In this document: positions 1-48,416 of the stretch, piece after piece
Position numbering within the stretch: position 1 is the first letter of the stretch
Layout: each line of letters begins with the position of its first letter
Assembly (NCBI GenBank): GCA_902536455.1
Contig: CACAXN010000007.1
Coordinates: forward strand, 1-48,416
Direction: 5' to 3'
Origin: an uncultured Prochlorococcus sp.
GTDB lineage: Bacteria; Cyanobacteriota; Cyanobacteriia; PCC-6307; Cyanobiaceae
Length of the DNA stretch: 48,416 nucleotides
Made by a program: the position numbers and the translations under genes
The notes under the pieces: generated by a model
Database searches by the model: none
Told to the model about the DNA's origin: nothing
Seen by the model: the letters and a program-made list of their open reading frames with translations, nothing else

Positions 1-2
1 TT

Positions 3-1178
3 GAAAGTAAAGGAGATTTAATAAAAAAACTAGTAAATAAACATTTTGCCAAAGACTTAGGATTAACTATTGAGATACTTAATTCTGATGAGAATTACAA
101 AATGTCTAACTTATTTGAAAATGCAGAACAAATAAGTTTATTAAAACCTTGGAAAGGATTATTTAGAGAAAAAACAGAATATTTTTTTCCATCTTTACCA
201 TGGACTGATGGGACAAAAAAAGTAAGCAATATGATTGGAAGCAATTTCTTTATTGAAGAATTTTATTTTGATGAAGATAATGATGAATTTATTTCTAATA
301 GAGAAAGACTTATGATTCGTAATGCAAATACAATAAAAACCAAATATAAATTTTTAGATTTTGAGGCTAGAAAAGTTTTGAAAAATATTACCAAAAACCC
401 AAAAAGTAGTTTAGTCTTAAAAGCTTTCGTACAATTTCAAATTGCAAAAACACTTGGAATAAAAGCAGTGTCAGAAGGATTAGATCGAGTAAATAAGGGT
501 GAAGTCTCTTCAGATTTTGAAGAAAAATTAACGCATCAGTTAAAGAAGGTCTTTAAAAAAGCTTTTGATGAGTTTCAATCGCAAATGCCCATTAATCTAG
601 ATTACCGAGACAAACTTTGGTATGACCTTGAAGAAGCTGCTGAAAGTTTAAGAGATTCAATTGTGAAATTCAGACTAAACGCAGAAGGTAAAATAGCAAG
701 TTATTTAGGAGATGAAAAGAAACTACTTTTTGAAAATATTTTTCTTTTTCTTAATAAAAATGATGAAAATCCCATTGCAATTCCAACAATTGAAAAACTA
801 GGAGAATATGATGGTGGTTTTTATCTAGTCAAAAAAATATCTCAAAGTTTTGGAGGATTGAAAAATCTTAGAGAGCCTTATTCAAAATGGGTGGTCCAAA
901 GATTAGAGAGAGAACAGGAAGATTTGAATACAGAAAGAGATGGTCTAGAAGACGATTTTTATGCACGCTGGAAAGAGATGTATGAGGAACTAAAGAAATT
1001 TGATCAATTCAAGTCTAAAAATAACTCTCCTATTACTCTAAGATCTTATTCTCCAAAATTAGATAAATGGCTTAATCGACAAAAGGTTAACTATAAGAGA
1101 GGGCTTTTAAAAGAAGATCAAAAAGAAAGTATTGCAAAATATCTGAAAATAAAAAATGGGAAACTTACCTTAGAATAA
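3..1178 (+). CDS. Conserved protein of unknown function, C-terminal part (5' end outside window)
   Basis: The reading frame is open from the first complete codon of the window. The in-frame ATG at 102 is therefore probably internal and the gene begins upstream. The visible ~391 residues are charged, mostly helical in character, with no signal peptide or membrane segment. The region around residues 285-320 (Glu/Arg/Asp/Lys rich) looks like a coiled coil. The last ~40 residues (W-L-N-R-Q, then Y-K-R-G-L-L-K-E-D-Q) loosely resemble the short helicase-associated repeat found at the C-termini of some bacterial helicases, but no helicase motor is visible. It converges on ychF with a 31-nt gap. I do not recognise the family and give no function. 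Confidence 0.6.
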   Translation, partial: ESKGDLIKKLVNKHFAKDLGLTIEILNSDENYKMSNLFENAEQISLLKPWKGLFREKTEYFFPSLPWTDGTKKVSNMIGSNFFIEEFYFDEDNDEFISNRERLMIRNANTIKTKYKFLDFEARKVLKNITKNPKSSLVLKAFVQFQIAKTLGIKAVSEGLDRVNKGEVSSDFEEKLTHQLKKVFKKAFDEFQSQMPINLDYRDKLWYDLEEAAESLRDSIVKFRLNAEGKIASYLGDEKKLLFENIFLFLNKNDENPIAIPTIEKLGEYDGGFYLVKKISQSFGGLKNLREPYSKWVVQRLEREQEDLNTERDGLEDDFYARWKEMYEELKKFDQFKSKNNSPITLRSYSPKLDKWLNRQKVNYKRGLLKEDQKESIAKYLKIKNGKLTLE

Positions 1179-1209
1179 TAATTATTAATATCTTTAAAAA
1201 ATTTAATTA

Positions 1210-2301
1210 CTAAACATTAAATAAGAACTCCATTACATCACCTTCGTTAACAATATATTCCTTACCTTCACTTCTTAAAAGACCTTTAGTTTTTGCATTG
1301 GCAATTGAACCTGAATCAATTAAATTTTGATACGAAATAGTCTGAGCTCTTATAAATCCTTTTTCAAAATCAGTATGAATTACTCCTGCTGCCTGTGGCG
1401 CAGTCATCCCATCTTTTATGGTCCATGCTTTTGTCTCCTTTTCTCCGGTGGTGAAATAAGTTTTTAATCCCAATAATTTATATGTTGATCTAATTAAAGA
1501 ACTTAATCCCCCTTCTTCTACTCCTAAACCAATAAGGAAGTCTTTTTTATCTTCTGGTTCTAACTCTATTAATTCAGATTCGACTTGCGCTGATATTTTT
1601 ATACATTCTGTATTTTCATTGCTTGCAAAACTCTGAACTTTTGATGAGAAATCATTACCTTCAGCTAAATCATTTTCATTCAAATTTGTTGCGTAAATAA
1701 TTGGTTTAGCAGTAAGGAAGCCTAGTTGCTTAATTATTAAATTTTCTTCTTCACTCAAAGATATTGATCTAACTGAAAGTCCTTTCTCTAGCTCTTCTTC
1801 AATTTTTTCTAGTAAATTATCTTCTTTTTCTGCCTCTTTACTAGTTCTAACCTGTTTTTTAATTCTTTCTCTTCTTTTTTGGAGTTGGGATAAATCAGCT
1901 AAATTCAATTCCAGATTAATTATCTCAATGTCATCCAAGGGATCTACCTTACCGGAAACATGAATTACATCACTATCTTCAAAGCACCTAACAACATGAA
2001 CTATTGCATCAACCTCCCTAATATTTGATAAAAATTTATTTCCCAAACCCTCACCTTTACTGGCTCCTTTTACTAGTCCTGCGATATCTACAAATTCAAT
2101 TTTTGTTGGGATAATATTTTGGCTAGAACTTAAATCACCTAACTCTTGTAACCTTTGATCTGGGACGGAAACTATACCTTTATTAGGTTCTATAGTACAA
2201 AAGGGGAAATTAGCCGCTTGAGCTTTAGCATTTTCTACAAGTGCATTAAATAAAGTTGATTTTCCAACATTTGGTAATCCAATAATACCGGCTTTTAACA
2301 T
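1210..2301 (-). CDS. ychF: Redox-regulated ATPase/GTP-binding protein YchF (EngD, Obg-like)
   Basis: This is a 363-aa protein, the full family length. The N-terminus carries a Walker A loop G-L-P-N-V-G-K-S within the first 16 residues, followed by switch II D-I-A-G-L-V-K-G-A-S and the N-L-N-E motif that replaces the usual NKxD. That replacement is why YchF proteins prefer ATP to GTP. A coiled-coil insertion (residues ~130-170) and the C-terminal TGS-like domain ending in G-D-V-M-E-F-L-F are intact. YchF is a ribosome-associated, universally conserved P-loop NTPase linked to translation and oxidative stress. The start is ATG, with the methionine three residues before the first strand. It is monocistronic and divergent from the efflux adaptor gene. 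Confidence 0.97.
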   Translation of the reverse strand: MLKAGIIGLPNVGKSTLFNALVENAKAQAANFPFCTIEPNKGIVSVPDQRLQELGDLSSSQNIIPTKIEFVDIAGLVKGASKGEGLGNKFLSNIREVDAIVHVVRCFEDSDVIHVSGKVDPLDDIEIINLELNLADLSQLQKRRERIKKQVRTSKEAEKEDNLLEKIEEELEKGLSVRSISLSEEENLIIKQLGFLTAKPIIYATNLNENDLAEGNDFSSKVQSFASNENTECIKISAQVESELIELEPEDKKDFLIGLGVEEGGLSSLIRSTYKLLGLKTYFTTGEKETKAWTIKDGMTAPQAAGVIHTDFEKGFIRAQTISYQNLIDSGSIANAKTKGLLRSEGKEYIVNEGDVMEFLFNV

Positions 2302-2445
2302 TTGAAAAAATTTATGGAAAAATTATTCAGAAAACATCTTCTAGTAATATAGTATTTACTTAACCAATCTTGGATAAGTTAATTATAATCGACTTGATTA
2401 TTTATTTAGTTCCCAAATATTCCGAATTACTGTTTTTCAAAAGAA

Positions 2446-3507
2446 ATGCTTGATTTAATAAAAAAAAATATAAACCTAAGAAGTGGAATTATATTACTTT
2501 CTTTAATTATATTTTTCGTTTTCATAACCAATTCCTTCAAGAAAAATAAATCAAAAGACATTTCTGATTTTGTAGTTAAAGTTGAAAAAGGAATCCTGTC
2601 AGATTCAATTAATACAAGTGGTGAAGTAAAAGCAATCAGGACAAGCAATATTGGGCCTCGGAAGCAGGGTGTAATAAAAGAAATCAAAGTAGATGAGGGG
2701 GATCTTGTAAAAAAAGATCAGGTTTTAGCTTCTCTTGATGATGAAGACTTTATCTATAAAATTGAAGAACTTGAATTAAATGTAGAAAAACAAAAATCTG
2801 AATTTTTAAGAAGAGAATATTTATATAAAGAAGGCGCAGTAAGTAAAGAAGACTATGAAAGTTATAAAAATAACTACAACATTAGTAGTGCCAAACTTAA
2901 TGATGCAAAAGCTGAAAAAAGTTTCTATCTTATTAAAGCTCCTTATGGAGGTAAGATAACTGCAAAATATGCGGAGATAGGATCTTATGTCACACCAAGT
3001 ACAAACTTAAGTTCAGACCCTAAAACCAAAAACTTTATTTTTGAACTATCAGAGGGACTAGAAATTGTTGCTAAAGTTCCTGAGAGTGACATTGGCAGAA
3101 TAAAAATAGGTCAAGTAGCCTCAGTAAGAATTGAGGCTTATCCCTCAAAAAAATATAGTGCCATAGTTAAAAAAATAGCTACAAGAGCTGTAAAAGATAA
3201 TAATGTAACCTCATTCGAAGTAACTTTAAATTTTAAAGATATTTCTGAAGAAATTAAAATTGGAATGACTGCAGATCTTGAATTCAGAGTCGAAGGTAAT
3301 GAAGAAAAAATCTTAGTACCAACAGTTTCTATTGTCACTGAAAAAGGTGAAAAGGGAATTTTGAAAGTTGATAAAAACAATTCTCCAAAATTTGAAAAAA
3401 TCGAAATTGGTATTAGTAGTGGAAATAAAACTTCAGTAATTGATGGATTAGAACCTGGAGAGCAAATCTTTATTGATATTCCACCTTGGGCCAAGAAGAG
3501 AAAATGA
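2446..3507 (+). CDS. Periplasmic adaptor (membrane fusion protein) of an efflux transporter, HlyD/RND-MFP family
   Basis: The 353-aa protein has one N-terminal membrane anchor (residues ~12-30) after a short cytoplasmic Lys/Asn-rich stretch. A lipoyl-like half (V-D-E-G-D-L-V-K-K-D-Q-V-L-A), an alpha-helical hairpin (~105-155), the second lipoyl half (I-K-A-P-Y-G-G-K-I) and beta-barrel and membrane-proximal domains follow. Such adaptors bridge an inner-membrane pump (ABC/MacB-like or RND) to an outer-membrane channel. No pump gene is adjacent: the next gene is polA, overlapping by 4 nt (ATGA), so the two are co-transcribed and translationally coupled. The pump partner must be elsewhere. The substrate cannot be inferred. 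Confidence 0.85.
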   Translation: MLDLIKKNINLRSGIILLSLIIFFVFITNSFKKNKSKDISDFVVKVEKGILSDSINTSGEVKAIRTSNIGPRKQGVIKEIKVDEGDLVKKDQVLASLDDEDFIYKIEELELNVEKQKSEFLRREYLYKEGAVSKEDYESYKNNYNISSAKLNDAKAEKSFYLIKAPYGGKITAKYAEIGSYVTPSTNLSSDPKTKNFIFELSEGLEIVAKVPESDIGRIKIGQVASVRIEAYPSKKYSAIVKKIATRAVKDNNVTSFEVTLNFKDISEEIKIGMTADLEFRVEGNEEKILVPTVSIVTEKGEKGILKVDKNNSPKFEKIEIGISSGNKTSVIDGLEPGEQIFIDIPPWAKKRK

Positions 3508-6434
3508 GTTTAAAATCTGAAAACTCAAAAAAACCAATTTTACTTTTAGTCGATGGCCATTCACTTGCTTTTAGAAGCTTCTATGCATTTAGCAAAGGAA
3601 TTGATGGAGGTTTAACCACCAAAGAGGGATTCCCAACAAGTGTGACTTATGGATTTCTAAAAAGCCTTCTGGATAATTGCAAAAATATTAGTCCTGAGGG
3701 AGTTTGCATTACTTTTGATACCGAAAAACCTACTTTCAGACATGAATTAGATCCAAATTATAAGGCCAATAGAGATGTAGCACCAGATGTTTTTTTTCAG
3801 GATATTGAACAACTAGAAATCATTTTAGAAGAAAGCCTTAATTTACCAATTTTTAAATCTCCTGGTTACGAAGCAGATGATCTTTTAGGCACAATTGCAA
3901 ATGATGCTTCTTCTAAAGGATGGTGCGTGAATATTCTTTCTGGAGATAGGGACTTATTTCAATTAGTAGATGATCAAAAAGATATTTATGTACTTTATAT
4001 GGGTGGTGGTCCATATGCGAAAAGTGGTAATCCAACTCTTATGAATGAAAATGGAGTAAAAGAAAAATTAGGTGTTGCGCCAGAAAGAGTAGTTGATCTT
4101 AAAGCCCTAACTGGTGATAGTTCTGATAATATTCCGGGTATTAAAGGGGTAGGTCCAAAAACTGCAATTAATCTACTAAAAGAGAACGACACTCTTGATG
4201 GAATCTATCAGGCTTTGGACAAGATTCTGCGGAACAACGATAAGAAATATAAAGGATTCATCAAAGGTGCAGTTATAGAAAAGCTCAGAAACGATAAACA
4301 TAATGCTTTTCTTTCCAGGGATTTAGCAAAAATAAATACTGAGGTGCCTTTGATTTTAAGTAACGGTTATGAATTAAAAAGTATAAATCAAGAACTACTT
4401 TCAGAGTCACTACAAAAACTAGAACTATCAACACTAGTTAGACAAATTGATATTTTCAATTCAACTTTCAGCAAAGGTGGTTTTGACAAAAATAATGTAT
4501 CTAAAGAGGAGGAGAAGGCACCAAAACTCTCCAGTAATAATGAATTAGAAAATAGTGAAAATAAAATCCCTAAAATCAAAGTAACTGTTGTAAATGATTT
4601 CGAATTACTTGATAAATTAATTCAAAGATTAGAAAAGACCAATGAGATAGTTTCTTTAGATACAGAGACCAATAGTTTGAATCCAATAGATGCAGAACTT
4701 GTTGGGATAGGGTTATGTCTTGGAGAAGAAAATGATGATTTATTTTATATACCTCTTGGTCATCAAACAAAAAAAGAGACTCCCAATCAATTATCAATTG
4801 AAGATGTTTTCTCAAAGCTAAGAAATTGGATAGAAGATCCAAACAAAGAAAAGGCACTCCAAAATTCTAAATTTGATAGGCAAATATTTTTTAATCATGG
4901 ACTTGATCTTAAAGGAGTAACCTTTGACACCTTGTTAGCAGACTACCTTCTTAATAATCAGGACAAGCATGGGTTAAGTGAAATTAGTTTTAGATTATTT
5001 GGATTTAAGCCCCCTTCATTTAAGGAAACAGTTGGGAAGAATAAAGACTTTTCATTTGTTGATATTGATGAAGCGAGTATTTACTGCGGTTATGATGTTC
5101 TTCTGACTTTTAAGATTGTCAAAATTTTTAAAGAAAGATTTTCAAAGGAAAAAGATGAATTAATCAAATTGTTCGAAGAAATAGAGCTACCTTTAGAGCC
5201 GGTATTATCCCAAATGGAAATGAATGGCATAACCATCGACATCCCTTATTTGGATAAACTCTCAAAAGAACTGAAAAGTACCTTAGAGGATATTGAAAGT
5301 AAAGTTTATGAATTAGCAGAGGAGACTTTTAATCTATCTTCACCAAAACAACTTGGTGAGATCTTGTTTGAAAAATTAAATTTGGATAAGAAAAAATCAC
5401 GGAAAACAAAAACAGGATGGAGTACAGATGCAGTAGTTCTGGAAAGGTTAGTCGACGAACATGAAATAATCCAACATTTAATAAAACACAGAACTCTTAG
5501 CAAATTACTTAGCACCTATATTGATGCTCTTCCAAATCTTATTAACGAAAAGACAGGAAGAGTTCATACAAACTTTAATCAAGCTGCTACAGCGACTGGG
5601 AGACTAAGTAGCAGCAATCCTAATCTTCAAAATATCCCGGTTAGGACTGAATTTAGTAGGAGAATCAGAAAGGCATTCTTGCCTGAAAAAAATTGGAAAC
5701 TTTTATCAGCTGATTATTCTCAGATCGAATTAAGAATACTTGCTCACTTAGCGGATGAAGAAATACTAATAAATGCATTTCATAAAAATGATGACATTCA
5801 CTCTTTGACTGCAAGATTAATTTTTGAGAAAGAAGAAATATCATCCGACGAAAGGAGAGTTGGTAAAACAATAAATTTTGGAGTTATCTATGGTATGGGA
5901 ATTAAAAAGTTTGCACGTTCTACAGGAGTAAGTACTCCAGAAGCAAAAGAATTCTTAATAAAATACAAAGAAAGATATTCAAAAATTTTCAAATTTCTTG
6001 AACTTCAAGAAAGGCTTGCCTTATCAAAAGGATATGTAAAAACAATTTTTGGTAGAAAGAGAGAATTTAAGTTTGATAAAAATGGACTTGGAAGATTAAT
6101 AGGAAAAGATCCTTATGAAATTGACTTACAATCCGCAAGAAAGGCTGGCATGGAAGCACAGTCACTAAGAGCCGCAGCTAATGCCCCAATACAGGGTTCC
6201 AGTGCAGACATTATTAAAATTGCAATGGTTCAACTAAATAGGAAATTCATAGAAATGAATGTTCCAGCAAAAATGCTTTTACAAGTACATGATGAATTGT
6301 TGTTTGAAGTTGAACCAGATTCTTTGGAAATTACGACAAAATTAGTAAAGAAGACTATGGAAGATTGTGTAAAATTAAATGTGCCTCTTTTAGTTGATAT
6401 TGGTATTGGAGACAATTGGATGGATACAAAATAA
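3504..6434 (+). CDS. polA: DNA polymerase I
   Basis: The protein has 976 aa and three domains. The N-terminal FEN-like 5'-3' exonuclease (residues ~10-290) has V-D-G-H-S, Y-K-A-N-R, Y-E-A-D-D and G-D-S-S-D-N-I-P-G. The 3'-5' proofreading domain (~350-560) retains all three exo motifs: D-T-E-T-N, N-S-K-F-D, and Y-C-G-Y-D. The polymerase domain has motif A (S-A-D-Y-S-Q-I-E-L-R), the O helix (R-R-V-G-K-T-I-N-F-G-V-I-Y-G) and motif C (V-H-D-E). It therefore looks competent for repair, Okazaki fragment processing and proofreading. I place the start at the ATG of 3504, giving a 4-nt ATGA overlap with the adaptor gene, rather than at an upstream in-frame TTG at 3486. Confidence 0.97.
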   Translation: MSLKSENSKKPILLLVDGHSLAFRSFYAFSKGIDGGLTTKEGFPTSVTYGFLKSLLDNCKNISPEGVCITFDTEKPTFRHELDPNYKANRDVAPDVFFQDIEQLEIILEESLNLPIFKSPGYEADDLLGTIANDASSKGWCVNILSGDRDLFQLVDDQKDIYVLYMGGGPYAKSGNPTLMNENGVKEKLGVAPERVVDLKALTGDSSDNIPGIKGVGPKTAINLLKENDTLDGIYQALDKILRNNDKKYKGFIKGAVIEKLRNDKHNAFLSRDLAKINTEVPLILSNGYELKSINQELLSESLQKLELSTLVRQIDIFNSTFSKGGFDKNNVSKEEEKAPKLSSNNELENSENKIPKIKVTVVNDFELLDKLIQRLEKTNEIVSLDTETNSLNPIDAELVGIGLCLGEENDDLFYIPLGHQTKKETPNQLSIEDVFSKLRNWIEDPNKEKALQNSKFDRQIFFNHGLDLKGVTFDTLLADYLLNNQDKHGLSEISFRLFGFKPPSFKETVGKNKDFSFVDIDEASIYCGYDVLLTFKIVKIFKERFSKEKDELIKLFEEIELPLEPVLSQMEMNGITIDIPYLDKLSKELKSTLEDIESKVYELAEETFNLSSPKQLGEILFEKLNLDKKKSRKTKTGWSTDAVVLERLVDEHEIIQHLIKHRTLSKLLSTYIDALPNLINEKTGRVHTNFNQAATATGRLSSSNPNLQNIPVRTEFSRRIRKAFLPEKNWKLLSADYSQIELRILAHLADEEILINAFHKNDDIHSLTARLIFEKEEISSDERRVGKTINFGVIYGMGIKKFARSTGVSTPEAKEFLIKYKERYSKIFKFLELQERLALSKGYVKTIFGRKREFKFDKNGLGRLIGKDPYEIDLQSARKAGMEAQSLRAAANAPIQGSSADIIKIAMVQLNRKFIEMNVPAKMLLQVHDELLFEVEPDSLEITTKLVKKTMEDCVKLNVPLLVDIGIGDNWMDTK

Positions 6435-6458
6435 ACCTTATGAAATACTTAATTTAAG

Positions 6459-7928
6459 ATGATCAAACTTTTTAATACTTTAAACAGAAGAGTTGAGGTT
6501 TTTAAGCCTATTGATGATGTAGTAAAAATTTATTGTTGTGGAGTAACTGTTTATGATTTATGTCATCTTGGTCATGCAAGAAGTTATATAGCTTGGGATG
6601 TATTGAGAAGATTTTTAATTTACAGTGATTACAAAGTGAAGTATGTTCAAAATTTTACAGATATTGATGACAAGATCTTAAAAAGAGCTAAAGAAGAAAG
6701 AAGTTCAATGAATGAATTATCTGAAAAAAACATTATTGAATTTCATAAAGATATGGATTCTTTAGGAATAATGCGTCCGGATAGTATGCCAAGAGCAACG
6801 AATCATATATGCAATATCTGCTCCTTCATAACAATCCTTGAGGACAAAGGTTATGCATACTCTAGGGATGGAGATGTTTATTATTCTGTTTTTAAAAATA
6901 AAAATTATGGAAAGCTAAGTAATCAAAATATACAAGAACAAAATATCAATCAGCAAGGAAGAATGGCTAATGATGAAAATAGTAAAAAACTTAATCCGCA
7001 AGATTTTGCACTATGGAAAAAAGCCAAAGATGATGAACCATTTTTTGATTCACCATGGGGAAAAGGTAGGCCAGGATGGCATATTGAATGTTCGGCAATG
7101 GTTAAAGATGAATTAGGAGATACTATTGATATCCATTTAGGTGGTTCTGATTTGATTTTTCCACATCATGAGAATGAAATCGCCCAATCAGAAGCAGCCA
7201 ATGGCAAAAAGCTAGCGAACTATTGGTTACACAATGGGATGGTCAATGTAAATGGACAAAAGATGAGTAAATCCCTTAAAAATTTTAAAACTATCAGAGA
7301 GCTAATTAAGTCAGGTATAAGCCCTATGACTTTGCGATATTTTGTTATGACCGTGAATTATAGAAAACCACTTGATTTTACTGAAGAAGCTTTAAGGAGT
7401 GCTTCAGAAGCTTGGAAAAACATTAATGTAGCCCTTTCTTTTATGGACCTTACAAAAGGTGCTTTTAGATCTATTAATTACAATGAATCTATCGAAGAAG
7501 AATATAAAGCGAAAATAAGCTTTGAATTATCTCAAAAAAAGCTTAAATTTTCTGAGGCTCTGGGAAATGACCTTAATACAGCAGGTGCTATTGCAATTAT
7601 TTACGATTTAGCAAAACCATTAAAAAACTTTTTAAACCAATTTCAAAGGATCGAAAGTTTTAAAATAGACTTAAATGAAAAATACTTCTTAATAGAGAAT
7701 TTTAAAACTCTTGAAAAGTTGACTGAGGTACTTGGTCTTAAAAAAGAGGTTTTAGTAAAAGAAAGTAAAATAACAGAAGAAGAAATATCAACGCTTATTA
7801 ATGAAAGATTTAAAGCAAAAAAGGAAAAGAATTATATGAAGGCTGATGAAATTAGGAATTTGTTAAAAGAAAAAGGTATTGAACTAATTGATCAATCAAA
7901 GGAAATAACAACATGGATAAGGATCTAA
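6459..7928 (+). CDS. cysS: Cysteinyl-tRNA synthetase
   Basis: This is a 489-aa class I aminoacyl-tRNA synthetase. The HIGH-type signature H-L-G-H-A-R lies at residues ~36-41. The zinc-binding cysteine Y-C-C-G-V-T-V-Y is at ~24-31, with other ligands in G-W-H-I-E-C-S-A and H-H-E-N-E. The catalytic K-M-S-K-S loop is near residue 270. The C-terminal helical anticodon-binding region ends in K-A-D-E-I-R-N-L-L-K, typical of CysS. It charges tRNA-Cys in the cytoplasm. It lies 24 nt after polA and 82 nt before dxr, all in the same direction, so these may form one transcription unit. Confidence 0.97.
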   Translation: MIKLFNTLNRRVEVFKPIDDVVKIYCCGVTVYDLCHLGHARSYIAWDVLRRFLIYSDYKVKYVQNFTDIDDKILKRAKEERSSMNELSEKNIIEFHKDMDSLGIMRPDSMPRATNHICNICSFITILEDKGYAYSRDGDVYYSVFKNKNYGKLSNQNIQEQNINQQGRMANDENSKKLNPQDFALWKKAKDDEPFFDSPWGKGRPGWHIECSAMVKDELGDTIDIHLGGSDLIFPHHENEIAQSEAANGKKLANYWLHNGMVNVNGQKMSKSLKNFKTIRELIKSGISPMTLRYFVMTVNYRKPLDFTEEALRSASEAWKNINVALSFMDLTKGAFRSINYNESIEEEYKAKISFELSQKKLKFSEALGNDLNTAGAIAIIYDLAKPLKNFLNQFQRIESFKIDLNEKYFLIENFKTLEKLTEVLGLKKEVLVKESKITEEEISTLINERFKAKKEKNYMKADEIRNLLKEKGIELIDQSKEITTWIRI

Positions 7929-8010
7929 ATTTTAAGAAAAAAACCAATTTGAAATTTTTGTTTTTTAAATACGCCTTTAAATGGGAAGATATTAGAAATA
8001 TCAGAGAAAA

Positions 8011-9240
8011 TTGAAATACATTACTGTGCTCGGTTCTACTGGTTCGATTGGGACTCAAACTCTCGAAATAGCTAGCGAGCAGCCTGATAAGTTTAAAGCC
8101 GTAGCTCTTTCGGCAGGAAGAAATATTAATTTATTAACAGAACAAGTTAAAACACATAAACCAGAAGTAGTTGCGATTGAGGATGAAAATCTTATAGAAG
8201 ATTTAAAAGATAATATTAATAACTTAGATTTGGATAGTGCTCCCTTGGTTTTGAGTGGAAAGGAGGGGATTAACGCAGTTGCAGCATGGGATAAGGCAGA
8301 TACTGTAGTTACAGGGATAGTAGGATGTGCAGGCTTAATTCCAACAATGTCAGCAATTAATGCAGGGAAAAATATTGCACTTGCTAACAAAGAAACTTTA
8401 ATTGCGGCAGGGCCAATTGTTATTCCTGCGTTAAAGAAAAATAATAGTAGGCTTTTACCTGCTGATTCAGAACACTCCGCTATCTTTCAATGTTTACAAG
8501 GATTACCAAATTATGAAAATGCAGATTTTTCAACAGGAGAGATCCCTAAAGGTTTAAAAGCCATACATTTAACAGCTTCTGGTGGTGCTTTCAGAGATTG
8601 GGCCGTTGAGGATCTAAAGCATGTCACAGTGGAAGATGCAACTTCACATCCTAATTGGGATATGGGAAAAAAAATAACTGTAGATTCTGCAACTCTTATG
8701 AATAAAGGATTAGAAGTTATAGAAGCTCATTATTTATTTGGGACCTCTTACGAAAATATCGAAATAGTTATCCACCCTCAAAGTATTATTCATTCAATGA
8801 TTGAGATGGAAGATTCTTCAGTATTAGCACAATTAGGTTGGCCAGATATGAAACTACCCATTTTATATGCGATGAGTTGGCCTGAAAGATTTAAAACAAA
8901 TTGGAAAAGATTAAACCTAAGTGAAATTGGAAAATTAACTTTTAAAGAGCCAGACGAGTTTAAATATCCATGCATGGGACTTGCCTATGCTGCAGGAAAA
9001 TCTTCTGGGACTATGCCTGCAGTCTTAAATGCTGCTAATGAAATGGCTGTTGAACAATTCCTCAAAGAAAAAATTTCTTTTCAAGAAATTCCAACATTTA
9101 TAAGTAAAGCTTGTGAATCACATATGGAGAATTTGAATTTGAGTCCCGAATTGGAGGATATTCTTGAAGTAGACAATTGGGCCAGACTTTTTGTTAAGCA
9201 AGAAATTAAAAAAGGGAAAAAATACGTAAGTATTGGATAA
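8011..9240 (+). CDS. dxr: 1-deoxy-D-xylulose-5-phosphate reductoisomerase
   Basis: The 409-aa enzyme catalyses the NADPH-dependent conversion of DXP to MEP, the committed step of the plastid-type isoprenoid pathway that supplies carotenoids, phytol and quinones. The NADPH-binding loop G-S-T-G-S-I-G starts at residue 8. The metal and substrate-binding motifs [17 protein letters not shown] and S-A-T-L-M-N-K-G are complete. The start codon must be TTG at 8011: an in-frame stop lies at 7993-7995 and no ATG or GTG lies between it and the Rossmann motif. A weak start may limit expression. The next gene follows after 2 nt. Confidence 0.96.
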
Positions 9241-9242
9241 AA

Positions 9243-9587
9243 GTGAATATAAAAAAACATCTTCTACTATGCGCAACACCCACAAAACAGAAATGCTTTA
9301 AGGGCAATGAAGGTCAAAAAGCATGGGAATGTCTGAAAAAGACTTTAAAAAAATTTGAGAATGATCCCTCTACCAAAAACGTTCATATATTAAGATCAAA
9401 AGCTGACTGTTTAAGGGTATGTAAGAACGGCCCAATTCTTCTTATTTGGCCTGATGGTATTTGGTATGAGAAAGTTTCTCCAGAAAAAATTTCTGAAATT
9501 TTTACCTCACACATTATTAACGGTAAGCCAATAGAAAAATGGATTTTCAAAAAAACACCATTTTTAAATAGTCCTAGATACTTATAA
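9243..9587 (+). CDS. Thioredoxin-like [2Fe-2S] ferredoxin-domain protein
   Basis: The 114-aa soluble protein carries the cysteine pattern of the thioredoxin-like [2Fe-2S] fold: C10 and C18 (C-A-T-P-T-K-Q-K-C), then a C-x3-C pair in D-C-L-R-V-C-K-N-G-P at about residues 58-62. These would ligate one cluster. The translation starts with GTG 2 nt after the dxr stop, so it is coupled to dxr. MEP-pathway iron-sulfur enzymes need electron donors, so a redox link to isoprenoid synthesis is plausible, but this is inference from position only. Its 3' end overlaps the convergent hydrolase gene by 14 nt. Confidence 0.85.
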   Translation: MNIKKHLLLCATPTKQKCFKGNEGQKAWECLKKTLKKFENDPSTKNVHILRSKADCLRVCKNGPILLIWPDGIWYEKVSPEKISEIFTSHIINGKPIEKWIFKKTPFLNSPRYL

Positions 9588-10662
9588 ACCAGTTCTTTAC
9601 GACTTCGTCTGACCAGCAGCCATTAATCGAATGAAAACCATTATGACCTCCTTTTTCAGTTATAAAAATAGTGAATTTATCAATAAATTTCCTTCTTAAA
9701 TTCAAAGTATCCTTATATGGAACCCAGGGATCATCCTTGGAATGAATAAAAAGCAATGGAGGTAATTTTTTTATTGAGTTTTGAATTCTAAATATTGGAG
9801 AAGCTTTAATATAATAATCTTCTAAAGAATTAAATCCCCAACTAGGAGCTGTAAATTTCTGATCAAATTCTCTTATAGTTTTTAAATTTCTAATTTTTAT
9901 TCTTAATTTCTCGTTATCAAAGAGTTTGCCTTCATCATTAAATCCCTCCCATAACTGATTTTTTAAGCGCTGAAGTAACCATTTTTGGTAGATATAATTT
10001 CTAGGTTTTTCAATACAGAGACTGCATGAAGATAAATCTAAAGGGGTACTCACACAGGCAAGGCCATCTAAAAGTTTTTCACCTTTGTTTTCATCGTAAT
10101 CTAGGCAGGCATTTAAAAGAATTGTTCCGCCTAAAGATAATCCAACTCCGTAAATTGGAAGATTATTATTCCTTTTCATAAGATCTTTGAACTCTAAATT
10201 AATCAATTTTTTAAAATAATTAATTGCTGAAATAACGTCACTGGAGCATCTAGCACAATAATTTCCTTTAGCTAAATATCTCGCTGATCCAGATCCTCTT
10301 AGATTTAATTTAAGAACTCCAAAACCATTATTTGCTAATTTCCTAGATATTCTTCTTAAACCAAACCGTTTAGTTGAGCCCCCTAAACCATGTGTAACGA
10401 TTACAAAACCCCTAAGTGAGTTTAAGTTTTCAGGTAATTCTAAAAAACCTAAAAGATAATCACATTCAAATTTTTTAGAAAGAATTTTATTAATCGGAAA
10501 GAATATTTTTTTATTTTTTTTTGATTTACCAAAATCAATAACAAAAGTATCTCTCAAAGTTTGTAAGTCGCCACCTATCCAAGGTAAGACTTCTCGAAAT
10601 GGCTTATTTTTTATGTAATCTGAAAAACTAAAAGATATACTATTATTTCTCCCCAACTCCAA
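9574..10662 (-). CDS. Alpha/beta hydrolase, YheT-like
   Basis: The 362-aa protein has an alpha/beta hydrolase fold: oxyanion segment V-T-H-G-L-G-G-S, nucleophile elbow G-L-S-L-G-G near residue 175, acid in H-S-K-D-D-P-W-V-P and catalytic histidine in K-G-G-H-N-G-F. The pattern and length match the YheT/ABHD esterase-lipase group, whose physiological substrates are poorly known. There is no signal peptide, so it is cytoplasmic. Its start lies 20 nt inside the end of pntB, so it is probably the last gene of the pnt operon. It converges with and overlaps the ferredoxin-like gene. Confidence 0.85.
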   Translation of the reverse strand: MELGRNNSISFSFSDYIKNKPFREVLPWIGGDLQTLRDTFVIDFGKSKKNKKIFFPINKILSKKFECDYLLGFLELPENLNSLRGFVIVTHGLGGSTKRFGLRRISRKLANNGFGVLKLNLRGSGSARYLAKGNYCARCSSDVISAINYFKKLINLEFKDLMKRNNNLPIYGVGLSLGGTILLNACLDYDENKGEKLLDGLACVSTPLDLSSCSLCIEKPRNYIYQKWLLQRLKNQLWEGFNDEGKLFDNEKLRIKIRNLKTIREFDQKFTAPSWGFNSLEDYYIKASPIFRIQNSIKKLPPLLFIHSKDDPWVPYKDTLNLRRKFIDKFTIFITEKGGHNGFHSINGCWSDEVVKNWFISI

Positions 10663-12082
10663 GATCTTTTAATTCTCCAATCAAATCATTAAGTACCTTT
10701 TTTGCATCACCAAAGACCATTGAGGTATTTGGCAGATCAAATAAATCATTTTTTATTCCGGAGTAGCCTGCACTCATACCACGTTTAATTACAAATACCG
10801 TTCTTGCTTCCTGCACATCAAGAACTGGCATGCCATATAAAGGAGAAGAGCTATCATTTTTAGCTTGAGGATTAACAACATCATTTGCTCCTAAAACTAA
10901 AACAACATCCGTTGCTGGAAAATCAGGATTTACAACGTCCATCTCTTTAAGTTGTTCGTAAGGAACATCCGCTTCTGCTAAAAGTACATTCATATGTCCA
11001 GGCATCCTACCTGCTACAGGATGAATTGCGTAAACAACTTCAATACCATTTTGCTCTAGTTTTTTTGTCACTTCCCTTAAAGTATGTTGAGCTTGAGCTA
11101 CCGCTAGACCATAACCAGGAACAATGATTACCTTGTTGGCTGCCTCTAAAGTCAATGCACATTCTTCAACACTGCAAGAAGTTATATTTGTATATTCTCC
11201 TGAACCAGAAGAAGCTGTACTTTGTGCAGATAAAGACCCTCCAAAAAGAACTGAGACCAATGATCTATTCATCCCTTTACACATTACTTGAGTAAGTATT
11301 AGACCTGCTGCTCCAACCATTGCGCCTGCTACTATCAAAAGCTGACTATCTACAACGAAACCTGCTGATGCTGCTGCAATCCCTGAATAGCTATTTAATA
11401 ATGATATAACGACTGGCATATCAGCTCCACCAATTGGCAAAGTAACTCCAATACCTAATAAAGAAGAAACTATAACTAAAAGCCAAATAGAACTTGTATT
11501 GCCATTTATCAAATCAAAAAAGGCTATCAAGGAAGCAACTGCAAAAACAATATTTACAAAATGTCTAAATTTGCTCTGAGTCCACCCTGGAGTTGACAAC
11601 CATCCCTGTAACTTTGCCATTGCCACAATTGAACCTGTGAAAGTTATGGCACCAACAAATATAGAAACAGATATTGAAACTTCGTTAATCAGTGACTTGA
11701 AAAAATCAAAATTTTCTTGTCCACCGGATATAGGAAAAATAGCTACTCCTAAAGCCACTAAAAGTGATGACATTCCTCCACACCCATTGAACAATGCCAC
11801 TGTTTCAGGCATGGAGGTCATAGGTACTTTTTTTGCAAGAATTGCTCCGAATAAACTACCTATGATTGATCCAATTATTATCCAAATCCAAGACTGAATA
11901 GCAATTCCAGAAGTGCCTAAATAATAAGAAAGTAATCCTACTACTGATAGCGACATTGCAAATGCAGCTAATCTATTTGCATCCCTTGCTGATTTTACTT
12001 TTGACAATCCTTTTATTCCCAAAGCCAGTAAAAGTACTGCTAGAAGGTCAATAACGAATTTAATGATTACAGGTAGATTCAT
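10643..12082 (-). CDS. pntB: NAD(P) transhydrogenase subunit beta
   Basis: The 479-aa subunit has about nine hydrophobic segments in the first ~280 residues (proton channel). A cytosolic NADP(H)-binding domain III follows, with G-Y-G-L-A-V-A-Q-A-Q, H-P-V-A-G-R-M-P-G-H-M-N-V-L-L-A-E and V-I-K-R-G-M-S-A-G-Y-S-G. The enzyme couples hydride transfer from NADH to NADP+ to proton translocation across the membrane. It sits 8 nt downstream of pntA2, completing a three-gene operon. The length and domain order are normal for the split cyanobacterial version. Confidence 0.97.
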   Translation of the reverse strand: MNLPVIIKFVIDLLAVLLLALGIKGLSKVKSARDANRLAAFAMSLSVVGLLSYYLGTSGIAIQSWIWIIIGSIIGSLFGAILAKKVPMTSMPETVALFNGCGGMSSLLVALGVAIFPISGGQENFDFFKSLINEVSISVSIFVGAITFTGSIVAMAKLQGWLSTPGWTQSKFRHFVNIVFAVASLIAFFDLINGNTSSIWLLVIVSSLLGIGVTLPIGGADMPVVISLLNSYSGIAAASAGFVVDSQLLIVAGAMVGAAGLILTQVMCKGMNRSLVSVLFGGSLSAQSTASSGSGEYTNITSCSVEECALTLEAANKVIIVPGYGLAVAQAQHTLREVTKKLEQNGIEVVYAIHPVAGRMPGHMNVLLAEADVPYEQLKEMDVVNPDFPATDVVLVLGANDVVNPQAKNDSSSPLYGMPVLDVQEARTVFVIKRGMSAGYSGIKNDLFDLPNTSMVFGDAKKVLNDLIGELKDLGVGEK

Positions 12083-12090
12083 GTTAAAAA

Positions 12091-12384
12091 TTACTTCTTA
12101 TTTGATGGTTTACGACTAAACATCGCGAGCATTCGATCAGTTACAAAGAAACCGCCTACAACGTTGAAAAGAGCAAATCCAAGAGAAACTGAACCAATGA
12201 TTAAAAGTGGTACGTTACCTTCTGCTTTTACAATTAAAGTCAAGGCTGCAAGCATTGTTATTCCTGAAATTGCATTTGCTCCACTCATTAGAGGTGTATG
12301 AAGAGTAGGAGGAACTTTTCCAATTAACTCGAGACCTAATAAACTACCAAGTAAAAGAACCCAAAGAAGACTTATAAAAGACAT
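12091..12384 (-). CDS. pntA2: NAD(P) transhydrogenase subunit alpha part 2 (membrane domain)
   Basis: This 97-aa hydrophobic protein has three to four membrane segments (residues ~3-20, 33-53, 57-78) and a short Arg/Lys-rich tail. It corresponds to the membrane part of PntA that is fused to the NAD domain in Escherichia coli but encoded separately in many cyanobacteria and alphaproteobacteria. It lies between the NAD-binding subunit gene (12-nt gap) and pntB (8-nt gap). That position and the size make the assignment firm. Confidence 0.95.
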   Translation of the reverse strand: MSFISLLWVLLLGSLLGLELIGKVPPTLHTPLMSGANAISGITMLAALTLIVKAEGNVPLLIIGSVSLGFALFNVVGGFFVTDRMLAMFSRKPSNKK

Positions 12385-12396
12385 AATTTTAAAACC

Positions 12397-13527
12397 TCAA
12401 TTTTCAAAAACTTTATTTTGAAGAACAACTCCTTCATCGCTTAATAAACATCCAGAAATGAGTTCATCCTCTTTATCTAATTTAATTACACCATCTTTTA
12501 TAAATGGTGTAATCAAAGATGTTAAGTTCTTAGCATAAAGAGAACTTGCATCATAAGGTACTGAAGAGGGTAATTCTCCAGCTCCTATAAGTTTTACGCC
12601 ATCTTTGATAATAGTTTCATTTGATTTTGTTCCTTCGCAGTTCCCTCCCTGAGAAACAGCTAAATCAATCACTACTGCGCCAGGCCTCATTTTTTCAATC
12701 ATGGGTGAATCTATTAAAACAGGGGCCTTTTTACCTAGAACTTGCGCAGTACATATAGCAACATCAGCTTCAGATAAATATTTAGTTAAAGTTGCCTTCT
12801 GTTTTGAGAGGAATTCGGGTGTTACAGCTTTTGCATAACCTCCTGCCTCTCCTGGCTTTTCCTCAACTTCAGGAAGTTCTATAAATCTTGCTCCCAGGGA
12901 CTCTACTTGTTCTTTAACAGCAGGTCTAATATCAGATACAAATACTATTGCTCCAAGTCTTTTTGCTGTCGCAACTGCCTGTAATCCTGCAACGCCTCCA
13001 CCAAGAACCACTACTTTGGCAGGTTGGACCGTCCCTGCTGCAGTCATAAGCATTGGGAAATATCTATCTAACTCACTTGCAGCCAAAAGAACTGCTTTAT
13101 ATCCAGCAATATTGGCCTGTGAAGAAAGAACATCAGAAGATTGAGCTCTACTAATCCTCGGAAGCAACTCTAGTGATAAAGCTGAAATCTTATTACTATT
13201 AATAGTCTTTAGAAGCTCCTTGTTACCATATGGGTTAAGAAGACCAAGAAGAACAGCGCCTTTCTTTAACTTATTTAAATTATCCTCTGATGGAGTTTGA
13301 ACACAAAATATTAAGTCCGCTTCACCCCAAATTTTTTGATCTAAATTGTTTATTATTGTTCCGCCCGATTCTTCATATGATAAGTCACTAAATCCTGATA
13401 ATTTTCCTGCTGAACTTTCAATATAAACATCACATCCAAGGCTTTTTAATTTCTTTACCGCTTCTGGTGTAGCTGAAACTCTCCTTTCACCAGAGCTTGT
13501 TTCGGAAGGAATAAGTATCTTTGTCAA
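12397..13527 (-). CDS. pntA1: NAD(P) transhydrogenase subunit alpha part 1 (NAD-binding domain I)
   Basis: The 376-aa soluble subunit resembles alanine dehydrogenase. It shows the N-terminal motif S-G-E-R-R-V-S-A-T-P, the domain I loop R-A-Q-S-S-D-V-L-S-S-Q, the Rossmann motif V-V-L-G-G-G-V-A-G-L-Q-A near residue 175 and the mobile-loop-like G-E-A-G-G-Y-A-K. It binds NAD(H) on the cytosolic face and works with pntA2 and pntB, which follow immediately. The operon is transcribed away from the 192-aa gene at 13655. The 127-nt AT-rich gap between them should hold both promoters. Confidence 0.96.
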   Translation of the reverse strand: MTKILIPSETSSGERRVSATPEAVKKLKSLGCDVYIESSAGKLSGFSDLSYEESGGTIINNLDQKIWGEADLIFCVQTPSEDNLNKLKKGAVLLGLLNPYGNKELLKTINSNKISALSLELLPRISRAQSSDVLSSQANIAGYKAVLLAASELDRYFPMLMTAAGTVQPAKVVVLGGGVAGLQAVATAKRLGAIVFVSDIRPAVKEQVESLGARFIELPEVEEKPGEAGGYAKAVTPEFLSKQKATLTKYLSEADVAICTAQVLGKKAPVLIDSPMIEKMRPGAVVIDLAVSQGGNCEGTKSNETIIKDGVKLIGAGELPSSVPYDASSLYAKNLTSLITPFIKDGVIKLDKEDELISGCLLSDEGVVLQNKVFEN

Positions 13528-13654
13528 TTTATTTATTTTTTTAACATACTAAATATAAATTGAAGAAAGTCAAAAGTCTTGGATTTTTGTTAAAAATATA
13601 TTTTCTTTTCTATAAAAAATAGCTATCTAGAATATATAAGTACTAAACAATCCA

Positions 13655-14233
13655 ATGAGTATAAAAGCAATCGAATGTCCTGATGGAGTGTGCCACAGTC
13701 ATCATGGTGGTCATGCTGTTCCAAGGCAAGCTATGCAGAAAAATCTAGAAAAGCATGGTAAAGACTGGTGCGAGAAATTAGCAGAGAGAATTTATGAAAT
13801 GTCAGTTGATACTTATTCACAGACAGTCATGCCCAGTCTCCACTCGGCAGGTTGGCAAAGAAGACATTTAGATTGGGAATTTAAGCTAGCTGAAAATGAT
13901 TCTGAACCTGATGAAGCTCTTGTTGAAGGAATTATTAATGCCACAGAAAGCTTTCTAAGGAGTAGTGAGGTTCATCGATTATTTATTCAAGAGTTAGTTC
14001 AGGGCACGTTCGAGGAGGCAAATGATAAAAAAATAATTTCTAAAGCAATAAAATCTATCATTGAAGAAGAAATTGTAAGTTCACTAAGAGAAAAAAAAGA
14101 AACTCTTTTAAAGAAAATATCCACAAAATTAATATCAGAAGAAAAAGTTACAGAGGAACTCGCAATAAATTCAGCTAAAGAGGGTTTTGAGGAAGTTGAA
14201 AGGCTACTTGCAAATCACAGCGAGGCAGTATAA
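13655..14233 (+). CDS. Conserved picocyanobacterial protein of unknown function
   Basis: This is a 192-aa soluble protein. The N-terminal ~25 residues are rich in Cys and His (C-P-D-G-V-C-H-S-H-H-G-G-H), a possible metal-binding site but also seen in proteins without metal. The rest is acidic and helical with many Glu/Lys pairs. It has no signal peptide or membrane segment. I know it only as a type of protein conserved in marine Synechococcus and Prochlorococcus and do not assign a function. It is divergent from pntA1 and has its own upstream region. Confidence 0.7.
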   Translation: MSIKAIECPDGVCHSHHGGHAVPRQAMQKNLEKHGKDWCEKLAERIYEMSVDTYSQTVMPSLHSAGWQRRHLDWEFKLAENDSEPDEALVEGIINATESFLRSSEVHRLFIQELVQGTFEEANDKKIISKAIKSIIEEEIVSSLREKKETLLKKISTKLISEEKVTEELAINSAKEGFEEVERLLANHSEAV

Positions 14234-14317
14234 CTCTGTTTCTTTATATTTTCTTTATAATTGATCCAAAAATTGTCTCAAATATAAATTAAAGATTAAA
14301 TTATTGTTTGGAAGTAC

Positions 14318-14378
14318 AAAGTTGTAACTTATTAGACAATACATAGGTTCTGTAATGTGTTTACCTATAAACAACTTT
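14318..14378 (+). other. Nested inverted repeats, possible structured mRNA leader
   Basis: An outer 8-bp inverted repeat (AAAGTTGT at 14318-14325 and ACAACTTT at 14371-14378) encloses an inner 6-bp repeat (ATAGGT at 14343-14348 and ACCTAT at 14363-14368). It ends 9 nt before the ATG of the next gene, which lacks a recognisable Shine-Dalgarno sequence. The arrangement could fold into a long two-part stem in the leader. Function is unknown. Confidence 0.4.
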
Positions 14379-14387
14379 TAAATCCCA

Positions 14388-14612
14388 ATGGACAATTTCA
14401 TTAGAAAGAGGATAGACATTGCAACCTGTTGGGCTACCAACAGAATTTCTGCAATGGATACTTTAGAAAGATATGAAGACAGTTATGCAATCGCAGAAGA
14501 ATTTAGAGAGTGGATATTACATATTGGTGAAAAGAACGAAAATTTAAAAGATTCTGTTTTAAACTTCCCAAATGAATTAAAAAAATTATTTGACCAAAAA
14601 GTCAACGATTAA
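14388..14612 (+). CDS. Small conserved protein of unknown function
   Basis: The 74-aa acidic protein starts at ATG 14388 with no clear Shine-Dalgarno sequence. It has one short motif of aromatic and Cys residues (A-T-C-W-A-T-N-R) and is otherwise helical and charged. No family is recognised. The upstream 70 nt contain nested inverted repeats that may form an RNA structure over the ribosome entry region. A weak hairpin follows the stop at 14633-14656. NTRC follows 79 nt later on the same strand. Confidence 0.6.
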   Translation: MDNFIRKRIDIATCWATNRISAMDTLERYEDSYAIAEEFREWILHIGEKNENLKDSVLNFPNELKKLFDQKVND

Positions 14613-14632
14613 TTGTTAAATCGATCGAGTGG

Positions 14633-14662
14633 AATCCGCCCTACTTTATTCGGATTTGTTTA
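14633..14662 (+). terminator. Weak hairpin terminator candidate
   Basis: AATCCG (14633-14638) and CGGATT (14651-14656) form a 6-bp stem with a 12-nt loop, followed by a T-rich but interrupted tract. The stem is short, so partial readthrough into NTRC is likely. Confidence 0.35.
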
Positions 14663-14691
14663 TTATTATATATAGTGAAATTAGCAAATAA

Positions 14692-16068
14692 ATGGAAAAT
14701 AAAGAAAAAAATTCTAAAGTAGAAAATGTTGTAATTATTGGTTCAGGTCCTGCCGGTTATACGGCTGCAATTTATGCAGCAAGAGCAAATCTTCAACCAT
14801 TGCTCGTTACAGGATTTAATTCTGGTGGAATTCCTGGTGGGCAATTAATGACTACAACATTTGTTGAAAATTATCCAGGTTTTCCAGATGGTGTACTAGG
14901 TCCTGAATTAATGGATCTAATGAAAGCTCAAGCCGAAAGATGGGGCACTAATTTACACGAAAGTGATGTTGTCTCAATAAATACTGATTCACACCCTTTT
15001 GAATTAAAAACTTTAGAAGGAACTATAAAATCTAACTCAATTATTATTGCAACTGGAGCAAGTGCAAATAGACTAGGAGTGATAAATGAAGATAAATTCT
15101 GGAGTAAAGGAATAAGTGCTTGTGCAATATGTGATGGAGCGACCCCACAATTTAGAGATGAAGAATTAGCTGTTATTGGAGGGGGTGACTCTGCATGTGA
15201 GGAAGCAGCATATCTCACAAAGTATGGAAGCAAAGTGCATTTGATTGTAAGATCTGAAAAATTAAGGGCTAGCGCAGCAATGGTAGATAGAGTAAAAGCT
15301 AATTCAAAAATAGAAATTCATTGGAACACAAAAGTTAATAAAGCTGATGGTTCTGAATGGCTTGAGAGAATAGAAACTGTTCACTCTCAAAAAGGGAAAG
15401 GGGAAATCAATATAAAAGGTCTTTTTTACGCGATAGGGCATACGCCAAATACGAAATTCTTAGGCAACAAAATTGATTTAGATAATAAAGGATATATTGC
15501 TTGCAAATCAGGAAGACCAGAAACATCTATTGAAGGTATCTTCGCAGCAGGTGATGTCGTTGATTCTGAGTGGAGACAAGGAGTCACCGCTGCAGGAACC
15601 GGGTGCATGGCAGCATTAGCTACTGAAAGGTGGCTAGCCGAGAAAAACTTTGCAAAAACTATAGTTAGAGAAACACCCGAACCAGAAAAAAAACTTAATT
15701 CATTAGATTTTAATGAAGAAGAAGTCAATGAAGATACATTCGATTCAAATTCTGAATGGCAAAAAGGCAGTTATGCATTAAGAAAACTTTATCACGAGAG
15801 TAAAAAACCTATCTTAGTAATCTTTAGTTCTCCAAGCTGCGGTCCATGTCATGTTTTGAAACCTCAGTTGAAAAGGGTAATTAATGAACTTGATGGTGCA
15901 GTGCTTGGTGTTGAAATAGATATTGATAAAGATCAAGATATTGCAAAACAAGCCGGTATTAACGGCACACCTACAGTTCAACTTTTTAAAGAAAAATTAT
16001 TAAAAAAACAATGGCAAGGTGTTAAACAAAGAAGTGAGTTTAAAGAAGCAATAAATAATATTATCTAA
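14692..16068 (+). CDS. trxB: NADPH-thioredoxin reductase with fused C-terminal thioredoxin (NTRC)
   Basis: The 458-aa protein fuses two modules. Residues ~10-315 are a flavoprotein thioredoxin reductase: FAD motif G-S-G-P-A-G-Y-T, redox site C-A-I-C-D near residue 143, NADPH motif [10 protein letters not shown] and FAD motif A-A-G-D-V. Residues ~350-458 are a thioredoxin domain with the active site S-C-G-P-C in place of W-C-G-P-C. This is the NTRC architecture known from plastids and cyanobacteria, which reduces 2-Cys peroxiredoxin with NADPH in the dark. The Trp to Ser change next to the first Cys is visible here. It converges with infA. Confidence 0.95.
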
Positions 16069-16077
16069 AATAACTCC

Positions 16078-16344
16078 TTACTTATTATTCCTCTTTGGGT
16101 TATTTTTATTAGTTGTAGGTCGAGAATTTCCTGCGTTTCTTTCTCTATAAGTTATCCTGCCCCGAGAAAGATCATAAGGACTTATCTCAACTAACACTTT
16201 GTCTCCAGCTAATAATTTAATTCTAAATTTAGTCAATTTACCCGCTGCTCTACATAAACATTGATGACCTTCAGGTTGTTCTAAAGTAACCAAATAAAAA
16301 CCATTCCCCTGCTCTTTTTCTATTACACCTGAAGTTTCAATCAT
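16078..16344 (-). CDS. infA: Translation initiation factor IF-1
   Basis: The 88-aa protein is an S1-type OB fold with the family signatures G-V-I-E, H-Q-C-L-C-R-A-A-G-K and G-D-K-V-L-V-E-I-S-P-Y-D-L-S-R-G-R-I-T-Y-R. It has an extended basic Asn/Lys tail beyond the ~72 residues of the core domain, as in other cyanobacteria. It binds the 30S A site during initiation. In most bacteria infA lies in a ribosomal protein cluster, but here it is isolated. Some cyanobacteria have a second copy, and this divergent sequence could be that copy. The start is ATG; the gene is convergent with NTRC. Confidence 0.88.
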   Translation of the reverse strand: MIETSGVIEKEQGNGFYLVTLEQPEGHQCLCRAAGKLTKFRIKLLAGDKVLVEISPYDLSRGRITYRERNAGNSRPTTNKNNPKRNNK

Positions 16345-16436
16345 TAATTAATATTTTACTAAGTTCATATTATCAGAAAAAGATTAGCCAAAATTGATTT
16401 GAGAAAAATTACGAACGTATAAAAATGAAATTCACT

Positions 16437-16649
16437 TCAAATTGAAAATTTAATTTCATTAATTATTTGAAGTTGACCATAGTAAAAATTTGCTTTCGCA
16501 ATTTTTTCAGAATCTTCTAATTGATCAAAAAAAACAAACCCAAGACTTTCCCACAATGAAGATCCGCAAACATTATTCAATTCATTTTTTGCTTCTTTTG
16601 CAAAATTATCTAGCTTTCTTTCAAGATTTTTTGATTTAGAAACAGACAT
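16437..16649 (-). CDS. Small conserved protein of unknown function
   Basis: This is a 70-aa soluble, helical protein starting at ATG (16647-16649). It has a single Cys and a short aromatic stretch (S-L-G-F-V-F-F-D-Q). It has no signal peptide or recognised domain. It lies 54 nt downstream of ycf39 (transcription runs from ycf39 to this gene), but that gap contains the AT-rich palindrome-like TATATAGTACAAATATACTATATA (16662-16685), so it could have its own promoter. Confidence 0.5.
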   Translation of the reverse strand: MSVSKSKNLERKLDNFAKEAKNELNNVCGSSLWESLGFVFFDQLEDSEKIAKANFYYGQLQIINEIKFSI

Positions 16650-16703
16650 AATCAGTAATGTTTATATAGTACAAATATACTATATAAACAAAAAATTACA
16701 ATA

Positions 16704-17666
16704 CTAAAAAGGTAATCTCTTTTTTTCTTCAATATTTAGATCTGCCTCCATTTCCCTTAATCTTTTAAGTATTTGTTGGTAGTACTCCTTAATATAACTC
16801 TCTAGTGATGTCATATCTTCTTTTTTAAGTTCCAATATTTCGTAAGTTTTGCTCATGTCAGCATCTAATGATTCACCACTACTTGTTACTTCAGCAAAAG
16901 ACAATCTTTCAGCAACATTTAAAGAATCTTGAAAAAAGGAAACTACTTTTTGAGTAAAGCTAATTAGGAATGGGGAAACTCTAAAAATTTTCGCTTTTTT
17001 TTCACTAAATTTTTCACATAAAGATATAACTTCGTTTGAATCCCATGCTTTGGGACCAACTAATGGCAATGATGTTCTGTGAGTTTTTGGATTATTTACT
17101 GCTGATACAACAACTTTCGCCATATCTTGAGTATTCATATAAGCAATTTTAGTTGGAGTCCCACTCATCCATACTGCTTGACTGTCTAAAATTGGAATGG
17201 CGAATTGACCAATAACTCCTTGCATAAAAGCTGCGCATTTGAAGATTGTATAGTCTAAATCAGATTTCTCAAGAAGTTTTTCTGTGCAAAATTTGATGTC
17301 CATCAATGGGACATTTCTGAACTTTTCTGTTAAAAGGATAGAAAGGAATAATACCCTTTTTACATTTAAAGATTCACAAGCATTGAATAAGTTAAGTTTT
17401 CCATCCCAATCTATTTCATAAATACTTTTAGGATCATCTGGCCTGCTAGTCGCTGCATCAATAACTACTTCAATATCTTGCAATGCATATTCAATATCAG
17501 AAGAATTTAATAGATTACCTTTTGTTAGTTCGCAACCCCACTCTTGTAGGAAGGAAGCTTTCCTTGGGTTTCTTACAAAGCATCTTACTTCATGTCCATC
17601 TTCTATAGCTTGCTTTGCTATTTGTCTACCAAGTGTCCCTGTTGCTCCTACTAAAAGAATCTTCAT
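16704..17666 (-). CDS. ycf39: Ycf39/HCF244-like NAD(P)-binding photosystem II assembly factor
   Basis: The 320-aa protein is an atypical short-chain dehydrogenase (NmrA-like) with an N-terminal Rossmann motif G-A-T-G-T-L-G-R-Q. It lacks the catalytic Y-x3-K of active dehydrogenases. The segments R-C-F-V-R-N-P-R-K-A and F-L-Q-E-W-G-C-E-L are typical of Ycf39. In Synechocystis, Ycf39 works with Hlip proteins to deliver chlorophyll to newly made D1 during PSII assembly. Its gene lies directly downstream of petM on the same strand, so the pair is probably one operon. Confidence 0.93.
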   Translation of the reverse strand: MKILLVGATGTLGRQIAKQAIEDGHEVRCFVRNPRKASFLQEWGCELTKGNLLNSSDIEYALQDIEVVIDAATSRPDDPKSIYEIDWDGKLNLFNACESLNVKRVLFLSILLTEKFRNVPLMDIKFCTEKLLEKSDLDYTIFKCAAFMQGVIGQFAIPILDSQAVWMSGTPTKIAYMNTQDMAKVVVSAVNNPKTHRTSLPLVGPKAWDSNEVISLCEKFSEKKAKIFRVSPFLISFTQKVVSFFQDSLNVAERLSFAEVTSSGESLDADMSKTYEILELKKEDMTSLESYIKEYYQQILKRLREMEADLNIEEKKRLPF

Positions 17667-17723
17667 ATCTAAGATTTACTTAACTTGTAGACAATAACTC
17701 AAATTGTAATGTATTCGTGAGAA

Positions 17724-17822
17724 TCAATCTCCCTGAAACTTTAATAACAAAGCACCACCAACCAGTCCTACTGGTATCAGTATCCAAAAAACTGCTGCAA
17801 TACTAAAAATTTCTTTAGCCAT
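17724..17822 (-). CDS. petM: Cytochrome b6f complex subunit 7 (PetM)
   Basis: A 32-residue open frame starts at ATG (17820-17822) and ends with TGA (17724-17726). It begins [11 protein letters not shown] and ends L-L-L-K-F-Q-G-D. This is a single transmembrane helix with the conserved start and end of PetM, a small stabilising subunit of the b6f complex in the thylakoid. It lies 57 nt upstream of ycf39 on the same strand and is easily missed because of its size. Confidence 0.93.
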
Positions 17823-17915
17823 AGTAAAAATTATTGATTACTATAATTTACATTCAATATACATTTATTTGTTAAAAAAGTAGATAATGCAAATATCTTG
17901 AAAATTTTTAATAAT

Positions 17916-18857
17916 ATGAATAATAATTTCAAAGAAAATATAAACTTACCTAATTACTGGAATTGGAATGGTTTTAAAATTTGTTGGAGTGTTACAGGCG
18001 AAGATAATGAAATTCCAATAATCTTTCTCCATGGATTTGGCGCCAGTCGAAAACATTGGAGAAACAATTTAGATTATTTTGCGAAAAGGAATTGCGCCTC
18101 ATATTCTTTAGATTTAATAGGATTTGGAGATTCAGATCAGCCTGGGATTAGACAAATTGGGAAACTAGATAATGAGATTTGGTCTAATCAAGTTAAAGAC
18201 TTTATTACACAGGTGATAAGACCAAAGAATTCTGGGAAAGTAATTCTTATTGGAAATTCCCTTGGATCACTAGTTGCTTTAACATCTGCTGTTTTATTAG
18301 AGGATCAGATTGCAAAAGTTATTGCATCCCCGCTGCCAGATCAAATTCAAGAAGATAAAAAGTCCATAACAAAAAAATCATCATTTATAAAATTTCAAGA
18401 TAAATTCCTAAGAATATTTTTTATGTTTTTCCCTTTGGAGATTATTTTATTTTTAATAACCAAATTAGGGGTTATAAAACTGGGATTAAATACTGCCTAT
18501 TTCAAAAAAGATAATGTTGATCGCGAACTAATAGATTTGGTTACAAAACCAGTTTTAAGGAAAACTTCAGCTAGATCACTAAGAGCAATGTGTATTGGAA
18601 TGTCTTCAAGAGATGAAAAATTTCAAGCCTCTTACCTTTTAAGAAAACTTAGCGCCTCAAAAAAAGTTCCTTTTTTATTGATTTGGGGAGAAAAAGATAA
18701 TTTCATACCTTTGTTTGTTGGTAAAAAGATTGCAAATTTCCATAGATGGGTAAAATTAAAAATAGTATCCAATTCAGGGCATTGTATCCATGATGAAGAT
18801 CCTCAAGTATTCAATAGAATCTCTTATGAATGGATTAGAGATTTAAAAACTTTTTAA
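17916..18857 (+). CDS. Alpha/beta fold hydrolase
   Basis: The protein is about 313 aa from ATG 17916; an in-frame TTG at 17898 would add six residues. It has oxyanion motif F-L-H-G-F-G-A-S, nucleophile elbow G-N-S-L-G-S-L near residue 120, acid in W-G-E-K-D-N-F-I-P and histidine in [10 protein letters not shown] cap domain includes a hydrophobic stretch ([13 protein letters not shown]) that may associate with the membrane. This is the type of cyanobacterial and plastid hydrolase that includes pheophytinase-like and haloalkane-dehalogenase-like enzymes. The substrate is not determinable. The gene is 2 nt upstream of ilvH. Confidence 0.85.
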
Positions 18858-18859
18858 AT

Positions 18860-19384
18860 ATGAAACATACATTATCAGTTCTTGTAGAAGATGAATCTGG
18901 AGCCTTGAGTAGAATCTCAGGTCTATTCGCTAGAAGGGGATTCAACATAGATAGCCTTGCTGTAGGACCTGCTGAATCTAAAGGGATTTCAAGGCTAACA
19001 ATGGTAGTAGAAGGTGATGATGAAACTCTTCAACAAATGACTAAGCAACTTAATAAGTTGTTTAATGTTCTGGGAGTTGTAGATTTTACTAATCTCGCAG
19101 CTGTTGAAAGGGAATTGATGTTACTAAAAGTTTCATCGAAAGAAGATACCAGGAGTAATATCCTTGATATAGTACAGATATTCCGTGCAAAAGTTGTTGA
19201 TGTATCAGATATAGCCTTAACTCTCGAGGTAGTTGGAGATCCTGGAAAGTTAGTTGCTCTAGAGAAATTACTCGAGCCATACGGCATCCTTGAAATAGCG
19301 AGGACTGGTAAGGTAGCTCTTAAACGCTCTTCAGGAGTTAATACAGAAATGTTGAAAATAAACAAATATTCTCTAGAAATTTAA
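18860..19384 (+). CDS. ilvH: Acetolactate synthase small (regulatory) subunit
   Basis: The 174-aa protein begins with an ACT domain ([28 protein letters not shown]), which binds valine for feedback inhibition. A C-terminal domain that contacts and activates the catalytic subunit follows. It regulates the first common step of branched-chain amino acid synthesis. The catalytic subunit gene is not nearby. The start is ATG, 2 nt after the hydrolase. The 3' end overlaps the convergent cyclophilin gene by 4 nt. Confidence 0.96.
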
Positions 19385-20037
19385 TTAGTTATCTGGACTG
19401 CCTTGATGTAGTCTTCTTTATTGATTTTTTTGAGTATATCTAATCCTTTAATAATCTTTCCAAAAATCGAATATCTTCCATCAAGTTCTGGGAACTTACT
19501 AGTTACAAAAAAAAATTCAGTTGATGAAGACTTATCCTTACCGCTCTTGACCATAGCGATTGAACCGCTCTCAAAAGTGTTAACTAAATTTTCAGTTTCA
19601 TTAGGATTTTTTATTTGATAGTTATATCTTGGTTTAATTTCTTGTTTAAACTTTATTTCTAAAGGTATTGATGGACTTGTCTTATTTAGGTTTTGTTTTC
19701 GTTCAATGTAAAGTTTATTTTCTGGATTAACACCGCCATGTATAAAGCTTATTTGGGGATAATTTATTATTTTATAAAATTTTTGATTTACGTAAATACC
19801 ATTTTCAATGTTTTCCAGAAAGTTTGATACTGTTACTGGGTTATCTTTACCAAATAATTTGACCTCAAAATCTCCTTTTGTAGTTTTAAAATTAACTACT
19901 TTATTACTCTGAATACAATTAAATCTAAGTTTTTGGCAGTAATAATTCGAATCAATCTTATTTTTGTAACTACAAGCTTGTACCAAAAACAAAACCTGTA
20001 TAAGAGATAATGTTCTTGAAAAATATTTTTTTTTTAT
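19381..20037 (-). CDS. Cyclophilin-type peptidyl-prolyl isomerase, predicted lipoprotein
   Basis: The cyclophilin domain follows residue ~45: [15 protein letters not shown], then [20 protein letters not shown]. The canonical G-S-Q-F-F-I is changed, so activity may be weak. The nearest TTG (19992) would start the protein as M-F-L-V-Q-A-C and cut a lipoprotein signal in half. The frame upstream to 20037 encodes Lys-Lys-Lys-Tyr, a hydrophobic stretch and a lipobox L-V-Q-A-C. GGAGGG (20049-20044) lies 6 nt before an ATA codon at 20037, which I take as the probable start (218 aa). It overlaps the ycf4 stop by 4 nt. Confidence 0.8.
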
Positions 20038-20591
20038 TTTAAACCCTCCAAATTAACATTCAAAAATTTAGCTAGACGAGCTCCTTCTTCTTCAACTTGA
20101 AGCAGTGGTTTAAGTTCACCTGCTCCGCTTAAAGGGAGAGGTTTTTTCCTACCTTTCAATACTAAAGCAATTCTTCTTCTAGGATTAAACCCCTCACTAA
20201 TGTCCAACTTAACCGATTTAATTTCATCGAAATTCAATTTAACTTCAATATCCTTAAATAATCCTTTTCTTTTTATTTCAACAGATTTTGAAGATTTATC
20301 AAAATAATTACTTCCTGAACCAAAGTTTATGTAAACCAAATACCATAAGTAAAAATTTAATAAATTGGCTATTAGTCCATATGCTCCCATTATTATTCCT
20401 TGAGGGACAAACAATAATGTTGAGGGATTTCCTAAAGGTAATAAATCTCTTCCTGTGTAGCTAGATATAGAGGCCAAAAGAAAACCAATACCTCCAATCG
20501 TTAGCATGCCTCCAATAATATAATTTGAGATTTTTCTTGATCCACCAATTTTTTGTTCGATTTTATCGAACGTCTTGAGGTCTGAATTCAT
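20034..20591 (-). CDS. ycf4: Photosystem I assembly protein Ycf4
   Basis: The 185-aa protein has two transmembrane helices (residues ~25-45 and ~62-88) and a soluble C-terminal domain containing S-E-G-F-N-P-R-R-R-I-A-L-V-L-K-G and P-L-P-L-S-G-A-G-E-L. These are hallmark Ycf4 features. It acts in the thylakoid membrane to help assemble PSI. It lies head-to-head with psbD, sharing a 184-nt upstream region, and is followed by the cyclophilin gene with a 4-nt overlap. Confidence 0.96.
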   Translation of the reverse strand: MNSDLKTFDKIEQKIGGSRKISNYIIGGMLTIGGIGFLLASISSYTGRDLLPLGNPSTLLFVPQGIIMGAYGLIANLLNFYLWYLVYINFGSGSNYFDKSSKSVEIKRKGLFKDIEVKLNFDEIKSVKLDISEGFNPRRRIALVLKGRKKPLPLSGAGELKPLLQVEEEGARLAKFLNVNLEGLK

Positions 20592-20775
20592 TTTTATCTT
20601 TTTTTTAGAGCTTAATTAAGATAATTTAACAAACTAAGGGAGTATTCTTACCTATTTTTTAATAAAAAAGTCAGGAAAGCTTTACAAGCCATTTCAGATA
20701 TACAAATATTTCCCCACATTACTCTCAATCTTTGTTACAGTCACTGCGTATCCCGAAGCTAAAAAACGATTTCTC

Positions 20776-21852
20776 ATGACGATCGCAGTTGGTAGCGCCC
20801 CACAAAGAGGATGGTTTGATATCCTCGATGACTGGTTGAAGCGCGACCGCTTTGTATTTATTGGTTGGTCCGGACTACTTTTACTTCCTTGTGCATATCT
20901 TGCTATAGGTGGTTGGTTCGTCGGAACAACATTTGTTACCTCCTGGTACACACATGGAGTTGCAAGCTCATACCTCGAAGGTTGTAACTTTTTAACAGCA
21001 GCTGTAAGCACCCCTGGTGATGCCATGGGACACAGTCTTCTATTTTTATGGGGTCCTGAAGCCCAAGGTAGTTTCGTAAGATGGCTACAACTTGGTGGTC
21101 TTTGGAACTTCGTTGCATTACATGGAGTATTTGGCCTAATTGGTTTTATGCTTCGTCAGTTTGAAATAGCTGGCCTTGTTGGAATTAGACCATACAACGC
21201 ATTAGCTTTCTCAGCAGTAATTGCAGTATTCACAAGTATTTTCCTTATTTACCCTTTAGGACAGCATAGTTGGTTCTTCGCACCTTCATTCGGTGTTGCA
21301 GCAATCTTCCGTTACATTCTGTTCATTCAAGGTTTTCACAATATCACTTTAAATCCATTCCATATGATGGGAGTTGCTGGAATTCTTGGTGGTGCTCTAC
21401 TTTGCGCTATCCATGGAGCTACAGTACAAAATACTTTGTATGAAGATACAAGTATTTACACAGATGGTAAGGTTCAAAGTTCAACATTTAGAGCTTTCGA
21501 TCCAACTCAAGAAGAAGAAACTTATTCAATGATTACAGCGAATAGATTCTGGAGTCAAATCTTCGGTATTGCTTTCTCAAACAAGCGTTTCTTGCATTTC
21601 TTGATGCTATTTGTACCTGTTATGGGTATGTGGACATCTTCAATCGGTATTGTCGGCTTAGCATTAAATTTAAGAGCTTATGATTTTGTAAGCCAAGAAA
21701 TTCGTGCAGCAGAAGATCCAGAATTTGAAACTTTCTATACAAAAAATATACTTTTGAACGAAGGTATGCGAGCATGGATGTCTTCTGTGGATCAACCACA
21801 CGAAAACTTTGTATTCCCTGAGGAGGTTCTACCACGTGGAAACGCCCTTTAA
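20776..21852 (+). CDS. psbD: Photosystem II D2 protein
   Basis: The 358-aa protein has five membrane helices. It includes [16 protein letters not shown] near the N-terminus. The redox-active tyrosine region, the chlorophyll and iron ligands in [10 protein letters not shown] and the plastoquinone region S-A-I-G-I-V-like helices follow in order. D2 pairs with D1 to hold the PSII reaction centre. The codon usage is visibly more GC-rich and optimised (GGT, AAC, TTC) than in neighbouring genes, consistent with high expression. psbC overlaps its 3' end by 17 nt. Confidence 0.99.
21820..21826 (+). promoter_or_regulatory. Shine-Dalgarno sequence for psbC inside psbD
   Basis: GAGGAGG lies 9 nt before the GTG at 21836 and within the coding region of psbD. 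It decides the psbC start and explains how the overlapping gene is translated. Confidence 0.85.
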
Positions 21853-23218
21853 TAGTTTACTTAGAGCCCCTAACCAGAGTATTGAAGAAACTGGTTATGC
21901 TTGGTATGTAGGTAACGCCAGATTAATTAATTTATCTGGCCGTTTACTTGGTGCTCATATTGCACACACTGGTCTTATTGTTTTCTGGGCCGGTGCAATG
22001 ATGTTATTCGAAGTAAGTCATTTCACATTTGATAAACCAATGTGGGAACAAGGCTTAATTTGTATGCCTCATGTTGCAATGTTTGGATTTGGAATAGGTC
22101 CTGGTGGAGAAGTTACTGATGTGTACCCATTCTTTGTGGCTGGTGTGATGCATTTAATTTCTTCTGCAGTCTTGGGATTTGGTGGTATCTACCATTCCTT
22201 AGCAGGTCCAGAAAAACTTGAGCAAGATTTTCCTTTCTTTTCAACAGATTGGAGAGATAAGAATCAAATGACTAATATCTTGGGTTATCACCTAATAGTA
22301 TTAGGAGTTGGTGCATTATTTTTCGTTTTTGATTGGATGTTCATCGGAGGCGCTTATGATACATGGGCACCTGGTGGTGGAGAAGTTAGGCTAGTCAGTC
22401 CTACATTAGATCCAAGAGTAATACTTGGTTACCTATTCAGATCTCCTTGGGGTGGCGCTGGTTCAATAATTGGTGTTAACTCAATAGAAGATATTGTTGG
22501 TGGTCACGTATATGTTGGAATTACCGCGATAATAGGTGGTCTTTTCCATATCTTTACCAAACCATTTGGATGGGCAAGAAGAGCATTCATTTGGAACGGT
22601 GAAGGACTATTAAGTTACGCACTTGGTGGAATTTGTGTTGCAAGTTTTATTGCTTCAACATTCATCTGGTTTAACAACACTGCTTACCCTTCAGAGTTTT
22701 ATGGTCCAACAAATGCTGAAGCTTCACAGGCCCAAAGTTTTACTTTCCTAGTGAGAGATCAAAGAATTGGAGCTAACGTAGGTTCAACAATGGGACCAAC
22801 AGGTCTAGGTAAGTATCTCATGAGATCTCCTACAGGTGAAATTATATTTGGTGGTGAAACAATGAGATTTTGGGATTTCAGAGGTCCTTGGTTAGAGCCT
22901 CTAAGAGGTCCTAACGGATTGAGCCTTGAGAAAATCCAAAATGATATTCAGCCTTGGCAGGTAAGAAGAGCTGCTGAATATATGACTCATGCTCCAAACG
23001 CTTCTATCAACTCTGTTGGTGGAATCATTACAGAGCCTAATGCTGTTAACTTTGTTAACTTAAGACAATGGTTAGCTGCAGCTCAATTCTTCCTAGGATG
23101 GTTTACATTTATCGGTCACCTTTGGCATGCTGGACGTGCTAGAGCAGCCGCTGCTGGTTTCGAAAAAGGAATCGACAGAAAGAGTGAACCAGCTCTAGAA
23201 ATGCCTGATTTAGATTAA
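21836..23218 (+). CDS. psbC: Photosystem II CP43 chlorophyll-binding protein
   Basis: The 460-aa protein starts at GTG 21836 ([10 protein letters not shown]), as known for cyanobacterial psbC. It has six membrane helices with paired histidine chlorophyll ligands (for example A-H-I-A-H-T-G and G-Y-H-L-I-V-L-G), and the large lumenal loop E with [14 protein letters not shown], whose Arg and Glu help hold the manganese cluster. CP43 is the inner antenna that passes energy to D1/D2. It shares 17 nt with psbD and has a strong terminator 15 nt after its stop. Confidence 0.99.
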
Positions 23219-23232
23219 TTTCTATCTCATCC

Positions 23233-23262
23233 AAAAAACCCTATCTTCAGATGGGGTTTTTT
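23233..23262 (+). terminator. Rho-independent terminator after psbC (bidirectional)
   Basis: AAAAAACCCTATC and GATGGGGTTTTTT form a 13-bp stem (one G-U pair) with a TTCA loop and a T tract on the plus strand. It separates psbDC from the convergent maf gene and could serve both. Confidence 0.9.
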
Positions 23263-23276
23263 TTTGCTCAATTTTA

Positions 23277-23888
23277 TTATCTATATAAATTTTCTCTTAG
23301 CCATGGCAAACTTAAACCCATTACATTACTGAAACAACCCTCTATTTTTTCTATATATTTGCCGCCTATACCTTCCAAAGCAAATCCTCCTGCGCAAACT
23401 AAAGGTTCATTAGTATTTACATAACTCTTGATTTCCCAATCCTCCAACTTAGAAAAATAAACTCTTGAACTTACTGTTTTTTTTATTATTTCAGTGTTTT
23501 TAAAAATTTTAGTAGTTGAATCAAAATTTCCAATTAATAGAGTATGACCAGTATGTAAAAATCCAAAATCTCCTGACATTTTTTTCCATCTAACAAATGC
23601 CTCTTCTTTATTTGATGGTTTTCCATAAGCTTCCCCTTTAAATTCAAAAATTGAATCACACCCAAGTATTTTTAAAGGAACAGTATTAAATTCTTTGGGC
23701 AATAATATTTTTCTAATATTTTCAGATAAATAATTAGCCTTTTGAAAAGATAATTCCAAAGCTAAATTAGATATATTCTTTTCTTGAATAGTAGTTTCAT
23801 CAAAGTTACTCGATATTTGGATAAATTCAATTTGACAATTTTCAAGTAATTTCTTTCTAGATTGGGAAGCAGAGGCTAGAATTAACAC
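23277..23888 (-). CDS. maf: Maf-like nucleoside triphosphate pyrophosphatase
   Basis: The 203-aa protein has the N-terminal Maf signature [12 protein letters not shown] (the usual Pro-Arg pair is Gln-Ser here). Catalytic segments follow: [17 protein letters not shown] and the [11 protein letters not shown] loop. Maf proteins hydrolyse modified or non-canonical nucleotides. The start codon is GTG (23886-23888). It is convergent with psbC across a terminator and divergent from cobQ. Confidence 0.88.
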
Positions 23889-23954
23889 AAATTTTTTATC
23901 AAATTATAATTCAATTTGCAGATTAATAAATTTCAAAATTAATAAAAATTACTA

Positions 23955-25484
23955 ATGAAGTTAGAAGCAAAATTACATGAAATAAAGAGACCAATAATGG
24001 TTCTGGGCACTTCCAGTGGAGCAGGAAAATCGTTAACTGTTACTGCGATTTGCAGGATTCTAAAAAATTTAAGAGAAGAACCAATCCCTTTTAAAGGACA
24101 AAATATGAGTAACAACGCTTGGGTTGACTGGGAAGGAGGAGAGATGGCATATTCACAAGCACTTCAAGCTTTTGCTTGTGGTATTAATCCCTCTTCAGAG
24201 ATGAATCCCATTTTATTAAAACCACAAGGCAATTCAATAAGTGAAGTTATTCATCTTGGCAAAAGCATAGGAATAACAACCGCTAGAAATTACTACCAAG
24301 ATTGGTTTGCACCTGGTTGGGAAATAATTAAAAAAAGTCTAAGTTCTATTTATAAAAAAAGCCCAAATTGTCGTTTAATTATCGAAGGGGCTGGAAGTCC
24401 CGTAGAGATGAATTTGATTCATAGAGATCTCACAAATTTAAGAATTGCTAAGTATTTAAATGCAAATTGCATTTTGGTTACTGATATTGAGAGGGGAGGA
24501 GTATTTGCACAAATAATCGGAACCCTTGAATTAATGAAACCAGAAGAAAAAAAACTTATTAAGGGAATTATTATAAATAGATTCAGAGGAGACCTCTCAT
24601 TATTTGAAGAAGGGAAAAAATGGATAGAAAATAAAACTAAAATCCCTGTTATTGGGATTATTCCGTGGTTAGATGATTCATTCCCTCCAGAAGATTCTTT
24701 AGATTTAATAGAAAAAAAATCACGTTTCGCAAATCCTGAGATCAAAGTTGGGATTATAAAATTGCCATCTATAAGTAACTTCTCAGACTTTGATCCATTA
24801 GAAAATGAAGAATCAATATCGATTGACTGGATAAAAGAAACCCAAGAATTGAGGAAGTATGACTTTATTATTATTCCAGGAAGTAAACAAACTATTAAAG
24901 ATCAATTATTTCTTGAAAAGTCTGGCTTATGTCAGGATATTAGAGAATATGCAAATAAAAAGGGCAATATTATTGGGATTTGTGGAGGTTTACAAATGCT
25001 AGGGACAACTCTCGAAGATCCTTATTTGAAAGAAGGTTCCCAAAAAAATTCTGTGCAAAAAATCAAAGGAATTGGTTTGCTTCCATTAAAAACTACTTTC
25101 TTCAAGAAGAAATTAACTCGTCAAATCAAATCCGAATCTTTATGGCCTTGCAAATCGAGAATTAATGGATTTGAAATTCACAATGGCCAGACCAAATTGG
25201 ATAATACTCAAAATGAAAGTTATATTAAGCCTATTTTTAAGAATTTAAATCTTGGTTGGTATAAAGAGAATAAAAAAGGGGGGACAATTGCAGGTACGTA
25301 CATACATGGGATCTTTGAAAATGATAATTGGAGAAATCAATATATTAATTTGATAAGGAAGAGCAAAAATTTACCAATATTAAATAAAAAATTAATATCT
25401 TACAAAAGGAAAAGAGAATCTATTATTGATAATCTTGCAAATGAATTTGATAAACATTTAAACATTACATCAGTATTAAATTGA
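23955..25484 (+). CDS. cobQ: Cobyric acid synthase
   Basis: The 509-aa enzyme performs four ATP- and glutamine-dependent amidations of adenosylcobyrinic acid a,c-diamide. The N-terminal synthetase has a P-loop-like motif G-T-S-S-G-A-G-K-S (~18-26) and G-Q-N-M-S-N-N-A. The linker shows E-G-A-G-S-P and I-E-R-G-G-V-F-A. The C-terminal class I glutaminase has the nucleophile in G-I-C-G-G-L-Q-M-L-G and His in T-Y-I-H-G-I-F. Picocyanobacteria make pseudocobalamin, so the end product is likely that form. The ferredoxin gene overlaps its stop by 4 nt. Confidence 0.96.
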   Translation: MKLEAKLHEIKRPIMVLGTSSGAGKSLTVTAICRILKNLREEPIPFKGQNMSNNAWVDWEGGEMAYSQALQAFACGINPSSEMNPILLKPQGNSISEVIHLGKSIGITTARNYYQDWFAPGWEIIKKSLSSIYKKSPNCRLIIEGAGSPVEMNLIHRDLTNLRIAKYLNANCILVTDIERGGVFAQIIGTLELMKPEEKKLIKGIIINRFRGDLSLFEEGKKWIENKTKIPVIGIIPWLDDSFPPEDSLDLIEKKSRFANPEIKVGIIKLPSISNFSDFDPLENEESISIDWIKETQELRKYDFIIIPGSKQTIKDQLFLEKSGLCQDIREYANKKGNIIGICGGLQMLGTTLEDPYLKEGSQKNSVQKIKGIGLLPLKTTFFKKKLTRQIKSESLWPCKSRINGFEIHNGQTKLDNTQNESYIKPIFKNLNLGWYKENKKGGTIAGTYIHGIFENDNWRNQYINLIRKSKNLPILNKKLISYKRKRESIIDNLANEFDKHLNITSVLN

Positions 25485-25732
25485 AAAAAACAAAAATTAA
25501 AATTCGATGGCCAAATAATAATGAGACCTATGCCTCAGAGGGGGATGATTGGTTCTCATCTGCAGAAAAAGCTGGTTTGGAAATTCCATCTGGATGTCTT
25601 ACAGGAAGTTGTGGTGCCTGTGAAATAGATGTAAATGGTGCAACTGTAAGGGCTTGTATAAGTGCTATTAAAAGTCATAAAAAATCTTTATTAAAAGTTT
25701 CTTTAACAACAGATCCATTTTGGGAAAACTAA
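25481..25732 (+). CDS. [2Fe-2S] plant-type ferredoxin
   Basis: This 83-aa ferredoxin is shorter than the ~97-aa photosynthetic PetF. Cluster ligands are C39, C44, C47 and C59 (C-L-T-G-S-C-G-A-C ... A-C). The start codon is TTG overlapping the cobQ stop (TTGA), so translation is coupled to cobQ. The spacing C-x4-C-x2-C is canonical. The final Cys is only 12 residues after the third, which is shorter than the ~29 in PetF and similar to small ferredoxin domains of oxygenase reductases. A role in cobalamin or other redox steps is inference from the neighbour. Confidence 0.88.
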   Translation: MKKTKIKIRWPNNNETYASEGDDWFSSAEKAGLEIPSGCLTGSCGACEIDVNGATVRACISAIKSHKKSLLKVSLTTDPFWEN

Positions 25733-25746
25733 TTTTTCCTTTTTCT

Positions 25747-27576
25747 TTAATATAAAAAATTCAACTTCATACCAAATTTGAATTCTTTATTTTCAAGAAG
25801 TTGTCCAATATCCTGAATACCTGCAGCATTAGAGAAATATAAATCGATTGACCTATCTTGTGCATAAGAATATCTAAATGCGTAGGTAGAATTGAAATCA
25901 GAATTATTTTTTAATGAAGCATTTATCTCTGGTATAAACTGAAAGTTTTCAAGTAAATTTATATTACTTGAAATACCAACTCCGCCAAAGCTTTCCACCC
26001 CACTAAAAAAATATTTTGGACTTACGTTGAAGGCCAACCAATCATTTATTCTAAAAGTATTTAGCAATTCAGAATACATATATCCTTGATGATTTGAGCC
26101 TTCGTTTCTTCCTAATGAAGTTCTGAGTGTCATCCAAAAAAGATCATTTTTTTGAGGGCTAAAAATTAATAATTTCCCTCCAAATCTATAATTAAAGTTA
26201 TTTTCATTTAAATATATGCTTTGCAAGTTAGAGTTATTTAGATTACTTAGATTAACTTTATTAAAAGATCCAGTGGTCACTTCTAATTGAAATACATTTG
26301 ACAAAGAATAACCATAAGAAGCAAATAAATTTCCTTTATCATCATAATTTAAAGCTACCTGACTAATCCCTTTCTCAGGGAACAATGCATTTTCAACAGT
26401 CAATCCTCCAAAAAGCAACAACTCGTTTTTTTTATCTAAGGGGAAAAATTTAGTATCTTCTAAAAAAGGTTTATAGTTTCCACCAATGTAATAAAGTGGT
26501 TTGTTACCTGAAGGTATTGTTAATAAAGAAGTAGATGGAGTAAGACCATATCCATTAGTGATTTTACCCTCAATACCAAAAATAGGACTTACGTCCCAAT
26601 TGAATCCATAGTTATAAATTGATTTCCTTTTGAAATTTAAATTTTTATCAAAGCTATTATTTCCTGGACCAAATAAATAAGTATATGAACTTATCAATTT
26701 AAAATTAGTAGCAATATCAAAATTTAATCCTGTTGCCAAGAAATAATTATTTCCATAAAAGTTATTTCCAATATTTTTGTCTCCTACTTTATCTGGAATA
26801 AAAGTTAAACCTGGAACAAAGGAGAATTCTGTTTGATTATTTAATTGACTATTGAAAGGTAAAGAAAATGAATAAATGAATTTCTCATGTCTATCTAGTC
26901 CGACAGAATTATTAATTTCGTTGTAAATACTTTTTTTATTATCACCCCCACTACTAAAAACCCAATATTCTAAGGAGCTTGCGAATGATAATGAATTTTT
27001 TGAATCTTCTGATTCTAAAATTTGCCTCTTGTAAGCAAATGCAATACTTGCCCAATTATTTGGAATTAATTCTCCTTCTATCAAATTATAAAGTGGATCA
27101 TCAGCTTCAGAAACATACAAGGAAATTAATGAATAATCACTCAAGCCATAATGAAATTCAAGACCATAGTTTTGATGTCCAGTTCCTCCTGCGGCTCCCC
27201 CACTAAAAGCTGAGACCCAACTACTTGAGATAATAAAATCATCAGAACTAAGAAAATTATTTAAAGGAATATGTGGTTGAATTTCTAGTAATTCTTGTTT
27301 ATTTTTTTTCTGATTATTGAATTTAATTTTATCAATTTTCGTATTTAATAAAATTTCATTTGAGTTATTCTCAGTGTTATTTGTGTTTTTATTTTCAAAA
27401 TATGGTTCATTATTATAAGATTTCCAAATAATTTCTTTTAGATTATTTGATTTTTCATCTCTTACTTTCTCCCATTTTATTTGTGCCTCACTTGGTTTTT
27501 TTTTAATTTTTTCTGCTAAAACATCTACTAAATTAATTAATTGACTGAATACAAATAAATAGAATATTAACTTCAT
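25747..27576 (-). CDS. Exported beta-barrel-like (porin-type) protein of unknown function
   Basis: The 609-aa protein begins with a signal peptide (M-K-L-I-F-Y-L-F-V-F ... D-V-L-A). A charged Lys/Glu/Asn-rich linker (~20-110) follows. From ~115 onward there are many short alternating aromatic and glycine-containing strands (for example Y-G-L-E-F-H-Y-G-L-like repeats, F-G-I-E-G-K-I-T-N-G-Y-G-L-T-P). It ends in a hydrophobic strand finishing with Phe-Leu-Tyr, as outer-membrane barrels do. It lacks the SLH-like N-terminus of the common cyanobacterial porins. It is the last backbone gene before the tRNA-Ser element region. Function beyond an outer-membrane location is not inferable. Confidence 0.7.
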   Translation of the reverse strand: MKLIFYLFVFSQLINLVDVLAEKIKKKPSEAQIKWEKVRDEKSNNLKEIIWKSYNNEPYFENKNTNNTENNSNEILLNTKIDKIKFNNQKKNKQELLEIQPHIPLNNFLSSDDFIISSSWVSAFSGGAAGGTGHQNYGLEFHYGLSDYSLISLYVSEADDPLYNLIEGELIPNNWASIAFAYKRQILESEDSKNSLSFASSLEYWVFSSGGDNKKSIYNEINNSVGLDRHEKFIYSFSLPFNSQLNNQTEFSFVPGLTFIPDKVGDKNIGNNFYGNNYFLATGLNFDIATNFKLISSYTYLFGPGNNSFDKNLNFKRKSIYNYGFNWDVSPIFGIEGKITNGYGLTPSTSLLTIPSGNKPLYYIGGNYKPFLEDTKFFPLDKKNELLLFGGLTVENALFPEKGISQVALNYDDKGNLFASYGYSLSNVFQLEVTTGSFNKVNLSNLNNSNLQSIYLNENNFNYRFGGKLLIFSPQKNDLFWMTLRTSLGRNEGSNHQGYMYSELLNTFRINDWLAFNVSPKYFFSGVESFGGVGISSNINLLENFQFIPEINASLKNNSDFNSTYAFRYSYAQDRSIDLYFSNAAGIQDIGQLLENKEFKFGMKLNFLY

Positions 27577-27759
27577 CTCGACAATATTTTTCTTTTTGGA
27601 TAAATTTCTTATTTAATGATACTCATGATGAACGAAATATATCAATCCTAAATATTTGAGCAAAATATAATTCAGAAGAGTGATGTTAAATTTACATCCA
27701 GATGAGAAGGTGAGGTCATAAGAAGATAATATAGGACTTATTTTTGAGTGATTATGAGA

Positions 27760-27866
27760 ATATCTTCCAATATCAAAAAACTTACAGATATTGGACGATA
27801 TAGGGCAGAGTCAATATAGTTAGTGAGTTTGCAAAAAAAAAGACCACTATTTCTAGAGGTCTTTTT
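27760..27866 (+). ncRNA. Candidate small RNA: large hairpin followed by an intrinsic terminator
   Basis: Arms 27760-27774 (ATATCTTCCAATATC) and 27787-27801 (GATATTGGACGATAT) pair 13 of 15 positions around a 12-nt A-rich loop. A rho-independent terminator ends at 27866. No open frame uses this terminator on the plus strand, which suggests a noncoding transcript starting near or before 27750. It matches no RNA family that I recognise. Confidence 0.45.
27837..27866. terminator. Strong bidirectional intrinsic terminator
   Basis: AAAAAGACC (27837-27845) pairs with GGTCTTTTT (27858-27866), with three further pairs inside across one mismatch and a 4-nt loop. The A and T tracts would allow termination in both directions. 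No annotated gene ends next to it on the plus strand. Confidence 0.85.
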
Positions 27867-27915
27867 GGTTTTACTAAATCAAGTGTTTCCTCGTTTCCAC
27901 TGTTTTAGTAAAACC
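27867..27915. repeat. Perfect 12-bp inverted repeat
   Basis: GGTTTTACTAAA (27867-27878) and TTTAGTAAAACC (27904-27915) are perfect inverted copies separated by 25 nt. The repeat directly abuts the terminator. It could be an RNA stem, a protein-binding site or the remnant end of an older mobile element. Confidence 0.6.
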
Positions 27916-28059
27916 ACTCCTACACACACTTTTAGATTACGGCATCTATTTCTTTTCCGTGGAAGGAGTAAATGGAAAGTTACTTAACTGTCACATGTTT
28001 CAGTAAATTTAAAAGGTTTTGGTTTTTAAAAAAGATTTAAGTAAAGTCATAAATCAACG

Positions 28060-28224
28060 CTAATGTGAAAGAGAATTTAATTTATGATTTGAACTTACTT
28101 GCCAATTAATTCGTCCATTATTTTTCAAGTCAGGTATTGTATTATATGGTGATTTAAGAATTAAATCTTCCACATAACGCACATAATTGGGATGTGCTTC
28201 AAATTTTCCTCTTCCGTATGGCAT
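28060..28224 (-). pseudogene. 54-codon open frame, possible N-terminal remnant of a restriction-endonuclease-like protein
   Basis: The frame runs from ATG (28222-28224) to TAG (28060-28062) and encodes M-P-Y-G-R-G-K-F-E-A-H-P-N-Y-V-R-Y ... P-D-L-K-N-N-G-R-I-N-W. This opening recalls type II restriction endonucleases of the Alw26I/Eco31I group, which start with a similar G-R-G-K-F-E-x-H-P and a D-G-x-I-x-W segment. Those proteins are many times longer, so this would be a truncated relic. It could also be an intact small protein. It starts 22 nt outside the distal att copy, in the sequence that would originally have flanked tRNA-Ser. The family link is from memory and tentative. Confidence 0.4.
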
Positions 28225-28246
28225 TGAAAAAATGTATTAGTTCAAA

Positions 28247-28262
28247 CGGAGAGGGTGGAATT
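28247..28262 (-). repeat. Distal attachment site: partial copy of the tRNA-Ser 3' end
   Basis: CGGAGAGGGTGG (28247-28258) is identical to 33263-33274, the discriminator, acceptor and T-arm end of tRNA-Ser. The match extends to 16 nt with one mismatch (A for G). As a direct repeat it marks the left junction created by integrase-mediated insertion. Confidence 0.8.
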
Positions 28263-28315
28263 GTAGTTAGCACTATATGGCACTACATGTCACTAAAAAC
28301 GAGGTGATTTATCAG

Positions 28316-28339
28316 TTTTACATGTGTTTTTACATGTGT
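28316..28339 (+). repeat. Left arm-type repeats, two tandem copies of TTTTACATGTGT
   Basis: Copies at 28316-28327 and 28328-28339 are directly adjacent. The same motif occurs three times at the right end in the same orientation. The second copy extends to an 18-nt match with the right end (28327-28344 and 33136-33153). This is the expected layout of binding sites for the N-terminal arm-binding domain of the integrase. Confidence 0.7.
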
Positions 28340-28367
28340 CTGAATTAAACCTTTGTTATTAGTCCCC

Positions 28368-28529
28368 ATGAAATGCCAAGTCCAACTATTTGTAGCAGGA
28401 CAAATCATTAAAGAAGAAATGGTTTGCCGAGACTACGAGCATGCTAGAGAAATAGCACTAGCAAGAAACCCTAACACTCACATTCTAGGAGTAACAGCAG
28501 TATCTGCATTTGATAGGGAGATAGGGTAA
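28368..28529 (+). CDS. Small protein, first gene of the serine recombinase operon
   Basis: The 53-aa protein runs from ATG 28368 to TAA 28527-28529 and shares one base with the recombinase start (TAATG). It begins M-K-C-Q-V-Q-L-F-V-A-G and contains a predicted beta-strand, a helix (D-Y-E-H-A-R-E-I-A-L-A-R-N-P) and a final strand (H-I-L-G-V-T-A-V). Small proteins of this beta-alpha-beta look occur in marine picocyanobacteria and their phages, as I recall, without known function. Translational coupling suggests a role with the recombinase, such as a regulator or accessory factor, but this is inference. Confidence 0.65.
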   Translation: MKCQVQLFVAGQIIKEEMVCRDYEHAREIALARNPNTHILGVTAVSAFDREIG

Positions 28530-29197
28530 TGAATTGCACAACATTTGATACCCCTGTTACTGCAACACAAATACTGGAGTCTGAAGGTAACGAAATACAG
28601 TATCAAAATCCAAGAGTATTTGGACTATGGAGATGCTCTACTGATACACAAGACCAAGAGCGACAAGTAATCGCACTTAAGGAAGCAGGAGCAACAAGAA
28701 TATATGGAGACAAGATAACTGGGACTTCAGACTTTAATGCAAGACCAGAATTAACAAGATGTCTGGAAGAAATGCAATCAGGAGATTTACTAATAATTTC
28801 TGAATTATCCAGATTAAGTAGAAGTTTTCTAGGCATGGTTAATGAAGTAAGCAAGTTACTAGAAAGAGGAATCCAGATAAAGACTCTAGACAAGAGACTG
28901 GATACAACAGCAATGCCAAAAGAGATAACTATGCTCATAGTTTCCATACTTGGATATGCTGCATCTCAAGAATTAGCACAGATAAAGAGTAGGACTGCTG
29001 AAGGTAGAGAAGTTGCTAAGTCCAGAGGGGTTAAGTTTGGAAGAAAGAAGACCTATTCTCAATCACAAGTTTCCACCATATTGGAAATGAGAAATAAAGG
29101 TCTTGGATATGGAAATATCGGCAAAGCAATGGGTATGACCAAGACAATGGTTAGGAGGATAATTCTAGAAAATGATTTTGATCAAAATGAGAAATAA
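28529..29197 (+). CDS. Serine recombinase (resolvase/invertase family)
   Basis: This is a 222-aa small serine recombinase. The catalytic serine is S37 in W-R-C-S-T-D-T-Q-D-Q-E-R-Q, the usual Y-x-R-V-S-T motif. The active-site region S-E-L-S-R-L-S-R-S near residue 95, the E helix with E-L-A-Q-I-K-S-R-T-A-E-G, and a C-terminal Hin-type helix-turn-helix (~178-215, G-N-I-G-K-A-M-G-M-T) are intact. About 27 extra residues precede the usual start. It would catalyse resolution or inversion at paired sites. It is an unusual companion to the tyrosine integrase in an element this small. The last codons overlap the next gene and contain the palindrome TTTTGATCAAAA. Confidence 0.92.
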   Translation: MNCTTFDTPVTATQILESEGNEIQYQNPRVFGLWRCSTDTQDQERQVIALKEAGATRIYGDKITGTSDFNARPELTRCLEEMQSGDLLIISELSRLSRSFLGMVNEVSKLLERGIQIKTLDKRLDTTAMPKEITMLIVSILGYAASQELAQIKSRTAEGREVAKSRGVKFGRKKTYSQSQVSTILEMRNKGLGYGNIGKAMGMTKTMVRRIILENDFDQNEK

Positions 29198-29435
29198 ACT
29201 AATAATTCTATTAGCAAGTATCTGTCTTTTCCCTCCTGTTTATTCATGTCCCATACAGGAGGAAGACAAGCACCAGATGTTAAGTGAGTTGTGCTCTATG
29301 GATGATGGAGATTGGTCTAGCAACAGATTAAACGAGATGATTATCATGCTTAAGTTTGGAAAATTACCATCAGAGAAAAACATCAAAGGTAATCAGGCAA
29401 TGGCAGCAGTTACATGCAATTTGGAGTATCGCTAA
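29187..29435 (+). CDS. Small exported protein with three cysteines in the mature part
   Basis: This 82-aa protein starts at ATG 29187 (an alternative start at 29172 would spoil the signal peptide). The signal peptide is M-R-N-K-L-I-I-L-L-A-S-I-C-L-F-P-P-V-Y-S followed by Cys. The site is a poor lipobox because of the Tyr at -2, so signal peptidase I cleavage is as likely as lipidation. The mature part is acidic with further cysteines (E-L-C-S-M, V-T-C-N-L). It overlaps the recombinase by 11 nt and the next gene by one base. No family is recognised. A role at the cell surface or in the periplasm is inferred from the signal alone. Confidence 0.7.
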   Translation: MRNKLIILLASICLFPPVYSCPIQEEDKHQMLSELCSMDDGDWSSNRLNEMIIMLKFGKLPSEKNIKGNQAMAAVTCNLEYR

Positions 29436-29680
29436 TGAAGAGATTACTGATATTAATACCTCTACTACTTCTTCCAACTAATGCTCAGGCAATCACATGG
29501 GATGAATTCTTCGCAGCATTAAAAGACCACCGCTACGACCATTTATTCCCAGTCCACGCAACTAATAAAACAGTCACTTGCATCCAGATAGTCACTTGGG
29601 AAGAGTATGTGCAAGGGTCAGGAAGACATAAAGGTTATGTAAGACACCAGAAGAATAAAAGGCATATTCCATGTCCATGA
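29435..29680 (+). CDS. Small exported basic protein
   Basis: This 81-aa protein starts at ATG 29435, sharing one base with the preceding stop (TAATG). A clean signal peptide (M-K-R-L-L-I-L-I-P-L-L-L-L-P-T-N-A-Q-A) precedes a mature part of ~62 residues beginning I-T-W-D-E-F-F. The mature part has two cysteines (V-T-C-I-Q and the C-terminal I-P-C-P) that could form a disulfide, and a basic C-terminal segment rich in His, Lys and Arg. I do not recognise it. It is the last gene of the four-gene coupled operon. Confidence 0.7.
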   Translation: MKRLLILIPLLLLPTNAQAITWDEFFAALKDHRYDHLFPVHATNKTVTCIQIVTWEEYVQGSGRHKGYVRHQKNKRHIPCP

Positions 29681-30158
29681 TGCGGCATGACACACCGCAG
29701 TTATACCAATGGATTTGGAGGAATGAGAATAAGGGATGCGGTAACAAAAGAAATGTCTGTTTAAATATGCGTGCCTTTTGTATCTCTCTCCTCCTTAGCG
29801 TGCGTATGATGCGGATTTGATTTCCACTTAGAGCATGATTTATCAGTAATTATGAAATGTCAGGGAATTTGTCATGACTTGTCTGGACATGGCACGACAT
29901 GGCACTAAACCCTAGTCATACCAATAGATTTGTGATATTATTACATTAATGTTTCACTAAAAGTAGTGAAAGTATAAATAGATTTAGTCCAGTATCCTCT
30001 ATAGCGATTTAGTTGAGTTTATCTCTCTAGGGGTATTTGCTGCGTATCAGTTGTAGTCAGACTGAAGCACTATCAGATGTGGTCTGTGTGTTAGGGACAA
30101 AATTGGTATTAGCAATGTATTACTGGGCGATTTCTTATCAATCACCCTATACCTCGTT
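29681..30158. other. 478-nt noncoding region with hairpins and repeats, candidate origin or regulatory region
   Basis: No coding frame of note. The region has TGCGG/CCGCA flanking 29686-29704, a direct repeat ATACCAAT(G/A)GATTTG (29703-29717 and 29918-29932), tandem GACATGGCAC units (29886-29905), a perfect 8-bp hairpin TTTCACTA-AAAG-TAGTGAAA (29952-29971) and a small hairpin with GGG/CCC ends (30125-30147) just upstream of the Rep-like gene. It should contain the promoter of that gene and is the best place for an origin. Confidence 0.5.
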
Positions 30159-30839
30159 ATGAAAACAACTAAAGATAAATTCCTTAAAAAGCATCAAGCA
30201 AAGATAAAAAAGGAAGAGTCTAGAAAGAAGAGGGTTTCTAAAACATCACTCATAGAAACCTCTCCTTTCATTAGAAGAAAGATACGAGATGCACATACCA
30301 AGTTTCTACTCCAACAAGTAGATTCTGGTTTCTTCTCCCCCAGGTGGTATATCGTTTTTCTATTAAAAGAGAAAGATGAAAGATTAAATGATTTTGATCA
30401 AAACCAAGAAGATTACTGGGTAAAAGACATCACTCATATCCGAAACATGTTTTATCAAGAATACTATCAAGGAGATAGAGACTGGAAAAACAAGATAGAT
30501 AGACCAAAGACCATATGGGGACTGGAATTTGGGAAAACAGGGACTAATCCACACATAAATCTTCTAGTAGAGAAAACTAAAAGGGAATGGGATGAGTCAT
30601 TTCTTACAAAACTATTTAATGAAGATTTACCCAAAAAGGTTAAATGTATGAAGTCAGAAGATTCAGCATCTGTGACTGACTTTAAGACATCAGGACTTCA
30701 TGGATACATCAACAAAGAAGCAACATGGGAATTCTCCCCAATTATTTACTCAATAAGCGACTATGAAAAGCACCCTAAAACACAATCAACTAACCATCAG
30801 TTATCCAAACAATGGAAAAACTATGGACATAAACCATGA
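30159..30839 (+). CDS. Possible divergent HUH-type replication initiator or relaxase-like protein
   Basis: This is a 226-aa basic protein with a Lys/Arg-rich N-terminus. Three spaced segments recall rolling-circle Rep proteins: a hydrophobic strand W-Y-I-V-F-L-L (63-69) as motif I; G-T-N-P-H-I-N-L-L-V-E (128-138) as motif II, where the second His of H-U-H is Asn (H132, N134); and G-Y-I-N-K-E (182-187) as motif III, with Y183 as possible nucleophile and K186. The order and rough spacing fit, but one metal ligand differs, so activity is uncertain. It heads a four-gene coupled chain and follows a hairpin-rich noncoding region. The function is my inference. It could equally be an unrelated element-specific protein. 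Confidence 0.5.
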   Translation: MKTTKDKFLKKHQAKIKKEESRKKRVSKTSLIETSPFIRRKIRDAHTKFLLQQVDSGFFSPRWYIVFLLKEKDERLNDFDQNQEDYWVKDITHIRNMFYQEYYQGDRDWKNKIDRPKTIWGLEFGKTGTNPHINLLVEKTKREWDESFLTKLFNEDLPKKVKCMKSEDSASVTDFKTSGLHGYINKEATWEFSPIIYSISDYEKHPKTQSTNHQLSKQWKNYGHKP

Positions 30840-30951
30840 ATTATTTCTAATTAACAGAGAGTATGGAATCTCTAAATCTAAATTTGCAGTTAAAGCAATA
30901 GAAGAGAAGATTCAGAAAATTAAAAAGATTAAAACCAAAGGAATATTATGA
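30823..30951 (+). CDS. Very small protein of the element
   Basis: I take ATG 30823, giving 42 aa (M-D-I-N-H-E-L-F-L-I-N-R ...). It overlaps the end of the Rep-like gene by 17 nt and the next gene by 4 nt. It is strongly basic with a C-terminal Ile/Lys-rich helix. An upstream ATG at 30763 would lengthen it to 62 aa but lies deeper in the preceding gene. Size and charge could suit a DNA-binding accessory protein. No family recognised. Confidence 0.45.
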   Translation: MDINHELFLINREYGISKSKFAVKAIEEKIQKIKKIKTKGIL

Positions 30952-31085
30952 AAACTAACCTTACTGCAATGGAAAAGAAACTAATAGAGAAGATTTCACG
31001 AAAACAGAAGGAGGGAGACTTCTGGTTAATCAATCACTTATATGCAGAGTATGAAAGAGTCTTTAAGAAACCATTTAATGGATAA
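30948..31085 (+). CDS. Very small protein of the element
   Basis: A 45-aa frame starts with ATG overlapping the preceding stop (ATGA) and ends at TAA 31083-31085. It begins M-K-T-N-L-T-A-M-E-K-K-L-I-E-K-I and continues with F-W-L-I-N-H-L-Y-A-E-Y, a helical amphipathic pattern. No function is recognised. The tight overlap supports its being translated. Confidence 0.5.
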   Translation: MKTNLTAMEKKLIEKISRKQKEGDFWLINHLYAEYERVFKKPFNG

Positions 31086-31090
31086 ACTTG

Positions 31091-31246
31091 ATGCCTAAAA
31101 AGAGAAAGACATTCCAAAAATTCATAAAAGATTTAGTCTTTAATAATCCAAGAGCAGATAGACAATATCCAATGGATGGAGACTTTAATGACCCTGATTG
31201 GTTAGACCGAAATATGCTTTATGACGGGAAAAAGAAGAAAGACTAA
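31091..31246 (+). CDS. Very small protein of the element
   Basis: A 51-aa frame runs from ATG 31091 to TAA 31244-31246, 5 nt after the preceding gene. It is basic at both ends (M-P-K-K-R-K; K-K-K-K-D) with an acidic middle (D-G-D-F-N-D-P-D-W-L-D). It overlaps the convergent AlpA-like gene by 4 nt. No family recognised. Confidence 0.5.
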   Translation: MPKKRKTFQKFIKDLVFNNPRADRQYPMDGDFNDPDWLDRNMLYDGKKKKD

Positions 31247-31428
31247 GCAAAGTTAGGTTGGGTATTAATCCATTTATCAATGATTTTTTCATTCCATCCA
31301 ACTATGCGACTATTTCCAAGAGGGATTTGCTCAGGGAATCTACCTTGTGAAATCCAACGATAGATTGTGCGTTTTGATAGTCCAGTTTTTTCTACGACTT
31401 GCTTGATACGAAGTATTTTGATTTGCAT
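31243..31428 (-). CDS. alpA: AlpA/MerR-like helix-turn-helix regulator or excisionase
   Basis: The 61-aa protein is a winged helix-turn-helix of the AlpA type: I-K-Q-V-V-E-K-T-G-L-S-K-R-T-I-Y-R-W (helices 1-2), then the wing F-P-E-Q-I-P-L-G-N-S-R-I-V-G-W, with final helix I-I-D-K-W-I. In satellite phage P4 and related elements such proteins activate or assist integrase and excision. It is upstream of the integrase only in genomic order: both are on the minus strand and AlpA lies downstream of int by 414 nt, so it has its own promoter. A perfect 11-bp inverted repeat sits immediately before its start. Confidence 0.88.
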   Translation of the reverse strand: MQIKILRIKQVVEKTGLSKRTIYRWISQGRFPEQIPLGNSRIVGWNEKIIDKWINTQPNFA

Positions 31429-31842
31429 TGATTTAAGAGAAAAGGTTGATTGGGTTTTTTCTCTTAACTTGTGAGTTAGGCGAAGACAGGGTGGGAATGT
31501 CTGTCAGATAATAATGCTCCAGAGGAGTCTTTGTAGTATTCAGTTTTGATCAAAACCATTTGGTTTCGTTACTATTATTATAACTTCTTCAGAGGTCTCT
31601 GTGTGCCATTTGTGGACAGTTTAAGTAGATAGATATAGCATTCATAACCCATTGCTATCATTGATAAGTTTAATCTTTAATTAAGGCACTTAATCGCACT
31701 TATTCGTTATTACTAATTACAACTAATTAACGATTAATTGTAGTTATTAATTATTAACAATTAGGGAGTCTATATTAAAAACTTCCCTATTCGTAATCTA
31801 TAAAGTCTTGCTCTTGCCTTGTAAAAATTTTCAGATTAAAAA
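31429..31842. other. 414-nt AT-rich noncoding region between int and alpA
   Basis: Contains the alpA leader hairpin, the palindrome GTTTTGATCAAAAC (31543-31556) and a run of TTAAT/ATTAA-rich sequence at about 31675-31760 with imperfect palindromes (for example CAACTAATTAACGATTAATTG). The last may be an AT-rich unwinding region or simply low-complexity sequence. No gene is visible. The promoter of alpA should be here. Confidence 0.45.
31433..31467. promoter_or_regulatory. Perfect 11-bp inverted repeat in the alpA leader, operator candidate
   Basis: TTAAGAGAAAA (31433-31443) and TTTTCTCTTAA (31457-31467) flank a 13-nt spacer. The repeat ends 4 nt before the alpA ATG. As DNA it could bind a dimeric regulator; as RNA it would form a hairpin that masks ribosome entry. 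There is no T tract after it on the minus strand, so a terminator is less likely. Confidence 0.55.
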
Positions 31843-33072
31843 TTATACTTCTAGACCATTTTCTAAAAGTAAATCACTCCATTCATTCATGAATTTAGTC
31901 CTTTCTTTAATGAAACTAGAGCGGTCATAAGCACCAAGAATCTTATCTCTATCAAAATGTGCTAACTGCAATCTAATAATTTCTTGAGAATAACCAAGTT
32001 TCTCCCTCCCATGAGTCATTGCCATTGCTCTAAACCCATGAGTAGTCATCTTGCCCTCGTAACCTAGATTTTTAATGTGATGATTTGGACTAGAGGGATT
32101 GATATAGGGATACTTTTTACCACGAGGACTGAAGAAGACCCATTCTTCATCACCATTAATTGCTTCTAATTTCCTAAACAACTCCAAAGCAGAAGATGAT
32201 AGAGGTGTTAAGTGCTCTCTTTTCCCTTTCATGAATTCTGCAGGAGTAGTCAACATCTTTTCATTCCAATTAATGTCGCTCCATTTAGAGGAAACCAAAG
32301 ATGATGCTCTAAGGAAGCAAAAGGCAGCAAGTTTAACAGCAATATTTGTCTGAAATTCTCCCTTACACTTATTTTCAGAGACAGCAACTAGGAAGGCAGG
32401 GACTTCTTTCCAGTCAGTTAATGCAGGACGAGACTTTGCTCTATGTCCAGTCTGGGTATTTTCAGAAGAGCGACAAGGATTCTCATCATTAGAAGAATAA
32501 AGACTATAAATGTCTATCGCATAGGCGAATACTTGCCTCATTACACCTAACAACTTTCTACCTTGCTCTGGTTTTCCTCTACTTACATGAGACTGCAGAA
32601 ATCTGATGCACTCTGGACGAGAAATCTGTTTAATTGGATATTTTCCAAATTTAGGAAGAATTTGATTCTTTAATTTGAGTTTTACATCAGCAGCAGTAGT
32701 TGGTCTCTTCTTAGTTGAGTAATCGCCAAACCATTCCCAAGCAATCTCCTCAAAAGTCTGTGACCCTATACCTGTAACCTCTTCCTTTTCCTTAGACTTC
32801 TCTAATTTAGGATTTCTTCCTTGCTTCCTTAATACATCTAATCTATTCTTTTCTTCCCTTGCTCTTTTAAGAGGCATTACTACACCAGAAGCATTGCAAT
32901 AAGTGCCTATATGAATACTCTCACTCTTACCTTGCTTAGAGGGTGGGAATAGATATTGCCAAACCCAATACTTACTGCCATTTGGATGGATTTCCACATA
33001 AAGTCCTTGACCAGTAGATTTCACATATCTTCTCTCTTTTACTGGCAATGCCTTAACATCGCCCTCTGTCAT
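31843..33072 (-). CDS. int: Tyrosine integrase, P4 type
   Basis: The protein has 409 aa from ATG 33072, preceded by AAGGTGA at suitable distance. A GTG at 33084 would add four residues but has no ribosome site. The N-terminal ~95 residues match the arm-DNA-binding domain of P4-like integrases (G-Q-G-L-Y-V-E-I-H-P-N-G-S-K-Y-W). A core-binding domain (~110-210) and a catalytic domain follow: Arg in F-L-R-A-S-S-L near 257, H-G-F-R near 345, L-A-H-F and the nucleophile Tyr in G-A-Y-D-R near 385. It should integrate and excise the element at the tRNA-Ser 3' end located 178 nt upstream. Confidence 0.95.
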   Translation of the reverse strand: MTEGDVKALPVKERRYVKSTGQGLYVEIHPNGSKYWVWQYLFPPSKQGKSESIHIGTYCNASGVVMPLKRAREEKNRLDVLRKQGRNPKLEKSKEKEEVTGIGSQTFEEIAWEWFGDYSTKKRPTTAADVKLKLKNQILPKFGKYPIKQISRPECIRFLQSHVSRGKPEQGRKLLGVMRQVFAYAIDIYSLYSSNDENPCRSSENTQTGHRAKSRPALTDWKEVPAFLVAVSENKCKGEFQTNIAVKLAAFCFLRASSLVSSKWSDINWNEKMLTTPAEFMKGKREHLTPLSSSALELFRKLEAINGDEEWVFFSPRGKKYPYINPSSPNHHIKNLGYEGKMTTHGFRAMAMTHGREKLGYSQEIIRLQLAHFDRDKILGAYDRSSFIKERTKFMNEWSDLLLENGLEV

Positions 33073-33085
33073 TAAGTTTCTCACC

Positions 33086-33148
33086 TTTACATGTGTCAGG
33101 ATTTTTACATGTGTTTACTATACCACATACATGGGTTTTTACATGTGT
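33086..33148 (+). repeat. Right arm-type repeats, three copies of TTTACATGTGT
   Basis: Copies at 33086-33096, 33102-33114 and 33136-33148, all in the same orientation as the two left copies. The first two flank the integrase translation start and leader, so integrase could also repress its own gene by binding here. Confidence 0.7.
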
Positions 33149-33262
33149 CTGAAATGTGTTATCATGACATTAACTGACACCTCGTGTCACAAACTTTCCT
33201 TATAATCAACTGTTATCACTTAGTTTTGGCATTATCTGGCACTAAGTGACATTCTGAATATC

Positions 33263-33347
33263 CGGAGAGGGTGGGATTCGAACCCACGAATAGTTTCCTA
33301 TTAAACGATTTCGAGTCGTTCGCTTTCGACCACTCAGCCACCTCTCC
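33263..33347 (-). tRNA. tRNA-Ser(CGA)
   Basis: The 85-nt gene on the minus strand has a 7-bp acceptor stem (GGAGAGG/CCTCTCC), discriminator G, D arm, anticodon loop CTCGAAA (plus-strand 33309-33315; anticodon CGA at 33311-33313), a long variable arm typical of serine tRNA and the T arm GTGGG-TTCGAAT-CCCAC. CCA is not encoded. It reads UCG codons. It is the target of the integrated element, which begins at its 3' end and leaves the tRNA intact. Confidence 0.97.
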
Positions 33348-33411
33348 AGCTTTTATTGATTATCTCCAAAATTATATGAAAAATTTATGATCTATTTATT
33401 TATCTTAATTT

Positions 33412-34443
33412 TTAATTCCAACCTGCATCCTTCATCAATTTTATTGCAAGAGCATTATTAACCCCAAGATCATCAACTGTAACCTTGTCAGGTATGAATT
33501 CACCAAAATCCTGAACAATAGGGTTTTGATTAACCTCTTTTAATGGATGTTCAAAGGTGGGGGCAGCTAATCCTTTACTGCCACTTGGAGATGCTAAATA
33601 TTCAAGAAGCTTAACAGCTTCAACTTTGTTATTTGCGTATTTCGCTACTCCGCCAGCACTTATATTTACATGCGCAGGGTTTGGAGTAATAACGGAAGTT
33701 TTTTTCGCATAAAGAACATCTCTCCTGCCATTCACTCCAGCTAACATCCTTGCAACATAATAATGATTAACAATTCCTACTCCACATTTTTTCTTAGAAA
33801 CTGCCCTTATTATTGAAATATCTCCTGGGAAAAAAGGTTGAGAAACGTTAGAAATCATTTCGCTTAACCAAACTTTAGTTGCTGACTCCCCTTTATTCAC
33901 TATTTGATTAGCTACTAAAGATTGATTATATGGACTTTTTCTGTTCCTTAAGCAAACTTTGCCTTTTAAAGATGGATCAGCTAAATCTGTATAGTCCTTA
34001 ATTTTACTAACATCAACAACTTTTGGATTCGCAACCATAACTCTTACTCTTCTTGTTAATGCATACCATTGCTTACTTTGATCCTTTAACCCAATTGGAA
34101 CATCATTTTCCAAAGATTTTGATACTACACTTTGAAGTAATCCAGCTTTAGCAGCATTTGTAATTCTCGCAGCATCGACTAGTAATATCAAATCTGCCTG
34201 GGAATTCTCTCCCTCTCTTTTCAATCTTTCAATTAAAGAAATTCCTGCTGCCTCAATCAACCTAACTTTAATTCCTGTTTCTTCTGCAAATTTTTTATAA
34301 ACACTTCTATCTGTGTTGTAATGTCTCCCTGAATAAACTTTAACTTCTTTTTCTGTAGAATTAACAGGTAAATTAAAATTAAATAAAAAGGTACACGTCA
34401 AAGCTGAGTAAAATATTTTTTTTAGGTTTTGCAATTTTTTCAA
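33412..34443 (-). CDS. futA: Ferric iron ABC transporter substrate-binding protein (FutA/IdiA type)
   Basis: The 343-aa protein has an N-terminal signal (residues ~10-28) and the mature start K-E-V-K-V-Y-S-G-R-H-Y. Iron-binding tyrosines are visible in Y-S-G-R-H-Y and the V-N-H-Y-Y-V-A-R-M segment (two adjacent Tyr), typical of FutA/IdiA. It captures Fe(III) in the periplasm for FutBC. In cyanobacteria the family is induced by iron limitation and one form protects PSII. No permease or ATPase gene is adjacent. It lies beside the tRNA-Ser locus and is divergent from the PiuC-like gene. Confidence 0.94.
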   Translation of the reverse strand: MKKLQNLKKIFYSALTCTFLFNFNLPVNSTEKEVKVYSGRHYNTDRSVYKKFAEETGIKVRLIEAAGISLIERLKREGENSQADLILLVDAARITNAAKAGLLQSVVSKSLENDVPIGLKDQSKQWYALTRRVRVMVANPKVVDVSKIKDYTDLADPSLKGKVCLRNRKSPYNQSLVANQIVNKGESATKVWLSEMISNVSQPFFPGDISIIRAVSKKKCGVGIVNHYYVARMLAGVNGRRDVLYAKKTSVITPNPAHVNISAGGVAKYANNKVEAVKLLEYLASPSGSKGLAAPTFEHPLKEVNQNPIVQDFGEFIPDKVTVDDLGVNNALAIKLMKDAGWN

Positions 34444-34536
34444 AAAGTATCTATGGTTACTTTATATATATTTATATAACAAGAGATCTAAAAGATATTT
34501 TCTATACACTGCCTTGTATCATTTTTTATAAATAAG

Positions 34537-35202
34537 ATGAATTTTTTAACTAGCCAGCTTCTCATTCAAGAAGAAATTGAAGCATTAATTAAAACTTTAA
34601 ATAAAGAGAATACTCTCTGGGAGGATGGAAAAAAAACTGCAGGTAGTCATGCCTCAATAGTAAAAAACAATTTGCAATTAAATAGAGAATCTGAAATATC
34701 TAAAAAACTCTCCCATTTAATCAAAAGGAAAATTCTTTCCAGTTCACTAATAAAAAGCTTTGCTTTGCCAAAAATAATTCATGGGATAATGTTTACAAAA
34801 TCATTAAATAACATGCGATATGGAAGACATATTGATAATCCATTCATGTCATCAGGACGAGCTGATTTATCTTTTACCATTTTTTTGAATGATAAAAGTA
34901 CATACGATGGAGGAGAGCTTATTATTGAAGAGATGAATTCAGAAAAAGAATTCAAACTAAATGCAGGTGAAATAATTATTTATCCAAGTACTTACTTGCA
35001 TTCAGTTAAAGAGATTAAAAATGGAGAAAGATTAGTATGTGTAGGTTGGATTGAAAGTTATGTAAAATCTATTGAGGAAAGAGAATATTTATTTGATCTT
35101 GATGCAGGTGCCAAAGGTTTGCTAGCTAAAAATGGGAGATCGGATGAATTGGATCTTATTTTCAAATCTTATTCAAATCTTCTAAGGTTACTCGGTAATT
35201 AA
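34537..35202 (+). CDS. piuC: PKHD-type Fe(II)/2-oxoglutarate dioxygenase (PiuC/YbiX family)
   Basis: The 221-aa protein has a double-stranded beta-helix core with metal ligands in R-Y-G-R-H-I-D-N-P (His and Asp, ~residues 96-98) and Y-L-H-S-V (~155), plus the 2-oxoglutarate Arg in G-E-R-L-V-C-V-G-W. The N-terminal K-T-A-G-S-H-A part is also typical of PiuC. These enzymes are associated with iron-uptake loci in many bacteria. The substrate is not established. Its divergent neighbour is the iron-binding protein, which supports a role in iron stress. Confidence 0.93.
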   Translation: MNFLTSQLLIQEEIEALIKTLNKENTLWEDGKKTAGSHASIVKNNLQLNRESEISKKLSHLIKRKILSSSLIKSFALPKIIHGIMFTKSLNNMRYGRHIDNPFMSSGRADLSFTIFLNDKSTYDGGELIIEEMNSEKEFKLNAGEIIIYPSTYLHSVKEIKNGERLVCVGWIESYVKSIEEREYLFDLDAGAKGLLAKNGRSDELDLIFKSYSNLLRLLGN

Positions 35203-35274
35203 AGAATCATTTTATACACTAAATAGAAAATTTTTTGAAAAATATTTAAAATAAGCGAGTATCAAAAATTTCAA

Positions 35275-35502
35275 ATGCCAAAAAAAAGTTCTATTGCATT
35301 ATTCATTGCTGCTACCAGCGCATTAGCAATTTCAACATCTGTAAAAAGTGGCGAAGGTGATATGGGGGGTCTTAAAGAATGGAATACCGATATGGAAATT
35401 GATGCAGATTTCTTATTAGACAAAGAGGCTCAAAAATTAGCTGATGAGGCAGCCAAATCAAGTACTTGTATCCCGATTGGTGAGGGGGAAAACTGCTGGT
35501 AA
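35275..35502 (+). CDS. Small exported protein of unknown function
   Basis: This 75-aa protein has a signal peptide (M-P-K-K-S-S-I-A-L-F-I-A-A-T-S-A-L-A) and an acidic mature region with two Cys near the C-terminus (S-T-C-I-P and E-N-C-W) that could form a disulfide. It sits between the PiuC-like gene (72-nt gap) and a strong terminator shared with the porin. I recognise it only as a conserved small exported type in Prochlorococcus. An iron-related role is suggested by neighbours only. Confidence 0.65.
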   Translation: MPKKSSIALFIAATSALAISTSVKSGEGDMGGLKEWNTDMEIDADFLLDKEAQKLADEAAKSSTCIPIGEGENCW

Positions 35503-35525
35503 AAATAAATATTATTTTTAAAAAT

Positions 35526-35557
35526 AAAAAAAGCCCTCATTAAGAGGGCTTTTTTTT
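35526..35557. terminator. Bidirectional intrinsic terminator between the small exported protein and the porin
   Basis: AAAAAAAGCCCTC and GAGGGCTTTTTTT form a 13-bp perfect stem with a 5-nt loop ATTAA and T/A tracts on both strands. Confidence 0.93.
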
Positions 35558-35572
35558 AGGAAAATTCTTAAA

Positions 35573-36880
35573 TTAGAATTTAAAGGTAGTAGTAACAACA
35601 GCACCCAAGATGTCATCATCTTTATCAGCTGCGACATCAGAACCACCAAAAATTGCAGGTGTAACTAGTATTGAGTCATTAGGCTTGAAAGAGTAATAAG
35701 CTTCCCATAGGAATGGATCAACTTCATCAGTATCAGAAGCACCAGCAACATGATCGTTAATAGAAAGAACTGAACCCGCTGCTAAACCAATTCTGTCATC
35801 TGGTTGAAAGGTATCTTGCCAATTTAAACCAACCATGTAGCCAGTTGCATCCTCTGCAATATTATGACCATCGAAATTGATTACATCGTAACCAACACTT
35901 ATTGAAGGAACAGCTGTTCCTGTTTCTTGTGGTCTCCACCATGCTCTAAAAGCATAAGCATCTGCACTATCAATAGCAGTATCACTAGCAGCATCAGTTG
36001 TTGCGTAGTAACTCCAAGCATCCCAGCCATTATGTTGCTTAGAATAAGTAGCTGATACATGATACTGATCAGTAGTATAAGCAACCATAGTGTTTACTTT
36101 GTTTTCATCTTCATCAGTCAGTAAACCTTTGGCACCTGAGGCTCCCTTTGAGTTAACTGTAATGCTTGTTGCGAAACCATTATCAGCTTCATACTTTAGT
36201 CCCGCACCTGTAGATGTACTTGCTCCAAAAGCTGAACTATGTCCACCTAATTTAAAGGCTTTTAATGCCCCAGGTTTATAAACTGAAGGAGTAGCTGCAA
36301 GCATATAGTAGTTCTCAATTAATGGACCTACAGTTGCAGTTATGCTTTCTCCAATTGGGAATGAATACCAAATTTTATCAACATTTAATGGGATATTGCC
36401 ATTAGCGTCAGCTGTATCTTTAGCCTCAATATGATAAGTGCTACCTTTCATTTTCCACTCATCTGCCCATTCACCACCTTTGAGCCTTATGTATAAGTTG
36501 TCATCTCCAGAAAAACTTGTATTCAAATTCATCTGGTACACAGTATTAAATGTGAGTGAGCTATCGTCAGCTGAGTCTAATTCATCAGATCCATCAATAC
36601 CACCTAGTGCCATAATGACCTTACCGTCTAGAGTGGTTGTGTCAGAAAAGCCGCCAGCTTCAAACTGATTAAACTCGATTTTAGAATTTTTTACTTTTTG
36701 TTTAAGCGTTGCTAAACCATTAGAGAATGATTTGCTACTAAGTTTTTGTTTTTTTGAAGAAGATTGCTTACGAACGTAAGTATCTATCTCTTCAATATTT
36801 ATATCAGAAGCTTGCGCACCTATAGGAGCTATTAAACTCATAGCAGCACCAGCAACCAACATTTGTTGGAAGAGTTTCAT
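35573..36880 (-). CDS. som: Outer-membrane porin (cyanobacterial Som/iron-uptake porin family)
   Basis: The 435-aa protein has a signal peptide ending near A-Q-A-S, a shortened N-terminal segment in place of the usual SLH domain (S-D-I-N-I-E-E-I-D-T-Y-V), a coiled-coil-like linker (L-A-T-L-K-Q-K-V) and a 16-18-strand OprB-like barrel with many alternating strands and a terminal Phe (T-T-F-K-F). Acidic loops rich in Asp and Ser are typical of the family. The protein forms pores for inorganic ions in the outer membrane. Codon usage suggests high expression. Its position next to futA and piuC hints at iron supply. Confidence 0.92.
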   Translation of the reverse strand: MKLFQQMLVAGAAMSLIAPIGAQASDINIEEIDTYVRKQSSSKKQKLSSKSFSNGLATLKQKVKNSKIEFNQFEAGGFSDTTTLDGKVIMALGGIDGSDELDSADDSSLTFNTVYQMNLNTSFSGDDNLYIRLKGGEWADEWKMKGSTYHIEAKDTADANGNIPLNVDKIWYSFPIGESITATVGPLIENYYMLAATPSVYKPGALKAFKLGGHSSAFGASTSTGAGLKYEADNGFATSITVNSKGASGAKGLLTDEDENKVNTMVAYTTDQYHVSATYSKQHNGWDAWSYYATTDAASDTAIDSADAYAFRAWWRPQETGTAVPSISVGYDVINFDGHNIAEDATGYMVGLNWQDTFQPDDRIGLAAGSVLSINDHVAGASDTDEVDPFLWEAYYSFKPNDSILVTPAIFGGSDVAADKDDDILGAVVTTTFKF

Positions 36881-37017
36881 TTTACCTCACACGAAAAATG
36901 CCCATAGAGTTGGGTAACTATACTGTATCGAGAGTAACAAAAAAATAAAGAGCTAAAAGCTTCAAGTCCATGTAACTTTTTATACAATTGAATCTGAAAA
37001 AATAGAAATTATCTCGA

Positions 37018-37887
37018 TTATTTTTTTATTAATGGGTATTCAAGTAATTCTCTTTCCTCTATCCAAGATGATGCAACTTCTCTTGCTAAGTTTCTAATCT
37101 TTTCAATATATTGAGCACGATCTGTAACTGAAATTACACCTCTAGCATCAAGCAGATTAAATGTATGACTACATTTCAGAACAAAATCAAGGGCTGGATA
37201 AGTTAATTTCTTTTCGATTAAATTATTAGCCTCCGCTTGGTAAATTTCAAATAATTTTCTGAGATTGTCAGCATTAGATTCAGTAAAATTATAAGAGCAT
37301 TGACTTTTTTCAAATTGAAGCCAAATATCGCTATATTTCAAATCTTTGTTCCAATTTAAGTCCCAGATACTTTCCTTATCCTGCAAAAACATTGCAATCC
37401 TCTCTAGCCCATAAGTAATTTCAATTGGGATTGGATTACAATCTACACCCCCGCATTGTTGGAAATAAGTAAATTGAGTAACTTCCATTCCGTCCAGCCA
37501 AACTTCCCAACCTACACCCCAGGCTCCAAGTGTTGGCGACTCCCAATTATCTTCCACAAATCTTATGTCATGATTTTTAGGATTTATTCCAAGAGATTCT
37601 AGTGATGTCAAATATTTTTCCTGTATTCCTTCCGGTGAAGGTTTAATTATTACTTGATATTGAAAATAATGTTGAGCCCTATTTGGGTTATCGCCAAAAC
37701 GTCCATCTGTAGGTCTTCTACATGGCTCCGCATATGCCACCCTCCAAGGTTCTGGTCCAATAGCCCTTAAAAAAGTGTGCGGATTCATTGTTCCAGCACC
37801 TTTTTCGGTATCATATGGCTGCATAATTAAACAACCTTCTTCCGACCAAAAATTATTTAAATTTTGAACTATATCCTGAAAAAACAT
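37018..37887 (-). CDS. glyQ: Glycyl-tRNA synthetase alpha subunit
   Basis: The 289-aa protein is the class II catalytic alpha subunit of the bacterial alpha2-beta2 GlyRS. It shows [31 protein letters not shown] and the Q-C-G-G-V-D and I-T-Y-G-L-E-R-I segments. The beta subunit gene (glyS) is not in this window, so the two are separated as in other cyanobacteria. It is monocistronic with a 137-nt upstream distance to the porin. Confidence 0.97.
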
Positions 37888-38044
37888 TTAATTAAAATAG
37901 TAGAAGAATTTAGATCAATGCCAATAGACATAATAACAAAGCTTTAAAGTAAAAAATATTTTTAAATCCAAGTTCTCAAAAATATCCTCCAATAAAAAGC
38001 TTTTATCAAAATATATCCATGATAAAAATAAATGAAGAATTTAA

Positions 38045-38431
38045 TTATGAAAAAAAATCTAATGGCAATGGTCCAAAAGTGTTAGATTCTTTAGGACCTT
38101 CGTCATACTGACATGTTATTAAAATTCCTTCTCCAAGACCATTTTCAGATCTGACAAAAACATTACTAGTTTTTTGATTAGCTTTTAAAAAAACACCTCC
38201 ATCAGCATGAAGAGAACCTAGATTTCCAAATTTAATTGAGGAATATTTCATAGAAATTGATTGCAATGCTTCAATAGCTTTATTATTACTAGGTGCCATT
38301 ATGCCTATTGTTATCCAATCTGCATTAAAAATATTTGCTTCTAGTTCCTCTAAAAGTTTTTTTTCTTGATTATTACTTAATTCAGGTGCAGTTCTAAGGT
38401 TATTTAAATCAACTAATTTATTTATTTCCAT
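38045..38431 (-). CDS. DUF1824 family protein
   Basis: The 128-aa soluble protein shows the DUF1824 features D-W-I-T-I-G-I-M-A-P-S near residue 40 and a C-terminal F-G-P-L-P-L-D-F-F. The family is found in cyanobacteria and plants and has no known function. It is the second of a gene pair with the MIF-like protein, 20 nt apart on the same strand, perhaps one operon with the small gene at 38787. Confidence 0.82.
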   Translation of the reverse strand: MEINKLVDLNNLRTAPELSNNQEKKLLEELEANIFNADWITIGIMAPSNNKAIEALQSISMKYSSIKFGNLGSLHADGGVFLKANQKTSNVFVRSENGLGEGILITCQYDEGPKESNTFGPLPLDFFS

Positions 38432-38451
38432 TGGTTTTATATCTAAAAATT

Positions 38452-38784
38452 CTAACCAAATGTTCTACCATTCCATGCCCACAATGAAGCTGGCACATCA
38501 TCAAAAGAAATATAAATCCTATCTATTGGGATCCCCATTTTTTCATATACAAAGTCTGATATTGGCTTTGCCATTTCTGAAGGATTTAAAGAACCTATTG
38601 ATTTGATTTCTAAAAAGCAAGAAGGTGCCTCATGATCAAAATACATTTGGCAATTATCATCTATTTTCGCCATAACAAAACTTCTTGATTTGTTAGTTAA
38701 AGATGAAATAAGAATTGAAATTTCTTCAAGTAATTTACCTTTATCATTTACTTTTGCTGAAGTCGAAACATTAATATAGGGCAT
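38452..38784 (-). CDS. MIF-like (phenylpyruvate tautomerase-related) protein
   Basis: The 110-aa protein begins M-P-Y-I-N-V, so Pro2 would be the N-terminal catalytic base after Met removal, as in MIF. It also has S-C-F-L-E-I-K-S-I-G and I-P-I-D-R-I-Y-I-S-F-D-D. Size and the trimeric tautomerase fold suit the family. Enzymatic activity in cyanobacterial forms is not clearly linked to a pathway. The start is 2 nt after the stop of the small upstream gene. Confidence 0.9.
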   Translation of the reverse strand: MPYINVSTSAKVNDKGKLLEEISILISSLTNKSRSFVMAKIDDNCQMYFDHEAPSCFLEIKSIGSLNPSEMAKPISDFVYEKMGIPIDRIYISFDDVPASLWAWNGRTFG

Positions 38785-38786
38785 CT

Positions 38787-38960
38787 CTATGCAGCAAGAT
38801 AATCTTTCTTAGAATCATTTTCCAGATAAACAGTTTTATTTTTTAAATTTCTTTTTGATGAAAGATATGCCATATCGTATGAACTTATTCCGTTTTTATA
38901 AGGATTGAAAAGAGCATTTTTAGACCTGTTTTTTTTACTCTTCTTAAACTCAATCATCAT
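38787..38960 (-). CDS. Small basic protein of unknown function
   Basis: A 57-codon frame from ATG (38958-38960) to TAG (38787-38789) encodes a basic, Asn/Lys/Ser-rich protein (M-M-I-E-F-K-K-S-K-K-N-R ... S-S-Y-D-M-A-Y-L). It ends 2 nt before the MIF-like gene, so coupling is plausible. No clear Shine-Dalgarno or homologue is evident, and the frame could extend upstream with a non-standard start. Confidence 0.4.
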   Translation of the reverse strand: MMIEFKKSKKNRSKNALFNPYKNGISSYDMAYLSSKRNLKNKTVYLENDSKKDYLAA

Positions 38961-39108
38961 TATTGAATCATTAATTAATAATTTAACTTTTTTTGAATCG
39001 ATGTCTAGTTCTTTTGAGAATGTTTAATCAATTGAATGAAAAAATTCCTAGTACACGATTATAATTTCTATTTACTAAATTTGTTATACAGATATTACAG
39101 TACTTATC

Positions 39109-39747
39109 TTGGAAGTTTTAAATAATTATCAAAGAAAAAAACTTGATGAGAGTAATGATGAAGAATTTTATTCTGATCCAAAATTTGTTTATCATCTAGA
39201 TGCAAACTTCAGGCAAAATCTATCAGATTTATATGAAAAAGAAATTGATAATAATTCAACTGTCCTTGATTTAATGTCCAGTTGGGATAGTTATTTACCT
39301 AAAAAGAAAAAATATAAAAAAGTTATTGGACATGGTTTAAACAAAGAAGAACTTGAAAGAAACAAAATTTTTGATTCCTATTGGATACAAAACTTTAATT
39401 TAAGTCAACAAATTCCACTAGACAAAGAAAGCGTTAATTATTGCTTGATGGTGGCCGCATGGCAATATTTACAATATCCAGAGAATTTAACTAAAGAAAT
39501 CGCAAGAATATTGAGCAAAGAGGGCAAGATTATTATTGCTTTTTCAAACAGAGCATTTTGGCATAAAGCTCCAAATATATGGACTTCATCTACTGAAGAA
39601 GAGAGGGTTAAATATGTGAGAAAAGTATTAATCTCAAACGGATTTAATGAGCCAAAAATTATCAAAAAGTTTACTGAACCTGCACTTAATATCTTTAATT
39701 TTTTAAATAAAGACCCATTTTATTGTTTAATCTCAACCAGAGAGTGA
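39109..39747 (+). CDS. SAM-dependent methyltransferase-like protein
   Basis: The 212-aa protein has a class I methyltransferase fold: motif I V-L-D-L-M-S-S-W-D-S (without the usual G-x-G), V-I-G-H-G-L-N-x-E-E-L as motif II, and a later K-E-G-K-I-I-I-A-F-S-N-R. The glycine motif is altered, so SAM binding may be atypical. Start is TTG 39109; no ATG lies near the domain. The substrate is unknown. Related proteins occur throughout marine picocyanobacteria. Confidence 0.75.
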   Translation: MEVLNNYQRKKLDESNDEEFYSDPKFVYHLDANFRQNLSDLYEKEIDNNSTVLDLMSSWDSYLPKKKKYKKVIGHGLNKEELERNKIFDSYWIQNFNLSQQIPLDKESVNYCLMVAAWQYLQYPENLTKEIARILSKEGKIIIAFSNRAFWHKAPNIWTSSTEEERVKYVRKVLISNGFNEPKIIKKFTEPALNIFNFLNKDPFYCLISTRE

Positions 39748-39856
39748 ATTTTTAATTGCATTGCATTGAAAAACTACTCTACGAAAAAGTTGTCAACTAT
39801 TTTTCATAGCCATACTTTTAAATTTTGACTAATATTGGGTAGTTAAAATTAATCAT

Positions 39857-40102
39857 ATGGGTTCTAAAAGAGAAAAATATCCTGAAAAATGCCCTTGGGA
39901 TCTTGGCCCTAATCAACATTTAGCAAAAGAAGAGAACTGGACTTTAAGATTAGGAGAAGCAAATGTATGCTTTAGCAAAAATAAATTAGATAATAATTAT
40001 TTTCATGTAATTAGTAATGACAATGAAGAGCAAATTCTAGCTTTTAGAGCGAGACTCTTATATCAAAAACTACTTGATAAAGGGTTTAGATTGGTTGAAT
40101 AA
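39857..40102 (+). CDS. Small conserved protein of unknown function
   Basis: The 81-aa soluble protein has a C-P-W-D-L-G-P-N-Q-H motif near the N-terminus and a helical C-terminus (F-R-A-R-L-L-Y-Q-K-L-L). Start is ATG 39857. It lies between the methyltransferase and the convergent DUF3386 gene, 6 nt away. No family is recognised. Confidence 0.62.
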   Translation: MGSKREKYPEKCPWDLGPNQHLAKEENWTLRLGEANVCFSKNKLDNNYFHVISNDNEEQILAFRARLLYQKLLDKGFRLVE

Positions 40103-40108
40103 TAAAAC

Positions 40109-40762
40109 CTAATTTAATAAGCATAGATCCTCGAAGACAAACTTTTGTGTTTCTTCTTTTTGATTTTGGTTTAAGTATTTTATGGTCCTCGACTTTAATA
40201 TCCAATAATCGTCTTTACCCATATTCAGAAATTCATCCTCATATTCCAATTTTTGAGAATCTGTCTCAAGTGTACCTGGATCAATTTGTTGACTACAATA
40301 TTTTTTACTAAGGTAACCTATTCCTGTATCTAAAAATTCTTCAACAAAAATTTCTATTATAGTTCCATGAATTTTTCTGTAGACCATATTAATACAGTTA
40401 TTTTTAACCCTATATTTATCACCATGATTCTTACCTGAAACACTCATTTCAATCCCACTTTCAGAATTTTTAAGTAAATTAAAATTATTTTCTGAGTGAA
40501 CTGATTCAAATTCTCTCTTTACCCTATGTATACACACTTCAAATAACTGAGAAGCAATACTTTTAACAACTTTCTCATCTTCTATTTTTTGAATATTTGG
40601 TTTAAAGTCTTTCCCTAATATGAAGTCCCCTTTATGAATATTATTATTAGTCAAAAAAATACATTTACCTTGGTAACCATGAAAATCATTCTTCCAAGTA
40701 TAACGTTTTTGATAAGCCTCTTTAAAAATCTCTTTACAATTAATCGTTTTTTGACTATCCAT
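40109..40762 (-). CDS. DUF3386 family protein
   Basis: The 217-aa soluble protein begins with the family pattern E-A-Y-Q-K-R-Y-T-W-K-N-D-F-H-G-Y-Q-G-K and continues with a beta-rich body (I-Y-V-like strands, D-K-Y-R-V-K-N-N) and a final E-T-Q-K-F-V-F-E-D-L-C-L. DUF3386 proteins are restricted to cyanobacteria and plants and have no known function. The gene is downstream of pcb on the same strand, separated by a terminator. Confidence 0.8.
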   Translation of the reverse strand: MDSQKTINCKEIFKEAYQKRYTWKNDFHGYQGKCIFLTNNNIHKGDFILGKDFKPNIQKIEDEKVVKSIASQLFEVCIHRVKREFESVHSENNFNLLKNSESGIEMSVSGKNHGDKYRVKNNCINMVYRKIHGTIIEIFVEEFLDTGIGYLSKKYCSQQIDPGTLETDSQKLEYEDEFLNMGKDDYWILKSRTIKYLNQNQKEETQKFVFEDLCLLN

Positions 40763-40794
40763 TAATTTTTTGAATACGTGAAATAATTCTACAA

Positions 40795-40827
40795 AAAAAA
40801 ACCTCCCTCTTAGAGGAAAGGTTTTTT
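40795..40827 (-). terminator. Intrinsic terminator after the Pcb gene
   Basis: On the minus strand AAAACCT and AGGTTTT pair around a second four-pair stem (CCTC/GAGG) and a T tract follows. It closes the pcb transcript before the DUF3386 gene. Confidence 0.8.
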
Positions 40828-40838
40828 ATTAGATTTAA

Positions 40839-41897
40839 CTAGTTTTGAGTAATTTTTGTATTCTCAATATTGTCAAAAGCTTGACCTATTTTCTTAAAGT
40901 CAAATCCCATTGCTCTTAGTGCGTGCCAAAGATGACCTTGTAAGAAAAAGAAACCCAAATAAAAATGAGTATTAGCAAGCCAAGCTCTTGAGCTATATGC
41001 TCCTGAACCTAAATCTACTGTATCAGTAAAATAAGGGGCGAATTCAAATTGAAGCTTTAAGGGTTCTCCATATAGATCAACTGGATATATGGTTGTATTT
41101 GAAGCACACCAAAAAGCAGCAACAAAAGCCATATAAGAAACACCAACAACTGAATATGACAAAATTGCCTCAGCGCCAAGTAATCCTTTTCCTTTAAATT
41201 CTGTATATTCTCCAAATTGTTTAGTACAAATATGGAAAACTCCTCCAATGATGGTTAAGAATGCTACAAAAGCATGACCTCCCATAACATCTTCCAAACT
41301 ATCTATTTTTAAGAAATCAAATTGATGATTCCAGATAGCGGCAATATCTAAATTGTAAATAACTTGTCTTGTAGATCCTATTGCTGGGTCGTATATTCCA
41401 TGAATACGAGCCCATTCAACAAACATAATTGCTCCAAGCCCAAGAAAAATTAAATGATGACCAAGAATAAAAGTTAATTTATCTGGATCATCCCATTCAA
41501 AATCAAATTTTTGAGGCTTACTATTCTCTGGATAGTCTCCAAGGTCACCTGCAAATTTATTGGAGTGTAATAACCCTCCAGCACCTAATACCGCTGAGAA
41601 AATTAGATGTAATGTGCAAATTACAACAATTCCATATGGTTCTGTAATAACACCATTTTCAATGCCACCAATTCCAATACCTGCGAGGTGAGGCAAAACA
41701 ATTGCTTTCTGTGCGCCCATTGGAATACTAGCGTCGTAACGAGCCAATTCAAACAATCCAAAAGCTCCGGCCCAGAACATCATTAAGCCTGCATGGGCAG
41801 CATGAGCAGCTATGAATTTACCTGAACGGCCAACAACACCAGAATTTCCTGCGTACCAGTCATAGGTGACATCAGATTTTCCGTAAGTTTGTAACAC
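40839..41897 (-). CDS. pcb: Chlorophyll a/b-binding antenna protein, Pcb/IsiA (CP43') family
   Basis: The 352-aa protein has six membrane helices with paired His chlorophyll ligands (A-A-H-A-A-H-A-G, G-H-H-L-I-F-L-G, Q-G-H-L-W-H-A). It lacks the large lumenal loop that CP43 has between helices 5 and 6. That is the Pcb/IsiA signature, and Pcb replaces phycobilisomes as antenna in Prochlorococcus. It lies 143 nt downstream of isiB on the same strand, the isiA-isiB type of neighbourhood, which points to the iron-stress form associated with PSI. Whether it is the main PcbA or a second iron-induced Pcb must be tested by phylogeny. Confidence 0.92.
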   Translation of the reverse strand: MLQTYGKSDVTYDWYAGNSGVVGRSGKFIAAHAAHAGLMMFWAGAFGLFELARYDASIPMGAQKAIVLPHLAGIGIGGIENGVITEPYGIVVICTLHLIFSAVLGAGGLLHSNKFAGDLGDYPENSKPQKFDFEWDDPDKLTFILGHHLIFLGLGAIMFVEWARIHGIYDPAIGSTRQVIYNLDIAAIWNHQFDFLKIDSLEDVMGGHAFVAFLTIIGGVFHICTKQFGEYTEFKGKGLLGAEAILSYSVVGVSYMAFVAAFWCASNTTIYPVDLYGEPLKLQFEFAPYFTDTVDLGSGAYSSRAWLANTHFYLGFFFLQGHLWHALRAMGFDFKKIGQAFDNIENTKITQN

Positions 41898-42040
41898 TTG
41901 ATTTAAGTAAACAGCAAATTGAGCATATTGCTTATCAGTATTGTTTTTACATGTTCTTTACAGATTTAATTACTTATGTAAAAAAAACATATTGTGAAAG
42001 AACAAATGTTACAAATTGGAGGAGTAATATCTGAAAAAGC

Positions 42041-42565
42041 TTACGCCAATGAAGGGATTTCACCTTTAAGCTGAGAAGCCCATGTTTCAAGACGTGAATC
42101 AGTCAAATCAGATTCACTATCTTCATCAAGAGGTAATCCACAAAAGGATTCTCCAATAACACTTTTAGACTCGTCAAATGTATAAGAAGATTTATCTACA
42201 TAACCGACCATTTCGGCTCCTGCTTTAGTGAAGTAGCTATGAAGCTCTTCCATCGCATCACAATAATTTTCTGTATAGGTAGAAGAATCACCTAAACCAA
42301 AAATTGCGACCTTTTTACCTGACAAACTTAGTTCGCCAATATCCTCCAAGATTGAATCCCATGCTGTTCCTGATCTTTCTTCATCAGCGCCGGTGTTCCA
42401 AGTAGGTATTCCACAGATAATCCCATCAAGACTTTCAAATTCTGAAAGGTCATCCACATCAGATACATCTTTAGGTGCTTCTGCTGAAGATATAAAGTTA
42501 TGAAGACGATCTGCCACGTCTTCAGTTTTTCCAGTTGTAGTTGCGTAATAAATTCCTACAGTCAT
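42041..42565 (-). CDS. isiB: Flavodoxin
   Basis: The 174-aa long-chain flavodoxin binds FMN: phosphate loop Y-A-T-T-T-G-K-T-E (residues ~7-15), FMN-stacking region I-P-T-W-N-T-G and the W/Y pair near G-L-G-D-S-S-T-Y. It replaces ferredoxin as PSI electron acceptor when iron is scarce. No clear Fur-box match is visible in the upstream 140 nt, although the promoter must lie there, shared with the divergent peroxiredoxin-like gene. pcb follows. Confidence 0.97.
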   Translation of the reverse strand: MTVGIYYATTTGKTEDVADRLHNFISSAEAPKDVSDVDDLSEFESLDGIICGIPTWNTGADEERSGTAWDSILEDIGELSLSGKKVAIFGLGDSSTYTENYCDAMEELHSYFTKAGAEMVGYVDKSSYTFDESKSVIGESFCGLPLDEDSESDLTDSRLETWASQLKGEIPSLA

Positions 42566-42707
42566 AACTTCAAAATGTTTACATTAAAATAATAAAATCT
42601 AAAAACGTTAAATTAATTTCTTTAAAAACTTTTTCACGTTAAATTTTATACTAATTAAGGTAAGCAATTTTCTTGGGAATAGTTCATAAAAAAAATATTA
42701 AAACATC

Positions 42708-43442
42708 GTGACTTACAAATTCCAAAATGACATCAATGATCTAGTTGAAGAATTCAACTTCAGAGGTGAAAAAAGATTTAAATTAATAGTTTTATTTGGT
42801 TTGTTAGGAGATTTTGATAGTTTTGAATATGCAATAAATCTTCAAAATTTTATCGATAATCACCATGATACAAATGTAGATATTTTTGCTATTTCTATTG
42901 GTACCCATAAGGGAAAAGAAAAATTCTGTAACTTTACTGGCTTTTCTGAAGAGAATTTGATAGTTGTTTCTGATAACCAAATCCATAATAATCTTAAAAT
43001 TTCAAAAGGATTAGATACAGGTTTAGGAGGTTGGGTCAATATGCTTTTGATGCTATCTGGAATAAATTCTCTTAAAACAATCAAGGAGGTTATTAGAGGT
43101 TATACAGGAGACCGTAAGGCGAAGCAAATTTATTCAGAATTTGACAAAATTGACGTTTTAAAATTTGTAAATTTTTCAGGTAATTCTTTTAGCAAGGTTT
43201 TTGGAGATGGTTATTTGAGACCATTTGAATTGGCTACATTTAGATTAAACAATATGAATGAAATAATCCAAAATTGGGATGATTATATTCTTCATGCAAA
43301 ATATCTTCCTCAAAGAGGAGCTTCCTTTTTATTAGATGATAAAAATCAAGTTATTTATAAATTTTTTTCAAATGATGTTCTCGGGTACTCAACAAATATG
43401 AGAGATCCTTTAGGATTTTTATCTGATTTAATTAAAGAATAA
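42708..43442 (+). CDS. AhpC/TSA-like (peroxiredoxin-like) family protein without peroxidatic cysteine
   Basis: The 244-aa protein has a thioredoxin-fold region (L-I-V-L-F-G-L-L-G-D-F-D at ~28-40, V-D-I-F-A-I-S-I-G) like AhpC-TSA_2 proteins, but the T-x-x-C loop is missing. Its few cysteines are elsewhere. A redox-inactive or regulatory role is possible. Start is GTG 42708. It is divergent from isiB, so the two may share iron-responsive control. Function is not established. Confidence 0.7.
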   Translation: MTYKFQNDINDLVEEFNFRGEKRFKLIVLFGLLGDFDSFEYAINLQNFIDNHHDTNVDIFAISIGTHKGKEKFCNFTGFSEENLIVVSDNQIHNNLKISKGLDTGLGGWVNMLLMLSGINSLKTIKEVIRGYTGDRKAKQIYSEFDKIDVLKFVNFSGNSFSKVFGDGYLRPFELATFRLNNMNEIIQNWDDYILHAKYLPQRGASFLLDDKNQVIYKFFSNDVLGYSTNMRDPLGFLSDLIKE

Positions 43443-43456
43443 ATTTTCAACCCTTT

Positions 43457-43720
43457 ATGAATGTAGACATATTTGGATATCTTGCCGCAATTTTAACGAC
43501 AGCTGCATTTCTTCCTCAATTATTAAAGACTTTAAAAACAAAAAAGGCAGATGATGTTTCTTTGACAACTTTAATAATGTTTATTACTGGAGTCTTATCT
43601 TGGATTATTTACGGTTATGCAATTTCTTCCGAACCTATATTGATTGCTAATTTGATTACCTTAATTTTAAATCTCTTGATATTAATCTCAAAATTATATT
43701 TTTCAAAGACCTTAAGTTAA
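43457..43720 (+). CDS. SemiSWEET/PQ-loop sugar transporter family protein
   Basis: The 87-aa membrane protein has three transmembrane helices and the PQ motif F-L-P-Q-L-L-K-T-L-K-T-K. SemiSWEETs form dimers that move sugars down a gradient. Start is ATG 43457, 15 nt after the preceding gene stop, so the two may be co-transcribed. Substrate not determinable. Confidence 0.9.
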   Translation: MNVDIFGYLAAILTTAAFLPQLLKTLKTKKADDVSLTTLIMFITGVLSWIIYGYAISSEPILIANLITLILNLLILISKLYFSKTLS

Positions 43721-43798
43721 AATAGTTATCTTATATAGTATTAATTTATAGATATTTTACTAAAATACTATTTACCATAAAGATAAATTTTTCTGATC

Positions 43799-44023
43799 TT
43801 GAAAACTTCAAAATGCTGGGTTTGGTTTAAAGGTAGCCTTAACAATGGTGGTTTTTGGAAAGAGGGATTTACTTGTACTTTTGATGAGAAGCCAGGGGTT
43901 TTAATAGAAAGTCCTGCTTATGTCAGTTGCAGAGTTCCAAATTGGAGAGTTTTAACTAAAGAACCAGAAGATCTATATAAATCTCCTTTAATTCCTGATA
44001 ATGAAATATGGAAAATAATTTAA
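43799..44023 (+). CDS. Small conserved protein of unknown function
   Basis: The 74-aa protein is rich in Trp and Cys (K-C-W-V-W-F-K-G; T-C-T-F; V-S-C-R-V-P-N-W) and soluble. Start is TTG 43799. No family is recognised. The Trp/Cys pattern is typical of small domains of the picocyanobacterial accessory set. Confidence 0.6.
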   Translation: MKTSKCWVWFKGSLNNGGFWKEGFTCTFDEKPGVLIESPAYVSCRVPNWRVLTKEPEDLYKSPLIPDNEIWKII

Positions 44024-44089
44024 TTTATCCATGGGTTAAAAAAACTTTTTGACTATGCGACGGCAGGTTAATATTGCTTTATCAAATAT

Positions 44090-45013
44090 TTGATTAATAC
44101 CATCTACTCTCTCTTTATAAATATTATCCCTTTATTAATTTTTGGTTTTTTTCTCGGGAAAAAGAATCCAAAGATTTCTAAATATATTGCAAGACCTCTT
44201 ATAAGATTTGGTATCCCTTTGAGTGTAATGGGTCTTTTATTGAAAGAGGGTATAGATATAAACCTTATTAAAAGTGCATTTTTAGCATTCTCTCTAATTG
44301 GATTTTTAATAATTACGATAAATATATTTCAAATATTTAAAAATAAGCTTTCAAATTATACTTTGCAGCTGGCAGGTCTAATAGGTAATACCTCTTTTCT
44401 TGGAATACCAATTGCAATAGCTCTTCTGCCTTCAACAACTATTAATTTTACTATCGGGTTTGATTTAGGAACAACCCTGTTCGCTTGGATATTTGGACCT
44501 TTTTTTCTTCAAGGCAAATCCCAAAACAAGAACATCCCAAAGATTGGAGGATTATTAAACGCATTGATTAATAGTCCTGCATCAAGAGGGATTATTGGTG
44601 TACTTTTGGCATATCTTTTTAATCTAGATGAGACATTAGGCAATTATCTTTGGATACCTGCAAGATTAGTTATTGGGTTGGCAATAATAATTGTGGGAAC
44701 AAGACTTGGAATAATAACAAATCAAAAGAGTAAAATTTTCGATCTTAATGAGGAAATTAAATTCTCAATTTTATTAAAGTTATTTATTTTTCCTTTTATC
44801 GTTTTTTTAATAAGCAAATTTTTAAATTTTGACTTCTACCAATCATCGGCAATAATACTTCAGGCGGGAACGCCAACTGCAATATCAACAATATTAATGG
44901 CAGAGGCTTATGACGTGAAACAAAAAATCGCCTCTAAAATTCTTTTTAGCACAACTATAATCTCAGTATTTACAATTCCTCTCTTACACATACTTATAAA
45001 ATCGTTTAAATAA
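44090..45013 (+). CDS. AEC family transporter (auxin efflux carrier-like)
   Basis: The 307-aa protein has ten predicted membrane helices in two halves and the family motif region G-N-T-S-F-L-G-I-P-I-A in helix 4 with a matching Q-A-G-T-P-T-A-I-S in the second half. AEC proteins are secondary transporters of organic acids or related anions. Start is TTG 44090. The substrate is unknown. Confidence 0.88.
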   Translation: MINTIYSLFINIIPLLIFGFFLGKKNPKISKYIARPLIRFGIPLSVMGLLLKEGIDINLIKSAFLAFSLIGFLIITINIFQIFKNKLSNYTLQLAGLIGNTSFLGIPIAIALLPSTTINFTIGFDLGTTLFAWIFGPFFLQGKSQNKNIPKIGGLLNALINSPASRGIIGVLLAYLFNLDETLGNYLWIPARLVIGLAIIIVGTRLGIITNQKSKIFDLNEEIKFSILLKLFIFPFIVFLISKFLNFDFYQSSAIILQAGTPTAISTILMAEAYDVKQKIASKILFSTTIISVFTIPLLHILIKSFK

Positions 45014-45092
45014 AAACAGATTTTGCAGCATGATTAATGAATATTGTAAAGATATTATCCTGATAATTACATAATGTCTTAAGATTTAGTGT

Positions 45093-45344
45093 ATGAAGTC
45101 AGCGAACCCTGAAAATGAATATATCCCTTTAGATCTCAGAATTTCTGTGCGAAGGGATACTCTAAGGCTAATCTCAGAGATGGCTCAAGATATGGGAATA
45201 AGCATTAATGAAGTTTTTAGTTTTTTAGCAGAAGATTCTGTCATCGATCTCGAATTACTTGAGGATTTGAATGAAATTGAAATACCCAATAAATGTAGTA
45301 TTGATGATCTTAAAAACGCTCTTCTTAAAAAGAAGCTTTGTTAA
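45093..45344 (+). CDS. Small protein, possible ribbon-helix-helix fold
   Basis: The 83-aa protein shows I-P-L-D-L-R-I-S-V-R-R-D-T-L-R-L-I-S-E-M-A-Q-D-M-G-I-S-I-N-E as a strand followed by two helices, the plan of ribbon-helix-helix DNA-binding proteins. An acidic tail follows. Its 3' end overlaps the convergent glycosyltransferase gene by 4 nt. If it binds DNA its target is unknown. I would not call it a toxin-antitoxin antitoxin, because no toxin gene is next to it. Confidence 0.55.
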   Translation: MKSANPENEYIPLDLRISVRRDTLRLISEMAQDMGISINEVFSFLAEDSVIDLELLEDLNEIEIPNKCSIDDLKNALLKKKLC

Positions 45345-47146
45345 AAATTCTCAACTTTTCTATTTTTCCAGTCAGATTTATAACCGCTTTTAAGTAAAAA
45401 TTCCGAATACTTATTCAGATCACTTTTTTGAATTCGCCATAAATTATAGATGCCATATTCACCTAATTTTTGATGATTAATATTTGACCAGTGCTGTTCG
45501 AGCGAAGAATATTCGTCTATCACGATCAATAAAGATTTGTATTCATAATCAGGTCGATCCTCATAATTTTCTCTTCTATCTTCGTCTAGCCTATCTGAGA
45601 GATTAATTAAACCTTCTTTAGTATTTGGTTCATAAAAAACTATTTGTCTCGAATAATAATGTAAAGACGGTTTTCTTATCCCGATCATTGCTAAAGTTTC
45701 ATTCCCCTCACGAACATTAGAAATTAATTTTGAAATATTCCTCAAAGGCAATTGCCTAGACGTATCCGCTAATTTTCTAATCGGCGACATCAAAAAAGAT
45801 TGTCCTATTAAAATTAATATTTGAAGATAAAGAAAGATATTTTTAGATTTTAAAGAAAATAAAATTATTGCAACAAGTGTGAATGAAGCGAAAAACAATT
45901 TGGCTTTAAAAATTATTCCAGAACTTATTAATTCAGACACAAGATTAGGCATTTCAGGATCATTTATTGAACTTAACCAAATATTTGAGAAAAAGAATGC
46001 TATTGAGATACCAAACAAAATTAAAATATTAAAAATCCATAAATATAAAAAACTCTTACTTGAAATTTTTAAGTTTATAAAGCCATTACTGATTAAAATT
46101 GCAGCTGCTGGAATTGCAGGCAACCAATAGCTTGGTAGTTTCGTAGCAGAAATACTAAAGAATATTAAAACTGACAATAACCAACATAGAGAGTATGTAT
46201 AAAGGGAGTCAGTGATATTGCAACTTTCTTTTGAACTTTTCAAGAAATCCTTAAAGGCTTTGAATATCCCGTAATACAAAAAAGGAGTGAATGGTAATGA
46301 AGCCAATATCATTATGTAAAGAAAAAACCAGAATGGTTCTGCATGATTGTTTACAACTGAGGTATATCTTTGAAAATTATGGTACCCAAAAAAATTGTCC
46401 CAAAAAGGCTTCCCCTCTTTTATCAGTTCTAATATGTACCATGGAACACTTATTAATATTGTTATTAAAAAACCTTTCTTAGGATTAATCTTACGAAGTA
46501 ACGTTTTCCAATTCTTCTGAATAAATAAGAAAAACGTAATAGTCAATAATGCCAAAACAAATGCGACAGGACCTTTGGTTAAAATTGCAAATCCTAAAAA
46601 TACCCACGCTGAAATGCATTTATCATTATTCTTACTAGCCATTCTTCTCCAAAATAAAAGCAGGCTAATCCCTAAGGTTCCAGTTAATAGGGCATCACTT
46701 ACCGCAGTTCTACTCCAGATAATTATTAGTGGAGACAAAGCAAAGCCTAATGATGCAACTATTGGATTAAGAAATTGCCTATCACCCTTCTGTGGCCAAC
46801 AGAACAAAGTATCTCCAATCATCAACATTAAAAATAATGATCCCAAAGCGGAGGGAAGTCTTGCTGAGAGTGTCCCGAAACTATCCCAAATCTCGTTTTT
46901 CGGTAATGAGTAAAAAAAACCCATTAACCAATAAATTAATGGAGGCTTATCAAAGCGGAAAATTCCATTTACTTTTGGAGTTAACCAGTCACCAGATTCA
47001 CTCATCGCCCTTGCCGCAGCAGCGAATAAAGGTGGGGTTTCATCCACCAATCCTGTATTACCTAAACCAAGAATAAATATTATGATCCCAGAAATTAAAA
47101 CTATTGTTAAGTTAAAAAGCCTCTTTCTTGAGTTCAGAAGAATCAT
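45341..47146 (-). CDS. Membrane glycosyltransferase, GT-C/ArnT-like family 39
   Basis: The 601-aa protein has about 11 membrane helices. The first lumenal loop carries the family acidic motif D-E-T-P-P-L-F-A-A-A-A (residues ~34-45) and F-D-K-P-P-L-I-Y-W, as in ArnT/PMT-like enzymes using polyprenyl-phosphate sugars. A large C-terminal soluble part (~430-601) follows. It likely modifies lipids or glycans on the outer side of the plasma membrane. It is 8 nt downstream of the GT4 gene, so the pair forms an operon for surface glycans. Acceptor unknown. Confidence 0.85.
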   Translation of the reverse strand: MILLNSRKRLFNLTIVLISGIIIFILGLGNTGLVDETPPLFAAAARAMSESGDWLTPKVNGIFRFDKPPLIYWLMGFFYSLPKNEIWDSFGTLSARLPSALGSLFLMLMIGDTLFCWPQKGDRQFLNPIVASLGFALSPLIIIWSRTAVSDALLTGTLGISLLLFWRRMASKNNDKCISAWVFLGFAILTKGPVAFVLALLTITFFLFIQKNWKTLLRKINPKKGFLITILISVPWYILELIKEGKPFWDNFFGYHNFQRYTSVVNNHAEPFWFFLYIMILASLPFTPFLYYGIFKAFKDFLKSSKESCNITDSLYTYSLCWLLSVLIFFSISATKLPSYWLPAIPAAAILISNGFINLKISSKSFLYLWIFNILILFGISIAFFFSNIWLSSINDPEMPNLVSELISSGIIFKAKLFFASFTLVAIILFSLKSKNIFLYLQILILIGQSFLMSPIRKLADTSRQLPLRNISKLISNVREGNETLAMIGIRKPSLHYYSRQIVFYEPNTKEGLINLSDRLDEDRRENYEDRPDYEYKSLLIVIDEYSSLEQHWSNINHQKLGEYGIYNLWRIQKSDLNKYSEFLLKSGYKSDWKNRKVENF

Positions 47147-47154
47147 TTAATATA

Positions 47155-48237
47155 TTAATTCTTTTTATATTCAATGATTACCTTATTAAGCCAGTTCACA
47201 ACCTTGTTAGCAAATATATCTGCAGAGGCATTTTTTTCTACCCATTCTCTACAATTTTTGCGATTTATTTTTTCAATAATATTTGCATAGTAAAGCAGAG
47301 TTTCTTTATCATCGGGATTAGAAAGATAGCCTGTTTGACCGTGCTGAATAATTTCACTAGGTCCTCCCCTTTTATAAGCTACAACTGGAACACCACAGGC
47401 TAAAGCTTCAACAATAACGTTCCCATATGCCTCATTCCATTTCGGTGTATTTAGCAACCCTCTGCATTTACCAAGTTCTTTTTGTAATTCATCAGTTGGT
47501 AAAAACCCCATCCAATCTATAACTCCTTGAGGGAATGATTTTTCTATCTTTGAAGCATAAATCTCATCTTCTATAAATCCCCAAACTTTTAATTTTTCGC
47601 CAAGTTTATTTGCCACATAAACTGCATCCTCCAAACCTTTCTCTGGAGCCACTCTTCCAACCCATGCCAAGGGTCCCTGCACTGAATCTTGAAAAATATA
47701 ATTATTTAAATTAAATCCATTCCCAATTATTGTTGGTTTTTTTATGAATGGATAATCATTAGCTTGCATTTTTGAATGAAAAGCAAAATTGTTTGGATAT
47801 TTAGCGTGCACCTTAGAAATTAAATTATTAATTACTGAACTTTCAGAACCCATACTAATAATGTGTGCAATGGGTATCTCTAAATTTACAGTCATCCAAA
47901 TAGGCAACCAATCATAGGACATGTTCAACAAAACATCTGCATTTTTTGCGATATCTAATCCCTTTTCAAGCATTCCTGCTAAAAGAGAATTATCTGGGAT
48001 ACTCACGGGAGAATTGTAATTTTGATGCTGCCAACTAATTTGATCTTCACCTTCTACAAAATGTAATTTTGCTTTTACATTACTTTTATGTAACTTAGAG
48101 TTTTTTGGAGCTACAACATCAACAGAATGACCTAATGAAATTAAACCTGAAACTAAAGAATTTATTGTTAATTCAACTCCACCACCTTTACCACTCCCCA
48201 AAAATCCTATTGGAGTACTAATCAAAACTATTCGCAT
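47155..48237 (-). CDS. Glycosyltransferase family 4 (GT-B)
   Basis: The 360-aa protein has a GT-B fold. The N-terminal domain shows G-S-G-K-G-G-G-V-E-L-T. The C-terminal donor-binding domain has W-V-G-R-V-A-P-E-K-G-L-E-D-A and the E-x7-E motif E-A-Y-G-N-V-I-V-E-A-L. It transfers a sugar from a nucleotide-sugar donor; acceptor unknown. It is co-directional with the GT39 gene and starts at ATG 48235-48237. Confidence 0.92.
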   Translation of the reverse strand: MRIVLISTPIGFLGSGKGGGVELTINSLVSGLISLGHSVDVVAPKNSKLHKSNVKAKLHFVEGEDQISWQHQNYNSPVSIPDNSLLAGMLEKGLDIAKNADVLLNMSYDWLPIWMTVNLEIPIAHIISMGSESSVINNLISKVHAKYPNNFAFHSKMQANDYPFIKKPTIIGNGFNLNNYIFQDSVQGPLAWVGRVAPEKGLEDAVYVANKLGEKLKVWGFIEDEIYASKIEKSFPQGVIDWMGFLPTDELQKELGKCRGLLNTPKWNEAYGNVIVEALACGVPVVAYKRGGPSEIIQHGQTGYLSNPDDKETLLYYANIIEKINRKNCREWVEKNASADIFANKVVNWLNKVIIEYKKN

Positions 48238-48265
48238 TATTAGACTTTTTACAAAAAGGCACTAA

Positions 48266-48415
48266 TTAAATAGTAGTATCAGAAAATTTATTTTCCCATA
48301 AACTCTTTCTCTGGCTTACAAAAAATACCGAGATAAGAACAAATACTACTCCTATCCACTGAACAAAAGTGAGTCTTTCATCTAACCAAACACCTCCACT
48401 TAGAAGAGCAAATAC
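48266..48415 (-). CDS. EamA/DMT-family transporter, C-terminal part
   Basis: About 49 residues are visible, extending beyond the window: G-G-V-W-L-D-E-R-L-T-F-V-Q-W-I-G-V-V-F-V-L-I-S, a final helix followed by a short basic tail. The E-x-L-T ... Q-W-I-G-x-x-L-I pattern is typical of the last helix of EamA transporters, which export metabolites. Stop is TAA at 48266-48268. Confidence 0.75.
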   Translation of the reverse strand, partial: VFALLSGGVWLDERLTFVQWIGVVFVLISVFFVSQRKSLWENKFSDTTI

Positions 48416-48416
48416 A

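Follow-up and report, generated by a model that had tools for sequence, protein, structure and literature searches.

To our knowledge, it is an open question how tycheposons are copied and how they spread within Prochlorococcus, the most abundant phototroph of the ocean. These integrated elements have a size range of 4-200 kb (PMC10872708, in extract) and are named among the proposed phage-satellite families (PMC11389934, in extract). Other picocyanobacterial elements, at tRNA-Phe and tRNA-Cys, carry a novel tyrosine integrase with a small serine recombinase frequently nearby (PMC10187409, in extract). Outside this group, AICEs such as pSAM2 join a site-specific integrase with a rolling-circle (HUH) initiator (PMC3218068, in extract), and Rep-type relaxases occur in integrative mobilizable elements (IMEs) of Streptococcus (PMC7563843, in extract). 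The island CP4-57 carries intA, alpA and yfjJ, and plasmid-borne relatives of YfjJ are annotated as inovirus Gp2. Here we characterize a 5.0-kb element in a tRNA gene of Prochlorococcus.

Results

The window, a stretch of 48,416 nucleotides from an uncultured Prochlorococcus sp., contains a 5,016-bp element that is bounded on one side by the 3' end of tRNA-Ser(CGA) and on the other by a 12-nt copy of that end. Its features are as follows (coordinates, strand, description and basis).

28247-28258, +, att core copy at the end away from the tRNA, CGGAGAGGGTGG (identity to the tRNA 3' end over 12 nt)
28268-28339, no strand, distal arm region with TGGCACTA/TGTCACTA-type repeats and two TTTACATGTGT (candidate integrase/excisionase arm sites)
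28353-28529, +, 58-aa ORF, PHROG 685 of unknown function (PHROG search and tblastn)
28529-29197, +, serine recombinase, 222 aa (Resolvase domain, E 1.4e-24; closest solved structures are resolvases)
29172-29435, +, 87-aa ORF, cargo candidate (signal-peptide-like start, by eye; conserved in the sister element)
29414-29680, +, 88-aa ORF, cargo candidate (signal-peptide-like start, by eye; conserved in the sister element)
29850-30158, +, candidate replication origin, non-coding (conservation in the sister 96-98%, about as for rep)
30159-30839, +, HUH-type Rep-like protein, 226 aa, with E123, H132-I-N134 and Y183-x-x-K186 (family alignment)
30763-30951, +, 62-aa ORF, overlaps the 3' end of rep (prediction: strands followed by two helices)
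30948-31085, +, 45-aa ORF, the second tiny ORF after rep (ORF list and locus comparison)
31088-31246, +, 52-aa ORF (82% amino acid identity in the sister element)
31243-31428, -, AlpA-like regulator or excisionase candidate, 61 aa (Pfam Phage_AlpA, E 1.4e-16)
31843-33084, -, tyrosine integrase, 413 aa, P4-type domain layout (domain, PHROG and NCBIfam searches)
33086-33148, no strand, integrase-proximal arm region with three TTTACATGTGT (repeat count; putative function)
33262-33348, -, tRNA-Ser(CGA), intact, the insertion target (tRNA call and Rfam tRNA match)
33263-33274, -, att core within the tRNA-Ser(CGA) 3' end (identity to 28247-28258)

The two att cores are identical at 12 of 12 positions and 5,016 bp apart. 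When the 11-mer GGAGAGGGTGG was searched with up to one mismatch, only two sites were found, both exact and both corresponding to the att cores, against 0.16 matches expected; two matches were reached in 2 of 100 shuffles. The repeat TTTACATGTGT occurs five times, always just inside the two element ends and nowhere else in the window (0.06 expected), a placement as expected of integrase arm sites, for which these copies are therefore candidates. The element is inserted in a tRNA gene, part of which recurs at its opposite end, it encodes a tyrosine recombinase, and its presence among relatives varies; by these features it is tycheposon-like. No capsid, packaging or nutrient genes were recognised by domain and PHROG searches among the ten element ORFs scanned, as already noted in the original prediction, and the same ORFs showed no FtsK-like Tra domain and no recognisable coupling or mating genes. 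The ORFs that received no assignment, Rep aside, are all at most 88 aa long. Promoter and terminator scans gave results at chance level only.

A sister element (L005) is present at the same tRNA in Prochlorococcus AG-418-C09; it shares the element ends, and its integrase is 85% identical. Of 266 Prochlorococcus genomes, just two, one of them that of the window itself, have an integrase of 85% identity or more, and in the relative G357 the tRNA is present and the element absent, i.e. the site is unoccupied. The same gene set is thus not found in all relatives, and the original prediction of a compact, mobile, tycheposon-like element in tRNA-Ser(CGA) was borne out. Between the window and the sister, dS of most element genes was 0.05-0.9 (NG86: Rep 0.05, integrase 0.39, serine recombinase 0.73, the last 1.67 by YN00), compared with about 2 for neighbouring host genes (futA 2.2, piuC 1.8). 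Since the element values are far below those of the host, the element was recently transferred horizontally. Sequence identity was highest, 96-98%, in the block 29850-30850, which comprises rep and the non-coding DNA upstream of it, and was 70-94% in the remainder, as if origin and rep moved as one unit. In G140, which belongs to another genus of the same family, the integrase, an AlpA-like ORF (by eye) and Rep lie in one region bounded by tRNA-Ser(CGA) and a copy of ACGGAGAGGGTG 8.6 kb away.

The proteins named in the original prediction were all recovered: the integrase is full-length, with arm-binding, SAM-like, central and catalytic domains, and is accompanied by the AlpA-like regulator and a full-length serine recombinase. 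We take the 'P4-type' label of the integrase to follow from its Arm-DNA-bind_3 domain. The serine recombinase is collinear with gamma-delta resolvase over its catalytic domain and C-terminal HTH (residues 30-215 against 3-182 of the chain, E 4e-24), and its nearest solved structures are the gamma-delta and Tn3 resolvases, with invertases behind. Its best PHROG is PHROG 125, which bears the name 'DNA invertase' (E 6.8e-45). NCBIfam gave matches far short of the cut-off, the best being the excision protein XisF, followed by the invertase Mpi. The prediction had offered two roles for this enzyme. Multimer resolution is plausible given the resolvase-like structures, with which the PHROG and NCBIfam names conflict; as for inversion, none of the 15 inverted-repeat pairs stood out by eye as flanking an invertible segment. 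The palindrome TTTTGATCAAAA (29176, 30392 and 31544) was considered as an inversion crossover site and rejected because it is missing from the sister sequence (by eye).

The presence of two recombinase chemistries had been highlighted as special, a distinction that the comparison of loci did not support, because loci with this type of integrase as a rule have both recombinases. Using a purpose-built profile at E 1e-3, we counted a serine recombinase no more than 9 kb from the integrase in 17 of 18 other Prochlorococcus loci that carry this integrase type (8.9 kb in L166); in L160, the sole locus lacking it, the contig ends 0.4 kb away. A pair of this kind has also been published for another picocyanobacterial integrase (PMC10187409, in extract). 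Most of 106 genomes searched also have a distinct, core-like serine recombinase with about 25% identity. The 17 counted recombinases are at best 40% identical to it, and none appears to be the core-like copy; those of L092, L093 and L167 match the copy beside the integrase of G329 at 67-77%.

The gene at 30159-30839, which resembles a replication initiator, had been overlooked in the original prediction. Among the members of its family that were scanned, no convincing Pfam, PHROGs or NCBIfam match was obtained; Pfam DUF6762 matched 2 of 7 members weakly (best E 4e-4). The family probably bears the signature of HUH (rolling-circle) initiators. We aligned 21 sequences, several of them close relatives, omitting L104 and L105, which are split over two frames, and including the partial L107 and L113. 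The best-kept positions include H132, Y183, K186 and S200 (21/21) and E123 (20/21); the Y-x-x-K motif with the putative catalytic Tyr is present in all 21 rows, and the second His of motif II in 19, the window and its sister having H-I-N instead of H-x-H. In these two proteins, the motif-I His is replaced by L68, the second HUH His by N134 and a conserved Asp by I196, and all other aligned rows with residues at these three positions keep them. Because of these replacements, catalysis may be altered or lost, and the window Rep might not nick DNA.

For comparison with solved structures, profiles of different composition were searched against the PDB. The 20-row profile, from which L113 was dropped as well, gave six matches at E up to 10, all of them HUH nucleases. 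One is parvovirus NS1 (E 0.007) and the other five are variants of AAV Rep (E 1-2), which makes two proteins in effect. The H-x-H motif was aligned in all three alignments printed for this profile. With a 24-row profile (without L107 and L113, with five additional rows) NS1 was the second of three matches (E 0.65), and with a 5-row profile none of four matches was an HUH protein; profile support from the PDB thus comes from one of three Rep alignments. The predicted structure of the window Rep, based on an alignment of two near-identical rows, had a mean pLDDT of 40. Membership in the Gp2 (YfjJ/YagK) family was considered and rejected: the order of motifs is alike by eye, but there was no significant profile match.

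A tyrosine recombinase lies near 14 of the 21 Rep relatives, with the integrases of four or five of these 14 loci having gone into profile building, and none was detected at the other 7. When the 21-row profile was applied to other integrase regions, it recovered Rep-like ORFs in L086, L087 and L090 (E 1e-8 to 2e-10), and 500 shuffles of each gave zero matches at E 10. The Rep-like ORF of L093 was added by eye, and those of L088 and L167 came from a profile already containing the other Rep-like ORFs; the ORFs of L086-L088 are mutually close. The motifs become more irregular in four Rep-like ORFs of greater divergence: the first His is missing from L087, and both L090 and L093 show H-T-H but no clear Y-x-x-K.

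Two tiny ORFs follow rep in 12 of 14 loci, a raw count made without a chance control, in which window/L005, L063/L064 and L086-L088 form related groups; L155 was scored as being without the pair, yet three small, mutually overlapping ORFs are listed there. The model of the 62-aa ORF contains strands and two helices (pLDDT 72). Since Foldseek found no match for it at E 0.001, we call this ORF ribbon-helix-helix-like by pattern only; Pfam gave nothing significant for ten such post-rep ORFs. Within the candidate origin lie an 8-bp perfect hairpin (29952-29971) and a 14-nt direct repeat with copies starting at 30045 and 30071, and its folding as RNA or DNA was no better than that of shuffles (z -0.85).

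Discussion

The HUH-signature Rep and the two tiny ORFs behind it suggest that the element is a plasmid-like replicon which integrates in the manner of tycheposons, a reading to which we give a probability of roughly 0.6. It counts against this reading that viral contigs yielded no relative of Rep, and that none was convincing in phage records (two Rep queries) or plasmid records (one query). The integrase would recombine the 12-nt 3' end of tRNA-Ser(CGA), the AlpA-like protein serving as excisionase or switch, and excision would yield a 5.0-kb circle. The HUH-type Rep would then nick an origin, probably within the conserved non-coding DNA that immediately precedes rep, for rolling-circle copying, and the tiny ORFs, which probably encode DNA-binding proteins, may set the copy number. 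Judging from its closest structures, the serine recombinase may break multimeric circles down to monomers, which would then be integrated or transferred. As no transfer gene was recognised in the element, passage from cell to cell would depend on help from outside, be it by phage particles, by vesicles or by the conjugation system of a helper. The word 'minimal', used in the original prediction, understates an element with a likely replication module.

A helper cyanophage could instead copy and package the element, with the Rep or the 58-aa ORF merely recruiting phage machinery. A P4-type integrase together with AlpA, as present here, is a P4-like satellite layout. With tblastn the 58-aa ORF matched sequences in 325 phage records, almost all of them bearing the name of a cyanobacterial host, and this ORF common to cyanophages is one weak pointer towards the predicted 'phage-satellite-like' nature; the classification of tycheposons in PMC11389934 (in extract) goes in the same direction. 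Capsid, terminase and packaging genes were, however, not recognised among the ten ORFs scanned, and the same lack of Rep relatives in viral contigs, and of convincing ones in phage records, speaks against this reading too. We consider a phage satellite unlikely.

Relaxases and Reps have the HUH fold and catalytic motifs in common. The HUH protein could be a relaxase for helper-aided conjugative transfer and not for replication; IMEs with Rep-type relaxases are found in Streptococcus (PMC7563843, in extract). Against such an integrative mobilizable element, which we regard as highly improbable, no coupling or mating gene was recognised in the element. The two tiny ORFs straight after rep, moreover, resemble a plasmid copy-control layout. 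The element could also be decaying: with a dead Rep, it would move rarely, by its integrase alone or by homologous recombination in the tRNA-Ser island. In line with this, Rep has lost three of its highly conserved positions in both window and sister, stripped scars are found at the same tRNA in L045, L046 and L047 (by eye), and dN/dS is 0.35 for Rep, where changes are few, and 0.67-0.77 for two ORFs, of 62 and 87 aa, but the compared genes are open in both sister elements, the low dS speaks for recent transfer, and the best conserved block is precisely rep with its upstream DNA. We find decay quite improbable.

The element may represent a class unrecognised so far in picocyanobacteria, that of integrating rolling-circle replicons. 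Its defining features would be an HUH initiator of a new family and the two tiny ORFs after it, combined with tyrosine integrases and, in Prochlorococcus, mostly with a serine recombinase as well; the member in the window would have a non-canonical E-H-N metal site and not H-U-H. We put this forward tentatively, as a possibility somewhat short of an even chance. Were Rep a self-encoded initiator, some tycheposons would exist as small replicating circles, for which circles, single-stranded intermediates and copy number are the predictions; a native replicon could also be a possible basis for Prochlorococcus vectors, and a protein family with no match found in standard libraries would gain a function.

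P4-like islands such as CP4-57 are like the window element in combining an integrase with AlpA, and a 7-row YfjJ/Gp2 alignment compared with the window Rep family gave an hhalign probability of 4.5 and no significant alignment. The tRNA-Phe/tRNA-Cys elements likewise have a tyrosine integrase at a tRNA and a nearby serine recombinase, but their integrase is described as distinct from tycheposon integrases, their tRNA targets are others, and the extract of PMC10187409 mentions no Rep. With AICEs such as pSAM2 (PMC3218068, in extract) the element shares the union of integrase and putative HUH initiator in one integrated element, whereas the FtsK-like Tra protein of AICEs was not recognised here. 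Like tycheposons, it is bordered by a tRNA, carries a tyrosine recombinase, resides in Prochlorococcus and falls, at 5.0 kb, inside their size range (PMC10872708, in extract); it seems to differ from them in having no recognised nutrient cargo or packaging genes and in carrying an HUH-type Rep with tiny partner ORFs.

Structure of the element

A genuine, sharply bounded tycheposon-like insertion (5,016 bp; hereafter the element) occupies window positions 28247-33262. The original prediction was sound in its two recombinases, the tRNA-Ser(CGA) target and the partial tRNA copy 5.0 kb away, and missed one Rep-like gene, here called rep.

Main features of the element and its target
28247-28258: copy of the tRNA 3' end, 12 nt, 5,016 bp from the tRNA end
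28529-29197: serine recombinase, full-length, family match
30159-30839: rep ORF, 226 aa
31243-31428: AlpA, full-length, family match
31843-33084: integrase, full-length, family match
33262-33348, minus strand: tRNA-Ser(CGA), target gene

An 11-mer of the att core had no third site in the window, either exact or with one mismatch. TTTACATGTGT occurs in five copies in total inside both element ends (0.06 expected in the window); the copies sit where integrase arm sites would and are candidate arm sites.

Two small ORFs with signal-peptide-like starts (29172-29680) lie between the serine recombinase and rep, and an exported-looking ORF occupies the matching position in locus L158. A Cyano-1 small RNA (27862-27931, minus strand) adjoins the element; similar DNA was found at many sites in Prochlorococcus genomes, some close to tRNA-Ser. 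Elsewhere in the window, Rfam IsrR (isiA antisense RNA) matched at 22250-22433 (minus strand), antisense to a psbC-like gene (21809-23218), and at 41324-41495 (plus strand), antisense to a Pcb/IsiA-like gene (40839-41897; both genes named by eye). Since the latter match is barely above the cut-off, coding similarity may account for both.

Transfer and site occupancy

An integrase pattern scan with one genome per species gave one relative, Prochlorococcus sp. AG-418-C09, whose element (the sister) is inserted in the same tRNA; its genes follow the same order, and it has an extra insertion near AlpA. The integrase was matched at ≥85% identity in 2 of 266 Prochlorococcus genomes, the window's own and that of the sister (G475); the remaining full matches showed ≤35% identity. 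On the tRNA side, the sister is flanked by a homologous but diverged tRNA-futA region; at its distal end, where only about 95 bp of contig lie outside, blastn found no match to the window flank. Between the two genomes, dS is saturated in host genes next to the element (NG86: futA 2.2, piuC 1.8); within the element it is 0.05 for Rep, 0.39 for the integrase, 0.56 for AlpA and 0.73 for the serine recombinase (YN00: 1.67). The small ORFs gave noisy values of 0.07 (87 aa), 0.12 (62 aa), 0.30 (88 aa), 0.79 (52 aa), 0.93 (58 aa) and 1.5 (45 aa). Identity between the sisters is mosaic, with 96-98% over 29850-30850 and 70-94% elsewhere in the element.

The tRNA region was matched in 150 of 151 Prochlorococcus genomes, where weak matches may be other tRNAs. 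Genome G357 has a block matching window 27725-28004, then 175 bp and an intact tRNA core, the element itself being unmatched in between; because the 240 bp of window flank next to the element align poorly there, the comparison does not prove excision at single-base precision. The data show the anatomy and full-length recombinases of the element, ends shared with the sister, recent transfer and an unoccupied site elsewhere. Since three loci (L045, L046, L047) carry stacked partial tRNA copies and apparent stripped element ends (by eye), tRNA-Ser(CGA) seems to be a repeatedly used insertion site. L046 11368-12340 has different arm-like repeats between its stacked partial tRNA-Ser copies; these look like traces left at one tRNA by several insertions in succession.

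Rep as a likely HUH-type initiator

Pfam, PHROGs and NCBIfam gave no significant match for the window Rep, and weak matches at most for the other family members scanned (best: DUF6762, E 4e-4, in two of seven members). Twenty-one aligned members share a constant motif set: an F-H-Y strand; E, then x-H-x-H-L; then Y-x-x-K. Single-tyrosine HUH replication initiators carry this signature. PMC3218068 outlines the motif scheme. Searched against PDB, a 20-row profile gave six hits up to E 10. All six are HUH nucleases and amount to just two proteins: NS1 (E 0.007) and AAV Rep (E 1-2). Two other Rep alignments did not reproduce this match and no usable structure model was obtained, so Rep is likely, not proven, to be an HUH-type initiator.

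Compared with the other 19 rows, two of them partial and lacking motif I, the window Rep and its sister carry Leu for the motif-I His, Asn for the second HUH His and Ile for a conserved Asp. The window Rep could be inactive. It could also still work despite this Asn, because Asn in a metal site has a precedent in HEN relaxases.

Distribution and gene neighbourhood of Rep

Within the window's taxonomic family, Rep relatives were matched in 20 of 400 genomes (11 of 59 genera), counting both the window's genome and G475. A narrower profile in a class-wide sample matched 4 of 388, all inside that taxonomic family. The Rep module was not found in the open-access literature searched, whose coverage excludes the original tycheposon paper. 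The unlisted Rep-like family is the noteworthy point of the element.

Of 21 Rep relatives, 14 have a tyrosine recombinase nearby. Two tiny ORFs (40-81 aa) in the orientation of rep directly follow it in 12 of the 14 loci checked (raw tally; exceptions L155 and L158), and the first of the pair is predicted in the window to fold as strands-helix-helix. The most striking case of the conserved layout is G140, from another genus, where tRNA-Ser(CGA) and a ACGGAGAGGGTG copy 8.6 kb apart enclose an integrase, an AlpA-like ORF (by eye) and Rep. G249, from yet another genus, keeps the window's order of serine recombinase, Rep and integrase.

L054 4544-12011 combines ParA, a serine recombinase, a ParB-methyltransferase fusion, Rep and an integrase, and so holds a plasmid-like partition set within an integrated element. 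L063 7508-13149 is an integrase-Rep mini-element from another genus; DNA-glycosylase-like sequence (named by eye) in the ORFs at both sides suggests insertion into a protein gene. L200 4960-5640 is a divergent Rep-like ORF with a serine recombinase 3.6 kb away and no detected integrase.

We also inspected the regions around 18 other Prochlorococcus integrase matches, leaving out the sister and a 91-residue fragment (G390). In 17 of them the integrase has a serine recombinase 0.1-8.9 kb away, the exception being at a contig end; apparently none of the 17 is the core-like serine recombinase present in most genomes. G344 carries one core-like copy and, with each of its three integrases, a separate serine recombinase. 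The nearest tRNA, where found, is tRNA-Ser(GCT), tRNA-Ser(CGA), tRNA-Ser(TGA) or tRNA-Asn. Six regions contain Rep-like genes (L086, L087, L088, L090, L093, L167; L093 first by eye); the motifs of at least three (L087, L090, L093) are less regular.

Proposed mode of propagation

Our preferred reading, to which we assign a probability of about 0.58, is that the element is an integrating plasmid-like replicon of the tycheposon kind. The integrase with AlpA would excise it, and Rep would copy it by rolling circle from the conserved stretch upstream of rep. The tiny ORFs after rep would control copy number, the serine recombinase would resolve multimers, and transfer between cells would occur by outside means. 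A bolder version, which we hold tentatively, is an unrecognised class of integrating rolling-circle replicons with a new HUH initiator family and a non-canonical metal site in the window member.

Since the PDB support comes down to two proteins and more distant Rep relatives show weaker motifs, we hold both versions slightly lower, and a decaying element slightly higher, than we otherwise would; decay nevertheless appears improbable. A phage satellite is unlikely, if less so than decay, and a mobilizable element is the least probable of these readings.

The original prediction had highlighted two recombinases of different chemistry. Their pairing is not special here, as it recurs in 17 of the 18 other regions and PMC10187409 already places a serine recombinase near another picocyanobacterial tyrosine integrase. 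The Rep-like family, in turn, would make compact tycheposons plausible replicons.
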